In this document: one piece after another, positions 1 to 64,000 of the stretch
How the letters are laid out: every line of letters starts with the position of its first letter
Position numbering within the stretch: the stretch's first letter is position 1
Origin: Catalinimonas alkaloidigena
GTDB taxonomy: Bacteria > Bacteroidota > Bacteroidia > Cytophagales > Flexibacteraceae
NCBI RefSeq assembly: GCF_900100765.1
Contig: NZ_FNFO01000003.1
Location: 186,001-250,000, forward strand
Direction of reading: 5' to 3'
Length of the DNA stretch: 64,000 nt
Program-made: the position numbers and the translations under genes
Notes under the pieces: generated by a model
What the model was told of the DNA's origin: nothing
The model's database searches: none
What the model saw: the letters and a program-made list of their open reading frames with translations, nothing else

Positions 1-622
1 CGTCGTAGCCGTGGTACAACAGGCCTGTTTTTTCGTCAACCAGATGCTTTTCGATCAGCTCGAACTGGCGCGCGATGTCGTCGAAGTTCTCCGGTTCGTT
101 AAATACCTGGCTGAACTCCGCGTAGAACGGCTCGCCCATGTAGAGGCCATCCAGCCACATCTGGTACGGATAGCGCTTTTTGTGCCAGAAGCCGCCCTCT
201 TTCGTGCGGGGTTGTTCGGCCAGTTGCCGCCGCAGTTCGTACGCCGCCTTTTTGTACTTCGCCTCGCCGGTCTGTTCGTAAAGCATCAGCAAGGCGCGTC
301 CGGGCGGCAGGTTGTCGATGTTGAACGACTCGAAATCGTAGGTAGTAATCGTGCCGTCGTCCTGCACAAACAGGTCGATGTCGTGCTTGATGTAATCGTA
401 GTATTTCCCGTCGCCCGTCCGTCGCCAGACACGCCGCAGCGCTTCCAGCACCAACCCTTGCTCGTAATCCCAGCGGGTGTAGGTCTTGTCGCCGATCACG
501 ATGCTGTCTGGATATTTGGCCATCAGCGACTCGGCCATGCGCACCGACCAGGGCTTTTGCGCTTGGGCCCGGAGCGACGGAGCCAGACACAGGAAACAGA
601 GAAAAACTAGCAACTTCTTCAT
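1..622 (-). CDS. GH105-like unsaturated rhamnogalacturonyl hydrolase, C-terminus cut by window edge
   Basis: Family knowledge: GH105/GH88 (YteR-type) enzymes remove the 4,5-unsaturated galacturonyl residue from oligosaccharides left by pectate or rhamnogalacturonan lyases. Seen: the frame opens at an ATG whose first base is 622 and stays open to position 1, giving about 207 residues, roughly the N-terminal half of the family. Residues 1-20 form a signal peptide ending LRAQ, so the enzyme is exported. The stretch GGFWHKKRYPYQMWLDGLYM (143-162) matches the family's active-site loop, and D158 aligns with the expected catalytic Asp. It lies 35 bp downstream of a broken small gene and shares strand with the CE12-GH28 gene, so one pectin operon is likely. 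The missing C-terminus continues left of the window. Confidence 0.85.
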   Translation of the reverse strand, partial: MKKLLVFLCFLCLAPSLRAQAQKPWSVRMAESLMAKYPDSIVIGDKTYTRWDYEQGLVLEALRRVWRRTGDGKYYDYIKHDIDLFVQDDGTITTYDFESFNIDNLPPGRALLMLYEQTGEAKYKKAAYELRRQLAEQPRTKEGGFWHKKRYPYQMWLDGLYMGEPFYAEFSQVFNEPENFDDIARQFELIEKHLVDEKTGLLYHGYD

Positions 623-657
623 GGGTGATGGGTCAGTTCGGGAGATTAGGGGATTCG

Positions 658-1080
658 TTACCATAGAGTTGTTCCACACACAAGCATACTAAAGGCCCCT
701 TTAGAAACTACGCCAAGCGGGGTTAATCTTTCAGGTGGTCTTTCGTTTAATAACTCTTCTTTTAAGCGATAATAAGCCTTTATTTTTTCTTCCAGTATAA
801 ACGCCTGGCTATCGCGCGAGACGGTGAGAGGCTCATCGTATTCCATCCCTTCTACCACTTCGATCGTCACCGCATCGCCTTCCTGCAGTTCTTGTTGAAC
901 TCACTTGTAGTGCGCATCCTCTTTGCTGAGGTAGCCTCCGCTGTACAACTCCAGCGACTGCTCATCGTTTTCAACATCCGTCCTTAACGTTACGATTTGG
1001 GTTACCACGCCGTCAGCGTTAATGCCGTTGGTGCTGATCAGCTTTCCGTTCAGGTATACGTTGAATCCTAGATTTTTCAT
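658..1080 (-). pseudogene. Small unrecognised gene interrupted by an in-frame TGA
   Basis: Reading minus from the ATG at 1080, a 59-codon segment (MKNLGFNVYLNGKLISTNG...) meets TGA at 901-903. The same frame then continues through VQQELQEGDAVTIEVVEG to a TAA at 658. The protein sense is continuous across the stop, and replacing TGA by TGG (Trp) would give one 140-residue protein. It is therefore most simply a gene with a single G-to-A nonsense change, a sequencing error, or (less likely) a readthrough site. The gene starts 12 bp after the stop of the CE12-GH28 gene and precedes GH105, so it is probably co-transcribed. Base composition is clearly more AT-rich than its neighbours, which hints at separate origin. 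No signal peptide, and I do not recognise the family. The C-terminal end (SMLVCGTTLW) looks unstructured. Confidence 0.6.
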
Positions 1081-1092
1081 CGCTCTTTAGAG

Positions 1093-3441
1093 TTATCGAC
1101 CGCTTTGCACTACGTCGGCCGAGACGCCTTCGCCGTATTCGTTCGGTTGAAGCGGGCTCTCGCCCGAGGCGTCGACTACCTGAATGGTGCCCGTCCGCGA
1201 GCCGGTCACGCTCAGCAACCGTTGGGCCATGCCGCCGACGCGCACGTTTTCGAGCACCAGGTTGCGGCTGTTGTGGATGTGAAAGGCGGTCTGTTCTTTC
1301 AGCGGCACCAGTTGGACATTCTTCAGCGTAAGGCCGTCGGTTTCCGCGATGGTCGCGCCTTCGTCGGCGCGGAGCACGGCGTTTTCAAGCCGTACGTTCC
1401 GGATGTTCATTTCGGCCAGGCCGCGCATCGTGATGGCTTTGGCCGCGCTCCGGCAGAAGACGTTTTGCATGAAAATGTCTTTGAACTGCGGCGTGCCGTC
1501 GTTCACCGGTTCCGGCTTCATGTCGGGCAGCGCGCGGTTCTCACCGACCAGTGCCACGGGGTCCTGCGCGGCGTAGTACATGTTGAACAGGATCGCTTCG
1601 CCCAGGATGTCGGCCATGTTGATGTCCGTGAGGTAAACCTGATCGACCACGCCGCCCCGGCCGCGCGTCGTTTTGAAGCGGATGCCAATGTCGGTTCCCA
1701 CGAAGGTGCAGTTCGACGCATAGATGTTCCGTACACCGCCCGACATTTCGCTGCCCACCACAAAGCCGCCGTGCGCATGGAATACGGTCGAGTTGCGGAT
1801 GATCACGTTTTCGGTCGGGATGCCGCGCTTGCGCCCTTCTTCGTCGCGGCCCGATTTCAGGCAGATGCCGTCGTCGCCCACGTCGAAGGTGCAGTCTTCC
1901 ACCAGCACGTAGCGCGTCGATTCCAGGTCGACGCCGTCGCCGTTCTTGCCGTACCACGGATTGCGCACCGTCAGGCCGCGTAGCGTGACGTGCTCGCTCA
2001 GGAGCGGATGCAGGCACCATGCCGGGGAGTTCTGGAACGTGACGCCTTCCAGCAGCACACGCTTGCATTCGATGAGGCTGACCATGTTGGGCCGCAGAAA
2101 GTCTTTGACCTCTTGCGCGTTTTCCAGGGTATAGCCTGCCGCAATCACGCCCGGTTTGGTGGTCTTCGAGGCGCGCAGCGCTTGTTCGGAGCGGTACCAC
2201 GTGTCGCCCGCTTCGTTCACCACGCCCCCGGAGGCGACCAGATTGGTCCACTGGCTTTCGGTCATCTTGCCTTTGGTGACGGGGCGCCACGCATCGCCGC
2301 CGCCGTCGAAAAGGCCCCGACCGGTCACGGCCACGTCTTCCAGGCCCTTGCCGTAGATCGGCGACATGTTGCGGATGGCGTCCATTCCTTCCCAGTTCGT
2401 TTCGATGAGCGGATAGTCGGCCGGATCGTCGCTGAACTGCACCAGCGCCCCCTCGGCGGCATAGAGGTTGACGTGACTTTTCAGGGCAAGCGGACCGGTC
2501 AGCCACAGTCCCGCCGGGATGTGGACGACACCGCCGCCGTTTTCGGAACAGGCCGCAATGGCTTGATTGATCGCGTCGGTGTTGAGCGTGACGCCGTCCG
2601 GTTTCGCGCCGTACTGGCGGATGTCGAAGGTATCTTTCTTGAAGTGGGGCTCGTCGATCAGGGGCAGTTCGTAGGCCCGTAGGTCGGCGAAGGCGGTGGT
2701 TTTCAGGTGTTCTGCCAAAGGAATGCCTTGCTTTTGAAGTTCGCGGGCGACCAGGCCGGCCATGTGCAGCGCGCCGTATTCCGAAAAATGGGTGTCGTCC
2801 TGTTTGCCGTCGGGGGCGCGGTCGTAGACGCCGCCCGGCATCCAGAGGTAGAGCCGCTTCGATGCTTCGTCGCCCAGGCCCGACACCAACTCGCGCGTCA
2901 GCACGGTCATGTCGATCATCGGCACTTTTGTTTTTTTCGCGGCCTTGCGGGCGGCGTCGGGATAGTCGCCGTGGGTTGCTTCCAACTGGCCGTTCGCGTT
3001 GAATTTCCGGCGCACGGTGGGCGTCAGCAGAATGGGACGCGCGCCTTTCGCTTGCGCTTCTTTAATAAACCGTTCCAGGTTTTTCTGGTAGTCTTTCGGC
3101 GAGGCGTAGCGCGAAGGGTCCTGGCTTTTCTCGTCGTTGTGTCCGAACTCAATGAAGACCCAGTCGCCAGGTTGCAGCTGTACCATCACCGAATCCCACC
3201 GGCCTTCGTCGCGGAAACTTTTGGTGCTGCGGCCATTCACCGCGTGGTTCTGAATCGCCACCGTCGAATCGAACAGGGTCGGGAACAATTGACCCCAGCC
3301 CCGCTCGGGATTTTCGTCGAGGGGTTTGTTGGCCATGGTCGAATCGCCGATCATAAAAATGCGGACCTGCGTTTCTTTCAGCTGAAACGAAAACAAAAGG
3401 CCAACGGCGACCAGCAGGCGGAAGAGGGTAGGTTGTCTCAT
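1093..3441 (-). CDS. Bifunctional pectin enzyme: CE12 acetylesterase fused to GH28 polygalacturonase
   Basis: Two catalytic modules in 782 residues. Residues 1-20 look like a signal peptide. Residues 27-235 form an SGNH/GDSL esterase of the rhamnogalacturonan acetylesterase type (CE12): block I GDST with nucleophile S34, the GHND block at 100-103, and the DxxH block D215-H218. Residues 271-770 form a right-handed parallel beta-helix GH28: NGDGVDLES (D502, D505), VGDDGICLKSG (D523/D524), the HAHGG histidine near 557, and GIRFK (R588, K590), matching the family catalytic set. Inference: one secreted protein deacetylates and hydrolyses pectin or rhamnogalacturonan. It is divergent from the LacI-type gene, with 284 bp between the two starts, and is followed by the broken small gene and GH105. 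Whether GH28 is exo- or endo-acting, or a rhamnogalacturonase, cannot be told from the sequence. Confidence 0.9.
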   Translation of the reverse strand: MRQPTLFRLLVAVGLLFSFQLKETQVRIFMIGDSTMANKPLDENPERGWGQLFPTLFDSTVAIQNHAVNGRSTKSFRDEGRWDSVMVQLQPGDWVFIEFGHNDEKSQDPSRYASPKDYQKNLERFIKEAQAKGARPILLTPTVRRKFNANGQLEATHGDYPDAARKAAKKTKVPMIDMTVLTRELVSGLGDEASKRLYLWMPGGVYDRAPDGKQDDTHFSEYGALHMAGLVARELQKQGIPLAEHLKTTAFADLRAYELPLIDEPHFKKDTFDIRQYGAKPDGVTLNTDAINQAIAACSENGGGVVHIPAGLWLTGPLALKSHVNLYAAEGALVQFSDDPADYPLIETNWEGMDAIRNMSPIYGKGLEDVAVTGRGLFDGGGDAWRPVTKGKMTESQWTNLVASGGVVNEAGDTWYRSEQALRASKTTKPGVIAAGYTLENAQEVKDFLRPNMVSLIECKRVLLEGVTFQNSPAWCLHPLLSEHVTLRGLTVRNPWYGKNGDGVDLESTRYVLVEDCTFDVGDDGICLKSGRDEEGRKRGIPTENVIIRNSTVFHAHGGFVVGSEMSGGVRNIYASNCTFVGTDIGIRFKTTRGRGGVVDQVYLTDINMADILGEAILFNMYYAAQDPVALVGENRALPDMKPEPVNDGTPQFKDIFMQNVFCRSAAKAITMRGLAEMNIRNVRLENAVLRADEGATIAETDGLTLKNVQLVPLKEQTAFHIHNSRNLVLENVRVGGMAQRLLSVTGSRTGTIQVVDASGESPLQPNEYGEGVSADVVQSGR

Positions 3442-3567
3442 AAAAATGCAGAAGGAAAGGCGCGGGCGATTGCCCGGGAAGCACTTTTCCTAAAACGTAG
3501 TTGGTACACAAAAGCACTCTTCTGTATAGAGGGCATTTCCCTTGAAAATAACCCACCCCCCGCGTGG

Positions 3568-3582
3568 GCGAAAGCGTTCGGG
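3568..3582. promoter_or_regulatory. Candidate LacI-family operator between divergent genes
   Basis: The bases around 3568-3582 read gcgaaagcgttcgg, an imperfect inverted repeat with the central CG that LacI-family operators usually share. The left half fits the CcpA/PurR-like consensus well and the right half poorly. It lies in the gap between the CE12-GH28 gene and the LacI-type regulator. The assignment rests on position and partial symmetry only. Confidence 0.25.
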
Positions 3583-3725
3583 CCTGATTTTTTATGCAAA
3601 CGATGCCGGGAACGATGCCAAAATTCGGGTTCGGCACCAAGCTTTTTAAACTAAACCTAAAATTTGTGTGTATTGAGGAACGTATACCTTACGAGTTACT
3701 TGAATCATTTTTAAACGACAGGGGC

Positions 3726-4787
3726 GTGAAAACCACCACGATCAAAGACATAGCACAGGCATTGGGAATTTCGACCTCGACGGTATCGCGCGCCCTGCGT
3801 GACAGCTACGAGATCAATCCGGAGACGAAGCGGTTGGTACTGGACTATGCGGAGAAGATGCACTACCGCCCCAACCCGATTGCGTTGAGCCTGAAGGGAA
3901 GTTTCAGCAAAGCCATCGGAGTGGTGGTGCCCGAAATCGCCAACCATTTTTTCTCGCAGGCGATCAACGGGATCGAAGAACTGGCCTACAGCCGGGGCTA
4001 CCACGTCGTTATTTTCCAGACCCACGAGTCGCACCGCCGGGAAGTGGATTCGATCAACCACCTGGCGGCCATTAAAGTCGACGGCTTGTTGGTGTCGCTT
4101 TCGCACGAAACCCGCGACGTGGCGCACTTGCAATGCTGGCAGGAACGTGGCCTGCCCATTGTGTTGTTCGACCGGGTATCGGACCAGCTCGAAACGCTCA
4201 AAGTGGTGGCCGACAATTACAAAGGGGCCTACCAGGCCACCGAACACCTGATTTTGTCGGGACGGAAGCGCATCGCCGTGGTGAGCAATTCGCCTTCGCT
4301 GTCGATTACCGACGAGCGGCTGGAGGGCTACTACGCGGCGTTGGAACGCTACGACCTTACCGCCGATGCTTCGCTGGTGCGACACTGTGGCTTCCGCGAA
4401 GAGGACATTCGCCGGAACGTTGAATCGCTCTTGCACCTGTCGCCTCGCCCCGATGCCATCTTTACCACCAGCGACCGGCTGGCCCTCACCACGCTGGCGA
4501 CGTTGCAGGAAAACCGGGTTGCTATTCCGGTAGAAGTGGCACTCGTCGGGTTTACCAACCTGCAGGTGGCACATCTGCTTTCTCCCGCCATGACGACCGT
4601 TATGCAGCCGGCATTCGAGATGGGGCGCACGGGCGCAGAACTTCTACTGGACGTAATTGCCGGGAAATCTGTGGTGAAAAATGAAGTACAAAAACTCCCC
4701 ACGCAATTGATTCCCCGCGCTTCGACGGCGGGCAAACGCTGCACTCCGGAAGCGGCGGCGAGTCCGGAAGCCCTGCGCGTGCCGTAA
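3726..4787 (+). CDS. LacI-family transcriptional regulator
   Basis: A GTG start at 3726 is chosen because LacI proteins begin with the helix-turn-helix; this gives KTTTIKDIAQALGISTSTVS at residues 2-21 and a normal length of 353 residues. The same frame is open upstream to an ATG at 3594, but the extra 44 residues have no family counterpart. Residues 1-55 are the DNA-binding headpiece and hinge (PNPIALSLKG). Residues 60-330 form the periplasmic-binding-protein-like effector domain (IGVVVPEIANHFFSQAINGIE; TTSDRLALTTL; VGFTNLQVAHLLSP). Inference: it senses a pectin-derived sugar and controls the flanking catabolic genes. It is divergent from CE12-GH28 and convergent with the six-hairpin glycosidase gene. 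Residues after about 335 are a low-complexity Ala/Pro tail. Confidence 0.9.
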   Translation: MKTTTIKDIAQALGISTSTVSRALRDSYEINPETKRLVLDYAEKMHYRPNPIALSLKGSFSKAIGVVVPEIANHFFSQAINGIEELAYSRGYHVVIFQTHESHRREVDSINHLAAIKVDGLLVSLSHETRDVAHLQCWQERGLPIVLFDRVSDQLETLKVVADNYKGAYQATEHLILSGRKRIAVVSNSPSLSITDERLEGYYAALERYDLTADASLVRHCGFREEDIRRNVESLLHLSPRPDAIFTTSDRLALTTLATLQENRVAIPVEVALVGFTNLQVAHLLSPAMTTVMQPAFEMGRTGAELLLDVIAGKSVVKNEVQKLPTQLIPRASTAGKRCTPEAAASPEALRVP

Positions 4788-4871
4788 CCCTTCCCACGTT
4801 CCAGTGGCGTAACGACAAGTCAAACAAGCGTTATGTAGTTGCTAGGGAGCGTTGTGTCTGCCAGCCAGAAG

Positions 4872-6992
4872 TCACGGCATGGCCCGGAGGTTTTCCCATC
4901 GAACTTTCCAGGTACCATCCTGCGGAAATCCGGGTGCGTCGCCGTCGGGGCCGCCTTCCCAACCCGCGGCCATCATGGCGACCGCCATCAGCAATCCGCC
5001 GTTGCCGGGCAGGTAAATCGGCAGACGTTCGTCCTGGTAATTGTGTCCGTTGACGAGGTACGTATTTTTCTGCACGTCCATCAGGAGCGCATCCACGGCC
5101 CAGTCGCCTTCGCCGAGTCGGGCGGCGGTCATCGCCATCACCGGATAATCCCACCCCCACGTCGACGGCCAGTCCCAGTCGTCCATCACTTTCCGGTACG
5201 TGTTCCGCATAATCGCCGGATCGACTTTAGCGCCGGGCAATACGCCCAAGGCTGCCAGCACGGAGGGATGGTCGCGGATGATCCACGCGTCTTCGGCCTG
5301 CTGGTAAGTGTCGCCTTGCTGCGGCAGGGGCGCGAGGTGCTCGATGACCCGATCCCAGTCGGGGATGCGCACCAGCCCGAGGCGTTCGCGCCACGCCTGT
5401 GCCGTTTGGAGTGCCCAGTGCCAGTATTCCAGCTCGAACGAGGGGTTTACCGTGGTTTTGGCAGGATGGCTTTCCTGCGCCGGGATGACCGGCGGCCCCA
5501 GCACGAACGTCTGTTGCTCGCGATCCCAGTGCGCGTACGAAGCCATGAACGCAGCGGTCTCAAAAACCATCTCTTTGTACCGATCCAGCGTGGCGCGGTC
5601 AGGATGCGCACGGTAGCACAGTTCTGCAAAGTAAATCGGATGCGGTTGCTGCCAGATCAGCAACGTACCGACCGACGAGGGGCTGTCGCGCCCTTCCGGT
5701 CCGACCATTTTGGGCCAGCGCACACCGGCATACCCCTGCAGCCAGGCCGTCTCGCGGGCTTTGGGCAGGATGTGCTGGTACCAGCCCAGGCTCCGTTCCA
5801 GCAACGGCAGCCGGTTCCAGAGGGCAAAGTGGGCGGCGTGCCACCAGTGCATTTCCAGGTGCGATTTTCCGAACCAGCTGTTGAAGACCAGACCGGTTTC
5901 CTGCGGCGGCATATCGCCTGCGCACTGAATGGCCGTCAGGTACTGCGACAGCACAATGCGCCGCTCCAGCTCGTTGGCACGGGCGTCGGTACTCTCCGAA
6001 AGATCGATGGCTCCCCCCGTACTCCAGAATTCCGCCCAGTGGTCTTCGCTGGCCTGTTGGGTAGTGGTGGCGTCGGGCAGGTCGGGGTCGAGGGTTTCGG
6101 GACTGAAGGCCACTGCAAACGCAAAGGACGCGTCGTCCGTACCGGGATGGAGCTCAAACGTATGGTACGTTACCTCGCGGAACTCGCTGTGCTCGCCGTG
6201 CAGGATGCTGACGTAGTACATGTCCTCGTCCAGAATGCGTTGCAGGTTGGTGCGGTTGGCGATGGAGCCGATCTTCAACGTGACGTGCTTTTCTGGTTGA
6301 TCCCAGGTACCGGCTTCTTTCCCGAACTCTCCCGAACCGTACGGAAACCGGAAGCGAATCCGCAGCCGTTCGTCTTCGATCAGGGGGGAGCGTACCTGCA
6401 CGGCGATCTGATCCCGTTCCGGATGGCAGGCCGTGTGTACTTCCACCTCTTCGCCCGCGACTTCAAAGCGGCTGATCAGTGTGCCGGTCCACAAATTCAG
6501 GTGCTGGTCGACGGCCGTTACGTCGTTGAGCGTTGCTTCGGTACCGTCTTCCCGCACGAACACAAACCCGATCTGCGCCAGGTCCAGACGATGCGGATTG
6601 GCACGCAGCCACGCCGCGGCGGGGACGCGCTGGTTGCTGGCGTAGGGCACCGGCCGCCCGTAGGTATCGTAGTCTTCGAGCGTTTCGCGGGTCTGGTAAT
6701 TTTCCGGATTCGGAAAACGATGCCATCCCCAGCTCGACTGCGTCCCGAGCGGAATGCCGGTGCGGTAAAAGTCCGGGAAGGTTTGCAGGCCGGTGACATC
6801 GGCCGTAAAGGCGAAGTTGCCGTTCCCGACCGAGAACGGCGAAAGCGCATCGGGCGCCTGCAGGGTGGGATGATGCCGGCTGACCAGCGCCATCCGGTCG
6901 ATGGGAGCCTCCTGGGCCAGGGCGGTCGCGAACGGCAGCCACAGCAGCGCCGCTACCATCCCCCCCCTGCGGAGGGAAGCAAATGTGAGCAT
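4872..6992 (-). CDS. Secreted six-hairpin (alpha/alpha)6 glycosidase-like protein
   Basis: 706 residues. Residues 1-26 are a signal peptide (hydrophobic core, ATALAQ). Residues 30-310 look like a beta-sandwich domain, and the rest is helical with GLVFNSWFGKSHLEMHWWH near 370, HWWHAAHFALWNRLPLLERS, and WDWPSTWGWDYPVMAM near 610. This layout (N-terminal sandwich plus helical toroid) resembles clan GH-L enzymes such as GH65 and GH95, but I cannot place it in a numbered family or name its catalytic acids with certainty. Context (pectin locus, LacI regulator next door) suggests action on a plant cell-wall side chain. It ends 84 bp from the convergent regulator gene, and the Dabb gene lies just upstream on the same strand. 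Confidence 0.6.
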   Translation of the reverse strand: MLTFASLRRGGMVAALLWLPFATALAQEAPIDRMALVSRHHPTLQAPDALSPFSVGNGNFAFTADVTGLQTFPDFYRTGIPLGTQSSWGWHRFPNPENYQTRETLEDYDTYGRPVPYASNQRVPAAAWLRANPHRLDLAQIGFVFVREDGTEATLNDVTAVDQHLNLWTGTLISRFEVAGEEVEVHTACHPERDQIAVQVRSPLIEDERLRIRFRFPYGSGEFGKEAGTWDQPEKHVTLKIGSIANRTNLQRILDEDMYYVSILHGEHSEFREVTYHTFELHPGTDDASFAFAVAFSPETLDPDLPDATTTQQASEDHWAEFWSTGGAIDLSESTDARANELERRIVLSQYLTAIQCAGDMPPQETGLVFNSWFGKSHLEMHWWHAAHFALWNRLPLLERSLGWYQHILPKARETAWLQGYAGVRWPKMVGPEGRDSPSSVGTLLIWQQPHPIYFAELCYRAHPDRATLDRYKEMVFETAAFMASYAHWDREQQTFVLGPPVIPAQESHPAKTTVNPSFELEYWHWALQTAQAWRERLGLVRIPDWDRVIEHLAPLPQQGDTYQQAEDAWIIRDHPSVLAALGVLPGAKVDPAIMRNTYRKVMDDWDWPSTWGWDYPVMAMTAARLGEGDWAVDALLMDVQKNTYLVNGHNYQDERLPIYLPGNGGLLMAVAMMAAGWEGGPDGDAPGFPQDGTWKVRWENLRAMP

Positions 6993-7070
6993 GAGTAACC
7001 GTACGTTGTCTGAAAAGAGAGTCGCGGGCTGCCTATCTATACTCCACGAAATGGCGCGCGGCGCGGCAGG

Positions 7071-7466
7071 CTATTTTCCGGTGGCGTAGTCGACGACAAA
7101 TACATCTTCCACCACCTGTAGCTTGCCCAGCAATTCGCCGAACTTCTTGTGGTCGGGGTGAGGCAGGTACGCATCGCGCGACGCTGCATCTTTAAACGTC
7201 AACTGATAAACGTGCGTAAAACCCAGGTTCTTTCCCTCCGGACTGTTGTTGACGCCGTGCTCAAAGGCTACGATGCCGGGCACCTTCCCTTTCAGCGCGG
7301 CAAAGGCATCGGTCACTTGCTTGATCTGCGCCTCGGTAGCGCCAGGTTTGTACTTGAAAATTACGATGTGGCGGACCTGGTCTTCTTTGGGGGGATCGGT
7401 GGGCGTCATGGCAAGCAGGAGGGGCGTAACGGTCAACAGTAAAACAAAGGTGAATAAGGCTTTCAT
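7071..7466 (-). CDS. Exported Dabb (stress-responsive A/B barrel) domain protein
   Basis: The ATG at 7466 gives 131 residues with a signal peptide (MKALFTFVLLLTVTPLLLA), and is preferred over an ATG 17 codons upstream that would put an odd extension before it. Residues 30-128 match the Dabb ferredoxin-like fold: VRHIVIFKYKPGATEAQIKQ, then the conserved P-H-P-x-H-x-x-F signature (YLPHPDHKKFGELL) and a final VEDVFVVDY strand. Proteins with this domain in Bacteroidota often sit in carbohydrate loci; their reaction is usually unknown. It is 78 bp upstream of the glycosidase gene on the same strand, so it may be the first gene of that transcript. Confidence 0.85.
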   Translation of the reverse strand: MKALFTFVLLLTVTPLLLAMTPTDPPKEDQVRHIVIFKYKPGATEAQIKQVTDAFAALKGKVPGIVAFEHGVNNSPEGKNLGFTHVYQLTFKDAASRDAYLPHPDHKKFGELLGKLQVVEDVFVVDYATGK

Positions 7467-7627
7467 AGGTGTAAGATGGATTGCGTTCCGTAAAATACAG
7501 GAAAAAGATGGGCGCACAATTTCATCAAAATTTATTTACCTGAGTCTTTTTCCGCCGTTCGGCTTGCAGGACAGGTGCCAAACCCACCCCTGATGTAGCG
7601 CCAGCCATGCTCAAACCATCGAAGCCG

Positions 7628-8251
7628 TTACTCCGCCTGCCGGTGCTTCCGGTAGTAGCGCATCGATTTTTCGGAGTTGCCGCAGGTCTGCATGTTGCAC
7701 CACTTCCGGCTGTTGTTTTTGCTCCGGTCCACGTACAGCCAGCCACAGTTGCCGCACAGCTTGACGCGCCCGAGCCAGTCGGCGTGGAGCAAGTCGTAGG
7801 CCGACTTCACGACCGGATGGAAGGGCGTCAGCAGATCGACTTTCTCCGCCCGAAAACTCTCGGACACGTGTCGTTCCGGCAAAACGGCGACACGCAACTG
7901 CGCCAGGCTTGCGGATAAAGTAGCGTTGAAGGCCGCCAGGACCTCAGGCGGGGGGGCCTGATCCTGAGCGACGGCGTGAAATACCGCAAACACGATTTCG
8001 CGAAACGCCAGAATCTTCCCAACTTGAGCTTCTGCCACTTGGGGATGCGCTTCTGCAAACTGTTGGAGCTGAGCAAATTCCTGCGCCGACACGAGTTCTA
8101 GCCGCTTGACCCACAACAGCCACTCGGGTACGCCCCGCAGGTAATCGTGCCGGGGTTGCTCGTTCCGGTTTCGGACCGTGTTCGTAAAATTCAGACACAA
8201 CCACCCACCGTCCAGCTCTGTCGTTTCGATGGTTCGCTCAAACGTGCGCAT
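7628..8251 (-). CDS. CGNR zinc-finger (ABATE domain) putative transcriptional regulator
   Basis: 207 residues from the ATG at 8251. An ATG six codons upstream is possible but would lie within or upstream of the -7 element. The N-terminal part (LDGGWLCLNFTNTV) matches the ABATE stress-responsive domain. The C-terminal 45 residues carry the CGNR-type zinc finger: LCGNCGWLYVDRSKNNSRKW, then CNMQTCGNSEKS, with two Cys pairs and the CGN motif, ending in a basic tail. Members are presumed DNA-binding regulators. It is divergently transcribed from the EamA transporter gene, 97 bp apart, so it may control that exporter and itself. A perfect TATCTTTG -7 element ends 4 nt before the ATG. Confidence 0.88.
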   Translation of the reverse strand: MRTFERTIETTELDGGWLCLNFTNTVRNRNEQPRHDYLRGVPEWLLWVKRLELVSAQEFAQLQQFAEAHPQVAEAQVGKILAFREIVFAVFHAVAQDQAPPPEVLAAFNATLSASLAQLRVAVLPERHVSESFRAEKVDLLTPFHPVVKSAYDLLHADWLGRVKLCGNCGWLYVDRSKNNSRKWCNMQTCGNSEKSMRYYRKHRQAE

Positions 8252-8255
8252 GCCA

Positions 8256-8263
8256 CAAAGATA
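8256..8263 (-). promoter_or_regulatory. -7 element TATCTTTG of the CGNR gene
   Basis: Minus-strand TATCTTTG fits the Bacteroidota TAnnTTTG element fully. Only TGGC separates it from the ATG at 8251, so the transcript would be leaderless or nearly so. No clear TTG is seen at the -33 distance. Confidence 0.55.
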
Positions 8264-8286
8264 CAGCACAACCTCTAAAATCCATT

Positions 8287-8316
8287 TTGCCGGTTAAATA
8301 CCGTTCGCTACTTTTA
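8287..8316 (+). promoter_or_regulatory. Promoter of the EamA transporter gene
   Basis: TTG (8287-8289), 19 bp, then TACTTTTA (8309-8316, 7 of 8 to TAnnTTTG), the spacing known for Bacteroidota sigma-A promoters. It lies 32 bp before the ATG. Confidence 0.55.
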
Positions 8317-8348
8317 CACCATCATAAACCATTTTACTGGTTTTAATT

Positions 8349-9278
8349 ATGCAACAGGAAGCTTCTACTCGCACGCTGCTGCTCGCCTACGGGGTGATCT
8401 ATTTTATCTGGGGAGCCAACTTCATCGCCATCCGCTTTGCGATCGATTCCGTCCCGCCCTTTATGGCCGCTGGGTTGCGCTTTTTCATCGCAGGCTTGTT
8501 GCTTTTCCCGATTGCATTCGGCCGTCGTGAACGGATGCCGTCGCTGCGCCAGATCGGGCAGGCGGCTCAGCAGGGATTCTGGCTCAACGTCTGCGGCACC
8601 GGAGCGCTGGTCTGGGGCGAGCAGTACATTTCGTCCGGTCTGGCCTCGATCCTGGTATCGGTCGTGCCGATCTGGATGGTGGTGCTGGACGTGCCCAACT
8701 GGCGCGCCAATTTTTCGAGCTGGCCGCTGCTGGTCGGGCTGGTGCTGGGCGTGGCGGGGGTGGTGTTCCTCTCCGGCGCGAGCATCCCGACGACCGATTC
8801 GTCCGGGTTTTACCTGGGGTTGGCGGCGTTGGTCTTCAGTGCGGTGACCTGGGCCTACGGCTCACTCTATTCCAAGCGGATTGCAGGGCAGGTGTCGATG
8901 TTTATGGCGCTGGCCGTTCAGATGACCTCCGCCGGAGCGCTGCTGTTCGTCGCCAGTGCTGTGACGGGCGAATTCACCGGTTTCGCCTTCACCAACGTCA
9001 CGACCGAAAGTTGGCTGGCCCTGGCCTACATGGTCGCGATCAGTTCCGTACTGGGCTACATCTGTTACATCTGGCTTCTGAAAGTCCGCCCCGCGTCGGA
9101 AGTGGGAACGTATACGTTTGTGCATCCGCTGGTGGCGGTGGTGCTGGGCGTTGTGATGGCCGACGAGGTTTTCAATGTCCGCATGCTGATGGCCATGTGC
9201 CTGATTCTGGTCGCCGTATTTTTCATCCGCTACCACGCCCCCATCCGGGCGTTCCGCCTTTTTTCCTTCCGCCCATGA
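8349..9278 (+). CDS. EamA/DMT-superfamily metabolite exporter
   Basis: 309 residues with about ten hydrophobic segments, and the internal duplication typical of ten-helix EamA exporters: the first repeat begins LLAYGVIYFIWGANFIAIRF (residues 10-29) and the second lies around residues 155-290 (GLAALVFSAVTWAYGSLYSK). Inner-membrane transporters of this family export amino acids or other small metabolites; the substrate is not predictable. The stop overlaps the next gene's start (ATGA, 9275-9278), so the two proteins are translationally coupled. A CGNR regulator is divergent from it. Confidence 0.92.
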   Translation: MQQEASTRTLLLAYGVIYFIWGANFIAIRFAIDSVPPFMAAGLRFFIAGLLLFPIAFGRRERMPSLRQIGQAAQQGFWLNVCGTGALVWGEQYISSGLASILVSVVPIWMVVLDVPNWRANFSSWPLLVGLVLGVAGVVFLSGASIPTTDSSGFYLGLAALVFSAVTWAYGSLYSKRIAGQVSMFMALAVQMTSAGALLFVASAVTGEFTGFAFTNVTTESWLALAYMVAISSVLGYICYIWLLKVRPASEVGTYTFVHPLVAVVLGVVMADEVFNVRMLMAMCLILVAVFFIRYHAPIRAFRLFSFRP

Positions 9279-9577
9279 TCGCACGCACCTGGCACGGCAA
9301 AGTCCCTCGCGCGAAGGGCGACGCTTATTACACGTATCTGCAACAAACCGGCCTTGCCGACTACCAGCATACGCCCGGCAACCGGGGCGTGCAGGTGTTG
9401 CGCCGCGACGAGGCCGATTACACCCACTTTCTGCTGATCACCCTTTGGGACTCGGTCGAAGCCCTGCAGGCATTTGCCGGCGCGGACTACCAGACCGCCC
9501 GTTATTATCCGGAAGATGCGGCATTTTTGGTGGAGTTCGAGCCGGTATATCATTACGAGGTTCTGGTCCGGGAGTAG
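9275..9577 (+). CDS. Antibiotic-biosynthesis-monooxygenase-like (ABM/dimeric barrel) protein
   Basis: 100 residues from the ATG that overlaps the EamA stop by 4 nt. The pattern MIARTWHGKVPRAKGDAYYT, GVQVLRR, HFLLITLWDSVEALQAFAG and ARYYPED matches small ferredoxin-like dimeric alpha/beta barrel proteins of the ABM group. Known members range from quinol monooxygenases to haem-degrading and non-catalytic proteins, so no reaction is assigned. No signal peptide, so cytosolic. Coupling to the exporter suggests the two handle a common small molecule. Confidence 0.75.
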   Translation: MIARTWHGKVPRAKGDAYYTYLQQTGLADYQHTPGNRGVQVLRRDEADYTHFLLITLWDSVEALQAFAGADYQTARYYPEDAAFLVEFEPVYHYEVLVRE

Positions 9578-9844
9578 CCCCATCGGTCCGTTACGGGAAA
9601 CTTTTGCGACGTGAGCGCCCGCCCGACCCGGTTGATTCTCAATGCGTTGAAAAGCCGCTTCTGCGTGAAGAACACATCGAGATATGAACATAGTAAGAAT
9701 TAAAGCAAAAGGTCAATTTACCGCGCAGCCCGATGCCTTATCTTGGCTGCCGAAACACCACCTACTGACCTCCCCTGCACTACGGCACCTCACCCCTTCT
9801 GCTCCCAAAGGCGTGATCACCGCTGCTTCTTTACACCGATTGAC

Positions 9845-11581
9845 ATGGCACTCGCGAACGCTCGTTTTCTTCACCTTAACGTCAACCAAAGTATCCGGCT
9901 CAAAATGTTCCGGGCCTTCGGGCTGTTGATGCTCATGTCGCTGGCCCTGGCGATCTGGACCTTTCGTTCGGTACAGAAACTGCAACGCTTGCACGAACTG
10001 GCGCAGCTGACGTCGACCGTTCGGCTTTCGACGCTGGAGATCCGCAAAAACGAAAAGGAATTTCTTACCTCCGAAGTCACCAACGAAGACTTTTATACCA
10101 CCCAGTCGAGTCCGCATGCCACGCAAATCGCGACCCACGTCGAAGGCATTCGCCGGTCGCTGGACCAGTTGGAACACAGTCCTTTTCTCGATCCCACCGC
10201 CTCCGCAAACGCCATCGGTTCCCTGCGCAGCCACAGTGCGGCTTACGTAGCCAAATTCGATCAGCTCTTTGCACAGCTGTTGGCAAGAGGCTTCAAAGAT
10301 CATGGGAAGGTCGGTCAACTCCGCGACGCCATCCATCAGATCGAACAGATGCCTTACCCGTACGACACCGTAGGCATGTTGATGCTGCGCCGGCACGAGA
10401 AAGATTTTATGTTGCGCCGGGACCTGCGCTATACCGAAAAATTTGATGAAGCGTTTGGCGCATTTCGCACCCGGACGGCGCGTCACCTGCACGCGCGCGA
10501 ATTTCCTCAGGACAGCATCGACCACGTGCTTTCTCTGGCCCATGCGTATGCGGCTTATTTTCACGAGGTTGTACAAGCCGAACAGGCGATTGGCCTGACC
10601 CACGACTCGGGCCTGTTGGCGGATCTGACGCAGGAGGCCGAGGCGATGGAAGTGGCCGCGCACGAGATGGGCGATCAGCTACAAAACCGGATCAACCAGG
10701 CCATCCGGTTCGACCTCGCCATGCTGCTGTTGTTGTTCGGTGCCCAAATCGTACTGGGTATCGTCCTGGCGTTTGTGTTCTCGCGGAAGCTCACGTCCCG
10801 CATCCGGGTGGTGCAGGACAGAATTGTGGCGCTGGCAAAGGGCAAGCTTTCGGCGTCGGCCCCCGTGTCCGGCGAAGACGAACTGGCCGCCGTAGGGCAC
10901 TCGCTCAACCAACTCAACGCGGGACTGCAACGCTATGCCCATTTTGCGCATTCGATCGGGCAGGGCGAATTTGACCGCGATTTCGAAAAGCTGAGTGAAG
11001 AAGATCAGATCGGGGAAGCGCTGCTGCGGATGCGGACCGACCTGAAAAACATTCAGTTGGAGGAACAGCGACGCAGTTTTGTGCTGGATGGCGTTTCCTT
11101 CTTCTCTTCGCTGATCCGGCAACAACAGGACGATGTCTACACACATGTCCTCAGTCAGTTGATCAAACGCGTTCGCGCGGTGATGGGCGGGATTTTTGTG
11201 CGTCAGACCGACGAAGACGGCCGGCCGGTGCTTCGCCTGGAAAGTTGCTATGCCTGGGATCGGAAGAAATTCCTGCGGAAAGAAATTTACCCCGGCGAAG
11301 GCATCACCGGGCAGGTTTACCTGGAACAACAAAAAGTGGTGCTGACCGAGCTCCCGGCCGACTACGTGCAGGTAAAATCAGGAACCGGTGGCGCACGGCC
11401 GCAATGCTTACTGGTGATGCCGTTGATGACGGATGGCGTGGCCTATGGCACGATGGAACTAGCTTCGTTTCATCCTTTCGAGCCGCAGGAAATCGAGTTG
11501 GCAGAAAAGGTCGGTGAGGCGCTCGCGGTGGCCGTTTCGCACCTGCACATGCAACAAAACTCGGCAACGCTTGCTCACTAA
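9845..11581 (+). CDS. Membrane sensor with periplasmic helical domain, HAMP and GAF, no output domain
   Basis: 578 residues from the ATG at 9845 (the frame is open upstream to 9743 but the added residues look unprotein-like). TM1 is residues 22-40 (FGLLMLMSLALAIWTF), followed by a roughly 250-residue helical extracytoplasmic region. TM2 is near 295-315 (LLLLFGAQIVLGIVLAFVF), then HAMP-type sequence (RIRVVQDRIVALAKGKLSAS...GEDELAAVGHSLNQL) and a GAF domain near 430-570 ending VGEALAVAVSHLHMQ. The protein stops there: no histidine kinase, GGDEF or methyl-accepting region follows. It ends 27 bp from the convergent MgtC gene, so no kinase follows downstream in the same transcript. It may signal through a partner or be a remnant of a kinase. 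Confidence 0.8.
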   Translation: MALANARFLHLNVNQSIRLKMFRAFGLLMLMSLALAIWTFRSVQKLQRLHELAQLTSTVRLSTLEIRKNEKEFLTSEVTNEDFYTTQSSPHATQIATHVEGIRRSLDQLEHSPFLDPTASANAIGSLRSHSAAYVAKFDQLFAQLLARGFKDHGKVGQLRDAIHQIEQMPYPYDTVGMLMLRRHEKDFMLRRDLRYTEKFDEAFGAFRTRTARHLHAREFPQDSIDHVLSLAHAYAAYFHEVVQAEQAIGLTHDSGLLADLTQEAEAMEVAAHEMGDQLQNRINQAIRFDLAMLLLLFGAQIVLGIVLAFVFSRKLTSRIRVVQDRIVALAKGKLSASAPVSGEDELAAVGHSLNQLNAGLQRYAHFAHSIGQGEFDRDFEKLSEEDQIGEALLRMRTDLKNIQLEEQRRSFVLDGVSFFSSLIRQQQDDVYTHVLSQLIKRVRAVMGGIFVRQTDEDGRPVLRLESCYAWDRKKFLRKEIYPGEGITGQVYLEQQKVVLTELPADYVQVKSGTGGARPQCLLVMPLMTDGVAYGTMELASFHPFEPQEIELAEKVGEALAVAVSHLHMQQNSATLAH

Positions 11582-11608
11582 CGCCGTGGGACACAACGGC
11601 TTCTGAGG

Positions 11609-12067
11609 CTAGTCCGCTTCCTGTTCTTCTTTGGCCTCCCCATCAATCTGGTTCAACACCCGTAATACAATCAGCACCAGCATGGTGCTACCCACCGCCA
11701 GCACGTAGCGTTCCAGCCCGACGGCAATGCCCACGGCCGCTGTGACCCACACCGACGCCGCTGTGGTCAGTCCCCGCGCCCGGGCGCGACCACGCGAAAT
11801 GAAGATCGTTCCCGCTCCCAGAAAACTCACGCCTGTGACCACGGCACTGACAATCCGCACCGGGTCGAACCTGAGGCTTTCGCCATACTCCTGAAACCGC
11901 GCGATGAAAAGCTCGCCGAGAATTACGAAAAAGGTGGCTCCCATCCCCACCAGCATATGGGTCCGTATCCCCGCTGACTTGCCGGCCTGTTCGCGTTCCC
12001 AGCCGAGTACACCGGCCAGGGCCAACGAGATGACCAGTCGTAAGAGAAGCGCTAGTTCTGCCACCAC
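11609..12067 (-). CDS. MgtC/SapB family membrane protein
   Basis: 152 residues with four to five membrane segments, and the family signature ALAGVLGWEREQAGKSAGIR near the N-terminus, then GVSFLGAGTIFISRG and RGLTTAASVWVTAAVGIAVG. MgtC proteins modulate inner-membrane ATP synthase or ion homeostasis and help growth in low magnesium in several bacteria; the acidic tail EAKEEQEAD is local. Convergent with the HAMP-GAF gene, and 43 bp downstream of the cupin gene on the same strand. Confidence 0.93.
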   Translation of the reverse strand: MVAELALLLRLVISLALAGVLGWEREQAGKSAGIRTHMLVGMGATFFVILGELFIARFQEYGESLRFDPVRIVSAVVTGVSFLGAGTIFISRGRARARGLTTAASVWVTAAVGIAVGLERYVLAVGSTMLVLIVLRVLNQIDGEAKEEQEAD

Positions 12068-12110
12068 GGTTTTTCGTACGCGAAAACCATGAAGAGATGT
12101 TGGGATTATT

Positions 12111-12647
12111 CTAAGAAGCCTGCCAGTGGGTCAATAGAGGTCCCTTCTCCCCAAAAACCGGATCGTGGTCCGGCAAAGGTACCTGCGCGATGTTCTGCTC
12201 GACGCGGGGGCGCTCGCCTGCCCGACCGTAGTTCATGTCCCAGGTACGGCCGTCAGGATAGGCTCCGATGACCAGGAAGTCGCTGCTGCTGCTCAGGTTT
12301 TTGTGCGCTACGCCCGCCGGAATGACGATCACGTCGCCCGCCTTTACGTCGAAGGTCTTGCCGTGCTTATCGCCGCCCAGCCGCACCTGCGCCGATCCCT
12401 GCGCGATGCCCAACACTTCGTGCGATGTGCTGTGGTAATGGTGGTACGAATAGATGCCGTTGCGCCACGCGTTACGCCAGTTATGATCGGCAAACGTGGC
12501 TTCCATATCGTCGGCCATTGGCTGATCCGACGCCCCGAAAGCTCCCTGGTACAGCAGCAGGGGGCACGCTTCATTGTTTGGAAAAATGCCATCGTCGTGA
12601 AAAAGATGCGCGATGGTATGGGTGGAAGAGACAGGAAATGCTGCCAT
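12111..12647 (-). CDS. Cupin-domain protein (YjlB-like)
   Basis: 178 residues. The cupin metal site is visible as HYHSTSHEVLGIAQG (His/His/Glu in motif 1) and motif 2 GDVIVIPAGVAHKN with a further His. The N-terminal LFHDDGIFPNNEACPLLLYQ matches YjlB-type single-domain cupins, whose substrate is unknown. No signal peptide. It lies 77 bp downstream of the esterase gene on the same strand and may be co-transcribed with it. Confidence 0.85.
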   Translation of the reverse strand: MAAFPVSSTHTIAHLFHDDGIFPNNEACPLLLYQGAFGASDQPMADDMEATFADHNWRNAWRNGIYSYHHYHSTSHEVLGIAQGSAQVRLGGDKHGKTFDVKAGDVIVIPAGVAHKNLSSSSDFLVIGAYPDGRTWDMNYGRAGERPRVEQNIAQVPLPDHDPVFGEKGPLLTHWQAS

Positions 12648-12724
12648 GAAATGTATCGGTATAGACTGGAGAAGAGAGATGGCAGAGGAGAAATCTCCCC
12701 CGCCAGAGTTGCACGAAAACCTCG

Positions 12725-13744
12725 CTAGGCCTGCGAGGCAGCGTCTGTCGTCGATTGGCGCTCAAATGCGCGTTTCAGATGCGTAGCGGCATACGCAAGG
12801 GCTTCCTGGGCCGTATCCACGACGCCAGCCAAGCCAAAAAATTCGTGGGTCACGCCTTCGTAACGCTTGGCCTCCACGGCCACCCCTACTTCTTTGAGGC
12901 GTTGGGCATACGCTTCGCCCTCGTCGCGCAGGGGATCAATCTCGGCGGTGATGATGGTGGCGGGTGGTAGTTCGTTCAGGTCATCTTCGTCGGCCAGTAC
13001 CGGCGATGCGTAGGGCTGCTGTCCGTCTACCTCGTTTTCCAGGTAATGCTGCCAGAACCAGGGCATCATCGCGGCATGGAGGGGCACAGCCTCGCGGTGC
13101 TCTTCGTAAGAAGGATACGCCATCCGGGCGTCGGTCACCGGGTAGATCAGCAACTGCATCAGGGGCTTCTGCCCCCCTTCGCGTATCGTTTTCAGACAGG
13201 TAACCGTAGCCAGGTTCGCACCAGCACTTTCGCCCCCGACCGCCACGCGGGTTGGATCGCCGTTCAGCTGGCGCGCGTTGGTAAGCACCCATTGGGTCGC
13301 TGCGTAAGCATCGTTGACGGCGGCCGGATACTTGTGCTCGGGGGCCTGCCGGTAGGCAACCGACACCACAATGCACCCGGCGGCATTGCACAAAGCCCGA
13401 CAGGAAGGCTCGTAGACGTCGAGGTTGGCGATGACCCACCCGCCCCCGTGAAAGTAGACCAGTACCGGAAAAGGTCCGTCGCCTTTGGGAGTATAAACCC
13501 GCGCGAGGAGGTCGCCCTCGGAGCTGGGCATCACGATGTGGCTGACTTTGCCCACCGGCTCGGGCATGGGTTTGAGCAACTGCGTGGCCCGTGCGCCCAA
13601 ACTTTCGGCGGCCATTTCTTCTACTGCGTTTTTGAGCGTCGGCATTTTTCGCGCGTTACTCGGGGAAAGCGTTTCCAGCGGTGGCGCATTAAAACTGCCG
13701 TATACATCCAGCACCCGTTGCATTTGCTTTGTGGGGGTTGCCAT
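12725..13744 (-). CDS. Alpha/beta hydrolase of the hormone-sensitive-lipase (HSL) type
   Basis: 339 residues. The oxyanion HGGG motif (VYFHGGGWVIANLD), nucleophile elbow GGESAGANLA (Ser of GESAG), catalytic acid in AEIDPLRDEGEAY and catalytic His in GVTHEFFG are all present, so the enzyme should be an active carboxylesterase. The length is normal and there is no signal peptide, so it is cytosolic. Natural substrate unknown. It precedes the cupin gene on the same strand. Confidence 0.93.
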   Translation of the reverse strand: MATPTKQMQRVLDVYGSFNAPPLETLSPSNARKMPTLKNAVEEMAAESLGARATQLLKPMPEPVGKVSHIVMPSSEGDLLARVYTPKGDGPFPVLVYFHGGGWVIANLDVYEPSCRALCNAAGCIVVSVAYRQAPEHKYPAAVNDAYAATQWVLTNARQLNGDPTRVAVGGESAGANLATVTCLKTIREGGQKPLMQLLIYPVTDARMAYPSYEEHREAVPLHAAMMPWFWQHYLENEVDGQQPYASPVLADEDDLNELPPATIITAEIDPLRDEGEAYAQRLKEVGVAVEAKRYEGVTHEFFGLAGVVDTAQEALAYAATHLKRAFERQSTTDAASQA

Positions 13745-13901
13745 AGCGATCTGTTTAAAAGAGTACGCTTCATTTATCGAGTTTTAGCCCTTAAATGTTT
13801 CGTAACTGTTAAAAACGTCAGACACCGTTTGTCCTCTACAGGCGGCTACTTCTAGTTTCCTCCATAGAGCAACGCAGAAGTTAGCAAAACCGGGCCACAT
13901 C

Positions 13902-14735
13902 CTATATTTTTTGCCATTTGCAGCGGGTGTAGGCAATGCGAAACCCGTGGCGTTCGGCGTTTCGCTGTGATGGACTCCCCGGCGAAGCGCCCATTATCGC
14001 CAGCGTACAGCCCTGGGCAGCGGCATACTGCAGACGGCGCTCCAGCAAGGCCCACTGCGCCCCTTGATTCCGGCCGGTCGGAACGGTGCTGGCCCCTGAC
14101 AGCAGGGCGACGGTACCCTGTAGATGCAAGCCCGCCGCGGCAATGGGTTCTCCTTCCAATTCCGCCAGAAACTGCACCGCACTTTCGATGGCTGCGGTCA
14201 CCTGACCTACCTCTTGCATAAAGTCAGTGACTTCCGGGTATTCGCTCCAGCCGAGGGCGGCGGTGGCTTGCCACGTTTCCTGATCGGCAAGCCCGACCTG
14301 TCGCACCTGCAGGCGCGCGTTGCGCGGTTTTCCCAGGTCCATTTCCGGCCAGATGGGTCGGTACAGCACACTGGTAAATTCCACAGGGGCATAGCCGCAG
14401 GCGGTAAGCAAAGGCCACAGGGCCGGATCGGCCAGCGGGCTGATCTCATGGAATACCGGGGCATTTCGTATCTCGAAAAATTGTTCGAGCGTGTCCAGCA
14501 CGGCCTCGGTCACGGGCTGAAACAGCCCCAACCCGAAGGTTTGTGTCAGGGGTGATTCCACTCCGTCGAACATGGCGTAGGCTCCGGCGACTTCGGTCCA
14601 GGTCGCCTGGCACCGGGGAAATACGCGGGCACGGGCTTCGACAAAATGGGCATTGCTGGCGGCTTCGGTCCGCTCCAGCCTTTGTGCCAGGTGTAGATCA
14701 CAAAAAGGATAGGCAGGCAGCTTTTCCATAAGCAT
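13902..14735 (-). CDS. GNAT-family N-acetyltransferase with an N-terminal extension
   Basis: 277 residues (an ATG two codons inside would also serve). The C-terminal acetyl-CoA-binding half is recognisable from LLSGASTVPTGRNQGAQWAL (strand 4 and the R/Q-x-x-G-x-A pyrophosphate loop) and the GSPSQRNAERHGFRIAYTR end. The first half also looks like a degenerate GNAT fold, so it may be a two-domain member. Acceptor unknown. There is no operon partner: 157 bp lie between it and the esterase start, and the TPR gene's stop is 48 bp upstream. Confidence 0.8.
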   Translation of the reverse strand: MLMEKLPAYPFCDLHLAQRLERTEAASNAHFVEARARVFPRCQATWTEVAGAYAMFDGVESPLTQTFGLGLFQPVTEAVLDTLEQFFEIRNAPVFHEISPLADPALWPLLTACGYAPVEFTSVLYRPIWPEMDLGKPRNARLQVRQVGLADQETWQATAALGWSEYPEVTDFMQEVGQVTAAIESAVQFLAELEGEPIAAAGLHLQGTVALLSGASTVPTGRNQGAQWALLERRLQYAAAQGCTLAIMGASPGSPSQRNAERHGFRIAYTRCKWQKI

Positions 14736-14783
14736 CGGGTGCGCTAGCGCGTAGAAAGAAAGAAGGGTTGAAGAGAATGCAGA

Positions 14784-15665
14784 TTACGGGCGGGGGCAGG
14801 CGGCTTCCAGTTGCGGCAGCAGATCGACCAACTCCCGGTACAAGTCCTGGCGGCGGTTCGCCCCGCGGTCGCGCGCCAGTACACCTACCTTTTTGATCCC
14901 CCCGATGTAGTAGCGTTGCAGCCACGGCAGCACCGACATCGCCGCACTGAGCCAGCTGTAGTTCAAGGCGGTAGCTACAAAAAGATAGGCAAACGCGCCG
15001 TTGATGACCAAAGAATTGGCACTACTGCGCCAATCGCCGATGTAGGCTTGCCCCAAGCCGGGTAACAATGCGGAAAGGAACTGCGCACGTGCGGCACGGT
15101 AACGCCGGTCGGTGCGACGGGCATCGTCCAGCACTTCCTGCACGGAGGTCAGGCAGGTGTCCGGAAATATCGCCGCAAAGGCCACTTCGGCCTGATCATA
15201 GTCGGTCAACAGAAAATAGGTAAGCCCCAGGAATACTTGTCGACGGTAAGGCTCGGCCGTTTCCGGTAGACTCAGCAATTCGATGAGTGCCTCCTTTGGG
15301 TGCTGGGCCAGCAGATAACTCAGGCTTTTTTCGAGCAGTATGGATTCTTGCAGGCTATCGCTGGTCGCAGCAAAGTAAGCTGCATCGTAGTAGTAGGCGG
15401 CTCGCTCGAACTGCCCCGTTTCAAAATAGCTGATGGCCAGGTGCAAATTCGACTGCGCTACGTGCGAGGCCTCGGGCTCGAAAAAAAGCAACCGGTCGTA
15501 GAGAGGGATGGCTTCCGCATAGTGGCCCGCCGCAAAGAGGCTGTCGGCCTGGACTTGCACCCAGGCGGCCGTCTGCGCCCGCAGCGTACAAAGGCTTCCC
15601 AGGCTAATGGCGATCGCCCAGCAGACGCTCCACTTCGTTGGTAACACGCTGATTTTGTTTTTCAT
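14784..15665 (-). CDS. TPR-containing membrane protein, second of a paralogous pair next to yidD
   Basis: 293 residues from the ATG at 15665, which puts a good signal peptide first (WSVCWAIAISLGSLCTLRAQ). Residues 30-190 are TPR-like helix pairs (ADSLFAAGHYAEAIPLYDRL; HLAISYFETGQFERAAYYYD). The C-terminal third has hydrophobic stretches introduced by FLSALLPGLGQAYIGDWRSS. That P-G-x-G-x-x-Y-x-G-x-W signature also occurs in the neighbouring upstream protein. The gene starts 62 bp inside that neighbour, which implies coupled translation. Predicted to be an envelope protein; function unknown. Confidence 0.75.
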   Translation of the reverse strand: MKNKISVLPTKWSVCWAIAISLGSLCTLRAQTAAWVQVQADSLFAAGHYAEAIPLYDRLLFFEPEASHVAQSNLHLAISYFETGQFERAAYYYDAAYFAATSDSLQESILLEKSLSYLLAQHPKEALIELLSLPETAEPYRRQVFLGLTYFLLTDYDQAEVAFAAIFPDTCLTSVQEVLDDARRTDRRYRAARAQFLSALLPGLGQAYIGDWRSSANSLVINGAFAYLFVATALNYSWLSAAMSVLPWLQRYYIGGIKKVGVLARDRGANRRQDLYRELVDLLPQLEAACPRP

Positions 15666-16416
15666 TGTATAAGACGGCGGCCCGATGCGAACCGTACACA
15701 TTGCCTACGTAGAAACTTACCCCAAACAGGGAGGAAATCCACCCGTATACGCTCCGGGCGCCCCGGTCGCGAAAGCCCCGGTAAGCCTGCCAGGAGAAGA
15801 TGCCGACATTGAGCATCGACAGCAAGCCATCGGCCCACTGGCCTGCGTACATCCGTCCCGTACCGGGCACCACCATCGACATTCCGGTGGCTAACCCGGG
15901 TTTCTTGTAGCGGATGGCCATGCCTTGTTCGGCCAGGGGGGCCCATTGGGTCATCACCGTGGGAGAAGCCTGGGTTAACGCTTCCTGTGCCTCCGTCCAG
16001 CGATGCTGCATGAGCAAGGCCCCCACCTGCCAGTGCTGGCGGCGTTCCGACGGAAAGTGGGCTACGGACGATGCGGTGGTGTATAGTGTGGGATACATAC
16101 GCACATCCAGCAGGCTTTGCAGGCGTTCTTCGGCGATGATGCCCGGTACGTTCATCGAGTCCGGATAGTAAGCACGCGCCGCTTGCAGCGCATGCCAGGC
16201 CTGATCGTCCCACCGGTAGCTGCGCATCAGCCCTTGTACCAGAAGCGAATCGCCGGGAGCCAGTTGCAACGCCCGCTGAAATTCGACCTGCGCGGCACGA
16301 TACCGACGATCCTGCAGTAGGTAATGGGCATAGCGGGTAGTATGCGATAAGTCGAAGAGATCTTGCGCACAAAGCCCGCCGGTCCAGAAAAGAAGTCCCC
16401 AGATGAAAAACCTCAC
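15604..16416 (-). CDS. TPR-containing membrane protein, first of a paralogous pair next to yidD
   Basis: 270 residues from a GTG at 16416 that overlaps the yidD stop by 4 nt (GTGA). This start places a signal peptide first (VRFFIWGLLFWTGGLCAQ). Longer readings of the frame overlap yidD and are not needed. Residues 30-165 are TPR-like (YRAAQVEFQRALQLAPGDSL; WTEAQEALTQA). Then comes MSMVVPGTGRMYAGQWADGL, the same P-G-x-G-x-x-Y-x-G-x-W signature as the downstream gene, followed by membrane-like segments. Inference: duplicated genes working with YidD in the cell envelope. Confidence 0.75.
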   Translation of the reverse strand: MRFFIWGLLFWTGGLCAQDLFDLSHTTRYAHYLLQDRRYRAAQVEFQRALQLAPGDSLLVQGLMRSYRWDDQAWHALQAARAYYPDSMNVPGIIAEERLQSLLDVRMYPTLYTTASSVAHFPSERRQHWQVGALLMQHRWTEAQEALTQASPTVMTQWAPLAEQGMAIRYKKPGLATGMSMVVPGTGRMYAGQWADGLLSMLNVGIFSWQAYRGFRDRGARSVYGWISSLFGVSFYVGNVYGSHRAAVLYNEKQNQRVTNEVERLLGDRH

Positions 16417-16814
16417 TGTACCGGATCGAGCGAAAGCCCCGTTTGAGGATCGTGAGCGTATTGTTTCCGTGAAAAGCCGTGGCAGCGTGTCAGTCGGTCG
16501 AACGTAGCGGCGTATCCTTTCAGCAGGCCGTAGGTACGAATGGCCTCGACGCTGTATTCCGAACACGACGGCGTAAACTGGCACGATTGCCCGTCTTGCG
16601 AAGAGATAAAGTTTTTGTAGAACAGAAACATCCCGACCATCACTTTCTTGACGCCCCGCGCGCGCGTGCCTGTGTAGTGGTAGCGGTGCACGTGCGGCTT
16701 ACCGGCCGCTTCACGAAGGGTGGCGTACGGAATGTCAGATGCGGGGGGCTGCGCCTGAGTCTGGCTAGTAGTCCAGGCCAGCAGGGCGATAAGAAAGATC
16801 GTTGCTGCTTTCAT
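16413..16814 (-). CDS. yidD: YidD membrane-protein insertion efficiency factor with signal peptide
   Basis: 133 residues. The YidD core is clear: FYKNFISSQDGQSCQFTPSC, SEYSVEAIRTYG, and RLTRCHGF, with the family cysteines and the C-x-F-x-P-x-C-S-x-Y signature. Canonical YidD is about 70-90 residues, associated with the inner face of the inner membrane and helping YidC insert proteins. This one has an N-terminal signal sequence (TIFLIALLAWTTSQTQAQ) and a roughly 45-residue spacer, so it may face the periplasm instead. The start overlaps the LolA-like gene by 50 bp, and the stop overlaps the following TPR gene by 4 nt. Confidence 0.9.
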   Translation of the reverse strand: MKAATIFLIALLAWTTSQTQAQPPASDIPYATLREAAGKPHVHRYHYTGTRARGVKKVMVGMFLFYKNFISSQDGQSCQFTPSCSEYSVEAIRTYGLLKGYAATFDRLTRCHGFSRKQYAHDPQTGLSLDPVQ

Positions 16815-17457
16815 TAACGACTAAGTTCCGGAACGAGGTGGCCCGGTAGTGTTTCTTTCCATTGTCCAGGTGCGAGACCTGCACGATCTCTTCGGGAAAC
16901 CAAAAGTTACCGCTTTGCAGGTACGATTTAACGACCTGTTGGCTTAACAAGGTGCCCGCGGTGTTAAAAACGGCGATGCCCGCCAGACGCTTGTTCTGCT
17001 GGGCGACCACCACGTTGCCAAACTGCTTGGCCAGGGCTTCGGGCGGTGCCCACGTGGTCAGGACTTTCCCTTCCTGTTGTTTGACGTCCTCAATCTGAAA
17101 CACGGAGTTCTTCATGCCGAAGTCGGCTAACCGCTGGTTCAGCGCCAGATGAAACAACGTAAACTCCATCAGGCTCGGCAACGACTGGCGCGATTTAACT
17201 TTTCCGCCGACCAGCCGGTACACGACCGTATCGGCGTGCACCCAGGTTTCGCGCTCCGGAAACGTTACTTCGTAGACGATGTTCTTTTCAAACTTGTCGT
17301 AATATACCGTTCCCATCACCAGCGAGGCCGTGCTGTCCGGTTTTTTCTCCTTGATTGTAAAGTCGGCTTTGATGCGATGGTAGTTCTGTGCCACCGCCAC
17401 GTTTCCGACGCCCAGGAGCCAGATCCATCCCAGCCACAGAAGTGCCTTGTTCCTCAT
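16765..17457 (-). CDS. LolA-like exported protein
   Basis: 230 residues from the ATG at 17457; the frame continues 45 codons upstream, but only this start begins with a signal peptide (ALLWLGWIWLLGVGNVAVAQ). The mature protein has the strand-rich pattern of LolA/LolB-type lipoprotein carriers (IKADFTIKEKK; MGTVYYDKFEKNIVYEVTFP; ADTVVYRLVGGKV). The assignment is by pattern and no invariant residue proves it. In the cluster it follows the small membrane protein and overlaps yidD. Inference: a periplasmic partner of the YidD/TPR proteins. Confidence 0.6.
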   Translation of the reverse strand: MRNKALLWLGWIWLLGVGNVAVAQNYHRIKADFTIKEKKPDSTASLVMGTVYYDKFEKNIVYEVTFPERETWVHADTVVYRLVGGKVKSRQSLPSLMEFTLFHLALNQRLADFGMKNSVFQIEDVKQQEGKVLTTWAPPEALAKQFGNVVVAQQNKRLAGIAVFNTAGTLLSQQVVKSYLQSGNFWFPEEIVQVSHLDNGKKHYRATSFRNLVVNESSNDLSYRPAGLDY

Positions 17458-17566
17458 AACGTTTGTGATCCACATAAGCACGATCGGAGGTTTGATCGTG
17501 CAGATAATGAAAGATCTGGGAAGAAATGCCTGCACTCCTTCCCAGATCGATCCATGTTTTTTTACC

Positions 17567-18013
17567 CTAGTAGGTAGCGGCGCTGGTGGCAAACAGAACG
17601 ATGTACAGAATCGCCCAGAGTGCTGAAGACACCAAGCATCCCCACAAGGCCGTCTTGGTCATGTCGGTATCTTCGGTGATAAAGTACACCACCGCGATCC
17701 CCGCTACGCCCAAGCAGAAGCCCCATAGAAAGGGCGGAATGCCTAACGGCGAATCGGACTGAGCAGAGGCCGCCGACAAGACATCGTATACGTTGTTGGT
17801 CTGGAGATTCATGCCTTCCAGCAAGTGCCCCGCATTTTGCGAGACCTCGGTGTAGGTTCCTCCGTTTTCCAGCAGATACCCTTCCAGGCGGTCGAGTTGT
17901 GCAAACTCTTGGTCGATGGTTTGCTCATCTACTTCAAACAGATCCGTTTCAGTAGCGGCAGAGGCCCAACCGACCGAGAGACAAAGCAGTAACGTAAGCA
18001 GCAGTTTGTTCAT
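17567..18013 (-). CDS. Small exported membrane protein, first gene of the YidD cluster
   Basis: 148 residues. Signal peptide 1-19 (LLLTLLLCLSVGWASA), then an acidic helical segment (EVDEQTIDQEFAQLDRLEGY) and two membrane segments at about 92-112 and 122-142. Such proteins recur beside yidD-type genes in Bacteroidota as far as I recall, but I know no assigned function. The gap to the next gene is 109 bp. The 590 bp upstream hold no gene, so this is probably the promoter-proximal gene of the five-gene set. Confidence 0.7.
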   Translation of the reverse strand: MNKLLLTLLLCLSVGWASAATETDLFEVDEQTIDQEFAQLDRLEGYLLENGGTYTEVSQNAGHLLEGMNLQTNNVYDVLSAASAQSDSPLGIPPFLWGFCLGVAGIAVVYFITEDTDMTKTALWGCLVSSALWAILYIVLFATSAATY

Positions 18014-18544
18014 AATTGAGAAATTTGAGTTTAGTGGCGGCCGAAGTTTGGAAATAATGCGATATAATTCAAGAAGTTTTTCACGATTAATTTTTCTTTA
18101 GTTTTCCCTTAGGATCGTGGCGCACGTGCCCCCTTTAAGAAGAGTATGTGGCAGACCAGGGTTGGCATTTGCCCGAAAGTTTCTTCCCTGTAGTTGCGTT
18201 TCTGATGCGGAATCCTTGCTTTTCGCCCTTGCCCCACCCACTCCCTTTCTCCAGAAGAATCTTTTTATAGAATTTGTAAGAAAACGAAGAAAAACCGACC
18301 GCATCCGTATGATTTAAAACACTACAATTTATTACATGCGCATGCGGACAAAGATCAGTTTTCGTGCCCCCCGACCGGCTACATCGTAGTTGAACTGCCG
18401 AGCATCACAGCTACCGCCGAGCGATTGGCCACAGGAAACAAAGATCGGCTTACTTCCGCGAGTTGAATTGTAATTTTGCGACATCTTGGGGGTTCGTCCT
18501 TTCGATCGGCGTCTCTTCTCTCAGCTTTAAAACCGGTCGGGTAA
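18014..18544. other. Long intergenic region upstream of the YidD cluster and downstream of lpdA
   Basis: About 530 bp with no convincing gene. Short overlapping frames exist but lack domain character. A TAATTTTG match to the -7 consensus occurs on the plus strand at 18472-18479, but nothing downstream on that strand is a gene. The lpdA terminator closes the right side. Confidence 0.5.
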
Positions 18545-18578
18545 GAAACAAAAAATCCCGCTGTTTCCAACGGGATTT
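18545..18578 (-). terminator. Intrinsic terminator of the OGDH operon (after lpdA)
   Basis: Stem AAATCCCG (18553-18560) pairs with CGGGATTT (18571-18578) around a 10-nt loop. On the minus strand the stem is followed by a T-rich run (TTTTTTGTTTC). It lies 23 bp after the lpdA stop. Confidence 0.85.
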
Positions 18579-18600
18579 ACTCAAAAGTCTTGTATACGGA

Positions 18601-19998
18601 CTATACGTGCAGTGCCCGGTTGTCGGTCGCAGCCAGGGCCGCTTCTTTAAAGGCTTCCGTAAAAGTCGGGTGCGCGTGGCTCATGCGTCCGATGTCTTCG
18701 GCCGAAGCCCGGAATTCCATCGCAACAACGGCCTCGGCGATCATGTCGGCGGCGCGCGGCCCGATCATGTGTACCCCCAGGATCTCGTCGGTTTCCTTGT
18801 CGGCCAGGACTTTGATCAGCCCGTCGGTGTCCATGCTGGCGCGCGCCCTTCCCGAGGCCTTGAAAGGGAAGGCTCCCGTTTTGTACGCCCGGCCCGCTTT
18901 CTTCAGTTCTTCTTCCGTATGGCCCACCGCAGCCACTTCCGGCCAGGTATAGACTACGTTCGGAATCAACAGGTAGTTGATGTGCGGCTTCTGTCCCGCC
19001 AGCGTTTCGGCCACCAGCACGCCTTCTTCTTCGGCCTTGTGCGCCAGCATCGCCCCCCGGATCACGTCACCGATGGCATAGATGCCCGACACTTCTGTTT
19101 CCAGATGATCGTTTACGGCAATGCGCCCGCGCTCGTCGGTTTTCAGGCCGGCGGCTTCCAGGTTCAGCCCCTCCGTGTACGGACGGCGCCCTACGGCCAC
19201 CATGCAATAGTCGCCTTCGAACGTAACGGACTCGCCCTTCGGGTTGTCCGCTTTCACCACAACGGTGTCGCCCTGGTTCTCGACAGAGGTTACTTTGTGG
19301 TTGAAGTTGAACTCGATTCCCAGCTTCTTCAGCGCCTTTTGCAATTCCTTACCCATCGTGCCGTCCATCGTCGGGATCATCGATCCGAAGTACTCCAGGA
19401 AAGTCACTTTTGCGCCAAGCCGCGCGTAAACGGAACCCATTTCGGCGCCGATGACGCCCGCCCCGATGATGATCAGGTGCTTGGGCACTTCCTGCAACTC
19501 CAGAGCTTCGGTCGAAGTGATGATCCGCTTTTTGTCGATGGTCACGCCTGGCAGCGACGACGGCTTCGAGCCGGTCGCGATGATCACGTTTTTGGTCTTG
19601 ATCTCCTGCGTCTCGCCGCCCTCTTTCGCAATCTTGATCGTGTTCTTGTCGACAAACGACCCGACTCCGTGCAACTCGTCGATCTTGTTCTTTTTCATCA
19701 GGAAGACGATCCCGCCCGTCGTCTGGTCGACCACCTCGCGCTTACGCTGAATCATCTGCGGCAGATTGACCTTCAGGTCTTTCAGTTCGATGCCGTGGGT
19801 CTCGAACGTGTGCGCAGCATTGTAATAATGCTCGGACGAATCGAGCATGGCTTTGGAAGGAATGCACCCGACGTTCAGGCAGGTGCCGCCCAGCGTGGCA
19901 TATTTTTCAATGATCGCGGTCTTCAGCCCGAGTTGTGCGCAGCGAATGGCCGCCACGTACCCCCCCGGACCTGAACCGATCACAACAACGTCATACAT
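18601..19998 (-). CDS. lpdA: Dihydrolipoyl dehydrogenase (E3)
   Basis: 465 residues, normal length. Reoxidises dihydrolipoyl groups of 2-oxoacid dehydrogenase complexes with NAD+ via FAD and a redox disulfide. Seen: FAD motif GSGPGGY (8-14), the active disulfide GGTCLNVGCIPSK with C40 and C45, the NAD motif IIGAGVIGAEMGS, and the C-terminal HAHPTFTEAFKE with catalytic H443 and E448. It is downstream of odhA and odhB on the same strand, so it is the E3 of this complex and probably of others. Only the S23-like cassette separates it from odhB. Confidence 0.97.
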   Translation of the reverse strand: MYDVVVIGSGPGGYVAAIRCAQLGLKTAIIEKYATLGGTCLNVGCIPSKAMLDSSEHYYNAAHTFETHGIELKDLKVNLPQMIQRKREVVDQTTGGIVFLMKKNKIDELHGVGSFVDKNTIKIAKEGGETQEIKTKNVIIATGSKPSSLPGVTIDKKRIITSTEALELQEVPKHLIIIGAGVIGAEMGSVYARLGAKVTFLEYFGSMIPTMDGTMGKELQKALKKLGIEFNFNHKVTSVENQGDTVVVKADNPKGESVTFEGDYCMVAVGRRPYTEGLNLEAAGLKTDERGRIAVNDHLETEVSGIYAIGDVIRGAMLAHKAEEEGVLVAETLAGQKPHINYLLIPNVVYTWPEVAAVGHTEEELKKAGRAYKTGAFPFKASGRARASMDTDGLIKVLADKETDEILGVHMIGPRAADMIAEAVVAMEFRASAEDIGRMSHAHPTFTEAFKEAALAATDNRALHV

Positions 19999-20005
19999 GT
20001 GTGAT

Positions 20006-20031
20006 GAATTATGAGTGAAGAGTTATGAGTT
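20006..20031 (+). repeat. Left inverted repeat of the S23-like cassette
   Basis: The 26 nt from 20006 match the reverse complement of 20393-20418 at 22 positions; the four differences are all A/T swaps. It covers the stop codon of the cassette gene and ends 8 nt from the lpdA start. Confidence 0.65.
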
Positions 20032-20385
20032 ATTCGCAGACTTCTTAGTCGTCAAGATGATACTGCTTAAAATCTTGATGATCTCACGGCATTGCTCATG
20101 AACTTGATAAAAATCTGCGTCTGAAAGATAGTTTGAATCATGCAGAAGCCTCAGCCAATAGCTAGTCTCGCGCGCTTCTTTCAACGCAATCGACATTTTA
20201 TGAATGAAATCCGCACGTGACTCAGCCGAAGTAGCCTCTTCTGCATTTGCTCCGATAGAGGTACCACTGCGTAAGAGTTGCTTTGTCAGCACATATTCTT
20301 TGTGCTGATGGCGAAGCTGTTGAGCTGTACGAATGATAAGCAGAGCAAAATCATAGGACTTCTTCGCAATAATGCTATCTGCCAT
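20023..20385 (-). CDS. Four-helix-bundle (S23/IVP-like) protein
   Basis: 120 residues. Pattern of the S23 ribosomal-intervening-sequence family: YDFALLIIRTAQQLRHQ in helix 1, LRSGTSIGANAEEATSAES after helix 2, DFIHKMSIALKEARETSYWL in helix 3, and a C-terminal helix. These small helical bundles form pentamers in known members; their role is unclear. A gene of this type has no evident part in 2-oxoglutarate dehydrogenase. It sits between odhB and lpdA on the same strand and would be carried on the operon transcript. Composition is more AT-rich than its neighbours. Confidence 0.85.
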   Translation of the reverse strand: MADSIIAKKSYDFALLIIRTAQQLRHQHKEYVLTKQLLRSGTSIGANAEEATSAESRADFIHKMSIALKEARETSYWLRLLHDSNYLSDADFYQVHEQCREIIKILSSIILTTKKSANNS

Positions 20386-20392
20386 TCCTTCT

Positions 20393-20418
20393 AACTCTTA
20401 ACTCATCACTCTAAATTC
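20393..20418 (-). repeat. Right inverted repeat of the S23-like cassette
   Basis: Reverse-complement partner of 20006-20031 (22 of 26 identical). It lies just upstream of the cassette gene start and 10 nt from the odhB stop. Confidence 0.65.
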
Positions 20419-20428
20419 TCAACGTGTG

Positions 20429-22012
20429 CTATACTCCCAGCAACAGCCGGGCAGGATCTTCGAGGAGTTCTTTGACGCGGACCAGGAAGCTGACCGATTC
20501 GCGGCCGTCGATGATGCGGTGATCGTAGCTGAGGGCCACGTACATCATGGGACGAACGACGATCTGCCCGTCGATCACCACGGCACGCTCCACAATGTTG
20601 TGCATGCCCAGGATACCGGACTGAGGCGCGTTGATGATCGGCGTAGAAAGCATGGAACCGAACACACCACCGTTGGTGATGGTGAACGTGCCGCCCTGCA
20701 TTTCCTCGATGGTGAGCTTGCCATCACGAGCGCGGGTCGCAAGGCGGATGATTTCTTTTTCAATGTCGGCGAAGCCCATAGATTCGGCATTGCGGATTAC
20801 GGGTACCACCAGACCTTTCGGCGTAGAGACAGCGATGGATACGTCGACGTAATCGTGGAAAATCATCTCGTCGCCGTCGATCATGGCGTTCACCGCCGGG
20901 AACTCCTGCAGCGCCTGACAACAGGCCTTCGTGAAGAACGACATAAAGCCCAAGCCCACTTCGAACTTCTTCTTGAACGACTCTTTGTACTTGCCACGCA
21001 AGTCCATGATCGGCTTCATGTCCACTTCGTTGAAGGTGGTCAGCATCGCCGTTTCGTTCTTCACCGACACCAGCCGACGCGCAACCGTGCGGCGGAGCGA
21101 CGACATGCGCTGGCGGCGCTCGTTACGCTCACCGGGAGCGGGCGCTGCGGCCGGAGCATCCGATTTCTCGGCAGGTTTTTCCGCCGGAGCGGCTTTGGCC
21201 GCAGCAGCGGCTTTTTGTGCCTTGAGGGCATCTTCTTTCGTGATGCGTCCATCGACACCGGTACCTTTCACGGCCTGGGGATCGATGCCTTTTTCGGCCA
21301 GGATCTTTCCGGCCGCGGGCGACGGATGGCCTGTGGCGTATGTTTTCTCGCCGGAAGCCGCGGGCGCTGAGGCAGTCTGGGCCTGCGGTGCCGCCGGAGC
21401 AGCAGCCTTGCTGGCACCTCCTTTGGCTTTGGCTTCGATGGTGCAAATCAGGTCGCCGATCGAGAGCGTGTCACCCTCTTGCGCCTTGATGTGCAAAATA
21501 CCTGCCGCTTCGGCGTTGAGTTCGAACGTGGCTTTGTCCGACTCAATCTCGCAAATCACTTCTTCAAACTCTACAAAATCTCCCTCCTGTTTATTCCAGG
21601 TCCCGATGGTGACCTCCGTAATGGATTCTCCTACGGCCGGAACGCGCATCTCGAGGACCTTTCCTGTCCCGGCTGCTTCTTCTGCTTCGCCGGTCGAATC
21701 TCCGTAGCCTTCTCCCTCGGTTGCTTTCGCGCTTTCGTTTTCGGCCGGCTGTTCGTCAGAACCACCCGCCTGGCCGTCGGTATCGATGGTGCAGATCAAC
21801 GCATTGATCTCCAGCGTATCGCCTTCCTGGGCTTTGATGGTCAGCGTACCCGCCACCGGAGCATTCAGTTCGAACGTGGCTTTGTCAGATTCTAATTCGC
21901 AAAGCACTTCATCTACTTCCACATGGTCGCCGTCCTGTTTGTTCCAGGTCCCCACGGTTACTTCTGTGATGGATTCCCCGACAGCCGGGACTTTTACTTC
22001 TTGCAAACTCAT
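20429..22012 (-). CDS. odhB: 2-oxoglutarate dehydrogenase E2 (dihydrolipoyl succinyltransferase) with two lipoyl domains
   Basis: 527 residues. Transfers the succinyl group from the E1-bound intermediate to CoA. Domains: lipoyl 1 (1-78, ESDKATFEL with K44), an acidic linker, lipoyl 2 (118-195, ESDKATFEL with K160), an Ala/Pro linker, the E3-binding domain (227-265, [20 protein letters not shown]), a second Ala-rich linker, and the acyltransferase core ending [11 protein letters not shown] with catalytic H498 and D502. E. coli SucB has one lipoyl domain, so a tandem pair is notable. odhA ends 45 bp upstream. Assigned to 2-oxoglutarate rather than pyruvate because of the odhA neighbour. Confidence 0.95.
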
Positions 22013-22056
22013 TCGTGAGTAGGTTAGTTAGATTTTATAGAGTGATAGATTTTCGT

Positions 22057-24870
22057 TCAGGCAAACGCACGATCAACGATTTGCGCCTGTTCCTGGGCAT
22101 GGACTTTGGCGTATCCGGTGGCCGGAGAAGCACTGACGCGTCTGGAGATCAGTTCGAGGTGGCGCTCACGGTACATCCGCAGCATGTACGCCCACGAACC
22201 CATGTTTTCGGGTTCTTCTTGCACCCACACCAGCTCTGTTTCTTTGGCGTAGCGCGACACCAGGCGTTCGATCTGTTTTTTCGGGAACGGATGCAGTTGC
22301 TCGATCCGAACGATGGCGACGTCTTTCCGCTCATCCTGCTGCTGGCGCTCCAACAGGTCGTAGTAGACCTTGCCTGAGCACAACAGGACGCGTTTCACCT
22401 GGCTCGGATCGTTTGCATACGCGTCGTCGTACACTTCCTGGAAACGACCACTTGTAAAGTCGCTGATCGGCGAAACCACTTTCGGGTGACGCAGCAACGA
22501 TTTGGGCGACATCACGATACATGGTTTGCGGAACGGCCATTTTACCTGACGGCGCATCAGGTGGAAGAAGTTCGCCGGCGTGGTGACGTTCGCCACCACG
22601 ATGTTATACTCGGCCGAAAGCTGTAAAAAGCGTTCCAGGCGCGCGCTGGAGTGTTCCGGTCCCTGCCCTTCGTAACCGTGTGGCAACAACATAACAAGGC
22701 CGTTCATCCGCTGCCATTTGGTTTCGGAACAGACCACAAACTGATCGATCATCACCTGCGCCCCGTTGGCAAAGTCGCCAAACTGTGCTTCCCAGATGGT
22801 CAGGGCTTTCGGACGAGCCATGGCGTAGCCAAACTCAAACCCGAGCACGGCATATTCCGACAGAAACGAGTTATAAACCCGGAACATTTCGCTCTGCGAC
22901 GGGTCAATGTGGTTCAGGCTGTAGTATGCCTCGTTGGTTTTCGCGTCGTGCAACACCGCATGGCGGTGCGAGAACGTACCGCGCTGCGAATCCTGTCCGC
23001 TCAACCGTACGGCGTGCCCTTCCAGCAGAAGCGAGCCATAGGCCAGCAGTTCGCCGGCTGCCCAGTTCAGTTCCTGACTCTCGAAAAACATCTGCTGCCG
23101 CTCTTTCAGCAGCTTGCTGACCTGCTTGAGGGGCTTGAAGGCTTTCGGAAGGTTCACCAGGGCTTCGCCCACTTTGGCCACGACCTCGTCCGAAACGAAC
23201 GTCTCGGGCGACTGCTCAAAGTCTTCGGGTGTGGAGCGACGCAACTCCTGCCACACCTGCTCGGTTTTCTGGTAAGAGTACGGCAGCGGCTGCTGCTTCA
23301 CCATGTTGAGGCGATCTTGCAGCAAGGCGCGGAACTCTTTGTCCATCGACTTCGCCAGTTCCGCATCTACGTCCCCCCGGTCAATCAACTGCTTGTTGTA
23401 GACTTCGCGTGGGTTCGGATGTTTGGAGATGACATTGTAGAGCGTCGGTTGAGTGAACTTCGGTTCGTCGCTTTCGTTGTGCCCGTGCCGACGGTAGCAC
23501 ACCATGTCGATGAAGATGTCACGGTTGAATTCATGACGAAACTCGGCGGCTATTTTAGAGGCAAACACGACCGCTTCCGGATCGTCGCCGTTTACGTGAA
23601 TCACCGGAGCGTCGATCACTTTCGCCACGTCGGTACAGTAAATGCTGGACCGGGCGTCGTCGAAGTCGGTGGTAAAACCCACCTGGTTGTTGATCACAAA
23701 GTGGATGGTGCCGCCGGTATAGTAGCCCGCCAGCTTAGACATCTGTGCTACTTCGTAAACCACTCCCTGCCCCGCAATGGCGGCATCGCCGTGAATGAGG
23801 ATGGGAAGAATTTTATCGAAGTCGCTTTCGTATTCTGCATCGCCTTTGGCGCGCGCAAAGCCCTCTACCACCGGGTCGACCGCTTCCAGGTGCGATGGGT
23901 TCGGGGTCAGTTTCAGGTATACTTTTTCGCCGGTCGGGACTGTTACCTCACTGGAATATCCCATGTGGTATTTCACGTCTCCATCGCCCATGGTCAGGTC
24001 GGGCGTGGCGTTGCCTTCGAACTCACTAAAAATGTTTTCGTAGGTCTTACCCATGATGTTGGCCAGCACGTTGAGGCGACCGCGGTGCGCCATGCCGATC
24101 ACGATCTCTTTCACGCCCAGCGTGCCCGAACGGGTGATGATGGCATCCAGCGCCGGGATGGTCGTCTCTCCCCCTTCCAAGGAAAAGCGTTTCTGTCCGA
24201 TGTACTTGGTGTGCAAGAAGTTCTCGAACACAACCGCTTCGTTCAGCTTCTCCAGAATGCGCTTTTTCTCTTCCAGCACCGGATTGAACTCCAGCGCTTC
24301 TTTTTCGGCTTTGTGCTTGAACCATTCCAGTACGCTGGGCTCCCGAATGTACATGTATTCGAAGCCTACCGTGCCTTCATAAATATGCTTCAGAGCGGCA
24401 ATGATGTTGCGCAGCGAAGTACGCCCGATGCCCAGTTCTTCCCCGGCATCAAACTCGGTATTGAGGTCCGCGTCGCTCAGATTAAAATCCTCGAGATCGA
24501 GGAGGGCTCTGCGGTCGCGGCGCTGCCGCACCGGGTTGGTTTTGGAACGCAAATGTCCACGCGAGCGATACGCGTGAATCAGCGCCTGTACCAGAATTTC
24601 TTTGTTGCTGATGGAATCCACCTGGCCGGTGCCGACCGAAGGGCCTACCGGTTCAACGCCGAGTGCTGCGCCATTAGCGCCCTTCTCGTGCCCACTACTG
24701 CCGTTGCCGTTGGTATGCGGCGTCTCTTCACTAAATTGTTTTGAAAACTCGAACCCTTCGAAAAAACGCTGCCAACTGATGTCAACGGAGGTAGCATCTT
24801 CTTTGTAGCGGAGGTAAAGCTCGTCGATGTAGCTTACATCGGCGTTGCTGAGGTAGGAATAACTATCCAT
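22057..24870 (-). CDS. odhA: 2-oxoglutarate dehydrogenase E1
   Basis: 937 residues, normal length for SucA/OdhA. Thiamine-diphosphate decarboxylase that starts the TCA-cycle conversion of 2-oxoglutarate to succinyl-CoA. Seen: the N-terminal LSNADVSYIDELYLRYKEDA arm that contacts E2, the TPP/Mg region HGDAAIAGQGVVYEVAQMSK followed by FVINNQVGFTTD, and the C-terminal transketolase-like portion (FGYAMARPKALTIWEAQFGD; LPHGYEGQGPEHSSARLERF). First gene of odhA-odhB-(S23)-lpdA on the minus strand; a -7 element lies 29 bp before it. Confidence 0.97.
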   Translation of the reverse strand: MDSYSYLSNADVSYIDELYLRYKEDATSVDISWQRFFEGFEFSKQFSEETPHTNGNGSSGHEKGANGAALGVEPVGPSVGTGQVDSISNKEILVQALIHAYRSRGHLRSKTNPVRQRRDRRALLDLEDFNLSDADLNTEFDAGEELGIGRTSLRNIIAALKHIYEGTVGFEYMYIREPSVLEWFKHKAEKEALEFNPVLEEKKRILEKLNEAVVFENFLHTKYIGQKRFSLEGGETTIPALDAIITRSGTLGVKEIVIGMAHRGRLNVLANIMGKTYENIFSEFEGNATPDLTMGDGDVKYHMGYSSEVTVPTGEKVYLKLTPNPSHLEAVDPVVEGFARAKGDAEYESDFDKILPILIHGDAAIAGQGVVYEVAQMSKLAGYYTGGTIHFVINNQVGFTTDFDDARSSIYCTDVAKVIDAPVIHVNGDDPEAVVFASKIAAEFRHEFNRDIFIDMVCYRRHGHNESDEPKFTQPTLYNVISKHPNPREVYNKQLIDRGDVDAELAKSMDKEFRALLQDRLNMVKQQPLPYSYQKTEQVWQELRRSTPEDFEQSPETFVSDEVVAKVGEALVNLPKAFKPLKQVSKLLKERQQMFFESQELNWAAGELLAYGSLLLEGHAVRLSGQDSQRGTFSHRHAVLHDAKTNEAYYSLNHIDPSQSEMFRVYNSFLSEYAVLGFEFGYAMARPKALTIWEAQFGDFANGAQVMIDQFVVCSETKWQRMNGLVMLLPHGYEGQGPEHSSARLERFLQLSAEYNIVVANVTTPANFFHLMRRQVKWPFRKPCIVMSPKSLLRHPKVVSPISDFTSGRFQEVYDDAYANDPSQVKRVLLCSGKVYYDLLERQQQDERKDVAIVRIEQLHPFPKKQIERLVSRYAKETELVWVQEEPENMGSWAYMLRMYRERHLELISRRVSASPATGYAKVHAQEQAQIVDRAFA

Positions 24871-24898
24871 GATAATGGTGGAAAAATTGACAAGTCCG

Positions 24899-24906
24899 CA
24901 AAAGTA
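24899..24906 (-). promoter_or_regulatory. -7 element TACTTTTG upstream of odhA
   Basis: Minus-strand TACTTTTG fully fits TAnnTTTG and lies 28 nt before the odhA ATG. The -33 region shows TTT rather than TTG. A second weaker candidate (TACTTTGC, 24994-25001) lies further upstream. Confidence 0.5.
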
Positions 24907-25010
24907 GTGGATTGAAAAGTCAGATTAAAACCTAGTAATCGATTACACAAATATACCACTCCTCTAACGGTAGCTTTTAGTAGAATGTTCGGTGCAAAGT
25001 ACGATTTATT

Positions 25011-26231
25011 TTACATCTCCGTCCCGAAAGCATAATCTTTCAGGTAATGATACGGCGGGGTCAGGTGCCCCCTCTGCGCAATCGTCGCACGCTGGATAAT
25101 ACCCGTCGGATCGTCCAGCAGCAGGGCCGGCAGTACGTTATCGATCAACTGCCGACCGAAGTCACGCGAGGCATCGCGCGGTAATTCGCAGGGGAGATTG
25201 TCGACGGCCATCACCGTTACGTGTCGCTCGTGCGAGAAAGGCCGCTGCACCGTTCGGGTTAGGGGATCGAAGTCGTACTGCGGCATCTCGATGGTGGACG
25301 CCTGCACGGTAGTGGGAATCGATCCTTCTATATCGCAGGTAATGTCTGCAATCACTTTGAGGCGAAACGCTGGATTGGCGACATCCTCCAGCGTGAACAG
25401 CCGGGGCGCGCGCGGGTCCCAGTAGGCACCGGCCACCAGAACGTCGGCCGCGTTAGCATACGGCCCGAACACCGAAGCCATGTCGGCCGGGTTGTTGTAG
25501 AAGTACACATCGTTCCAGTCCTTGCCGTCCAGGCGGCGGTAATAGTGACGGGAGTGCAGTTGTGTAAAAACCGGCACGTCGAACTGCTGAGCCAGAAACT
25601 CTTCGGGCGAAACACGCCTTACGTGTACGGCGTCCAGAATTTCGACCGCGCCTTTGCCGACGCGTCCCGCACCGGTCACCACAATTTTCACCGGGGGCAA
25701 TTGCACCTTCGCGAGCTCTTGCCAGATTTCTTCCAGGTCGAAACACTGGTGCGCCGGCTTGAGCGTGAAGAGGCCAAAGCGGGTTCCGTAGGTAAGTAGG
25801 GCGTTGTACGTGCCGACCAGCCCTGCGTAGCGCCCAAACGCGATGATGCGCCTTCCTTCGCCGTCGGTCAGGTGCTCGTAATCCACCAACGTGATGTGCC
25901 GTTGGAGCACCGTCTGCAAAAGCGCCTGATTATACGGTTGTTTCTTGGTCGTGTGCGAAAAGAAAAAATAGGTTTTATTCTCGATCAGTTGATCGATGGG
26001 CACCTCCTTCACCCCAAACACGTAGGGACAGTCGGCCACGGAGGGTTCCACGGCAATACCGACCTCACGGTACTGTTCGTCACCAAAACAGCGGATGGGG
26101 CTGGCCTGCACCACCACCTTGACGCCCGGAAACTGTTCCTGTACTTCAACACACTGCAAGGGCGTAAGAGGCACGCGCCGATCGATGGGTACCTTGCCTT
26201 CCGCCAGGATTCCAATTTTTATTGCCGTCAT
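25011..26231 (-). CDS. Saccharopine-dehydrogenase/alanine-dehydrogenase-like NAD(P) oxidoreductase
   Basis: 406 residues. N-terminal RRVPLTPLQCVEVQEQFPGV is the AlaDH/PNT-type substrate domain (the R-x-x-L-T-P motif of lysine-forming saccharopine dehydrogenase and alanine dehydrogenase). The middle has a dinucleotide fold PVKIVVTGAGRVGKGAVEIL (about 181-200), and the C-terminal region has IADITCDIEGSIPTTVQAST, typical of LYS1-like proteins. Family members reduce or oxidise an imino link at an amino acid; whether this one makes lysine, saccharopine or another product cannot be said. It is upstream of odhA on the same strand, with about 140 bp between. Confidence 0.75.
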   Translation of the reverse strand: MTAIKIGILAEGKVPIDRRVPLTPLQCVEVQEQFPGVKVVVQASPIRCFGDEQYREVGIAVEPSVADCPYVFGVKEVPIDQLIENKTYFFFSHTTKKQPYNQALLQTVLQRHITLVDYEHLTDGEGRRIIAFGRYAGLVGTYNALLTYGTRFGLFTLKPAHQCFDLEEIWQELAKVQLPPVKIVVTGAGRVGKGAVEILDAVHVRRVSPEEFLAQQFDVPVFTQLHSRHYYRRLDGKDWNDVYFYNNPADMASVFGPYANAADVLVAGAYWDPRAPRLFTLEDVANPAFRLKVIADITCDIEGSIPTTVQASTIEMPQYDFDPLTRTVQRPFSHERHVTVMAVDNLPCELPRDASRDFGRQLIDNVLPALLLDDPTGIIQRATIAQRGHLTPPYHYLKDYAFGTEM

Positions 26232-26288
26232 AGACTAACCGTAATAAAACGATTTGCGTTAGAAGAAGAAAACGAAATTCACACGTAC

Positions 26289-26891
26289 ATGAACAGTTCT
26301 ATATTATACTTTGCTTGGTTGATCTTCATTACCCTGCATATATTCATGACCTCGCACGCTGCCAAGCACGGCGTGTTGCGCTTTTTTCCGGACGCCTACC
26401 GAGGTTATGTACTGAGCACCAACGTTTTGTTTGCAGCACTTCTGCTTCCCCTGTTCTACATCCATAGCCAGGTAGCCTCTCCTACCCTGATTACGTTTGG
26501 CCTCCTGTTCCGCATGATCGGCCTGATGCTGATGCTTGTCGGTGCCCTGATTTTCGCCCGTGCGGCATTTCATTTTTACTACGCGCAGCGCGGCAAAGTA
26601 ACTGAGGGCCAGGGCGTAAACCACAACAGCAAGATATCGAAATACCTTCGGAAACTGCGCCAGCCGGCGCATGTGGGCGCGTTACTTTTTGTGACGGGCT
26701 TGCCGATCTACACACCGACCATCCCAAACTTTGTGGTGATGTCGATGGTGTCGCTCGACATTCTGATCGTACACCTGTTGCGTGATAAGGTAATTGTAGC
26801 ACGCCCGAAAGCCAAAGCACCTACCTTAGCGCTGGATGCTATGCCGGAACCAACGACGGCACCCGTCCTCATTCCGGTACCGCGCGCTTAG
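26289..26891 (+). CDS. Polytopic membrane protein, NnrU/isoprenylcysteine-methyltransferase-like
   Basis: 200 residues from the ATG at 26289; the frame is open further left, but that part overlaps the divergent gene antisense. About five hydrophobic segments (SSILYFAWLIFITLHIFMTS; LSTNVLFAALLLPLFYIHSQ; TFGLLFRMIGLMLMLVGALI; VGALLFVTGLPIYTP; FVVMSMVSLDILIVHLL). The N-terminal H-x-x-x-T-S-H start and the helix layout resemble NnrU/ICMT-type small membrane proteins. No catalytic residue is secure, so function is unassigned. Divergent from the saccharopine-like gene, with 57 bp between starts; ends at a strong bidirectional terminator. Confidence 0.65.
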   Translation: MNSSILYFAWLIFITLHIFMTSHAAKHGVLRFFPDAYRGYVLSTNVLFAALLLPLFYIHSQVASPTLITFGLLFRMIGLMLMLVGALIFARAAFHFYYAQRGKVTEGQGVNHNSKISKYLRKLRQPAHVGALLFVTGLPIYTPTIPNFVVMSMVSLDILIVHLLRDKVIVARPKAKAPTLALDAMPEPTTAPVLIPVPRA

Positions 26892-26908
26892 CCTAAGTTG
26901 TCTTAAAT

Positions 26909-26952
26909 AAAAAGGAAGGCCCGGATGTGATCACATCCGGGCCTTCCTTTTT
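26909..26952. terminator. Perfect 44-nt palindromic bidirectional terminator
   Basis: The 22-nt arm starting AAAAAGGAAGGCCCGGATGT is perfectly mirrored around TGA/TCA, with A- and T-tracts at the two ends. It sits between the convergent membrane-protein gene (ends 26891) and the OmpA gene (ends 26974). Confidence 0.93.
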
Positions 26953-26973
26953 ATACTATCACTCTGAGGACTC

Positions 26974-28995
26974 TCAGAGATTTTCCATTTCCAGAATCGA
27001 GAACTCTACCCGACGGTTTTGCGCCCGTCCTTCTTCGGTTTCGTTCGAAGCGGTGGGCCGTTCCTCCCCGTAGCCTTTGGCCGTGAGACGATCTTTGGCA
27101 ATGCCGTTCTTCACTAAGTAGCTGTAAACGGCCTCGGCGCGGCGCTGCGAAAGCGCTTTGTTATAAGCATCGGAACCAATGTAATCCGTGTGGCCGGAGA
27201 TCTCGATTTTCACTGAAGGGTTTTCGTTCAGGAAGTTCGTAACCCGACGCAATTCCGACATGGACATGTCTTTGAGCACTGCCTTGTCGAAATCAAACCA
27301 GATGTTGTTGAAGGTGAACGTGGCTCCCTTCTCGACAGGCACCAGGTAGAGGTTTTGTTCAATCTCGTTGCCAGCTTCGTTCTTAATGCTGTTCAGATCA
27401 ATGTTGGCGCTAAGTGACATGTACCCCGGCGCTTCGGCCAAATAGCCGTAGGTAGCACCATACGGAAGGGCAATCTGGTACTCGCCCGTGGTGGGCTCGG
27501 AGTTCGCTGCTCCTACCTCTTTCCCTTCGGGAAGTTGTTCGTAAATGATGTTGGCTTCGATAGGCTCGTTGGTCTTGACGTTGAGCACTTTGCCCTTCAC
27601 GACCACCACCGGGGCCGGCTGGTAGATCATGGGCAGCTCGAGGCGGTAGATGTCGGCGTCGTTTTCGTTCACACCGCGCGAGTAGTAGGCGAAGTCGCTG
27701 TTGATCGGGATGTTGAAGAAGATATCGTCTTCTAACGAGTTGACTTCTGGCCCCAGGTTTTCGGGCTCCGTCCAGTTTTGCCAGGTTTCGTCGATGCGCC
27801 GCGACACGAAAATGTCGGCACCGCCGTAGCCGCTGTGGCCTTCTGAAGAGAAATAAAGGGTTTTTTCGTCAGCCGCCAAGAAAGGGCTCGATTCCTCGCC
27901 AGCGGTGTTGATGTCATCGCCCAGGTTGAGGGGCTCCGTCCAGGAACCGTCGTCTTTGGTGAAGCTTACGTACAGATCGCGGCTTCCGCGGCTGTCTTCC
28001 CGCTCAATCGACATCAACAGCACCTTGCGGCTGTTCGACATGTAAAAGTTGGCGCGGTCGTTAAAATTGTACAGGTTTTCTACTTTCAGATTTTCAGGTT
28101 TGGTCCAACCATCGGCGGTTTTCCGGGAGATCGATACCCCCGCCCGCATTTTGTCTCCTTTGGCGTATTCGTTGCCCAGTACCACAATCATGGTATTGCC
28201 ATCGGGCGTGACAGAGCTGATGAAGTTCGGGCCACCGTTGTTGAGCGGCGCACCTACGTTTTTCGCTTTTCCCCATTCGCCATTGGCGTCCAGTTCAGAG
28301 TACCAGATGTCTTCCGGGTCGTCTACCCCACCGATGTTTTCGGGGTGGTGCTGCCGGCTGAAGAAGAGGGTTTTCCCATCGGGCGACAGCAACGGCTTCA
28401 GTTCTTTGTACTGGCTGTTGACGTTTTCGCTCAAACGCTCTGGTACCAGATCGCGGTTGATGTTTTCCAGGATGTTGATTTCAGCATCGATGGGCACACG
28501 CGAATTCGAAATGCCGATGGCGTCGATGGCGTTGTAGCCCGGCACGGCCTCTCCGTCGAGGGTAATTTTTACGGCCGCTACTTCGTACTCCGTTTCGTTA
28601 AAAAAGACGTTGAACATACGTGCCGAGCGCGTTACGGGGCGCGGCGTAAACGTATTGATCAGGTATTCTTTTCCTTGCGCATCGTAAGTAAACACCTGAT
28701 ACACAGCACCGGGGTTGAAAGCTTCGCCTACGGCAATCTGCTGGATTTTGATAGGGGTGCTGAAGCCAACTTTGATAAAGTTATCCTTATCGGGATTTTT
28801 CGCTACCCACGAGTTAGGACCGTCGCCCCCGGCAGGCAGCACGTTGGGTTTGCCCAAAGCCTGTTTAGCGCTGTATTCGTTCGGCGAGAGTTCAGATGAA
28901 AAATCGAGCACCTTAGAGGCCCATTGCACCTCTTGGGCATGCACCGCGCTCGCCAGAAGCAATAGCGTACATAGTAGAAGAAACTTTCTTGTCAT
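26974..28995 (-). CDS. PD40 beta-propeller/OmpA-family outer-membrane protein
   Basis: 673 residues from the ATG at 28995, which starts a signal peptide (FLLLCTLLLLASAVHAQ). Order: a jelly-roll-like region of about 150 residues (SWVAKNPDKDNFIKVGFSTP), PD40/WD40-type repeats (LKPLLSPDGKTLFFSRQHHP; ESSPFLAADEKTLYFSSEGH), a carboxypeptidase-regulatory-like segment (VVVKGKVLNVKTNEPIEANI), and a C-terminal OmpA domain (IEISGHTDYIGSDAYNKALS...RAQNRRVEF), which binds peptidoglycan in known proteins. Typical envelope-anchoring architecture in Bacteroidota. The second OmpA gene precedes it on the same strand. Confidence 0.9.
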   Translation of the reverse strand: MTRKFLLLCTLLLLASAVHAQEVQWASKVLDFSSELSPNEYSAKQALGKPNVLPAGGDGPNSWVAKNPDKDNFIKVGFSTPIKIQQIAVGEAFNPGAVYQVFTYDAQGKEYLINTFTPRPVTRSARMFNVFFNETEYEVAAVKITLDGEAVPGYNAIDAIGISNSRVPIDAEINILENINRDLVPERLSENVNSQYKELKPLLSPDGKTLFFSRQHHPENIGGVDDPEDIWYSELDANGEWGKAKNVGAPLNNGGPNFISSVTPDGNTMIVVLGNEYAKGDKMRAGVSISRKTADGWTKPENLKVENLYNFNDRANFYMSNSRKVLLMSIEREDSRGSRDLYVSFTKDDGSWTEPLNLGDDINTAGEESSPFLAADEKTLYFSSEGHSGYGGADIFVSRRIDETWQNWTEPENLGPEVNSLEDDIFFNIPINSDFAYYSRGVNENDADIYRLELPMIYQPAPVVVVKGKVLNVKTNEPIEANIIYEQLPEGKEVGAANSEPTTGEYQIALPYGATYGYLAEAPGYMSLSANIDLNSIKNEAGNEIEQNLYLVPVEKGATFTFNNIWFDFDKAVLKDMSMSELRRVTNFLNENPSVKIEISGHTDYIGSDAYNKALSQRRAEAVYSYLVKNGIAKDRLTAKGYGEERPTASNETEEGRAQNRRVEFSILEMENL

Positions 28996-29143
28996 ATTCC
29001 TGTATGATGTGTATAAGCACGTAACCACGGGAACTCCCGTGGCTAACTATTCAAATCCATGTCTGGATTTTTGCCTGACAATAATAAAAAAAATATCGAA
29101 CTCCATGAAAATCTGTCACTTCCATTACAAATCAGGGCGTGGC

Positions 29144-29860
29144 TCAGATCTTCATGATGCGCACTTCCACTCGCCGGTTGGCCGCACGTTGCTCTAACGA
29201 TCCTTCGCGCACAAGCGGCTCGCTTCCGCCAAACGCCTTAAACTCCAGTCGATTTTTGTCAATGCCGCGTTCTTGCAGGTACCGGCCTACTTCCATAATA
29301 CGGTTTTTCGAAAGCTGGTAGTTACGCCGCGGGTTGCCCCGAATGTCCGTGTGCCCTTCCAGGCGGATTTCCAGCGTGGGGTTCACTTCCATCATCCGAA
29401 CCAACCGGTCCAGTTCCCGGTACGAACTCTCCGTAATGTAGAACTCGTCCTGTTCAAAAAGAAGATTGTCGAGCCGCAGCACATCACCTTTTTTCAGAGG
29501 CACTAACTCAATATTTTTCACCATCTCCTTTCCGGCATGATCGTACAGCGCCAGGCTTTCTTGGTAAGGAATGTAGCCTTGGGCTACCACTTCCAACTCG
29601 TATGCGGCATTGCCCGACATCAGCAGGTCGAACGTACCGCTTTCGGTGTTGTAAATGCCGACTTTATCGCTGTCGGGTAACTTATAATATTCCAGGTGGG
29701 CGTCAATCACTTCGCCACTCTTGCCATCGGTCACTTTGCCCTGCACATGGAGCAGGTCTTCAGGCTCGGCACTGGTATTTTTTTGCGAACGCGCCTGCTC
29801 TGCTCCGGGTACAAAGAGGGTGAGGACAAGCGAAAGGGCGATAAGGTTAAAGGTACTCAT
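29144..29860 (-). CDS. OmpA-domain protein with CarboxypepD-regulatory-like segment
   Basis: 238 residues. Signal peptide 1-22 or so (LIALSLVLTLFVPGAEQA). Residues 38-115 are a carboxypeptidase-regulatory-like beta-sandwich (LHVQGKVTDGKSGEVIDAHL). Residues 125-238 are an OmpA domain (LEIRLEGHTDIRGNPRRNYQ; EQRAANRRVEVRIMKI) carrying the family's D and R contacts to peptidoglycan. It is a short version of the neighbouring 673-residue protein (same two final domains), suggesting duplication. 148 bp separate the two coding regions. Confidence 0.88.
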   Translation of the reverse strand: MSTFNLIALSLVLTLFVPGAEQARSQKNTSAEPEDLLHVQGKVTDGKSGEVIDAHLEYYKLPDSDKVGIYNTESGTFDLLMSGNAAYELEVVAQGYIPYQESLALYDHAGKEMVKNIELVPLKKGDVLRLDNLLFEQDEFYITESSYRELDRLVRMMEVNPTLEIRLEGHTDIRGNPRRNYQLSKNRIMEVGRYLQERGIDKNRLEFKAFGGSEPLVREGSLEQRAANRRVEVRIMKI

Positions 29861-30198
29861 AAGCTGTACTTTGCGAAGTGGAAGTGTTCCTAGAGAAGAC
29901 CCACGAAATCGAAAACTGATTTTGTGTAAGGCTGAATACTGAGTTGGTCCTAGAGATACGTAACCAAGAGCAACTGAGATTCAGATGTAAGGTAAGCCAT
30001 CAAATAATTGTATAGAATCTAGTTAAATATAGTACAAAGATCTTGAAGATTCTTGAACCAGATCGATATAACACAATATGCTCGCCAAAAATATACAATT
30101 TCAGGCGAGCTTAGTTAAGGTATGTTCCTGACACAAAGATTTTTAGGAACGAGGGCCTAAAAATACCTTGATAAACGCGATGTAAGGTTCGGAGCCAG
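29861..30198. other. AT-rich intergenic region with nested hairpins
   Basis: No gene. It holds GCTCGCC/GGCGAGC (30080-30110) and a nested stem AAGGTAT/ATACCTT (30117-30169) around GTTCCT/AGGAAC (30124-30150). A minus-strand TATTTTTG -7 match lies at 30086-30093, about 225 bp before the OmpA ATG. The structures could end the upstream AIM24 transcript or lie in the OmpA leader. Confidence 0.45.
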
Positions 30199-30981
30199 CT
30201 AGCTTTCGAAGAGGTCGCCCAGATTGCCCAGCACACTTCCCCCTTCTTTGCCGCGGTTTTTGCCGTGGGGCAACAGCGCCTGAATCAGTTTGCTGATGGG
30301 CATGGACTGCAGCCACACCCGACCCGTGCCGCGCAGGGTAGCCAGAAAGATGCCTTCGCCACCGAAAATCATCGACCGAAGACCACCAGCGCGCTGCACA
30401 TCGAAGTCGATTTGCGGCTCGAACGCCACCACACAGCCCGTATCCACGCGCAGGGTTTCGTTGTTGAGCTGGCGTTCGATCAGCGTCCCCCCAGCATGAA
30501 TGAAAGCCATGCCGTCGCCCTGGAGCTTTTGCAGGATAAATCCTTCGCCGCCGAAAAAGCCGGTGCCGATGCGCTGGTTGAACGTGATGGAAATGCGGGT
30601 TCCCAGGGCGGCACACAGAAAGGCGTCTTTCTGTACGATCAGCTCCTGGCGCATCATCTGCCCCAGATCAACCGGCACAATCGTACCAGGATACGGAGCC
30701 GAAAAGGCCACGTGCTGCTTGCCGTAGCCACGGTTGGTAAAGTGGGTCATGAAGAGCGACTCGCCTGTCAGGAGGCGAGATCCCATCGAGAACAGCTTGT
30801 CCATAAAGCCGCCGCTCGGGTTAGAACCGTCACCCATGCGGGTTTCGAACTGAATGCCGTCTTCCATGTAGAGCATAGCGCCGGCCTCGGCAATGACGGT
30901 CTCTTGCGGGTCCAGTTCTACTTCAACGACCTGGATGTCGTTGCCATAAATCTTGTAGTCTACTTCGTGGGATCTTTTCAT
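30199..30981 (-). CDS. TIGR00266/AIM24-like protein
   Basis: 260 residues. Beta-rich AIM24-type fold: [20 protein letters not shown] at the start, [40 protein letters not shown], and [20 protein letters not shown] near the end, the conserved glycine-rich turns of this family. Bacterial members are cytosolic and widespread, with no defined reaction. A short linker and Lys/Gly-rich tail ([17 protein letters not shown]) follow. Upstream on the same strand is the small acidic protein gene (48 bp). Confidence 0.9.
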
Positions 30982-31029
30982 GAGGGAGCATCAAAGGGTT
31001 TGCTCACAAAGAAAGGAAAATCTACTTTC

Positions 31030-31317
31030 TTAGTCAGGGTCTTCCTCAAAATTCTCCCAGTCGATCGGCGGCAACTCGTCATCGTCTTCCTCGTGCAGTG
31101 CCTCGTCTTCTGCCTCAATGTCTTTACCCGGAACGTCGTTGCGGTCGCGCAACTTCTTGTCGTCCACGTGTTTGTTCAAAAACAGGTTGATCTTGTCGAT
31201 GTCGAACGAAGTGGTCACCTCCCCCAGGGAGTTGATGTTGATGTCGAAGCCTTCCAGGTCCGGGTGTACGCGCGGTTTTTCGTCTTCTTTCGGTTTACTC
31301 GGTTTTCTTTTTGCCAT
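31030..31317 (-). CDS. Small acidic conserved protein of unknown function
   Basis: 95 residues from the ATG at 31317 (MAKRKPSKPKEDEKP). Basic start, then a central region PDLEGFDININSLGEVTTSF with a Lys-rich helix, and a strongly acidic tail (EAEDEALHEEDDDELPPIDW). No signal peptide or membrane segment. I do not recognise a domain. It lies between gltX (gap about 53 bp) and the AIM24-like gene, all on the minus strand, so co-transcription is plausible. Confidence 0.7.
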   Translation of the reverse strand: MAKRKPSKPKEDEKPRVHPDLEGFDININSLGEVTTSFDIDKINLFLNKHVDDKKLRDRNDVPGKDIEAEDEALHEEDDDELPPIDWENFEEDPD

Positions 31318-31370
31318 AACAGTCGTTTTTGAAATCAACGAATTCGCGCCCGGACTGGTTGCCTCCTGTT

Positions 31371-32915
31371 TTACTTCTCCATCTCGTGCGGCTTCAGGGT
31401 CGCCACGGCGTGCTGGATGCGACGCGCCGTTTCAGCACCCCCCAACAGGCTGATCAGTTGCATCAGGTCCAGGCCACCGCCCACACCCGTCACGGCCAGG
31501 CGCAGGGCCTGCATCACTTTGCCCATTTTAACGCCATGCTTTTCCAGCACTTCGTTCAGGAGGGCTTTCGTCTCGTCGGGGCTCAGGGTCGTGCGGTCGC
31601 TGAGGGCTTCGGCAAACGCTTCGAGCACCTGCACGGCCGTTGCGGTCCAGCGCGAAGCCACCACTTTGTCGTCGTATTGGGTGGGCGCTTCAAACACATA
31701 ATAGCTTTCCTGCCACATTTCCTGGGGAAAGGTGATGCGCTCCTGCACCATTTCTACAACTTTCTGCACGACCTCGTCGGCGACCGAAAGTTGACGCGCC
31801 GCCAGGTCGTCGCGCAGCCACGCGGCCAGTTCGGGCACTGACCGCTGCCGCAGGTAGTGCTGGTTGAACCACTTGGCTTTTTCGATGTCGAAACGAGTCC
31901 CGGCTTTGTTGATACGCTCCAGCGAAAATACCTCGACGAGTTCTTCCATCGTGAACAGCTCCTGTTCGGTACCTGGATTCCACCCCAACAGCGCTAGGAA
32001 GTTGATGAGCGCCTCGGGCAGGTAACCTTCTTCGCGAAAGCCGGCGGCCTGTTCGTCGGTGTTGGGGTCGGTCCACGCCAGCGGGAAAATCGGGAACCCG
32101 TGCTTTTCGGCGTCGCGCTTGCTGAGCTTGCCGTTGCCGTCGGGCTTCAGCAGCAGGGGCAAGTGCGCAAACTGCGGCATCACGTCCTCCCAGCCCAAAT
32201 AGCGATACAGCAACACGTGCAACGGCGCAGAGGGCAGCCACTCTTCACCCCGGATCACGTGCGTGATCTTCATCAGGTAATCGTCCACCACATTGGCCAG
32301 GTGGTAGGTCGGCATACCGTCGGCTTTCAGCAGCACTTTGTCGTCCATCGTGCTCGAATGCACCAGCACCCAGCCGCGAATCATGTCGTAAAGCCGGACT
32401 TCTTCCTTGCGGGGAATTTTCAGGCGAACTACGTACGGCTCGCCCGCTTCTTGTTTGGCCTTGACCTCTTCGGCCGAAAGCGTCAGCGAATTCTTCATCT
32501 GCATTCGCGAGATGGCGTTGTACTGCGGATTGTCGACCTTCGCCTCGCGCAACCGCTCGCGCATCGCTTCCAGCTCTTCCGGCGTATCGAACGCGTAGTA
32601 TGCGTGCCCGGCGTCCACCAATTGCTCGGCGTATTGACGGTACATGTCTTTACGCTCGGACTGACGATAAGGCGCGTAGGGGCCACCCACCGACAGACCT
32701 TCGTCCGGCATGATGCCGCACCATTGCAGCGCCTCCAGAATGTACGCTTCCGCGCCCGGCACAAAGCGATTCTGGTCAGTGTCTTCCAGGCGTAAAATGA
32801 ACGTGCCCCCCGTTTTGCGGGCCAGCAGGTAATTATATAATGCCGTGCGCACGCCTCCAATGTGCAAGGGCCCGGTAGGGCTGGGGGCAAAACGCACTCG
32901 TACAGGTTGATCCAT
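31371..32915 (-). CDS. gltX: Glutamate--tRNA ligase
   Basis: 514 residues. Class I aminoacyl-tRNA synthetase that charges tRNA-Glu (and in many bacteria tRNA-Gln). Seen: RFAPSPTGPLHIGGVRTALY with HIGG at 18-21 and the KLSKRDAEKHG ATP loop in the middle. The C-terminal helical anticodon-binding part is complete. A fully matching -7 element lies 25 nt before the ATG, so gltX is probably transcribed from its own promoter, followed by the acidic-protein and AIM24 genes. Confidence 0.97.
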   Translation of the reverse strand: MDQPVRVRFAPSPTGPLHIGGVRTALYNYLLARKTGGTFILRLEDTDQNRFVPGAEAYILEALQWCGIMPDEGLSVGGPYAPYRQSERKDMYRQYAEQLVDAGHAYYAFDTPEELEAMRERLREAKVDNPQYNAISRMQMKNSLTLSAEEVKAKQEAGEPYVVRLKIPRKEEVRLYDMIRGWVLVHSSTMDDKVLLKADGMPTYHLANVVDDYLMKITHVIRGEEWLPSAPLHVLLYRYLGWEDVMPQFAHLPLLLKPDGNGKLSKRDAEKHGFPIFPLAWTDPNTDEQAAGFREEGYLPEALINFLALLGWNPGTEQELFTMEELVEVFSLERINKAGTRFDIEKAKWFNQHYLRQRSVPELAAWLRDDLAARQLSVADEVVQKVVEMVQERITFPQEMWQESYYVFEAPTQYDDKVVASRWTATAVQVLEAFAEALSDRTTLSPDETKALLNEVLEKHGVKMGKVMQALRLAVTGVGGGLDLMQLISLLGGAETARRIQHAVATLKPHEMEK

Positions 32916-32940
32916 AAAAATGTAGCTTTTCGAACGGACG

Positions 32941-32948
32941 CAAAAGTA
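32941..32948 (-). promoter_or_regulatory. -7 element TACTTTTG of gltX
   Basis: Minus-strand TACTTTTG, full match to TAnnTTTG, 25 nt before the gltX ATG. No obvious TTG at the -33 distance. Confidence 0.55.
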
Positions 32949-33014
32949 AGGATTACGTCGGGAAGTCGGGGATTTTCGGCGGCAGGAAGGCTGGGCGGGC
33001 CGGGCGGACCTTGC

Positions 33015-33569
33015 TTACAAAAAGTGATTCAGGGCGCCTTCGAGGAGGCGCTGGCTGATGCTGACCTGGCGGTTGAAACTGGCAATGGCGACCACGTAGT
33101 TGATGGCCAGCAGCGCCAGCGAAAACAGAAAATAGGGCAGGTTGGAATCCATTATCAGGAAGAACAACCCCACGGCCATGATCAGGCACGAAGAAAAAAT
33201 CAGGAACATCAATGAGCTGCCGAACATCCGGTAGCGCACGAACAAAATACTGCCCAGCGAGGTATCTTCCAGGTGGCCGTTCATCATGGGCAGAAAGTTC
33301 TGGTACGCGCTGAGCTTACGCGACACGCTGAAACTGCGGTTCGACACCACACCGTTGAACAGCCAGTCGGACGAGGCGTCGACGGCGGTATGGGGCGGAC
33401 GCACCACCCGCCGGATGCTGGCCATCACGTGTTCGGCCGGATGAGGAAGAACAATCGTGCGCGTCTGTCGAGGTAAAAAATTCATCCAATCGTCAATCAG
33501 AAACCAGCCGGCGTGAGGAGCTTCACCCGCAGTAAAAGCATCGGTTTTTTCGACAGGTCGGCGCGCCAT
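33015..33569 (-). CDS. Unrecognised protein with two C-terminal membrane segments
   Basis: 184 residues. The first 110 are soluble and hold no motif I know (WMNFLPRQTRTIVLPHPAEH; SNRSFSVSRKLSAYQNFLPM). Two membrane segments follow, about 118-140 (SLMFLIFSSCLIMAVGLFFL) and 144-164 (LPYFLFSLALLAINYVVAIA), and a short C-terminal helix. No signal peptide. It begins 6 bp after the ridA stop, so it is very likely the second gene of that operon, and it ends 99 bp before the gltX start. Confidence 0.65.
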   Translation of the reverse strand: MARRPVEKTDAFTAGEAPHAGWFLIDDWMNFLPRQTRTIVLPHPAEHVMASIRRVVRPPHTAVDASSDWLFNGVVSNRSFSVSRKLSAYQNFLPMMNGHLEDTSLGSILFVRYRMFGSSLMFLIFSSCLIMAVGLFFLIMDSNLPYFLFSLALLAINYVVAIASFNRQVSISQRLLEGALNHFL

Positions 33570-33575
33570 GGTTCG

Positions 33576-33956
33576 TTACATCATCGCGATACAGGAAATC
33601 TCCACGTTGACATCTTTCGGCAAGCGGCTCACTTCCACCGTTTCGCGGGCGGGCGGTTGCTGCTGAAAATACTGGCCGTACACCTCGTTGACGGTGCTGA
33701 AGTGATTCATGTCTTTGACGAAGATGGTGCATTTTACCACCTTCTCGAAACTGCTCCCGGCTTTCTGCAGGATCTGCTCCAGGTTCTTCATGACCTGATG
33801 CGTCTCTTCGGGAATGGTGCCCCCCACCAGTTCGCCCGTGCGGGGGTTCAGGGCAATTTGCCCGGACACAAACAAAAATCCCTGAGCGGCAATGGCCTGG
33901 CTGTAGGGGCCGATCGGCGCGGGCGCCTGCTCGGTACGAATCACTTTTTTACTCAT
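33576..33956 (-). CDS. ridA: RidA-family reactive-intermediate deaminase
   Basis: 126 residues from the ATG at 33956 (MSKKVIRTEQAPAPIGPYSQ), the usual start of the family. RidA proteins hydrolyse enamine/imine intermediates from PLP enzymes. Seen: FVSGQIALNPRTGELVGG, FEKVVKCTIFVKDMNHFSTV, PPARETVEVSRLP with the active-site Arg, and NVEISCIA with the conserved Glu. Cytosolic. A TACTTTTG -7 element lies 59 nt upstream. The downstream membrane-protein gene starts 6 bp after the stop. Confidence 0.95.
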   Translation of the reverse strand: MSKKVIRTEQAPAPIGPYSQAIAAQGFLFVSGQIALNPRTGELVGGTIPEETHQVMKNLEQILQKAGSSFEKVVKCTIFVKDMNHFSTVNEVYGQYFQQQPPARETVEVSRLPKDVNVEISCIAMM

Positions 33957-34015
33957 AGACACATGCGGACGGACTGCCATCGCCGCGCGGTTGAGCGACG
34001 CGACAACAGGTAAAT

Positions 34016-34023
34016 CAAAAGTA
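34016..34023 (-). promoter_or_regulatory. -7 element TACTTTTG upstream of ridA
   Basis: Minus-strand TACTTTTG, full match to TAnnTTTG, 59 nt before the ridA ATG. It is the nearest candidate for the ridA/membrane-protein pair. Confidence 0.45.
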
Positions 34024-34076
34024 CAAAGAATATCGAGATGAGCGGAAAACTACAAAAGTGTCCGCACTTTAAAAAC

Positions 34077-34111
34077 AAAGAAGCGCAACCGTAGAGCGGC
34101 TGCGCTTCTTT
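34077..34111 (-). terminator. Terminator of the beta-helix lipoprotein gene
   Basis: AAAGAAGCGCAACCG (34077-34091) pairs with CGGCTGCGCTTCTTT (34097-34111), 14 of 15 positions, loop of five. On the minus strand a T-rich run follows. It lies 27 bp past the stop. Confidence 0.88.
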
Positions 34112-34138
34112 CGTCGCACGATGGCAGGGCGGGCGACG

Positions 34139-36178
34139 TTACTTGCTTTCTACGTTGACGGCATTGCCCGAAAAAGCATTGCCGCTTTCGGTCAGGGTGC
34201 CGCCGCTGTAAACGTACACGCCGTAGTTGCGGCTGTTGCGGATGGTGCTGTTGGTCAGCTTTAACCGCCCGTTGCCGCTGACCGTGATGATCGACTCTTT
34301 GTTACCGGTATAGTAATAGCCGGAGCCACCGTATTCCGCCACAATGTGCTGCAACTCGTTATGGGTATTGTTGGTGTCGAAGTAAAGCGCCGACCAGGCC
34401 CCTTTGGCGGGACTCACGCCCACAAACTGAATTTTCTCCTGGGCAGTACCAATTGCTTTAAAGGCTCCTTTTTCGACCCATATGCCCGAATTTTCGTCAG
34501 CAAAACTCAGGATGGCGCCGGGGCGCACTTCAATCACCACATCGGTGGCGTTGATCTTGTGCGTGCCCACCATGCGGAACGGCACGTCGAGCTTTTGCCA
34601 GGTAGCGCTTTTGTCGATGTCTTCCCGGTTGTCGGCTTCCACAAACTGTAGCCCGTTGGGTGCGCTGTCGCCGCTGTAGTCGCTGGCCGCATCGAGCATG
34701 CCCAGGCTGTTGGAGTTGAGGTAGAGGGGCGCGCCCTCGTTGCCTTCGAAGGTATTATTGCCAAACGCCTCCAGTTCGCCTTCTTCAAAAACGTACAGGC
34801 CGTAATTTTTGCTGTAGCCGATGGTCGAGTTCGTGATCGTCAGCCGAGCGTCTTTGTCGACCGTTACACTGGATTCCCGGTTGCCCGTGTAGTAATACCC
34901 CGATCCGCCGTAGGCTACGGTTACGTAGCTTAATTCGTTGTTGGCGTTGCTTGTGCTGAAGTACAGCGCCGACCAGGCGCCGGGGCTTTCGACAGCTCCG
35001 GTAAAGACGATCGGTGCGGCGGCAGTGCCCACTGCTTTCAGGGCGCCTTTGTCTACCCAGATTCCCGCGTCGTCGCCTTCGAACTGGATGCGGGCACCCG
35101 CCTCTACGGTCACCACCACCGACGCATCGGTCGTTTTCGCAGTGCCTGCAATACGAAACGGCACGTTGAGCGCCGGCCACGTCGCCGATTTTTCCACGTT
35201 GCTGGCGGCCACTTGCAAAAACTGCTTGCCGTTGGCATTGCCTTCGCCGGCGTAATCCGAGGCTTTGTCCATCCACGCCATCTGGCTGGCGTGCAGGTAA
35301 GCTGCCGGGCCTTCGTTGCCCAGGAATTGATTGTCTTCCAGCATGACGCTGACCGCCTCATCGTAGAGGTAGAGGCCATAATTTTGGCTGTTGAGGAAGG
35401 TGCAGTGTTTGATGTCGGCGCGGGCCGCGTCACCCACAATCACCATTGCTTCCTGGTTGCCCAGGTAATATTCCTGGAACCCGCCGTACTCGAGGGTGAC
35501 GTACTCCAGCTTGTTGGCCGGATTGTTAGAGTCGAACAGGATCGACGACCAGCTTCCGGGGCTCGCCGACGTTCCTTTGAACACGATGGGCTTGGTGGCA
35601 TTGCCCACGGCCGATAGCGATCCGGTCTCTTTGGTGGCGAAACCTGACTCGGGCTGGAACTGAATGACCACCCCCGGCTCGACGGTCAGGGCGGCCGACA
35701 CGTAAATATCGCCGTCTACAATGCAGTCAGGCGTGTTGGGATCGGAAAATAAGTCTTTGATGACCAGGTCGCTTTCGATGCGCTGGTCAATCAACAACGC
35801 TTCCACGTCGGTCACCGTAACAACGACGTCATCGGTCACTTCCGGGTGAACCCCGTCGCTCACGGCCAGTTGAATGGTGTAGTCGCCGGTAGCGTCGGCC
35901 ACCAGTTTCGCCTTCACTTTGGTGGCATCGCTGAGGGTGGGGTTACTGCCCGACGGAGACGATTTCACGGTCCACTGGTAGGTCAGCTGATTGGTGTCGG
36001 GATCGTAAGAGCCGCTGCCGTCCAGCACAATGTCGGCGCTGATCGGCGCGGTAAAATCGTCGCCTGCATCGGCCACCGGCGGGCGACCCGGCTTGGGTTC
36101 TTCGGTTGTTTTCTTTTCGCACGCGTTGAACAGCACCAGGCCGATCAACAGTCCACATAGCGTTAGCTGTCTCATCAT
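34139..36178 (-). CDS. Surface lipoprotein: PKD domain plus three tandem beta-helix repeats
   Basis: 679 residues. Lipoprotein signal LIGLVLFNAC (Cys 20) sends it to the outer envelope. Residues 35-125 are a PKD domain (PPVADAGDDFTAPISADIVL; DGVHPEVTDDVVVTV). The rest holds three copies of a repeat of about 165 residues, each with a strand run W-S-x-I/L...N-x-L-x-x-V...YGG, then YY-x-GN, then a K/R-NYG-L/V-Y-V/L block (SQNYGLYLYDE, SKNYGLYVFEE, SRNYGVYVYSG). This is a right-handed parallel beta-helix-like array, a common fold of polysaccharide-binding or lyase proteins. No catalytic residues are visible, so binding or adhesion is likely. It has a terminator and a long leader. Confidence 0.85.
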   Translation of the reverse strand: MMRQLTLCGLLIGLVLFNACEKKTTEEPKPGRPPVADAGDDFTAPISADIVLDGSGSYDPDTNQLTYQWTVKSSPSGSNPTLSDATKVKAKLVADATGDYTIQLAVSDGVHPEVTDDVVVTVTDVEALLIDQRIESDLVIKDLFSDPNTPDCIVDGDIYVSAALTVEPGVVIQFQPESGFATKETGSLSAVGNATKPIVFKGTSASPGSWSSILFDSNNPANKLEYVTLEYGGFQEYYLGNQEAMVIVGDAARADIKHCTFLNSQNYGLYLYDEAVSVMLEDNQFLGNEGPAAYLHASQMAWMDKASDYAGEGNANGKQFLQVAASNVEKSATWPALNVPFRIAGTAKTTDASVVVTVEAGARIQFEGDDAGIWVDKGALKAVGTAAAPIVFTGAVESPGAWSALYFSTSNANNELSYVTVAYGGSGYYYTGNRESSVTVDKDARLTITNSTIGYSKNYGLYVFEEGELEAFGNNTFEGNEGAPLYLNSNSLGMLDAASDYSGDSAPNGLQFVEADNREDIDKSATWQKLDVPFRMVGTHKINATDVVIEVRPGAILSFADENSGIWVEKGAFKAIGTAQEKIQFVGVSPAKGAWSALYFDTNNTHNELQHIVAEYGGSGYYYTGNKESIITVSGNGRLKLTNSTIRNSRNYGVYVYSGGTLTESGNAFSGNAVNVESK

Positions 36179-36312
36179 AAGAGGGGGTTGGAAGTTGGAA
36201 TAAGTAAATAGAAAATGACTGGATCGGCACGCGACGAACGTGTCGGGAGAATCGACTCTGCGAGAGCCGTAATCCAGCGATTAAACATTATTTACAGACC
36301 CCTTTAGGGCCT

Positions 36313-36367
36313 TACTCACTCGCTAGAAAGGAGTGAACTGCCTTCTGAAGAAGGCGTCGAGTGAGTA
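36313..36367 (-). other. Nested hairpin in the lipoprotein leader
   Basis: TACTCACTCG (36313-36322) and CGAGTGAGTA (36358-36367) are perfect inverted repeats enclosing GCCTTC-tgaa-GAAGGC (36340-36355). There is no T-tract directly after it on the minus strand, so a simple terminator is less likely than a structured leader. Confidence 0.6.
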
Positions 36368-36419
36368 TAGGGCGATGAGTGGACGGGTAGTGGACTGCAA
36401 TTCACTGCGCCGTACGTTG

Positions 36420-36427
36420 CGAAAGTA
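36420..36427 (-). promoter_or_regulatory. Candidate -7 element upstream of the lipoprotein gene
   Basis: Minus-strand TACTTTCG, 7 of 8 to TAnnTTTG, with a TTG 18 bp further upstream (the usual spacing is 19-21). Confidence 0.4.
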
Positions 36428-36517
36428 ACAACACCACTTAGAAAGCAAAAACATTTACACGGAAAATTCCTCTTTTCGGGCGAAAAGGCGTAGAACTACG
36501 CATCCCCAAAAGCGGCG

Positions 36518-38254
36518 CTATGGATGCAACAGCCGGTAGACCGGGTAACGCCGGTACGAGGGCTCAAAGTAGGGCGAGGCGCGATAGAAAAAATCCAGTT
36601 GTGCACGGTGGTCTTGTGCAAAGGCAGCGTCCGCCTCTTTTTTCGCTTCGTACGCACGCCGGAGTGCCGGGTCGTCGGCCAGCAATTGTTCGGCAATCTC
36701 TTCGAACACATAATCCGAAAAGCCCTCTTTCTGCTGCAACACGCTGTCGAAAAAATTCCAGCTAAAGAACGAGTCAGGACCTTGCGGTTCGAGGGTTTCT
36801 ACCGCAAAGCGGTTGCCCGGCTGGTCCAGCACCAACAGGTAGTCGCCTGCGTACACGGGCAACGTTTGTGTTTCGGTGCGCACTTCCGTGTTGTGATGCA
36901 GGTAATGTCCCTCGAACGGGCGCGGCAACGTCTCGAACGCGTCGAGGTAGTACACGTCCACCGCCAGCGTTGTGTCCCGCTCGAACCGTTGCAGGCGGAT
37001 CTGGTTGCGTTCCAGGCGTTCCACCACGTCCCACCAAGCCTGCGGAATTACGTACGCGTAGGGCTTTTGTACCATCACGCTCGGCACGTAGTAGTTGTAA
37101 AACGGAATGGTGTCTTCGTAGGGGCGGTTGCGGTCGTACGTCAGGCGCGGCAGGCCGCTGATGCGACTCGTGACCATCTCGCCCACGTAACCCTGAAAAC
37201 GCAGCGGTCGGTACTGCGACGTATCGGGTTCCCAGCGCAACGCAAACTCGGACTGTTGCTGGACACGCGCGTCGGTTTCCTGCCGGATCTGCCGGATACG
37301 ACGGGCATCGCGGTGCACCAGTTCCAGCGTCGCTACCATGTACTCGTACGTCCCTGTCACCCGTTGGGCGTAGGGCTTCAGCATGTGCGACTCGGTCATG
37401 AAACTCAGCGTCCCGAACAGGGCCGTATAGCCGGTCGAGTAACGCGGCAGGTCCGGAAACTGCACGATCTGGTCAACAGGTCCCGGGCCGAAGTGGTTGA
37501 CGTAGGGCGTCAGCGGAAAGCCCCGGTCGGTCATCGACCGGTTCAGGTCCGGCTCGAATACCTCGTCGAGGTACTGGCCCATCGCGCCCCCCAGCTTGTC
37601 TTTCTGCGTCGCGATGTAGGTCATCACGTACGGATAGTCGGCGCCGTTGCTCACGTGGTTTTCCAGGTAAACGTCGGGTTGCCAGGCGTGATAGATTTCA
37701 TGAAACGTGCGCGCGTTCCGCGAATCGGTTTTGATGAAATCGCGGTTTAGGTCCAGGTTGCGGGCATTTCCCCGAAAGCCGTACGCTTCCGGGCCATTCT
37801 GGTTGGCGCGGCTGTAGCTACCCCGGTTCAGCGCACCATCCACGTTATAGACGGGAATGACAGCCACGACGACGTTGTCGAGCAGGCGACGCAACGATTT
37901 CTGCCGGATGAAGTCACGCATCAACATCAAGCTGGCGTCGATGCCGTCGGGTTCGCCCGGATGGATGCCGTTGTTGATCAGCCAGATTACCTTTCCCTGG
38001 TCTTTCAGGCGCGCGGGGTCGAACTCGCCGCTCTGCGAGTACACAATCAGGTGCAGCGGCTTGCCGATGTCGGTCGTGCCGTATTCCAGTACCTGAATAC
38101 GCGGCGACGCGTCGGCCAGCGTCCGGGCAAATTGAATCGCTTCCTCGTAGGTTGCCGTCTGGTTGCCGTTGCCCCGTTCGTAGGGCGTTTGCAGGGATTG
38201 TGCCATGGCCGTAGAAAAGAGCAGGAAACCGAAGAGGAACGTACGCAGGATCAT
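36518..38254 (-). CDS. Secreted M14-family zinc carboxypeptidase
   Basis: 578 residues from the ATG at 38254, which begins a signal peptide (LRTFLFGFLLFSTAMAQ). M14 motifs: zinc ligands H98 and E101 in NNGIHPGEPDG, GNARNLDLNRDF with the substrate-binding N/R residues (163-173), and the third zinc ligand H200 in DVYLENHVSNGADY. The N-terminal half is the catalytic domain and the C-terminal part a beta-rich extension. Family role: removal of C-terminal residues from peptides, here in the periplasm or outside the cell. A 7-of-8 match to the -7 element (TATCTTCG) ends 5 nt before the ATG. Separate transcript from the sensor operon upstream. Confidence 0.88.
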   Translation of the reverse strand: MILRTFLFGFLLFSTAMAQSLQTPYERGNGNQTATYEEAIQFARTLADASPRIQVLEYGTTDIGKPLHLIVYSQSGEFDPARLKDQGKVIWLINNGIHPGEPDGIDASLMLMRDFIRQKSLRRLLDNVVVAVIPVYNVDGALNRGSYSRANQNGPEAYGFRGNARNLDLNRDFIKTDSRNARTFHEIYHAWQPDVYLENHVSNGADYPYVMTYIATQKDKLGGAMGQYLDEVFEPDLNRSMTDRGFPLTPYVNHFGPGPVDQIVQFPDLPRYSTGYTALFGTLSFMTESHMLKPYAQRVTGTYEYMVATLELVHRDARRIRQIRQETDARVQQQSEFALRWEPDTSQYRPLRFQGYVGEMVTSRISGLPRLTYDRNRPYEDTIPFYNYYVPSVMVQKPYAYVIPQAWWDVVERLERNQIRLQRFERDTTLAVDVYYLDAFETLPRPFEGHYLHHNTEVRTETQTLPVYAGDYLLVLDQPGNRFAVETLEPQGPDSFFSWNFFDSVLQQKEGFSDYVFEEIAEQLLADDPALRRAYEAKKEADAAFAQDHRAQLDFFYRASPYFEPSYRRYPVYRLLHP

Positions 38255-38385
38255 AAGAGCGAAGATAACGCACCTCACGTGAGTTATCGCCTTGCAGGTG
38301 AGAAAGTTGCCGATTCAACGGCCCACCGGAGGAAACGCCTGATGAATCCCCCCACCGCGACATCACAACCTCTTCCCTTCACGAT

Positions 38386-39153
38386 TTACCGATCCAGCCA
38401 TTCGCGGAACAGCGGCGCTTTGTCGCGACTTACCATCACCTCGCGGTCGGTGGCGGGCGTCAGGTAAACTTTCAGCTTGCCGTTGAAGTAAGTGTGAATG
38501 CTCTCCAGGGCATTGACGCGGGCCATAAACTGCCGGTTCAGCCGGAAAAAGAGGTTAGGGTCCAGGAACTTTTCCAGGTCGTCGAGGGTGTAGTCGATGG
38601 CGTATTTGCGGCCGGTATTCGTGTAGAGCACCACCACTTTTTCTTCGGACGTGAAGTAGGCGATTTCCTCCTGACTCACCGACAGCAGACGCTCGCCCAG
38701 CTTGACCAGGAAGCGATTTTTGTACGTAGTCTGCCCGGCCCCGGTCTGCAACGTTTGCAACAGCGCCTTCACATCGAACGAGGGCGCGGCGGCGTAGTGC
38801 TGCCGAAACTTTTCCAGGCTCCGCGCCAAGGCTTCGGCCGACACGGGCTTGAGCAAGTAGTCGACGCTGTGGACCTGAAACGCGCGGAGGGCGTATTCGT
38901 CGAAGGCCGTGGTGAAAATCACCGGATAAGGCACCGGCACCTGTTCGAAAATCTCGAACGAAAGTCCGTCGGCCAGCTGAATGTCGAACAACAGCAGATC
39001 GACTGGCGGATGCTGCGGATGCTTCAGCCACGCTACAGTTCCCTCGACGCTGTCGAGCACCTCCACCACTTCGGCCGAGGACGCCACTTCCGACAGCAGC
39101 GTTTGCAAGCGACGGGCCGCCGGGGCCTCGTCTTCGACGATCAACAGTTTCAT
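38386..39153 (-). CDS. LytTR-type response regulator
   Basis: 255 residues. Receiver domain 1-120 with phosphoacceptor D57 (LLLFDIQLADG), acidic pair E7/D8 (IVEDEAPAARR) and K102 (YLLKPVS). LytTR DNA-binding domain 140-255 (FLVKLGERLLSVSQEEIAYF; FFRLNRQFMARVNALESIHT). Known members bind direct-repeat targets as dimers. Its start overlaps the sensor kinase stop by 4 nt, so it is the cognate regulator of that kinase and the last gene of the DUF2141-kinase-regulator operon. Confidence 0.95.
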   Translation of the reverse strand: MKLLIVEDEAPAARRLQTLLSEVASSAEVVEVLDSVEGTVAWLKHPQHPPVDLLLFDIQLADGLSFEIFEQVPVPYPVIFTTAFDEYALRAFQVHSVDYLLKPVSAEALARSLEKFRQHYAAAPSFDVKALLQTLQTGAGQTTYKNRFLVKLGERLLSVSQEEIAYFTSEEKVVVLYTNTGRKYAIDYTLDDLEKFLDPNLFFRLNRQFMARVNALESIHTYFNGKLKVYLTPATDREVMVSRDKAPLFREWLDR

Positions 39154-40211
39154 GCGTAAGGATGAGCGCGTTCGGCCGGTTGCACCACCCGCAGCAACGG
39201 CAGGCGCACGATAAATTCCCGGTCGGTCTCCTGAAGGATTAGTTCCTGATTCGTTAAAAAGCGGTAGCGTGTGCGGATGTTGGCCAGCCCTACGCCGGTC
39301 GACTCTTCGGGGCGCACGGGTTTCCGCTGAAGCGTGTTGCGCACCACCAAGGCGTCGCCTTCCACGCCGATGTGCAAGTAGAGCGGACGCTGCCGGGAGA
39401 CGATGTTGTGCTTGACGGCATTTTCGACCAGCATCTGCACCACGATGGGCGGCACCGAAGCCGCGCGCTGTTCTTCGTCAGGCACCGCCACGTCGACCCG
39501 CAGGCTCTCGGCGAAGCGAATGCGCAACAGAAACAGGTAAGCGTTGACAAAATTCAGTTCGGTAGCCAGCAGCACCACTTCCTGCGTCCGGTTTTGCAAC
39601 AGATAGCGGTATACTTCCGAGAGCTTCTCGACAAACTGCACGGACAAGGCCGGATCTTCGGGAATGAGCGTAGCCAGGGTGTTCAGGCTGTTGAACAGAA
39701 AATGGGGGCTGACCTGGGTCTTGAGCGATTCCAGTTGCGACTGAACCGTCTGCCGTTTCAACTGCTCGCTTTCCACCACCGACAGTTTCCAGCGTTGAAA
39801 AAAATACGTCGCCTCGAAAATGGACGTAACGGCCGTCGTGATGATGAGCGTAAAGACCACACTCTCGAGGCCGGGCAGCTCGGGCGGTACCTGAAACACG
39901 ACCCGGACCAGAATCGGGTAGAGCAGCACGTAGCCACCCACCGTGTAGGCGGTGCAGGCCAGGATCTGAAACAGCAGCCGCTGCGGTGTCTGTTGAATGG
40001 AAGGAAAACGTGCACGCAGGGCGTCGACGATCCGGCCGTTGCCGATCCAGCCAAAGGCGGTGAACAGCGTGAAGATCACCATCATGGACAGCATGCTCGA
40101 CCAGGACAGCGACCGCCCGCCGAAAATCAGCGACAGCACCATGCCCAGCACCGGAATACCGATCCACTCGACCCGCCGGTCCTGGGACGTGCGACGTTTC
40201 GATGCAATCAT
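39150..40211 (-). CDS. LytS-type membrane sensor histidine kinase
   Basis: 353 residues from the ATG at 40211. Four membrane segments in the first 140 residues (WIGIPVLGMVLSLIFG; MLSMMVIFTLFTAFGWIG; ILACTAYTVGGYVLLYPILV; VVFTLIITTAVTSIFEATYF), no periplasmic domain, then the His_kinase dimerisation motif QVSPHFLFNSLNTLATLIPE (H170) and the ATPase N-box VQMLVENAVKHNIV and G-box GVGLANIRTRY. It partners the LytTR regulator that overlaps its end. Its start overlaps the DUF2141 stop by 4 nt. The signal sensed is unknown. Confidence 0.95.
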   Translation of the reverse strand: MIASKRRTSQDRRVEWIGIPVLGMVLSLIFGGRSLSWSSMLSMMVIFTLFTAFGWIGNGRIVDALRARFPSIQQTPQRLLFQILACTAYTVGGYVLLYPILVRVVFQVPPELPGLESVVFTLIITTAVTSIFEATYFFQRWKLSVVESEQLKRQTVQSQLESLKTQVSPHFLFNSLNTLATLIPEDPALSVQFVEKLSEVYRYLLQNRTQEVVLLATELNFVNAYLFLLRIRFAESLRVDVAVPDEEQRAASVPPIVVQMLVENAVKHNIVSRQRPLYLHIGVEGDALVVRNTLQRKPVRPEESTGVGLANIRTRYRFLTNQELILQETDREFIVRLPLLRVVQPAERAHPYA

Positions 40212-40633
40212 TGAATTTGCACGGAGACGGTTTGTGCGGCGTCGCCATGCGTAAAGGTACATTCCCCGAAATCGGGCGGCCCGAAGCGGATCTTCGGATT
40301 GTTCGAGAAGCCGTACCCCTCTTTGGGGATGCCCATCATGTTGGTATCCAATTCGCCGTTGTCGTTTTCGTCGTGGAAGAGCGTGACGGCGTAGGTGCCG
40401 GCTGGTAACCCGCCCAGGTCCACCACAGCCGGGTTTCCCTTAACGGGAGCAATCAGCTTTTTGTAGGCCGCGTCGGCCTCGCGAAAGCCTTCTGGTTTAT
40501 TGTACAGGGCGATGTAGAGCGCACCCGTTTCCTGTTTCAATCCTTTCACTTCCAGCGTCAGGGTGCCTTGCGCCCGCGCCATGCCGACCTGCAACACAAT
40601 GCCGGTCAGGAGGAGGTATTTCCAATAGTTCAT
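40208..40633 (-). CDS. DUF2141 exported protein
   Basis: 141 residues from the ATG at 40633, which begins a signal peptide (LLLTGIVLQVGMARAQG); the open frame upstream is not needed. Beta-rich DUF2141 pattern: LTLEVKGLKQETGALYIALY, GGLPAGTYAVTLFHDENDNG, GFSNNPKIRFGPPDFGECTF. The DENDNGELDTN loop looks able to bind calcium, by analogy only. It is the first gene of the overlapping three-gene operon with the sensor kinase and response regulator, which suggests a periplasmic accessory to that sensor. Confidence 0.85.
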   Translation of the reverse strand: MNYWKYLLLTGIVLQVGMARAQGTLTLEVKGLKQETGALYIALYNKPEGFREADAAYKKLIAPVKGNPAVVDLGGLPAGTYAVTLFHDENDNGELDTNMMGIPKEGYGFSNNPKIRFGPPDFGECTFTHGDAAQTVSVQIQ

Positions 40634-40840
40634 GAAGCTAAAACCCGCACACGCGTAGTTGGTTGACAAACAAACTTGATTTTTTAGGACGAGCGCCCCG
40701 GCCACCCGCCTGCTCAACCGTCCGATTTCCTTACCCAAAGGTCGGAAGCGAAGGCCGAACGGTGGGGCTTTGCGGAAATTTAACACATCACTTCCCACAT
40801 TTTTCTTATTTTACCTTCTCAAATCACTCGCCTTTCTGTC

Positions 40841-41635
40841 ATGCTCCGGCTCTCTACTCCCTACGCCTTCCGTCTGTTTGTCAGGACTTTGTTGCTGTGG
40901 TGTCTCCTGGTGGGGTGCGCCCTCGGCCCATTACGCGCCCAGGAGTTGCAGCTGGAGCGCCGCGCCATTGAACAAGACTTCATGATGGACGGCAAGCCGA
41001 CCACGGCCCTCGTGGCGCGGGTGGAGGGCGATTACGATCAACTGCGCAAAATCTGGTCGGATTACACCCGTAAGAAGCTGGACATCAAATTGCAGAAGAA
41101 GGGCAATCTGTTGCAAGCCGAAAAGATCAACCTCTACGCCGTCACCGACAAGCGGGGCGATCTGCTCAGCGTGGTGTACAATGACGAAGGGCAGGCGCAA
41201 CTGGCCGTGGCTTACGCCATCGGGTACGACATTTTCCTGAACAGCCGCGAGTATCCGCAGGAATTTTTTCAGTTCGAAGAGGTCGTCAACCGTTTCCTCG
41301 ACGTCTATTACCGGCAGTATTACGAGAATCTGGTGAAAGAAAAGACGAGTTTGCTGAAAGACACCCGCAAACAGATCCGCAAAGCCGAACAGGGAGCCCG
41401 GTCGCTGGAAAAAGACAACCGCAAAAGTGAACGCACCTTTGCCAAAGCGCTGAAAAAAGACCCCAACGCCGAGCGCAATCCGGAGTCGCTCGCCAAAACG
41501 GAAGGCAACCTGCGCGAGATCGAGCGCCTGCGCGAACTCCGCAGTACCCTGGAAAACGAAGCCGAAGTGTACGAAGAGGAACTGCAACGGGCCAAGCTGC
41601 AATTGATCGACATCCGCTCGCGCTCAGGCAATTAA
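40841..41635 (+). CDS. Secreted coiled-coil protein of unknown function
   Basis: 264 residues. N-terminal signal-like segment (FVRTLLLWCLLVGCALGPLR AQ, cleavage near residue 33). The middle (about 45-160) is alpha/beta with YDQLRKIWSDYTRKKLDIKL and AVAYAIGYDIFLNSREYPQE. Residues 160-260 are Lys/Glu-rich helical coiled coil (TSLLKDTRKQIRKAEQGARS; AEVYEEELQRAKLQLIDIRS). No known domain. It is 35 bp upstream of an M23 endopeptidase lipoprotein gene on the same strand; coiled-coil partners (EnvC/FtsEX-type) often control M23 enzymes, so a regulatory role is a guess. Confidence 0.6.
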   Translation: MLRLSTPYAFRLFVRTLLLWCLLVGCALGPLRAQELQLERRAIEQDFMMDGKPTTALVARVEGDYDQLRKIWSDYTRKKLDIKLQKKGNLLQAEKINLYAVTDKRGDLLSVVYNDEGQAQLAVAYAIGYDIFLNSREYPQEFFQFEEVVNRFLDVYYRQYYENLVKEKTSLLKDTRKQIRKAEQGARSLEKDNRKSERTFAKALKKDPNAERNPESLAKTEGNLREIERLRELRSTLENEAEVYEEELQRAKLQLIDIRSRSGN

Positions 41636-41670
41636 GGGAACTTTAGCCCCGTTTTTACGGTACTACTTCC

Positions 41671-42990
41671 GTGAAACGAATGGTATTTTTTTGCTTCCTG
41701 ACCCTCTGGCTCGCGGGGTGTGGAGGCGCTCCGCTCCGCCGGGTTTTGCAACCCGCCACCCCTTACGAAAAATACGCCCGCGCCCTGCAACAGGTGCAGC
41801 TCGACGAAACCGCCCTGGGACAAGCCTGGCTAGCGGCCGGCGAACGTGCCTTGCGGGACTCGCTGGAAATCGACCTTCCTTACCGGGAGTCGGGTTACTT
41901 TCCGGCCAACGAAGCCGTGGCACTCAGCTACCGGGTGGCGCTACCCGAAGGCCAAAAGCTGCGGGTAAAAGTAGAAACCGAAGCAAATCAACCGCTGGAC
42001 GTGTTTGTCGACCTTTTCCGGCAGGAGGACCAGAAGGCGAAGCCCCTCGTCTCGGCCGACTCCTCGCTGACCTTCGAATACGAAGTCGACGAAACCGGTG
42101 CGTACCTGATCCGCGTGCAGCCCGAGCTGCTGCGCAGCGGTCGCTACGACATCTACATCACGCAACAACCGGTCTTGTCTTTTCCGGTCGAAGGCGGCTC
42201 GAACCGCAGTGTGCAGAGCTTTTGGGGTGCGGCGCGCGACGGCGGCGGACGGCGCCACGAAGGCATCGATATTTTTGCCAAACGGGGCACGCCGGCACTG
42301 GCGGCCGTCAACGGCCGGGTAAGTCGCGTCGGCACAACGCGGCTGGGCGGCAAAGTGGTCTGGATCACCGACCTGGAACGGGGACAAAGCCTTTATTACG
42401 CGCACCTCGACAGCCAGCTGGTGCAGATAGGGCAGCGCGTCACGCCCGGCGATACGGTAGGGCTCGTCGGCAACACCGGCAACGCGCGCACCACACCGCC
42501 ACACCTGCATTTCGGCATCTACCGGTTCGGGCAGGGCGCGATTGATCCGTACGCCTTTGTCCAGCAGTTTCCGCAGGAGACCATCGCCCCTGCCACGACG
42601 CCCACCGTGCCGCTCGCGTGGCAACGCACCGGTCGCCAGTCGGTCAACCTTCGCACCGGCCCCGGCACCGACCATACCGTGATCCGTACCTGCACACCGC
42701 ACACGCCCCTGCAAGTGCTGGCAGCGACCGGCGACTGGGAACGCATTCGCCTGCCCGACGGCACCGAAGGCTATCTTTTTCACACGCTGGTTGAACCCCT
42801 CACCCGCCCCATCCGGCAATGGGTTACGTCCGACGCTTCCCGGCCGTTGCTGGATACGCCGCGACCGGACGCGCCGCTGATCCAATACCTCCCGACCGAA
42901 ACTTCGGTCGCCATCCTGGCAGAATTCAATGATTTCGCCCTGGCCGACGTCGCCGGGCAATGGGGATGGGTGCAGCAACCCAAAAGCTGA
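41671..42990 (+). CDS. M23 (LytM) peptidoglycan endopeptidase lipoprotein with SH3b-like domains
   Basis: 439 residues. A GTG at 41671 or the ATG at 41680 opens the frame; both give a lipoprotein signal ending LAGC (Cys 17 with the GTG start). Residues 60-165 are beta-rich with no named domain. M23 catalytic region: H196 and D200 (RRHEGIDIFAK), GHNTGN-like GLVGNTGN, and H278/H280 (PPHLHFGIYRFG), which keeps all zinc and catalytic positions. C-terminal SH3b-like repeats (SVNLRTGPGTDHTVIRTCTP; then SRPLLDTPRPDAPLIQYLPT) probably bind the cell wall. It should cut peptidoglycan cross-links at the cell surface. Confidence 0.92.
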   Translation: MKRMVFFCFLTLWLAGCGGAPLRRVLQPATPYEKYARALQQVQLDETALGQAWLAAGERALRDSLEIDLPYRESGYFPANEAVALSYRVALPEGQKLRVKVETEANQPLDVFVDLFRQEDQKAKPLVSADSSLTFEYEVDETGAYLIRVQPELLRSGRYDIYITQQPVLSFPVEGGSNRSVQSFWGAARDGGGRRHEGIDIFAKRGTPALAAVNGRVSRVGTTRLGGKVVWITDLERGQSLYYAHLDSQLVQIGQRVTPGDTVGLVGNTGNARTTPPHLHFGIYRFGQGAIDPYAFVQQFPQETIAPATTPTVPLAWQRTGRQSVNLRTGPGTDHTVIRTCTPHTPLQVLAATGDWERIRLPDGTEGYLFHTLVEPLTRPIRQWVTSDASRPLLDTPRPDAPLIQYLPTETSVAILAEFNDFALADVAGQWGWVQQPKS

Positions 42991-43015
42991 AACCCTTTTT
43001 CTTTCGCTTACGTAT

Positions 43016-43045
43016 TTGCAACCACGTTGCAAGTAGTTACCTTTG
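43016..43045 (+). promoter_or_regulatory. Full -33/-7 promoter of the lipoprotein-MerC pair
   Basis: TTG (43016-43018), exactly 19 bp, then TACCTTTG (43038-43045), a complete match to the Bacteroidota consensus. The ATG is only 4 nt further on (43050), so a leaderless transcript is likely. Confidence 0.75.
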
Positions 43046-43049
43046 CTGT

Positions 43050-43802
43050 ATGCGTTTATCCGCTTTAGGAATCGGGCTTTTGTGCATGGTGCTGAGCGCC
43101 TGCCAGCCGGGCAATGGCCCGAGCGACCGGCCCCTGATTTTACAGACCGGCACGTTGCCTACTACGCTGAGTGTGCCGAACACGCTCCGGTTGTCTCTAA
43201 AGTTTGTGGACGACCAGGGCCTGGCGTCCTACGACTGGGCGGTCCAGCCGGTGTTCGATACGCTGCTGTTTCGCAGTTCGCCGTACGGTTACCCCGCTTA
43301 CACCTTTCAGGTGCCGCTGGCCGGGCAGATTGTCGATCAGCAGGATTCGCTGGTGTTTAGCACCGACGAAATTCCCGGTACGTATCAGCTAAGTGTGGTG
43401 GGCATCGATGCGGAAGGGGCTCGTTCCGACTCGCTGACGCATACGCTGACGCTGGAAAATCCGCGGTTCCCTGTCCTGACGCTCCGGGCGCCCATCAACA
43501 GCCGGACGCAGTTGTCGACTTCGGTTGGCGATACGCTGGTGGCGCGTGGCACCGTTTCCGATCAGGAAGGACTCAGCAGCCTGGCGCTTCGCCTGTTCGT
43601 TACGCGCGACTCGACGCCGGTGGCCGCTTATCACCACACCTTCCCCGTCGAAAACCTCACGACGTACGACTTTGTCGACAGCCTGTTTCTACAGGCCGAT
43701 TCGCTTACTGCCGACAGTTTGTACACGCTGGAAGTAACGGTACGCGACCTGCAACAACAGGAAATTAAACGTTGGACCCGACTCAAAATCTCGCATCCCT
43801 GA
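43050..43802 (+). CDS. Lipoprotein of unknown function, DUF4625-like beta-sandwich
   Basis: 250 residues from the ATG at 43050, chosen because the promoter sits just before it and because it begins a lipoprotein signal (IGLLCMVLSAC, Cys 18). The mature part looks like two Ig-like beta-sandwiches (LRLSLKFVDDQGLASYDWAV; VARGTVSDQEGLSSLALRLF), a pattern I associate with DUF4625 outer-membrane lipoproteins. No enzyme motif. Its stop overlaps the MerC-like start (TGATG), so both are made from one mRNA. Confidence 0.7.
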   Translation: MRLSALGIGLLCMVLSACQPGNGPSDRPLILQTGTLPTTLSVPNTLRLSLKFVDDQGLASYDWAVQPVFDTLLFRSSPYGYPAYTFQVPLAGQIVDQQDSLVFSTDEIPGTYQLSVVGIDAEGARSDSLTHTLTLENPRFPVLTLRAPINSRTQLSTSVGDTLVARGTVSDQEGLSSLALRLFVTRDSTPVAAYHHTFPVENLTTYDFVDSLFLQADSLTADSLYTLEVTVRDLQQQEIKRWTRLKISHP

Positions 43803-44173
43803 TGGATCACCACCATAAACTTGGCTTTTCTGTATCGCTGTTGTGCGCCGTACACTGCATCACGCTACCGCTTCTGCTGACGGTCCTGCCGCTGGTAGGC
43901 AGTGAATGGGCCGCCGACCAGCGCCTTGAATGGGGTCTGATGCTCATCAGCCTCCCGATTGCCGCCTATACCCTTGGTAAAGATTTTCAGCAGCACCACC
44001 GGCCGGGGGCACTCTGGCTAGCAGGATTGGGCTTTCTGGGCATTCTGGGCGGGCACCTTCTGTTGCAACACCATGCGTTCACACACGTGGTCGCGGGCCT
44101 CGGCGGTTTGCTGGTGGCCGTGGCCTTCTGGCTGAACTGGCGCTACCGCCCCCACTGTGCCGTGGAAAAATAA
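43802..44173 (+). CDS. MerC-domain membrane protein
   Basis: 123 residues from the ATG at 43802, which overlaps the preceding stop by 1 nt (TGATG). Four membrane segments, and the N-terminal LLCAVHCITLPLLLTVLPLV with the paired cysteines C15/C19 of MerC-type proteins. True MerC imports mercury; chromosomal MerC-like proteins without mer genes, as here, probably handle other thiophilic metals or have another role. A His-rich start (MDHHHK) and the HH pairs at 72-73 and 92-93 are notable. It ends at a bidirectional terminator. Confidence 0.85.
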   Translation: MDHHHKLGFSVSLLCAVHCITLPLLLTVLPLVGSEWAADQRLEWGLMLISLPIAAYTLGKDFQQHHRPGALWLAGLGFLGILGGHLLLQHHAFTHVVAGLGGLLVAVAFWLNWRYRPHCAVEK

Positions 44174-44195
44174 AATAGATCTTCGTGATAAACCG

Positions 44196-44229
44196 AAAAA
44201 GGCCGCTTCTTTTCAGGAGCGGCCTTTTT
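44196..44229. terminator. Bidirectional terminator between merC-like and TonB-receptor genes
   Basis: AAAAAGGCCGCT (44196-44207) pairs with AGCGGCCTTTTT (44218-44229). It lies between the convergent MerC-like gene (ends 44173) and the receptor (ends 44251). Confidence 0.93.
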
Positions 44230-44250
44230 GTATGAAGAAAGGTTCGAAGC

Positions 44251-47200
44251 TTAATTGAAGATGTAGCGCAGCCCGACTTGCATGGCCCAACGCGACTGCA
44301 GACCGGGATCGACCTGGAAAGACTCACGCAACGGCTCGCCCCGTAACATCGGGAACTGATATGTGGGGTTGCCCTCTGCATCGAAGCCGGTAAAATCGAT
44401 CAGGCCCGAGCGGGTCGGCGTGCGCAGCAGCCCCCATTGCGAACTGAGCAGGTTCGCCACGTTGAAAATGTCCAGGCTCAACTGTAACGTGTTGCGTTTG
44501 CCTCCGGCGTTCACGTAGAAGTCCTGCAACACGCGGAAGTCGAACTGACTCTGCCACGGATATTGCGCTCCGTTCCGCTCGGCATACTGCCCACGGCGGT
44601 TTTGCAGGTAGGGGTCCTGGCTGATGAAGGCATCCAGATCGGCCCACTGTTGCGCGGCCGAATAGGTCACGTCGCCGCTGCTGTTCCGGATGTCCACCAG
44701 GTTGATTTCCCCTTGGTTGGCCGGTACGTAAATCAGGTCGTTGCTGGTTTGTCCGTCGCCGTTCAGGTCACGCGAGTACGTGTAAGAGTAGCGCGCGCCA
44801 AACGGTGCGCTCAGGCCCGGCGCACCCGTGTAGACCAGCGAAACGGTCGTCGCCATCGAATTCAGGTACTCTTTTTTGTACGACACACTGCCCACGACAT
44901 AATGCTTGCGCAGGAAGTTGGAGTAGCTCACCGCGTTGTCGTTCGGGTCGCCGGAAATCTGCCGATCGCGCCAGATCGACTGGGCAATCGACCCCCCGTC
45001 GTTCACCGAACGCGAATCGGTGTAGGTATACGCCAGGCTGGCGAAGAACCCGCTCATAAACGTTTTCTGCACCTGCACCGTGGTAAACCACGAATACCCT
45101 TTGTTGGTATTCCGCATCAGGATGGCGTCCGTCACCGCGCTGTTGATGCGCGAGTTGGCACGCGCCGGATTTCCCAACGAATCTACCGTATAATAAATGT
45201 AGCGGTTGTCCGGCCCTTGCAAACGCAGGCTCGACTCCGGCAGGTTAATGTTCTGGTGGTACACAGAATTCAGGTCTTTGGTGATGGCCCCCTCTACCGT
45301 GATGGCAAGGCCACCGGGCAGGCGCTGGTCGATCGCCAGGTTGCTGCGCCACACCTGCGGGAACTTGAAGTTCCGGTCCGTAACCGCCAGGTTGTAGCTG
45401 CTGTTCGGCAGACGGTCGGGCGGAATGTAGGCATTCACGTCAGGATTGAACTGGTACTGATAGAGCGGTGCATCGACCGTACCGCGGGCATCAAGCGAGC
45501 CGAACAGCACGCCGTTGTTGCTGGCCTGGTTCGAGATCCACACGTACGGCACACGACCGGTGAAAATGCCCGTACCACCCCGGATCTGCGTTGATTTGTC
45601 TCCTTTCACGTCCCAGTTAAAGCCCAGGCGCGGCGACCACAACAACTGCGACTTCTGCACGCGATCGGTCAGGATCTGATAGCCATCCCGGAAAGAAAGC
45701 GCAGCGGCCGATTCGTTCCGCGCAATTTCCTGGTTGATGATGGGAATGTCGACGCGCAAGCCGCCCGTGATGCGCAGCGTAGGCGTGGCCTGAAATTCGT
45801 CTTGTGCATAAAAAGCCAATTGACTGGCTTTGGTTTCTACCAGCGGGAACGAGCCGTCCGGATTGGTCGACCACCGCAACTGATAGCGCAGCGGGCCGGA
45901 AACGTAGCCGTTCGGGTTAGTGGCCGAAATGGAATCCGGGTTGGTCACGCCATTGGCACTGTTGTAAAAGTCCTCGAACGTGTTGAACTGAAACTGACCG
46001 TAGTAGGTCGGCGCAAACCCGTTTTCAAACTTGTAGAACTCGTTGTATGTGCCCAGCGTCAGCGTGTGCTTGCCGGCGAAATAGGTCACGTTGTCCGAAA
46101 TCTGGAACGTGTTGGTATTCAGGATGTTGTTTGCCGAAAAAGGCTCGTAGCCGAACGCCGTCGATTGCAGACCGCTGCCGTTGCCGATGTCCACCAGCGG
46201 AAAAATTCCCCCGCTGCTTTCGCGGAAATCGCGCATGGCCGTAAAGCCCGCCTGAAACTTGTTCGACAGTTTGTTCCCCAGGTTGCTGTTCAGCTCCCCG
46301 ATGATCGAATTCATGTTGTTGTTGATCCGGTAGAACGCCGCCAGGAAGGGCAGGTTCGTGTTGGAAGGCCCCCGCCCGTTGCTTAGCGCGCCGCTCGAAC
46401 TGGGGTTCACGTCGCGGTACGACTTCAGGTAGTAATAGTTGAGCGTCAGGACGTGATTCTTCGATACGTTGAAGTCCAGCCGCGCCGTCAGCTTATCGCT
46501 GTCGGAACGGAGCGTGTAGTTTTCATAAGGACCGGGATCGTACCCGTATTTCTCCCGCAAAAAGGTGCTCAACTGGTCCAGATCGGCCGCCGACACCGCC
46601 GACACATCGCTACCGGACAGGCCGGGCCGCGACGCCACGTAGTTGGGCGAAGGCGGATCGCCGCGGCGCTGCATCTCACCGTTTACGAAGAAAAACAGTT
46701 TGTTTTTCAGGATGGGGCCGCCCACCCGGAAGCCCTTGTTGTTCAGCGTGAAGCTAGGCAGCGGACTGTCGCTGCCATCGAGTTTCTTGCCGATAAACGG
46801 CGAGTCGCCAAAGTTCCGCGTGAAGTAGTAGAGCGAGCCCGAGAACTCGTTGGTACCGCTGCGCGTCACGGCGTTGATGCCCGCGCCGGTAAACGTGCCC
46901 TGCGTTACGTCGTAAGGCGAAAGGTTGACCTGAATTTCTTCGATGGCGTCGAGCGAAATCGGCTCCGAGTTGGTTTGTCCCCCGATGGTTCCGGCCAGGC
47001 CAAACACGTTGTTGAACAGCGCACCGTTGATCGTAATGTTGTTGTAGCCCGCGTTGCGTCCGCCGAACGTGTTGTTGGCGCCCGCTTGCGGCGTGAGGCG
47101 CGTGTAATCGCTCAGGCTGCGGCTGATGGTGGGCAATTGGGTAATCTCCTCGTTCGAGAAGTTACTGCCCGCCCCCGTCCGGCCGGAGTTGAACACGTCG

Positions 47201-47589
47201 TCGGCCTGGCCGGTCACGACGATCTCTGCCAGTTGCGTGCTCTCTTCGCTCAGCGTAAAAGCAAAGCGACGGTTTTCGCCCAGCGAGAGGTTTACGTTAT
47301 TTTCTTCGAGCGGCGCATACCCGACAAACGATACCTGAATCAGGTAAGGGCCTCCAATCCGCATGTTCTGGAGGGTGAACCGACCACTGGCGTCGGTAAT
47401 GGTGCCGTACTCCGTACCGGTGGGCTGGTGCCGGGCCAGGATGGTTGCCCCCGGCAGCGATTCGCCCGTTTGATCTGCCACGGTGCCACTGATGCTGGCG
47501 GTGGTTACCCCCTGTGCCCATACGCCACGCGGGAGACCCATCCCGAACCCTAGACAGATCAGGATTAGAATGAATAATTGTTTTTTCAT
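44251..47589 (-). CDS. Oar-like TonB-dependent outer-membrane receptor (paralogue 1)
   Basis: 1112 residues. Signal peptide ending WAQ near 26. Residues 27-115 are a carboxypeptidase-regulatory-like sandwich (SISGTVADQTGESLPGATIL). Then a plug region (LDAIEEIQVNLSPYDVTQGT; GINAVTRSGTNEFSGSLYYF) and a large beta-barrel, ending GLRYIF-N as outer-membrane proteins do (aromatic near the C-terminus). Oar-type receptors import or export large substrates in Bacteroidota and Myxococcus. It is divergent from a closely similar gene starting at 48259, and it is more diverged from the third receptor at 61553. The substrate is unknown; no SusD partner is present. Confidence 0.9.
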   Translation of the reverse strand: MKKQLFILILICLGFGMGLPRGVWAQGVTTASISGTVADQTGESLPGATILARHQPTGTEYGTITDASGRFTLQNMRIGGPYLIQVSFVGYAPLEENNVNLSLGENRRFAFTLSEESTQLAEIVVTGQADDVFNSGRTGAGSNFSNEEITQLPTISRSLSDYTRLTPQAGANNTFGGRNAGYNNITINGALFNNVFGLAGTIGGQTNSEPISLDAIEEIQVNLSPYDVTQGTFTGAGINAVTRSGTNEFSGSLYYFTRNFGDSPFIGKKLDGSDSPLPSFTLNNKGFRVGGPILKNKLFFFVNGEMQRRGDPPSPNYVASRPGLSGSDVSAVSAADLDQLSTFLREKYGYDPGPYENYTLRSDSDKLTARLDFNVSKNHVLTLNYYYLKSYRDVNPSSSGALSNGRGPSNTNLPFLAAFYRINNNMNSIIGELNSNLGNKLSNKFQAGFTAMRDFRESSGGIFPLVDIGNGSGLQSTAFGYEPFSANNILNTNTFQISDNVTYFAGKHTLTLGTYNEFYKFENGFAPTYYGQFQFNTFEDFYNSANGVTNPDSISATNPNGYVSGPLRYQLRWSTNPDGSFPLVETKASQLAFYAQDEFQATPTLRITGGLRVDIPIINQEIARNESAAALSFRDGYQILTDRVQKSQLLWSPRLGFNWDVKGDKSTQIRGGTGIFTGRVPYVWISNQASNNGVLFGSLDARGTVDAPLYQYQFNPDVNAYIPPDRLPNSSYNLAVTDRNFKFPQVWRSNLAIDQRLPGGLAITVEGAITKDLNSVYHQNINLPESSLRLQGPDNRYIYYTVDSLGNPARANSRINSAVTDAILMRNTNKGYSWFTTVQVQKTFMSGFFASLAYTYTDSRSVNDGGSIAQSIWRDRQISGDPNDNAVSYSNFLRKHYVVGSVSYKKEYLNSMATTVSLVYTGAPGLSAPFGARYSYTYSRDLNGDGQTSNDLIYVPANQGEINLVDIRNSSGDVTYSAAQQWADLDAFISQDPYLQNRRGQYAERNGAQYPWQSQFDFRVLQDFYVNAGGKRNTLQLSLDIFNVANLLSSQWGLLRTPTRSGLIDFTGFDAEGNPTYQFPMLRGEPLRESFQVDPGLQSRWAMQVGLRYIFN

Positions 47590-47693
47590 GCAAAAAACAA
47601 GGAAAGGGAAAGTGAATGATACTTTAACTAGAACGAGATATAAAAAAATGGTTATTGCAATATTCTAACGTTGCACACATTGCAATTTCGCCG

Positions 47694-47701
47694 CGAAAGT
47701 A
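47694..47701 (-). promoter_or_regulatory. -7-like element for the left TonB receptor
   Basis: Minus-strand TACTTTCG, 7 of 8 to TAnnTTTG, 105 nt before the ATG at 47589. Followed by the octamer pair. Confidence 0.35.
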
Positions 47702-48177
47702 GACGATTGTCCGGAAAGTAACGTCATCCGCAGATGAAGCAATTGTTAAATCGGTAGCGTGGTGGAAGAGAGTAAAACGGACGCTATACGCCACGAGAAG
47801 GACTTTATAAAAGTAAACGGATCATGCGAAGATTACAACAGCAAGGCCGGAAGCATGCGGCGACGAACCCGATCCGCAGCGCTTTTCCAAACACATCCAA
47901 AATATAACTATTTCAATTCAGAAGAATTGATGATGGATGGGCCGATCATAGGTGACCCGCGTGCGATCCGGTGCAAAATCCAGTCCCAACGTATGTTGTT
48001 ATGAATCTTTTTTCCTGTAAAAAAAACCACACGAACAACTCTTTTTTTACGATCTTATTACTTTTTAAAAAGACCATTTTATGAGGCTTGGCCCTGATAA
48101 AGAGAACACAGGGATTGCTGCTGCTTATTGTTAACAAAAAAATAATAAACCTTCCCCCCTTTATCTTACGCATGAGC

Positions 48178-48185
48178 TACCTTTG
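48178..48185 (+). promoter_or_regulatory. -7 element TACCTTTG for the right TonB receptor
   Basis: Full match to TAnnTTTG, 73 nt before the ATG at 48259. No TTG at the -33 distance. Confidence 0.5.
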
Positions 48186-48258
48186 CGGCAGAAAAATTGG
48201 TGGTTTTTTGGCTCCATGCAGCGGGGTCAATTTTATCCTTTTACAAGCTTATCATTTA

Positions 48259-51200
48259 ATGAAAAATGTTTACGCAGTTGTCAGGCTTCTGACGCTTTCG
48301 CTGATCTTTTTCAGCACTCAGACGGGTTGGGCACAAGGTGTCACAACCTCCTCGTTGGTGGGGCAGGTGACCGACGCCAGTGGCGAGGGACTTCCCGGAG
48401 CTACGATCGTTGCCGTGCACGAGCCCTCGGGCACACGCTACGGAGCCGCTACGCAGACCGACGGCCGCTTTTCGATCCCCGGCATGCGGGTGGGCGGCCC
48501 TTACCGGGTGGAGATTTCGTTTGTCGGGTACCAGCCCGAAGTGCGCACAGGCATCAACCTGGGCTTAGGTAACGCAGTCACGTTGGACATTACGCTAGGA
48601 GAAGATAACATGCAGCTTGAGGAGGTCGTCATCACGGCCGAAGGAAGCGATGTTTTCAACTCGGAGCGGACAGGCGCCGCGCTGAACATCGACCAGGAGC
48701 GCATTCAGGCATTGCCGACTATCTCGCGCGACATCAACGATTTTACGCGCCTGACACCGCAGAGCAACGGAACCAGCTTCGCCGGCCGCGATAATCGTTT
48801 CAATAACTACACCATCGACGGTAACATCTACAACAACAACTTCGGGTTGGGTTCGTCGCAGTTTGCCGGAGGAAATCCCATTTCGCTCGATGCCATTCAG
48901 GAGGTACAGGTGAACCTGGCGCCTTACGACGTGCGTCAGGGTGGCTTTACCGGAGCCAACGTCAACGCCATTACCCGTTCGGGAACCAACGAATTTGAAG
49001 GATCGGCTTATGTCTTTTTCCGCAACGACCAGTTGGTAGGCGACAAGGTCGACGACCAGTTGCTGAGCAAAGGCGAGTCGCGTAACACCATCTACGGTGT
49101 GCGTCTTGGTGGCCCCATCCTGAAGAACAAACTATTCTTCTTTGTGAGCTACGAGCAGGAGAAAGAACAGGTACCGAGCTTCCAGAAACGTGCGCTGCGC
49201 CCCGGCGAAACGCCCGACGGCATTACCATCTCGCGCGTACCGGCCGAGCGCCTCGATTTCGTAAGCCAGCAGTTGCAAAGCCTGTATGGATACAACACCG
49301 GTGCTTACGAAGGCTACTCGTTCGCTTCCGAAGGCAAGCGTTTCAACGCGCGTCTGGACATGAACATTAACGAGAACCACAAAGCGTCGGTCCGGTACAA
49401 CATCTATACGGCCTTCCGTGACATACCGACCAACGGCAACTCCGTACGCTTCATCAGCACCCGCTACCGCAATACGGACCGGACGGGCATTGAGGCGATG
49501 AATTTCCGGAATACCAACTATACGAACGACGTTCAGGTTTCTTCGATTACGGGCGAACTGAACTCTCGCCTGAGCAACAAAATCGCCAACCAATTGAACG
49601 TAGGGTACACGTCAACGACTGACCCTAGACGCGGCATCCCCGGCGAGCAGGATTTCCCGTTTGTGGAAGTGATGGAACCGAACGACGCCGGACAACTTCA
49701 GTACTACTTCTCGATCGGGAACGAACTGTATTCGGTAGGTAACCTCCTGGAGAACAAGATCTTCAACATTACCGACAACCTGACGGTATTCTCGGGAGCG
49801 CACACGATGACGTTCGGGGTGAACTACGAATACATGACGTTCGACAACGCGTTCAACCCGGTTTTCAACGGTTTCTACCGCTTCAACAGCTACGATTCCT
49901 TTGTGGAGTCGGTGATTAACCGCAACCCTAACGTGTACCCCGATGCGTTTGCACAGTCGTACGCTTTCGACGGCAGCACGACGCCTCCTACCGACCAGAC
50001 GCGTTTCAGCCAGATCGGTGTCTATGCGCAAGACGAATTTCAGGTTACGCCCAACCTCAAGCTGACGGGTGGTCTGCGCATCGACCTGCCTTCGTACCCG
50101 ATGAACCTGCCGCGCAACCAGGCTTTGGATGCGCTGAATGTAACGTTTACCAATCCGATCGACGGTTCAACCATCGTTCCGAACGTTGCTGAGTTCCCGA
50201 AAGTGAAGCCGTTGTTCTCGCCACGTGTCGGGTTTAACTGGGACGTGAACGGCGACCGTACGACGCAAGTACGCGGCGGTACGGGTATCTTCTCGGGTCG
50301 TATTCCGTTTGTGTGGCTCTCGAACCAGGTGAACGGCAGCGGCGTGATCCGCGGCGGCGTAGGGTACGAAGGCCAGGAGGTGATCGACCAAGGTATTCTG
50401 TTCAACCCTGACATCAACGCCAACCGGCCGCAGCCGGGCGAAGCACAACTCAGCAACGAACTGAACATTACGGACCGCGATTTCAGACTGCCCCAGACCT
50501 GGCGGAGCAACCTGGCCGTAGACCAGCAGCTGCCGTTCGGCATTACGGGTACGCTCGAAGGGATCTACAGCCGCGACGTCTCTACGCCGATCGCCGTTAA
50601 CCCGGTGCTGGCCGAGCCGGATGCTACCCTGAATGGCGCCGACCAGCGTCCTACCTACTCGCAGTACTCGAATAGCGAGCAGTTCCGCAACGTGTTTTAC
50701 CTGACCAACGCCGACAAGCAAGGCGATTATTACTCGCTGACCGCACAGTTGCAAAAGCAGTTCAACAGTGGCTTCTACGTCAGCCTGGCGTATACCCGCA
50801 GCCGCTCACGCGATTACGGCCTGGATGGCGGTTCGCAGGCGATTTCACTCTGGTCGGCAGTGGTGAAAGAAAACCGCAACGATCCGGAGATCAGCTTCAC
50901 ACGCTTCGATCAGCCGAACCGCTTTGTGGGTGTGCTGTCGTACCAAAAGAACAACACCACCATCTCGCTGTTCTACAACGGCGGCGAAGCCGGTCGTTTC
51001 AGCTACACGTATTCGGGCGACTTTGGCGACAATGCCCAGCGTCTGATCTACGTGCCGCGCGATGCCAGTGAAATCAACTTCCAGGAGTTCACCAGCGGCG
51101 ACGAAACGTATACGCCGCAAGAGCAAGCCGATTTGTTCTTCAACTACGTTGATCAGGACGATTACCTCAGCCAGAAGCGCGGTGAGGTGGTTGATCGCAA

Positions 51201-51525
51201 CGGCGCAAAACTGCCTTGGCTGCACCGCTTCGATTTCCGTCTCCTGAACGATCTGCCGATCACGAAAAATGGCAAGCACAAGCTTCAGGTTTCGCTGGAC
51301 ATCCTCAACATCGGGAACCTGATCAACAACAGCTGGGGCGTGACCATGACGCCGATCCAGAGCAACATTTTGAACTACCGTGGCACCAACGCGGAAGGCG
51401 AGCCTGTCTACACCCTGGCGCTGCGCCCGGGCACCAACCAGCCGCTTACGCAAACGTTCCAGCCGATCTACGGCCTGTCACAAACCTGGAGTGCTCAGCT
51501 AGGCCTGCGCTACCTATTCAACTAA
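48259..51525 (+). CDS. Oar-like TonB-dependent outer-membrane receptor (paralogue 2)
   Basis: 1088 residues from the ATG at 48259, which begins a signal peptide (LLTLSLIFFSTQTGWAQG); upstream in-frame ATGs would precede or interrupt the promoter. Same layout as its divergent partner: carboxypeptidase-regulatory-like domain (SLVGQVTDASGEGLPGATIV), plug (LDAIQEVQVNLAPYDVRQGG; NVNAITRSGTNEFEGSAYVF) and a barrel ending GLRYLF-N. The two share long stretches such as RVGFNWDVNGD/RLGFNWDVKGD and FSGRIPFVWLSNQ/FTGRVPYVWISNQ, so they are ancient duplicates. It ends at a bidirectional terminator before polA. Confidence 0.9.
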   Translation: MKNVYAVVRLLTLSLIFFSTQTGWAQGVTTSSLVGQVTDASGEGLPGATIVAVHEPSGTRYGAATQTDGRFSIPGMRVGGPYRVEISFVGYQPEVRTGINLGLGNAVTLDITLGEDNMQLEEVVITAEGSDVFNSERTGAALNIDQERIQALPTISRDINDFTRLTPQSNGTSFAGRDNRFNNYTIDGNIYNNNFGLGSSQFAGGNPISLDAIQEVQVNLAPYDVRQGGFTGANVNAITRSGTNEFEGSAYVFFRNDQLVGDKVDDQLLSKGESRNTIYGVRLGGPILKNKLFFFVSYEQEKEQVPSFQKRALRPGETPDGITISRVPAERLDFVSQQLQSLYGYNTGAYEGYSFASEGKRFNARLDMNINENHKASVRYNIYTAFRDIPTNGNSVRFISTRYRNTDRTGIEAMNFRNTNYTNDVQVSSITGELNSRLSNKIANQLNVGYTSTTDPRRGIPGEQDFPFVEVMEPNDAGQLQYYFSIGNELYSVGNLLENKIFNITDNLTVFSGAHTMTFGVNYEYMTFDNAFNPVFNGFYRFNSYDSFVESVINRNPNVYPDAFAQSYAFDGSTTPPTDQTRFSQIGVYAQDEFQVTPNLKLTGGLRIDLPSYPMNLPRNQALDALNVTFTNPIDGSTIVPNVAEFPKVKPLFSPRVGFNWDVNGDRTTQVRGGTGIFSGRIPFVWLSNQVNGSGVIRGGVGYEGQEVIDQGILFNPDINANRPQPGEAQLSNELNITDRDFRLPQTWRSNLAVDQQLPFGITGTLEGIYSRDVSTPIAVNPVLAEPDATLNGADQRPTYSQYSNSEQFRNVFYLTNADKQGDYYSLTAQLQKQFNSGFYVSLAYTRSRSRDYGLDGGSQAISLWSAVVKENRNDPEISFTRFDQPNRFVGVLSYQKNNTTISLFYNGGEAGRFSYTYSGDFGDNAQRLIYVPRDASEINFQEFTSGDETYTPQEQADLFFNYVDQDDYLSQKRGEVVDRNGAKLPWLHRFDFRLLNDLPITKNGKHKLQVSLDILNIGNLINNSWGVTMTPIQSNILNYRGTNAEGEPVYTLALRPGTNQPLTQTFQPIYGLSQTWSAQLGLRYLFN

Positions 51526-51542
51526 CATGTAGTTTACTTCAT

Positions 51543-51577
51543 AAAAAAGGCGATCCGGTTTGCGGATCGCCTTTTTT
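51543..51577. terminator. Bidirectional terminator between the TonB receptor and polA
   Basis: AAAAAAGGCGATCCG (51543-51557) pairs with CGGATCGCCTTTTTT (51563-51577). It stands between convergent genes. Confidence 0.93.
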
Positions 51578-51620
51578 GTTGGTTTGTAGTCTGTATTGTC
51601 TGTCTGTTTTCGGTTTGCCC

Positions 51621-54446
51621 TTAATGGGCTTCCAGCCAGTTGTCGCCCACACCCACGCCGATTTCCATCGGGACGGACAGGGGCAGCGCGTTTTTCATGA
51701 ACTCCGTCACATGGGTTTTCAGGACGTCGATCTCGTCGCGGTGCGCATCGAACACCAGTTCGTCGTGTACCTGGAGGATCATCCGCGACTGTAGCTTTTC
51801 TTTCTTCATCCAGTCGTGAATGCGGATCATGGCGATCTTGATCATGTCGGCGGCCGTTCCCTGAATGGGGGCGTTGATGGCGTTGCGCTCGGCGAAGCCG
51901 CGCATGGTCTGGTTACGGGAGTTGATGTCGGGCAGGTAGCGCCGGCGGCCCAACAGCGTCGAAACGTATTCGTCCTGCCGCGCCTTTTCGATGGCGCTGT
52001 CCATGTAGGCTTTCACCGCCGCAAATTCCTTGAAGTACGATTTGATAATGTCGCTGGCCTCCTGCCGCGACAGGTACAGCCGCTGTGCCAGTCCGAAGGC
52101 CGACACTCCGTAGATGATGGCAAAGTTGACCGTCTTCGCGTTGCGCCGCATTTCAGGCGTTACTTCGTCGAGCGCTACGCCGTAGACTTTGGCGGCGGTG
52201 TTGGTGTGGATGTCCAGCCCCTTGCGAAACGCCTCGATCATGCTTTCGTCGCCACTGAAGTCGGCCATAATCCGAAGTTCGATCTGAGAATAGTCGGCCG
52301 CGAAGATGACGTGGTCCTGGTCGCGGGGCACAAACGCCTTGCGGATTTCGCGGCCCTGTTCCGTCCGGATCGGGATGTTTTGCAGGTTCGGGTTGGTCGA
52401 CGACAGACGCCCCGTGGCCGTGACCGCCTGGTTGAACGACGTGTGCACCCGCCCCGTGCTGGTATGAATTAGTTGCGGCAACGCATCCACGTAGGTCGAA
52501 CGGAGTTTCTGCAACTCCCGGTAGTCGAGGATGTCGCGCACAATGGCGTGCTCGGACACAAACGACGAAAGCACCTTTTCGTTGGTGGCGTACTGCCCCG
52601 ACTTGGTTTTTTTGGGCTTATCGGCAATTTTGAGCTTGTCGAACAAAATTTCGCCGAGTTGTTTGGGCGACCCGATGTTGAACGTCTCGCCGGCTTCTTC
52701 GTAAATGCGTTTTTCGATCTGGGCGGCGTTTTCGCTCAGCAGTTGCGAAAGTTCGGCCAGCGCATTCGGGTCGATCTTCACCCCCGCCGCCTCCATGTCG
52801 GACAGCACCGGTACGAGCGGGCACTCCACTTCGTACATCAGCTTTTCGTAGCCTTGTTCTTTGAGCCGGGGCGCAAACACCGTTTTGAGTTGCAGCGTGA
52901 CGTCGGCATCTTCTCCGGCGTACTCCACCACCTCTTTCACCGGCACTTCGCGCATCGTCTTCTGGTCCTTCCCACGCTTCCCGATCAGCGATTCGATCGA
53001 AACGGGTTGGTAGTTCAGGTAATTTTCGGCCAGCACGTCCATGTTGTGCCGCATTTCGGGTTCCAGCAGGTAGTGGGCCAGCATGGTATCGAACAGCGGG
53101 CCTTTCACGTCGATGCTGTAACAGTTCAGCACCGTAATGTCGAATTTTAAATTCTGCCCGATTTTCAGGATGCGTTCGTCTTCCAGTACTTCCCGAAACT
53201 CGTCGGCAATGGCCCGGGCTTCGGCCTGGTCGGCCGGAAGCGGCACGTAGTAGGCCTCGCGCGGGTGCCACGAGAACGACATCCCCACCAGTTCGGCATC
53301 AATCGGATCGATGCCGGACGTTTCGGTATCGAAGCAAAACTCTTTCTGTTTTTTCAGGTGCTCGACCAGCGTACGCCGCAGTTCGGGCGTGTCCATCAGG
53401 TAATAATGGTGCCGCACCGACTCGATGGTGTCGCGGCCGGTGAGTTGTAGGGTGTCGGGGCCGTCTTCTTCGGCCACGTCAACCTCCGCCGCCGAAGACG
53501 CCGAGAACAGATCCATCTGTCCGGCGCTTTTTCCTTTTTTTCGGGTTTTGGTCGGCGGATCGGGCGCGACCACTCCCAGCACCCGACGTGCCAGCGAGCG
53601 GAACTCCAGTTCTTCAAACACTTCGGCCAACGCGTCACGGTTCAGCTCCGAACAGCAGAACGCATCGGCCTGAAACGCGATCGGTACGTCGATGTCGATC
53701 GTTGCCAACTGTTTCGACAAAATGGCCTGGTCGGCAAATTCGGTGACGCGCTCTTTCAGCTTCCCTTTCAGTTCGCCGGCGTTGGCGATGATGTTCTCGA
53801 CCGAGCCGTATTCGCCGATGAGCTTGATGGCGGTCTTCTCGCCCACCCCCGGAATCCCCGGAATGTTGTCGACCGCATCGCCCTGCAACCCCAGAATGTC
53901 GGTTACCTGCTCAACGCGCTCGATATTCCACCGCGCCAGCACCTCGGGTACGCCCCAAATTTCCACGCCTTTGCCCATGTACGAAGGCTTGTAGAGGTAG
54001 ACGCCCTTCTGCACCAACTGGCTGTAGTCTTTGTCGGGGGTCATCATGTAGACTTCGAACCCTTCCTGCGCGGCCTTGTGCGCCAGGGTGCCAATCACGT
54101 CGTCGGCCTCGAATCCGTCTACTTTCAGGATGGGAATGTCGAATCCCTGGATGATCTTTTTGATGTAGGGCATCCCGGCCGAAATGTCTTCGGGCTGTGC
54201 ATCGCGCTGCGCTTTGTACGCCTCGAACTGCTCGTGGCGGAAGGTCGGGGTCGAACTTTCGAACGCCACCCCGATGTGGGTCGGGCGCTCTTTTTCCAGG
54301 ATTTCGAGCAAGGCATTGGTAAAGCCGAAAACGGCCCCGGTGTTCAGGCCTTTGGAGTTGACACGGGGTGATTTGCTGAAGGCGAAATGCGCACGATAGA
54401 TCAGCGCCATCGCATCCAACAGGAATAATTTGGGAGGTTGACTCAT
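51621..54446 (-). CDS. polA: DNA polymerase I
   Basis: 941 residues, usual length. Fills gaps and removes RNA primers. 5' nuclease domain about 1-290 (LFLLDAMALIYRAHFAF; DGFEADDVIGTLAHKAAQEG; GLQGDAVDNIPGIPGVGEKT). 3'-5' exonuclease domain about 345-525 (FCFDTETSGIDPIDAELVGM keeps the catalytic D-x-E). Polymerase domain with DYSQIELRIMADFSGDESMI and QVHDELVFDAHRDE, the two metal-binding motifs. All three activities should be intact. A -7-like TACCTTCG ends 4 nt before the ATG, so the mRNA may be leaderless. Downstream lies the TonB terminator; upstream the MerR gene ends 71 bp away. Confidence 0.97.
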   Translation of the reverse strand: MSQPPKLFLLDAMALIYRAHFAFSKSPRVNSKGLNTGAVFGFTNALLEILEKERPTHIGVAFESSTPTFRHEQFEAYKAQRDAQPEDISAGMPYIKKIIQGFDIPILKVDGFEADDVIGTLAHKAAQEGFEVYMMTPDKDYSQLVQKGVYLYKPSYMGKGVEIWGVPEVLARWNIERVEQVTDILGLQGDAVDNIPGIPGVGEKTAIKLIGEYGSVENIIANAGELKGKLKERVTEFADQAILSKQLATIDIDVPIAFQADAFCCSELNRDALAEVFEELEFRSLARRVLGVVAPDPPTKTRKKGKSAGQMDLFSASSAAEVDVAEEDGPDTLQLTGRDTIESVRHHYYLMDTPELRRTLVEHLKKQKEFCFDTETSGIDPIDAELVGMSFSWHPREAYYVPLPADQAEARAIADEFREVLEDERILKIGQNLKFDITVLNCYSIDVKGPLFDTMLAHYLLEPEMRHNMDVLAENYLNYQPVSIESLIGKRGKDQKTMREVPVKEVVEYAGEDADVTLQLKTVFAPRLKEQGYEKLMYEVECPLVPVLSDMEAAGVKIDPNALAELSQLLSENAAQIEKRIYEEAGETFNIGSPKQLGEILFDKLKIADKPKKTKSGQYATNEKVLSSFVSEHAIVRDILDYRELQKLRSTYVDALPQLIHTSTGRVHTSFNQAVTATGRLSSTNPNLQNIPIRTEQGREIRKAFVPRDQDHVIFAADYSQIELRIMADFSGDESMIEAFRKGLDIHTNTAAKVYGVALDEVTPEMRRNAKTVNFAIIYGVSAFGLAQRLYLSRQEASDIIKSYFKEFAAVKAYMDSAIEKARQDEYVSTLLGRRRYLPDINSRNQTMRGFAERNAINAPIQGTAADMIKIAMIRIHDWMKKEKLQSRMILQVHDELVFDAHRDEIDVLKTHVTEFMKNALPLSVPMEIGVGVGDNWLEAH

Positions 54447-54450
54447 GTAC

Positions 54451-54458
54451 CGAAGGTA
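54451..54458 (-). promoter_or_regulatory. -7-like element TACCTTCG of polA
   Basis: 7 of 8 to TAnnTTTG, then GTAC and the ATG (54446). Same 4-nt spacing as at 8256-8263, 43038-43045 and 56779-56786. Confidence 0.4.
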
Positions 54459-54517
54459 GCGGATTTTGCGAAGGACGACATCGCTTTCCGCGAAAAAACG
54501 GGGGTGTAGGCGCTAAT

Positions 54518-55405
54518 TTACAGCGGTTTGTTTTCGAGCATTCGGATCAGTTCGTCGATCTGCGACAGGAGCTGCACGTTGGCGGGCAGGTCGAGCGGTT
54601 GCGCCAGTACCTGATAGCCGGTCAGCAGCACTTTCGTCTGCGGAAACGCTTCGCCGAGGCGCGTGACGTACCGCTGAATGCCGTCGGCATCGGGCAGGGT
54701 GGTGATGATGGAAAACAGGAAGTCGGGCTCGTGCATCCGGCAAGCGCCGACCAGATCGTCGAACGGCAGACTCTGCCCCAGATAAACCACGCGGTGGTGC
54801 CGGGAGCGAATCAGGTAATTGGCAAACAACAGACTGAGCTCGTGCAACTCGCCCTCGGGCAAAAACAGCACGAAGGTTTTGACCGGCCCCTGGCGCGGCA
54901 CCACCTGTGCGTCGATCGCGACGATGAGCTTCTGGCGAATCAGGTTGGTGATGAAATGCTCGTGAGCGGGATTGATGGCCCCCGTCTGCCAGAGGACGCC
55001 GATTTTGTGCAGAAAGGGATAGACGACGTTGAGCATCGTTTTTTCAAACCCGAACTGCAGGATGTTGGTCGACATGATGCGCTCGAAGCGGTCTTCGTCC
55101 AGGTCGATCATGCTGATGGTCAGCGACTGTACCTGGTCGATGTAGCCTGTTGCCTGCCGCGCCAGTTGCAGCACTTCCTGTTGCATAGCCTCCGGCGACA
55201 TCTGTGCGATCTTCGAGATCTTGTAGCCGTGGCCGTTCAAGACCGAGATGTTCAGTACCAGTTTCAGGTCCTCGGCATCGTAATAGCGAATGTTGGTATC
55301 CGTCCGTTTGGGACGGATGATGTTGTATCGCTGCTCCCAGATCCGCAGCGTGTGGGCTTTGATGCCCGACAGGTGCTCCAGATCGCGAATCGAATACGTC
55401 CCCAC
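54518..55405 (-). CDS. MerR-family regulator with cobalamin-binding-like domain (LitR/CarH type)
   Basis: 295 residues. N-terminal MerR HTH (MGTYSIRDLEHLSGIKAHTL, RIWEQRYNIIRPKR). Then a helical domain containing W139-x9-E149-H150 (LWQTGAINPAHEHF), the Wx9EH signature of the B12 photoreceptor CarH, and a Rossmann-like domain with EGELHELSLLFANYLI, where H188 sits where CarH has its cobalt-ligating His; the glycine that normally follows three residues later is Ser. Known members repress carotenoid genes in the dark and release on B12 photolysis. It is the last gene of a minus-strand set with crtZ (30 bp apart) and a CruF-like gene, which fits carotenoid control. Confidence 0.85.
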   Translation of the reverse strand: MGTYSIRDLEHLSGIKAHTLRIWEQRYNIIRPKRTDTNIRYYDAEDLKLVLNISVLNGHGYKISKIAQMSPEAMQQEVLQLARQATGYIDQVQSLTISMIDLDEDRFERIMSTNILQFGFEKTMLNVVYPFLHKIGVLWQTGAINPAHEHFITNLIRQKLIVAIDAQVVPRQGPVKTFVLFLPEGELHELSLLFANYLIRSRHHRVVYLGQSLPFDDLVGACRMHEPDFLFSIITTLPDADGIQRYVTRLGEAFPQTKVLLTGYQVLAQPLDLPANVQLLSQIDELIRMLENKPL

Positions 55406-55434
55406 GTGACTGTCGTTTAAGTAGTAGTTGATCG

Positions 55435-55899
55435 TTAAGGTCTTCGGGCCGACCGGGGCGGCTCCTCGTCAAAAACGCTATCGTTCACCCAAAGCAGTCC
55501 GAAGGCTTTGCTGCGGTCGCGGTCGCGCGAACGATGGTGAATTTGATGAGCACGGTACAGACGGTTCAGGAAACGGTTCCCCGAGCGTCCGAACACGTTC
55601 ATGCGACGGTGGATAAACAAGTCGTGCACCAGAAAATAGACGAGACCGTAGAGCGAAATGCCAATCCCAATCCAGAAGCGCACGTCCAAGGTGGCTGCTC
55701 CCAGGATCATCAGCACCACCGCCACACCACCGAAGAAAATCGTGAACACGTCGTTCAGTTCCAGCCAGTGATGACCGGCACCGTGATGCGTCTTATGAAT
55801 GAACCACAACGGTCCATGCATCACGTATTTATGAATGGCCCACGAGGCCACTTCCATCAGACCAAAGCTGAGGAGTACGGTAACAAAAGCAAGCCACAT
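55435..55899 (-). CDS. crtZ: Beta-carotene hydroxylase (CrtZ)
   Basis: 154 residues from the ATG at 55899 (MWLAFVTVLLSFGLMEVASW). Membrane diiron hydroxylase that adds 3-hydroxyl groups to beta-rings, giving zeaxanthin. The histidine clusters are present: H23 and H28 (HKYVMHG), H35-x2-HH (HKTHHG), HDLFIHRR and HQIHHRS. Three to four membrane segments. It lies between the MerR-type regulator and the CruF-like gene on one strand; the last 20 residues are Arg-rich (DEEPPRSARRP). No lycopene cyclase, phytoene synthase or desaturase is in the window. Confidence 0.93.
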   Translation of the reverse strand: MWLAFVTVLLSFGLMEVASWAIHKYVMHGPLWFIHKTHHGAGHHWLELNDVFTIFFGGVAVVLMILGAATLDVRFWIGIGISLYGLVYFLVHDLFIHRRMNVFGRSGNRFLNRLYRAHQIHHRSRDRDRSKAFGLLWVNDSVFDEEPPRSARRP

Positions 55900-56003
55900 A
55901 TCTTTAAAGCTATAACACGCCGCGCTATAAATTGTTTGATTTCCCACGTGTGCGGGCAGGAACTCGACCGGTGGTCAGAACTAGTCGCTTACCGGTAGGC
56001 AGC

Positions 56004-56675
56004 TCACACCCACGCCAGCAACGCATGCCCCAGGAAGAAAGCCGCCTGTACGGCCACCACCACGCGCGCCAGCGGATTCTGTTTTCGGAAGGCGCTACCC
56101 GTAAACACCCCGAACAGCAGCACAGAAACGAGAAACCAGCCGCCGTAATTGCGCCAGGGGACAGCTCCTTCGTGCCAGGCCCAGAAATCGAACCGAATGG
56201 CGACCGGCTCGATTAGCACGTCGAGCAGCACCATGAGTACACTCCCGACCAGCACCAGCCGCCACCGGGGCCAGTTGTACGACGACAGCCAGACGCCGAT
56301 GCTGTACACCAACACGAACCAATTGATACCAATGACGAACGGCACGCCCCACAGTTTAGGTCCCAGCGTAGCCCCGTAGGCATACGCCCCAAACAGCCAG
56401 CCCGTTTGCACCCCAATCAGTTCGGCCACAAAACCGACGAACACCGTCAGCGCCGTAAAGCGTACAAATGCCGCGTTGCGTTCCGGCTGAAAGGCGATGA
56501 GCAGCCCGGCCGTCAGCAGCAGGTTCAGCGGTGTCAGCAGCAGGAACCACGGACGTGACCAAGCCACCTGCATGCCGATCAGGCCAGCCATGTGCGTGGC
56601 CATGAGGAGCGCTACGGCCCCGCCATACAGACCAGAGAGTGTTTTCTGAGGATTTGATGTAGTCAAAAGCGACAT
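56004..56675 (-). CDS. CruF-like carotenoid biosynthesis membrane protein
   Basis: 223 residues from the ATG at 56675. About seven membrane segments. The pattern FVAELIGVQTGWLFGAYAYG, LGPKLWGVPFVIGINWFVLV, VLLDVLIEPVAIRFDFWAWH and VPWRNYGGWFLVS is that of the CruF/CrtC-like carotenoid 1',2'-hydratase family (DUF422). Family members act on acyclic ends of gamma-carotene or related C40/C50 carotenoids. Start is 691 bp from the crtZ stop end; the gene is first of the crt-regulator set. Its exact substrate is not predictable. Confidence 0.88.
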   Translation of the reverse strand: MSLLTTSNPQKTLSGLYGGAVALLMATHMAGLIGMQVAWSRPWFLLLTPLNLLLTAGLLIAFQPERNAAFVRFTALTVFVGFVAELIGVQTGWLFGAYAYGATLGPKLWGVPFVIGINWFVLVYSIGVWLSSYNWPRWRLVLVGSVLMVLLDVLIEPVAIRFDFWAWHEGAVPWRNYGGWFLVSVLLFGVFTGSAFRKQNPLARVVVAVQAAFFLGHALLAWV

Positions 56676-56778
56676 GGTTTTACCAACTCCGCAAAAGCAC
56701 AAATGTTTGGAACCGGACGCCCGGCTAGCAGCGGGGGCCTCTCCCTAAAATCTGACGACGGATTCCCGCCAGATCGCC

Positions 56779-56786
56779 CATCTTTG
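56779..56786 (+). promoter_or_regulatory. -7-like element CATCTTTG of the DUF4286 gene
   Basis: 7 of 8 to TAnnTTTG, then CGGT and the ATG at 56791, the same 4-nt spacing seen at three other genes here. Confidence 0.4.
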
Positions 56787-56790
56787 CGGT

Positions 56791-57093
56791 ATGATTCTTT
56801 ACAACGTTACGTATAATGTCGACGAAAGCATAGAACAAGAGTGGCTGGCGTGGCTCAAGGCCTCTTACCTGCCGGCGGTTCTGTCCACGGGTCTGTTCCA
56901 CGACTCGGCCGTCTACCTGCTGCACGGCGCCTACGCAAGCGAAGGGGTGACGTACAGCGTACAGCTCTTTGCCGAAAGCTTCGATAAGGTCAACGTGTTT
57001 GAGCAACTGTACGCCGCCCGCTTTCAACAGGAACACGAAGCCCATTTTGGCGGGCAGTTTGTGCAGTTCCAGACCCTGATGGAACGCAAGTAG
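56791..57093 (+). CDS. DUF4286 family protein
   Basis: 100 residues, cytosolic. The DUF4286 pattern is MILYNVTYNVDESIEQEWLA at the start, LHGAYASEGVTYSVQLFAES in the middle, and FGGQFVQFQTLMER at the end; the fold is probably a small alpha/beta barrel-like dimer. No function is known for the family. It ends 2 bp before the convergent nucleotidyltransferase stop, so transcription from the two sides must collide or be ended within coding sequence. Confidence 0.88.
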   Translation: MILYNVTYNVDESIEQEWLAWLKASYLPAVLSTGLFHDSAVYLLHGAYASEGVTYSVQLFAESFDKVNVFEQLYAARFQQEHEAHFGGQFVQFQTLMERK

Positions 57094-57095
57094 CC

Positions 57096-58094
57096 TCACA
57101 AACTGAAGTCGATCTCCGTGTCGTCGCCGATGTTGAGGCTCTGGCTGAGTCCCTTCAGCGAAGTATCGTTCCCGATGATGGAATGGTGCAACACGGTGTG
57201 GACCAACTCGCTGTAGTGCCCCACGATGGTATCGCGGATGATCGACCGATGGACGACGGTATGGTCGGCGATGGCCACGTTCGGCCCGATGATCGAGTTG
57301 CTGATCTGGCAGTTTTCCCCGATGCTCACCGGTGGAATCAGGATGGTATTCGGAAACGAAGGTAGCGTTTCGGTCTCCGGTCCTCTCCGGTTCAGCAAAA
57401 TGGCATTGGCTTCCAGCAACTTTTCCTTCCGCCCGCAGTCGAACCAGTTATCGACCGTCTGGGTGGTCATCCGTTCGCCCGCTTCCACCAGACGCATCAG
57501 CGCGTCGGTCAGGTGGTACTCGCCCTGCGTACGAATGTCGTTGTCAATCAAGTACGCAATGGCCTGCAATAGCCGCTCTGCCGATGCAATCTTATAAACC
57601 CCGACCAACGCCAGATTCGACTTTGGAATGCGGGGTTTTTCGACCAGCCGCGTGACTACCTCGTCTTCGTCCTGTTCGGCCACGCCGAACAAACCGGGTC
57701 GCTCCACTTTCTTCACGCCCAGAACGGTGCCAGGGGTAGTCAGCATCTTTTCCAGATCGAACCCCACGATGGTATCGCCCAACTGAATCAGAATCTCTTT
57801 TTCGTTCTGCATGGCCTCGCGGGCTACCCACAGCGCATGCGCCGACCCCAGACGTGGCTCCTGGGTCACAAACTCCAGGTGCAGATGAGGATAGCGCGTC
57901 CGTACGTATTCTTCGATCTTGTCGCCCAGGTACCCGATGATGATCACAAACTGCGTGATGCCCCGGCTGTGCAGGCTGTCGATGATGTGCGCCAGAATGG
58001 CTTTTCCGGCGACCGGCAACAGCGCTTTCGGTTGGGTGTGGGTATGAGGGCGAAGCCGTACGCCGATGCCGGCCACGGGGATGATTGCTTTCAT
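57096..58094 (-). CDS. Sugar-1-phosphate nucleotidyltransferase with left-handed beta-helix
   Basis: 332 residues from the ATG at 58094 (MKAIIPVAGIGVRLRPHTHT), which starts exactly at the nucleotide-binding G-x-G-x-R-L-x-P loop; the longer frame adds 14 odd residues. Signature K in QPKALLPVAGK, then ILIQLGDTIVGFDL (Mg-binding Asp). Residues 260-330 are hexapeptide-repeat helix (SIGENCQISNSIIGPNVAIA; HHSIIGNDTSLKG). Such proteins make NDP-sugars, usually dTDP- or GDP-linked, for cell-surface polymers. The sugar and nucleotide cannot be told. No other polysaccharide genes are adjacent. Confidence 0.88.
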   Translation of the reverse strand: MKAIIPVAGIGVRLRPHTHTQPKALLPVAGKAILAHIIDSLHSRGITQFVIIIGYLGDKIEEYVRTRYPHLHLEFVTQEPRLGSAHALWVAREAMQNEKEILIQLGDTIVGFDLEKMLTTPGTVLGVKKVERPGLFGVAEQDEDEVVTRLVEKPRIPKSNLALVGVYKIASAERLLQAIAYLIDNDIRTQGEYHLTDALMRLVEAGERMTTQTVDNWFDCGRKEKLLEANAILLNRRGPETETLPSFPNTILIPPVSIGENCQISNSIIGPNVAIADHTVVHRSIIRDTIVGHYSELVHTVLHHSIIGNDTSLKGLSQSLNIGDDTEIDFSL

Positions 58095-58144
58095 AGGGAG
58101 AAAAAAGATGATACCTCCGGGGAGGGATACGCCCAAAACTAAAC

Positions 58145-58178
58145 AAAGCCGCCCGCTTTCGAGAAACGGACGGCTTTT
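58145..58178 (-). terminator. Terminator of the M1-like peptidase gene
   Basis: AAAGCCGCCCG (58145-58155) pairs with CGGACGGCTTTT (58167-58178), one mismatch, followed on the minus strand by a T-rich run. It is 52 bp past the stop at 58230. Confidence 0.75.
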
Positions 58179-58229
58179 GATTCGAGGTTCGCGTTAGTAT
58201 GCTCAAAGGCCAAGGCCTTGTTCGGTTCG

Positions 58230-61193
58230 TTACAGCGTCAGGGCACGGCGCAGCATCGTGGACGGTGTCAGTTGCTTCAGGTGAAGTGTAAACCGGATTT
58301 GTTTGGTCACGTCATCGATGCCTGTCGGGAACCGATCGGCGTAACTGCTACCGGCCAGCGGTACATCGATCGTCAGGATCTCGGGCAGAAGACGCAGCGA
58401 CAAGCCCGTGCCGGTCAGCAAACCGCCGCCGTCGGGGGTGTAACCCACGTCGCCAAAGACACTAATCGGCAGGTAAGGCACATCGACAGCGCCGTTCAGT
58501 GCCACCAATCCTTTGCGGGAATACGCGGAAGTCAGTCCCCGGAATCCCCCCTGGTCGTCGATACGCTGGCGCAGAAATGCCGGGACGGTTTCGGTAACAC
58601 CGCGGCGGTCCAGCAGAATCTGGTCCCCCAGGTAGTCAGTACTGCCGCTCATGCCCAGTCGGAAGCCATTGGTCAGGTTTCGTGCCAACAGGAAGCCTCC
58701 GGCAAAGCCGCGCAGGCGCACCTGGCTTTTCCGCCGGTAGTGAAAGTTCCACTCGGCGGTGGCCGAAAGCAACGCGAAGTCAGCGCCTTTGTTCTGCAGC
58801 TCCCCGCGCAGCTCCCACCGTTCCAGGGCGTTCTGCTGGTGTATCCGGTAAGTCGTGGTCAGGACGTTGTAGCGTTGCCAGCTCTGGCCCGGAATCGGCG
58901 CACCGTCCTGATAGGCGGGCAGTTGCTGCAACCCGAAGCGCATGTTCACCAGGCGCAGGCTCAGTTCCTTCTGCGGCTGCTGCAGGTCCAATCCATCGCC
59001 AAACGCCAACCGCACGTGCGGCTGAGTGCGAATGTAGCCCGCGTAAATGTCGGTCCGGAGAGCCGCATCGATCCGCCCTAACGTGGTGATGGAAGGAACC
59101 TCGCCCGCTACCTGGAACGAGCCGGTCAGTCCCCGCTGCCCTGAACTCCACATCGGCATTACCAAGTAGCGGAGGGGCTTCCGGGGCAAGATGCTGTTGT
59201 AAAAGGCGGCACCGAGCATGACCTTGTCGGTGGCGTTGTAGCCCCCTACGGGGGTGATAAACAGTTGCGTGTAGCGGTTGTCTTCCAGCGTGGGCAACAG
59301 GCGCACCCGGATGGGTTCCACGCGCCGGTCGGTAACCAGCTCGATCGTATTGTTCTGCCGGTTGTACTCGGGCATGTGATGCTCAGGGTCAATCACCAGA
59401 TGCTCCCACCCTTCGTTCGCCAGTTCAATTTTTTGTACGCCCGTAAAACCCGGATACCATTTTGTCTGGACGACCTTGCCGCCCCGCACGGCCGAAACGG
59501 TGATGGGCCCCGCGATGCTTCCTACGTTTTCTACATAAAGCGTTGCCGTCTTCTCGCTCACGGACGAACGGCGCACGGCGTAGTCCAGTTTTTTATCGGT
59601 CTGCAACAGATCGCGAAACAGCCAATCCCAGGTCTCACCCGTCTGTTCTTCGAACAACGCCTGTACATCGGCTGGTTTCGGATGGCGGAACTGCCACGCG
59701 GTTGTGTACTGACGCATCAGTGCATCGTACTTTTCGTTTCCCAGGTACTGGCGGGCGTAGCGAAACGCCAGGGCGGCTTTTGCTTCGGCAAAGGCCTGGT
59801 AATTGCCGGGGAGGTAACCGGCAGCATTCGTCTGTAACGTTTGTTCGGTACCGCCACGCGCAGCCGCGAGGTAGTCGATCTCGTGGCGACGTGCCTGCGG
59901 AAAGGCGTTCAGCCCACTCAGAGCGCCCCACGGTTGCGGCGCAAGGTCGTTCAAGGTCTGGTTCGGATGCCGCTCGGCGAGGTAGCGATCCTGCGCGGCC
60001 GCGGCCAGTCCATCGACCAGCCAGGGCGAAGTGTGTCCGTCAAGCCCGATCATGCCGCCGTACCATTGCCGGGCGACCTGATGCGCCAGCGCGGTCGTAA
60101 CAGCGGCTTCTCGGGTGGCGGCCGGAATGCCCACCAGACCCGGATAGTTGATGGTTCCACTTCGGCGTAGGGGCAACTCGACCATCGCTAGCGAAGGATA
60201 AGCGTATGCACCGTTCCCGACCGAGTAAGTCGTCAGCATCTGTGCGGCTTCGTCGAGAGCATTCTCCCAGGCAAACGCCCGCCGGTTCGTAAACATAGCC
60301 CACGTGTCTACCTTCTGCCCGGATGGCAAAGTGACTTCGCCGTGCCGCACGTTGAAGCGTTTATCGGCTACCCACGCAAAACCATGGGTATGATCGCTGA
60401 CGAATCGAATGGTTTTGGTGGCACCGGCAGAAACGGGCGATTCGTCTTCCAGCGGGAACCGGTCTGTGCGTAGTTTCTGCGTGGAACGCGCCAACAACCA
60501 CGCCCACTCTTCCTCGCTGGTCAGACGCCCCGTGGCAGCAACCACGTAGTTTTTGGGCAAGGTCAATGTGACGTCGGCCGAACCAAATTCCGCATAGCGG
60601 TTGTCTTGCTCCAGGTACGAGCGCTGGTGCCACCCCTGCGCATCGTAGGCAGCCACCTGCGGATACCAATCGGTCAGCTGATAGGCCTGGTCGCGATGGC
60701 CCATCCGCGAAAAATCACCGGGCAGCACCACCCGGAAGGGGGTCTGGAGCACGACGCGCTCGCCGGGTTTCAGCGGAGTGGCCAGGTTTACCTTGACCAG
60801 ATCGGGATGACGGGGTTCGTATTCCCACTTCAGGGGCTGTTCTCCCACACGGAAATCCAGCGCCTCCATCCATCCCAGTTCTTCGGGGCGGGCGTACCAG
60901 AACTCCTGCCGACCGAGGGCCAGTTGCTGGCTGGCAAAAGGCGTGGTTCGCCCCTGGTAGGCGTTCGGCCAGACTTCTATCCACAGAAACATAAGCGTCT
61001 GCGGCGAATGGTTCACGTATTCGATGGTCGCCTCGGCGGTGAGGAGATGCTTTTGATCGTCGAGCGTCGCGCTGATCCGGTAATTCGCTTCCTGTTGCCA
61101 GGTACGCTCGGGCGCCTCGGTGGCCTGCGCTGCACTTCCTACCAAACAACCGATCACCAGACCGTACCACGGGGCGGAGGTAAACCAACTCAT
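58230..61193 (-). CDS. M1-peptidase-like protein with destroyed zinc site and C-terminal beta-barrel-like region
   Basis: 987 residues from the ATG at 61193, which begins a signal peptide (WYGLVIGCLVGSAAQA). Residues 30-420 are M1-like: the N-terminal sandwich (ATLDDQKHLLTAEATIEYVN), an ELPL-x9-PGL segment in place of the GxMEN motif, and ALAHQVARQWYGGMIGLDGH, where HEXXH-AHQW should stand. Only the first His is kept: Glu is Gln and the second His is Arg (codons 60069-60083). The downstream NEGL site is VDGL. So zinc binding and catalysis should be lost. Residues from about 610 (RVEPIRVRLLPTLEDNRYTQ; FHYRRKSQVRLRGFAGGFLL) look like an outer-membrane barrel. The N-terminal half probably faces outside or the periplasm as a binding module. 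Confidence 0.8.
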   Translation of the reverse strand: MSWFTSAPWYGLVIGCLVGSAAQATEAPERTWQQEANYRISATLDDQKHLLTAEATIEYVNHSPQTLMFLWIEVWPNAYQGRTTPFASQQLALGRQEFWYARPEELGWMEALDFRVGEQPLKWEYEPRHPDLVKVNLATPLKPGERVVLQTPFRVVLPGDFSRMGHRDQAYQLTDWYPQVAAYDAQGWHQRSYLEQDNRYAEFGSADVTLTLPKNYVVAATGRLTSEEEWAWLLARSTQKLRTDRFPLEDESPVSAGATKTIRFVSDHTHGFAWVADKRFNVRHGEVTLPSGQKVDTWAMFTNRRAFAWENALDEAAQMLTTYSVGNGAYAYPSLAMVELPLRRSGTINYPGLVGIPAATREAAVTTALAHQVARQWYGGMIGLDGHTSPWLVDGLAAAAQDRYLAERHPNQTLNDLAPQPWGALSGLNAFPQARRHEIDYLAAARGGTEQTLQTNAAGYLPGNYQAFAEAKAALAFRYARQYLGNEKYDALMRQYTTAWQFRHPKPADVQALFEEQTGETWDWLFRDLLQTDKKLDYAVRRSSVSEKTATLYVENVGSIAGPITVSAVRGGKVVQTKWYPGFTGVQKIELANEGWEHLVIDPEHHMPEYNRQNNTIELVTDRRVEPIRVRLLPTLEDNRYTQLFITPVGGYNATDKVMLGAAFYNSILPRKPLRYLVMPMWSSGQRGLTGSFQVAGEVPSITTLGRIDAALRTDIYAGYIRTQPHVRLAFGDGLDLQQPQKELSLRLVNMRFGLQQLPAYQDGAPIPGQSWQRYNVLTTTYRIHQQNALERWELRGELQNKGADFALLSATAEWNFHYRRKSQVRLRGFAGGFLLARNLTNGFRLGMSGSTDYLGDQILLDRRGVTETVPAFLRQRIDDQGGFRGLTSAYSRKGLVALNGAVDVPYLPISVFGDVGYTPDGGGLLTGTGLSLRLLPEILTIDVPLAGSSYADRFPTGIDDVTKQIRFTLHLKQLTPSTMLRRALTL

Positions 61194-61552
61194 TAGACTA
61201 CATATTGTTACAATCACAAAGAAAGGTGGATCTCCGCTGATTTGCCCTGCAAAATTCTGTCTTCAGAACACTTTGTAAGGAAAGGCTCCATTTCCTGTCC
61301 CTAACTCTGTGAAGCTAAACGGGTTACCTGCTCCAACTGGTGGCCGAGGGAGCACATGAGTAGCAAGCCGCTTCACGCCTTTGTCCAACTGTACTGTTCC
61401 GCAGCGAGTCCTGATAACAATTGCTTAACAGTAGGATAATATTCATTTAAGCAGTCCCCCTGAAAGGCAATGTACCTTTGCGGCGAGTTTAGGGGGTCGT
61501 ATAAAAATTGCTGCCTCCAACCGTAAAAGCACTGCAACACACTTACAAATTC
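61194..61552. other. Intergenic region with a -7 element, no gene
   Basis: About 360 bp, AT-rich, separating the M1-like gene and the TonB receptor, which are divergent. TACCTTTG (61473-61480) on the plus strand is 72 bp before the receptor ATG. I see no structured RNA. Confidence 0.5.
61473..61480 (+). promoter_or_regulatory. -7 element TACCTTTG of the third TonB receptor
   Basis: Full match to TAnnTTTG, 72 bp before the ATG; followed by CGGCGA like the element at 48178-48185 (CGGCAG). No TTG at -33. Confidence 0.5.
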
Positions 61553-64000
61553 ATGAATAAAGTTGTTTTAATCCTACTTACCCTCGGGATTTCCTGGAGC
61601 GCGCTGGCGCAGAACGGGAAAATCGCCGGCAAAGTGATTGACCAAAACACGGGCGAAGAACTGATCGGGGTAAGTGTGGTAATCGACGGCACGACCAACG
61701 GCGCCAGTACCGACCTCGACGGCTCTTACGTCATCAGTGCTGAACCGGGCACGTACAACGTTACCGTTAGTTACGTTTCGTTCCAAAGCAAGAAATTCAA
61801 TAATGTCGTCATCAAAGCCGGCGAGACGACACCCCTCAACATCACGCTGGCCGAAGAAACGCAAACCCTGAACGAGGTCGTGGTGGTCGCCGAATACGAG
61901 CGCGAATCGACCGATGCTCTGCTGGTCGAGCGGAAAAACGCACTCCAGGTATCGGACGGTCTGGCACGTGAGTTCATTGCCAAAACGCCGGACCGTTTGT
62001 CGAGCGACGTGATCAAGCGGGTCAGTGGCGCCAGCATTCAGGACAATAAATTTGCGATTGTGCGCGGCCTCAACGACCGGTACAACACTGCGTTTCTGAA
62101 CGGCGCCCCGCTGCCCAGCACAGAATCGGACCGGAAGGCGTTTTCGTTCGATTTGTTCCCTTCCAACCTGCTGGACAACATTAACATCGTCAAGACGGCC
62201 ACACCCGACCTACCAGCCGACTTCGCAGGCGGGGTTATTCAGCTTAAGACCCGGGACATTCCTACGGAGAACTTTTTCTCCATTTCGGCGGGCCCGCGTT
62301 TTAACACCATCACGACGTTCAAAGAATTTTATAAGTCGCCCCAAGGGAGTCTGGATTTTCTGGGTATGAACGACGGTTCGCGCGACCTGCCCTCGAACCT
62401 GCCGTCCAGCGACACGTGGCGTCAGGAAAACCTGAATTCCAACCCCATTCAGGCGGCTCAGTACGCAACCCAGTTCCGGAACGACTGGGCACTGACGCGC
62501 ATTCCTTCCATTGCTCCCGGCTATTCGGCACAGATCAACGGCGGGTTTTCCAAACCTGTTTTTGGAAACGACTTCGGCGCGATCTTCTCGATTACCAACA
62601 ACAACGACTATTCTTACTCGCAATCGCCTCAGCAACGCTTCCTGAACCCGTCTGCCCCCGGCGAGCGCTACGTGCTGCGCCAGCGCTTCCTGGACGATCG
62701 CTACAGCCATAACGTAACCACCGGTTTCTTGCTCAACTTGGCCTACAAACTCGGTGACAACCACAAGTTTGGCTTGAAGAACTCACTCAATTACACCACA
62801 GACGACCTTGTGGTACGCCGGGGTGGCTACCGTGACTTGCAGATTTCGCAGGAGCAAGAGTCTTCCATTCGCTGGTATACCAACAACCGCCTGTTCACGA
62901 GCCAGTTTACCGGAGAGCATTTTCTGCCGGGTTCGAAACTTAAAATCGATTGGCTCGGAGGCGTTAGTTCGATCTACCGCACCGTTCCTAGTCTGCGTCG
63001 CCAGGTGTATACCCGGACCAACCGACCCGACGATCCTTCGGACGACGGACGGACGTTTGTAGCCGCCATTCAGCGGAACGGTACCTCGACTACGTCGGGT
63101 GGTAACTTCTTCAGTTCCAACACGGACGAGACGGCCTACACGCTGAAACTGGACCTCAGCCGTAAGTTCGATCAACTGCGCACCGAAGTGAAAGTAGGCG
63201 CTTTTTACGTAGACCGTCAGCGCGCATTCGCCGCACGCGAACTCGGCTTTACGCAGTTTGACCCGCCCGGCACACTGCGCTTCAACAGCGACTTGCTGAA
63301 CTTGCCGGTAGACCAGATTTTCGACCCAGCGAACCTGGGGTACCAGATCAGTGCCGAGGGCGACACGGTAGCCGGCGGTTTCCGGATTTTTGACGCGACA
63401 CTGCCCAACAACAGTTACGATGCCGGCTCGGTTACTAAGGCGTCGTATGCCATGCTGAACAACCAGATTACCGAGCGCCTGCGGCTCATTTGGGGAGTGC
63501 GCATGGAAAGCTACAACCAGACGCTTTCGGGCTTCGGACGTAATTCACAGCCCGTTACGGTCGATTCTACCGTGATCGACTGGCTGCCTTCGGCCAACCT
63601 GATTTTCTCGTTGACTTCCAAGTCCAACGTGCGGCTTTCTTTCTCGCAAACCGTGTCACGTCCCGAGTATCGTGAGTTGGCTCCGTTTAGCTTCTACGAT
63701 TACACGGACAACTTCACTACCAACGGGAACCCGGCGCTAGAGCGGACCAAAATCACCAATGGTGACGTGCGTTACGAACTGTTCCCCCGCAGCGGCGAGG
63801 TTATTTCGATATCGGGTTTCTACAAGCACTTCAACGGCCCGATTGAGCGCGTACAGTTGCTTCCCAACGAAGTAACCTTCGTCAACGCCACCCAGGCCAT
63901 CAACTACGGTGGTGAGGTTGAGCTGCGTACCCGCCTCAACAAGTTTTTGTTCCTGCCTCAGTCTCAGTTGCTCTCGTACTTCACGGTTAGCGCCAACCTG
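61553..64000 (+). CDS. TonB-dependent receptor, C-terminus beyond the window
   Basis: 816 residues are visible from the ATG at 61553; no stop occurs before 64000. Signal peptide VVLILLTLGISWSALAQ, carboxypeptidase-regulatory-like domain (KIAGKVIDQNTGEELIGVSV), TonB-box-like NEVVVVAEYER at about 106, plug (LSSDVIKRVSGASIQDNKFA; VIQLKTRDIPTE) and barrel strands rich in aromatic pairs (VRLSFSQTVSRPEYRELAPF). TonB receptors carry nutrients such as siderophores or glycans across the outer membrane using TonB energy. It differs from the Oar-like pair (short plug start, SRPEYRELAPF signature typical of the TonB-dep_Rec group). Divergent from the M1-like protein; ligand unknown. Confidence 0.93.
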   Translation, partial: MNKVVLILLTLGISWSALAQNGKIAGKVIDQNTGEELIGVSVVIDGTTNGASTDLDGSYVISAEPGTYNVTVSYVSFQSKKFNNVVIKAGETTPLNITLAEETQTLNEVVVVAEYERESTDALLVERKNALQVSDGLAREFIAKTPDRLSSDVIKRVSGASIQDNKFAIVRGLNDRYNTAFLNGAPLPSTESDRKAFSFDLFPSNLLDNINIVKTATPDLPADFAGGVIQLKTRDIPTENFFSISAGPRFNTITTFKEFYKSPQGSLDFLGMNDGSRDLPSNLPSSDTWRQENLNSNPIQAAQYATQFRNDWALTRIPSIAPGYSAQINGGFSKPVFGNDFGAIFSITNNNDYSYSQSPQQRFLNPSAPGERYVLRQRFLDDRYSHNVTTGFLLNLAYKLGDNHKFGLKNSLNYTTDDLVVRRGGYRDLQISQEQESSIRWYTNNRLFTSQFTGEHFLPGSKLKIDWLGGVSSIYRTVPSLRRQVYTRTNRPDDPSDDGRTFVAAIQRNGTSTTSGGNFFSSNTDETAYTLKLDLSRKFDQLRTEVKVGAFYVDRQRAFAARELGFTQFDPPGTLRFNSDLLNLPVDQIFDPANLGYQISAEGDTVAGGFRIFDATLPNNSYDAGSVTKASYAMLNNQITERLRLIWGVRMESYNQTLSGFGRNSQPVTVDSTVIDWLPSANLIFSLTSKSNVRLSFSQTVSRPEYRELAPFSFYDYTDNFTTNGNPALERTKITNGDVRYELFPRSGEVISISGFYKHFNGPIERVQLLPNEVTFVNATQAINYGGEVELRTRLNKFLFLPQSQLLSYFTVSANL

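Follow-up and report, generated by a model that had tools for sequence, protein, structure and literature searches.

The window, by which we mean the whole 64,000-nucleotide stretch of Catalinimonas alkaloidigena contig NZ_FNFO01000003.1 that was analysed, contains on its minus strand an ORF at 58230-61217 that encodes 995 aa when read from its GTG start. An earlier reading of the letters alone, without database searches (the sequence-only reading), had placed the gene at 58230-61193; this is the same ORF, but 61193 is the position of an in-frame ATG at residue 9, from which the product would have 987 aa, and the GTG start lies at 61217. Residues are numbered here on the 995-aa protein. The features of the gene, all on the minus strand, are as follows:

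58230..61217, minus strand: whole gene, M1-like pseudopeptidase with a C-terminal Omp85-like barrel, 995 aa from the GTG start
61110..61193, minus strand: putative ATG start and signal-like hydrophobic stretch, residues 9-36 (sequence)
60558..61103, minus strand: M1 N-terminal domain, residues 39-220 (models)
60597..60671, minus strand: N-domain stretch, residues 183-207, with the changes Q183D, K187Q, P188V, V190A, G205D, E206N and F207R (alignment)
59583..60557, minus strand: M1 catalytic (thermolysin-like) domain, residues 221-545 (Pfam and models)
60144..60158, minus strand: site of the GAMEN-type motif, which reads GTINY where the family typically has GMEYP (M356I, E357N; alignment)
60069..60083, minus strand: site of the HEXXH motif, which reads HQVAR, residues 379-383 (E380Q, H383R; H379 kept; sequence and alignment)
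60012..60017, minus strand: third zinc-ligand site, with VD for DE (D401V, E402D) in VDGL, residues 401-404 (alignment)
59784..59786, minus strand: Glu in place of the aligned catalytic Tyr (Y478E; alignment)
59313..59582, minus strand: beta-strand-rich linker domain (M1 domain III-like) ahead of the barrel, residues 546-635 (models)
58233..59312, minus strand: 16-stranded Omp85-like outer-membrane barrel, residues 636-995 (models and fold matches)
58512..58682, minus strand: 57-residue loop between strands 11 and 12 (L6 position), with its GGFR tip at 58539-58550 (model and alignment)
58443..58457, minus strand: FGDVG on strand 13, residues 921-925, matching the Omp85 (F/G)xDxG signature (model and alignment)

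The putative signal stretch has no Lys or Arg ahead of its hydrophobic part, and it forms a helix (model residues 10-22, low pLDDT) in an AlphaFold model that was built with 55 aligned sequences, in which the model number equals the protein number minus 8 (pLDDT 88.8, pTM 0.87). The VIA matches listed for the full model are M1 enzymes (Z 27.9-30.8), among them a two-domain Deinococcus M1 enzyme matched from model residue 32 to about 607; this supports the proposal of the sequence-only reading that the M1 fold is retained. Peptidase_M1 was the sole Pfam family matched, at 27.0 bits vs. a cut-off of 27.7 in hmmscan (E up to 1) and, for the same protein in a whole-genome search, at 30.6 bits, above the cut-off; by models and Pfam together, the protein has the fold of peptidase family M1. 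A scan of the protein against NCBIfam gave no match. By sequence, the closest solved structures are those of aminopeptidases N, with weak E-values (0.0028 and above), the match to M1 aminopeptidases lies at about residues 355-530, and the top solved match, 4naq, itself reads HQ at the general-base position.

When the last 360 residues were modelled alone, 16 strands were obtained at a pLDDT of 90.7. Judged by title, all 50 rows listed by Foldseek and 49 of the 50 listed by VIA (Z 14.5-17.6) are Omp85 proteins or their complexes, the remaining VIA row, 5ayw, being titled only 'a membrane complex'; the Foldseek matches are modest (TM-scores 0.42-0.50, rmsd 7.8-13.2), and a profile of the barrel had no sequence match among PDB chains at E up to 10. 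The strands and the fold matches bear out the expectation that an outer-membrane-type barrel follows the M1 part. Two signatures have been defined for Omp85 proteins, (F/G)xDxG on strand 13 and (V/I)RG(Y/F) at the L6 tip (PMC4490367, partial text). The window barrel shares with the Omp85 superfamily (BamA, TamA, Sam50, FhaC) the 16 strands, the long L6 and the (F/G)xDxG on strand 13, whereas it differs in having no sequence-level barrel match, no recognised POTRA (Pfam, run on the window protein and on eight homologues, gave no POTRA family) and a different L6 tip, GGFRG in the window and mostly G[GA]F[KR] in its family. Because the tip departs from (V/I)RG(Y/F), we call the barrel Omp85-like and leave it unassigned to the Omp85 superfamily. 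Across the family, the strand-13 motif has its D in 159 of 195 rows and its G in 157 of 195, and the looser pattern [FYL]xDxG occurs in the strand-13 stretch of 143 of 202 rows. Omp85 subfamilies without any N-terminal extension have been described (PMC4104836, partial text).

Between strands 11 and 12, where Omp85 proteins have L6, lies the longest loop of the barrel, and in an Omp85-like barrel this implies a periplasmic N-terminus. There are type V secretion proteins that use a C-terminal barrel to carry a passenger out of the cell, and a surface-exposed binding protein had been proposed from the sequence, but given this barrel topology we rejected a surface location, which appears very improbable. 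By analogy, the M1 part is most likely periplasmic, because Omp85 barrels keep their N-terminal domains in the periplasm and because there is a precedent in PlpD, an enzyme-Omp85 fusion whose N-terminal patatin domain, once thought to be secreted, was found in the periplasm (PMC11116518, partial text).

The closest relative found is 39% identical to the window protein, and a scan of genome contigs with the protein returned none closer from a search set that may omit near records. Among 10 other genomes of the window's own taxonomic family, none has a full-length match, the best match covering residues 33-549 (E 2.9e-34). Full-length or nearly full-length homologues were found in 45 of 389 other genomes of the order, with one family accounting for 42; 42 of the 45 order orthologues are collinear with the window protein over at least residues 39-989, comprising the M1 part and the barrel, and the remaining three (L041-L043) are shorter or split matches. 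We place the window protein, by this collinear homology over both parts, in an M1-barrel family that is widespread in Bacteroidia, an assignment made by the names of the relatives. In a draw from the class, 240 of 395 genomes, the window genome included, had a match at E 1e-60 or better, some of these matches being barrel-less; in a draw from the phylum, a match was found in 22 of 296 genomes; the family draws around two odd carriers comprised one genome each. Two patterns taken from outside the active site, HDFAWFA and W[QK]F[RK]HPxP[EAK], were used to scan named genomes and gave at least 594 stretches, at least 562 of them relatives, of which the best 80 were kept for alignment. In a quick LG+G4 tree of 82 rows, in which the window row has the longest branch and an unsure placement, it groups with the other carriers of the order (SH-aLRT 97), as vertical descent combined with many losses could explain.

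The replacement of HEXXH by HQVAR and the change of the third ligand site to VDGL, both claimed in the sequence-only reading, are confirmed by sequence and alignment. Two details of that reading need adjustment: the third-ligand motif is indeed altered in the window, but its form in the full-length homologues compared is DEG and not NEGL; and of the QW said to be kept after HEXXH, the W is kept, but those homologues have N before it where the window protein has Q. The alignment adds losses that had not been listed, namely E357N and Y478E, together with Q183D, K187Q, V190A, G205D and E206N in the N-domain. We take the site at 60144..60158 to be the GAMEN-type exopeptidase motif, the column of E357 to be the amino-end anchor Glu and the column of Y478 to be the catalytic (transition-state) Tyr, assigning these roles from M1 enzymes; the N-domain stretch 183-214, where many of the N-domain changes are concentrated, would likewise be expected from knowledge of M1 enzymes to line the cleft. 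Each of the seven changed residues in the stretch 183-207 is invariant either in all 201 homologue rows or in all but one of them.

At the six catalytic positions E357, H379, E380, H383, E402 and Y478, the window protein reads NHQRDE and keeps one of six, whereas EHEHEY was found in 141 of 141 distinct homologues and in 60 of 60 further homologue rows (together 201 rows with few overlaps, or 192 after merging at 99% identity; with the window protein, 202 and 193). The count of 141 leaves aside 19 of the 176 loci, which gave no match at E 1e-60; these are weaker M1 relatives throughout, and their HEXXH and third-ligand Glu are intact. Of 18 more distant genes from the phylum draw (loci L242-L259 in 17 genomes), 16 have EHEHEY; in L258 the Tyr column falls in a gap, and in L251 the gene is distributed over frames and its first His is unreadable. 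The possibility that homologues share the loss, which had been suggested as a check, was thus rejected, as all 201 aligned homologue rows keep all six residues and no other dead copy was found. Homologues with an intact HEXXH, which the sequence-only reading had named as one half of a refutation, do exist, though without shared neighbours. Lacking the HEXXH and downstream Glu zinc site, the GAMEN-type Glu and the catalytic Tyr that characterise active M1 peptidases, the window protein is probably unable to cut peptides. A sequencing or assembly error at these sites has a negligible probability, as 17 separate strictly invariant columns are substituted within an open frame of 995 codons.

To compare regions, we counted columns conserved at 90% in the row set merged at 99% identity (193 rows with the window protein). 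In the active region (340-410), the window protein breaks 22 of 30 such columns, against 9 of 31 for the worst other row. The corresponding figures are 6 of 50 against 10 of 50 for the rest of the catalytic domain, 16 of 63 against 10 of 63 for the N-domain, 0 of 1 against 1 of 1 for the middle and 0 of 16 against 5 of 16 for the barrel (for the window protein, Fisher p = 6e-9 for the active region vs. the other three larger groups). The other 192 rows are strictly invariant at 43 columns, of which the window protein breaks 17; every other row breaks 2 at most (the rows shown being scored on 27-28 columns, a smaller number because the window protein then belongs to the comparison set). An earlier count at a 95% threshold gave 10 of 53 broken columns in the N-domain, 26 of 70 in the catalytic domain and 21 of 28 in the active region; we changed to 90% and a wider row set because one region had no usable column. 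Of the near-invariant columns defined against the 45 order orthologues, the window protein keeps 50 of 70 in the N-terminal part, 65 of 105 in the catalytic part and 28 of 33 in the C-terminal part. On the fixed topology of the 82-row tree, the end branch of the window row is 8.1-fold the median for the catalytic domain, 3.5-fold for the N-domain, 3.2-fold for the barrel and 2.1-fold for the middle, being the longest of 82 for the N-domain and the third longest for the barrel; for region 330-410 the value is 10.0, which we take to be the program's ceiling.

This clustering of the losses at the site, with no broken column in the barrel, argues against a sequencing error and also against even decay. 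A gene on its way out, in which catalysis was lost first and the rest is still recognisable but no longer selected, is an unlikely explanation, to which several observations nevertheless lend some weight. The end branch for the whole protein is the longest in the tree (1.75 vs. a median of 0.47); the 16 of 63 broken columns and the longest branch in the N-domain show that constraint is not normal everywhere outside the site; and the gene has no full-length counterpart in the 10 family genomes. Its codon usage is also atypical, with a correlation of 0.787 with the rest of the 17 tested window genes, compared to 0.85-0.97 for the other window genes of at least 370 codons, so that it is the least typical of the long genes (a CruF-like gene of 232 codons has 0.784); together with a second-position GC of 0.459, the highest among nine genes, this is compatible with weak expression or decay. 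Long unselected drift would, however, scatter the breaks and create stops, whereas the frame, which has three-periodic GC, is open over 995 codons although the nearest relative found is only 39% identical, and the breaks in the barrel and in the rest of the catalytic domain are within the range of other rows.

The reading that we prefer, and hold to be probable, is that the protein is a pseudopeptidase specific to its lineage, from an M1/Omp85-like family widespread in Bacteroidia, and that its role in the periplasm is non-catalytic. In this lineage, the zinc site would have been replaced together with the general base, the catalytic Tyr, the Glu that binds the amino end and residues nearby, whereas conservation would be normal in the barrel and in the remainder of the catalytic domain. 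The loss of H383, E402 and E380 would remove the zinc site and the general base, and Y478E and E357N would remove the transition-state Tyr and the amino-end anchor; as far as sequence can tell, the protein is presumably inactive and zinc-free. It would then be a folded module in the periplasm that docks or holds other molecules and sits on an outer-membrane barrel, the handling of outer-membrane proteins being the most natural guess for its role. The open frame and the conserved barrel lead us to infer that such a role is retained; selection on the dead form is itself only inferred, since no close relative was found, and the loss may be young, since there is a single dead sequence. A role in substrate selection, which the sequence-only reading had listed among its suggestions, is weakened, as the residues expected to hold the amino end of a substrate are changed as well; the binding or chaperone role that it also listed may apply.

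Alternatively, the cleft may have been rebuilt for another chemistry or ligand, for example with H379, D402 and E478 as a different metal or ligand site, making the protein a changed enzyme. The replacements near the site are dense and several are charged (Y478E, H383R, Q183D, G205D, F207R), which favours a rebuilt site, but no new motif was recognised in them, and we regard this explanation as improbable; with only one such sequence, a rebuilt cleft is indistinguishable from the neutral turnover of a dead one. A tentative and rather doubtful proposal is that of an undescribed M1/Omp85-like family of enzyme-barrel fusions in Bacteroidia whose peptidase has, in this lineage, given up cutting and become a holder in the periplasm at the service of the barrel, for instance in handling outer-membrane proteins or peptides; if it is true, the essential job of the family needs no proteolysis.

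The M1 zinc aminopeptidases (the two-domain M1 enzyme of Deinococcus radiodurans, tricorn factor F3, LTA4H, PepN, ERAP) have the same N-terminal and catalytic fold as the window protein, in which, by comparison, zinc ligands, general base, GAMEN-type Glu and catalytic Tyr are replaced; large M1 enzymes carry a helical C-terminal domain where the window protein has its barrel. BepA is an M48-type enzyme and is not known to be a barrel fusion. It is a periplasmic Zn-metallopeptidase at BAM with a chaperone-like role in outer-membrane protein assembly, and its protease-dead E137Q form is weakened but keeps a partial effect (PMC8423444, partial text). BepA is an active enzyme, and the comparison is an analogy only; it makes a non-catalytic role of the window protein plausible, and the merely partial effect of dead BepA cuts the other way too. 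The aminopeptidase domain of TAF2, in turn, is not known to be active. In TFIID, TAF2 contributes this aminopeptidase homology domain, with subdomains D1-D4, to a structural complex (PMC6220335, partial text); TAF2 differs from the window protein in being eukaryotic and nuclear and in having four aminopeptidase subdomains. PlpD and other enzyme-Omp85 fusions have a soluble enzyme-type domain ahead of an Omp85-type barrel, as the window protein does, whose enzyme domain differs from theirs in being M1 (PMC11116518 and PMC4104836, partial texts); the Omp85 'Metallo' subfamily carries PF00149 (PMC4104836, partial text). Non-catalytic use of an M1 fold (TAF2) is thus known in principle, and enzyme-Omp85 fusions (PlpD, 'Metallo') are known too. 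In the open-licence literature, to which the search was confined, no account of a fusion of the M1/Omp85-like kind came to light. The main texts of PMC4104836 and PMC12611786 do not contain the string 'peptidase' at all, and in those of PMC13067283 and PMC12045153 it is used only for signal peptidases. The family itself thus seems undescribed in that literature, and the window protein points to a widespread group of proteins in which a peptidase fold and an Omp85-like barrel are joined. A natural loss of catalysis in an otherwise kept fusion could separate a scaffold role from peptide cutting.

Finally, we compared the surroundings of the gene. When nine window genes were searched for beside the homologues in 86 loci (tblastn, E 1e-8), only the M1-barrel gene was found, except that the TonB-receptor gene at 61508 gave two weak matches and the small ORF at 56791-57093 a single match, and an operon shared with the homologues was rejected on these grounds. 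Clustering of the neighbours over 77 loci showed them to be only partly shared, and among the 86 loci there was no shared neighbour linking the gene to a pathway. An intact sister copy in the same genome was rejected as well, as the barrel profile matches only the M1-barrel gene, so that the genome has one copy of this barrel type. Elsewhere, the genome has eleven other M1 matches, of which the two whose sites were read, L002 and L003, are intact, so that the loss of one activity may be tolerated and these other matches might carry the peptidase work. The genome also has seven PF01103 (Omp85) matches elsewhere.

The intact family joining an M1 peptidase part to an Omp85-like barrel, represented here by loci L012-L043, L053-L176 and L177-L236, is widespread in the class to which the window belongs: 240 of 395 genomes drawn from it had a match at E 1e-60, part of these matches being barrel-less. 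The family seems to be without a name so far. Pfam recognised the M1 part when eight homologues were scanned, and a barrel family was not found in these eight.

Two other sets of relatives also have intact sites. Those at L248, L249, L250, L254 and also L259 are 524-539 aa long, and a barrel match was not found in the same frame; one genome among them carries two copies in tandem, and at L248 the match extends past a TAA. The second set (L044-L052) comprises long M1 proteins (1034-1170 aa) whose alignment with the window protein ends no later than residue 582.

Two types of same-strand neighbour recur downstream of intact fusion genes, exemplified as follows.

L129 9934-10725, same strand as the fusion: calcineurin-like phosphoesterase family gene (one of 17 loci).
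L102 9849-10601, same strand as the fusion: pyrophosphatase-type gene (one of 11 loci).

The phosphoesterase family gene lies -39 to 279 bases from the fusion in 17 of 77 loci (L129 and 16 others), and the single scanned member of this neighbour family (263 aa) contains PF00149. A published subfamily (PMC4104836) likewise has PF00149, there as the domain joined to Omp85. The pyrophosphatase-type gene follows within 283 bases in 11 of 77 loci (L102 and 10 others), and several of these 11 belong to Hymenobacter or Rufibacter; the single scanned neighbour of this type contains PF00719.

One homologue, at L174, comes from a record titled as a Sphingomonadales MAG. In the tree, its row falls within Crocinitomicaceae and Flavobacteriales sequences; L174 is probably a mis-binned contig.

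In a profile search of the window's own genome (G000), another three M1 matches fell in very long frames of 1229-1238 aa; two of the three share one contig, approximately 6 kb apart.

G000, contig C18, 29057-35218, and contig C3, 541506: long-frame M1 matches.

Within the window, the pseudopeptidase gene (58230-61217) had the lowest codon usage correlation with the rest (0.787) among the long window genes tested. Elsewhere, domain and family matches place three genes side by side, possibly a light-controlled carotenoid cluster.

Window 54518-56702, minus strand: MerR/B12-binding (CarH-like) regulator with two neighbours, one a fatty-acid-hydroxylase-family gene, the other a CruF-like carotenoid gene.
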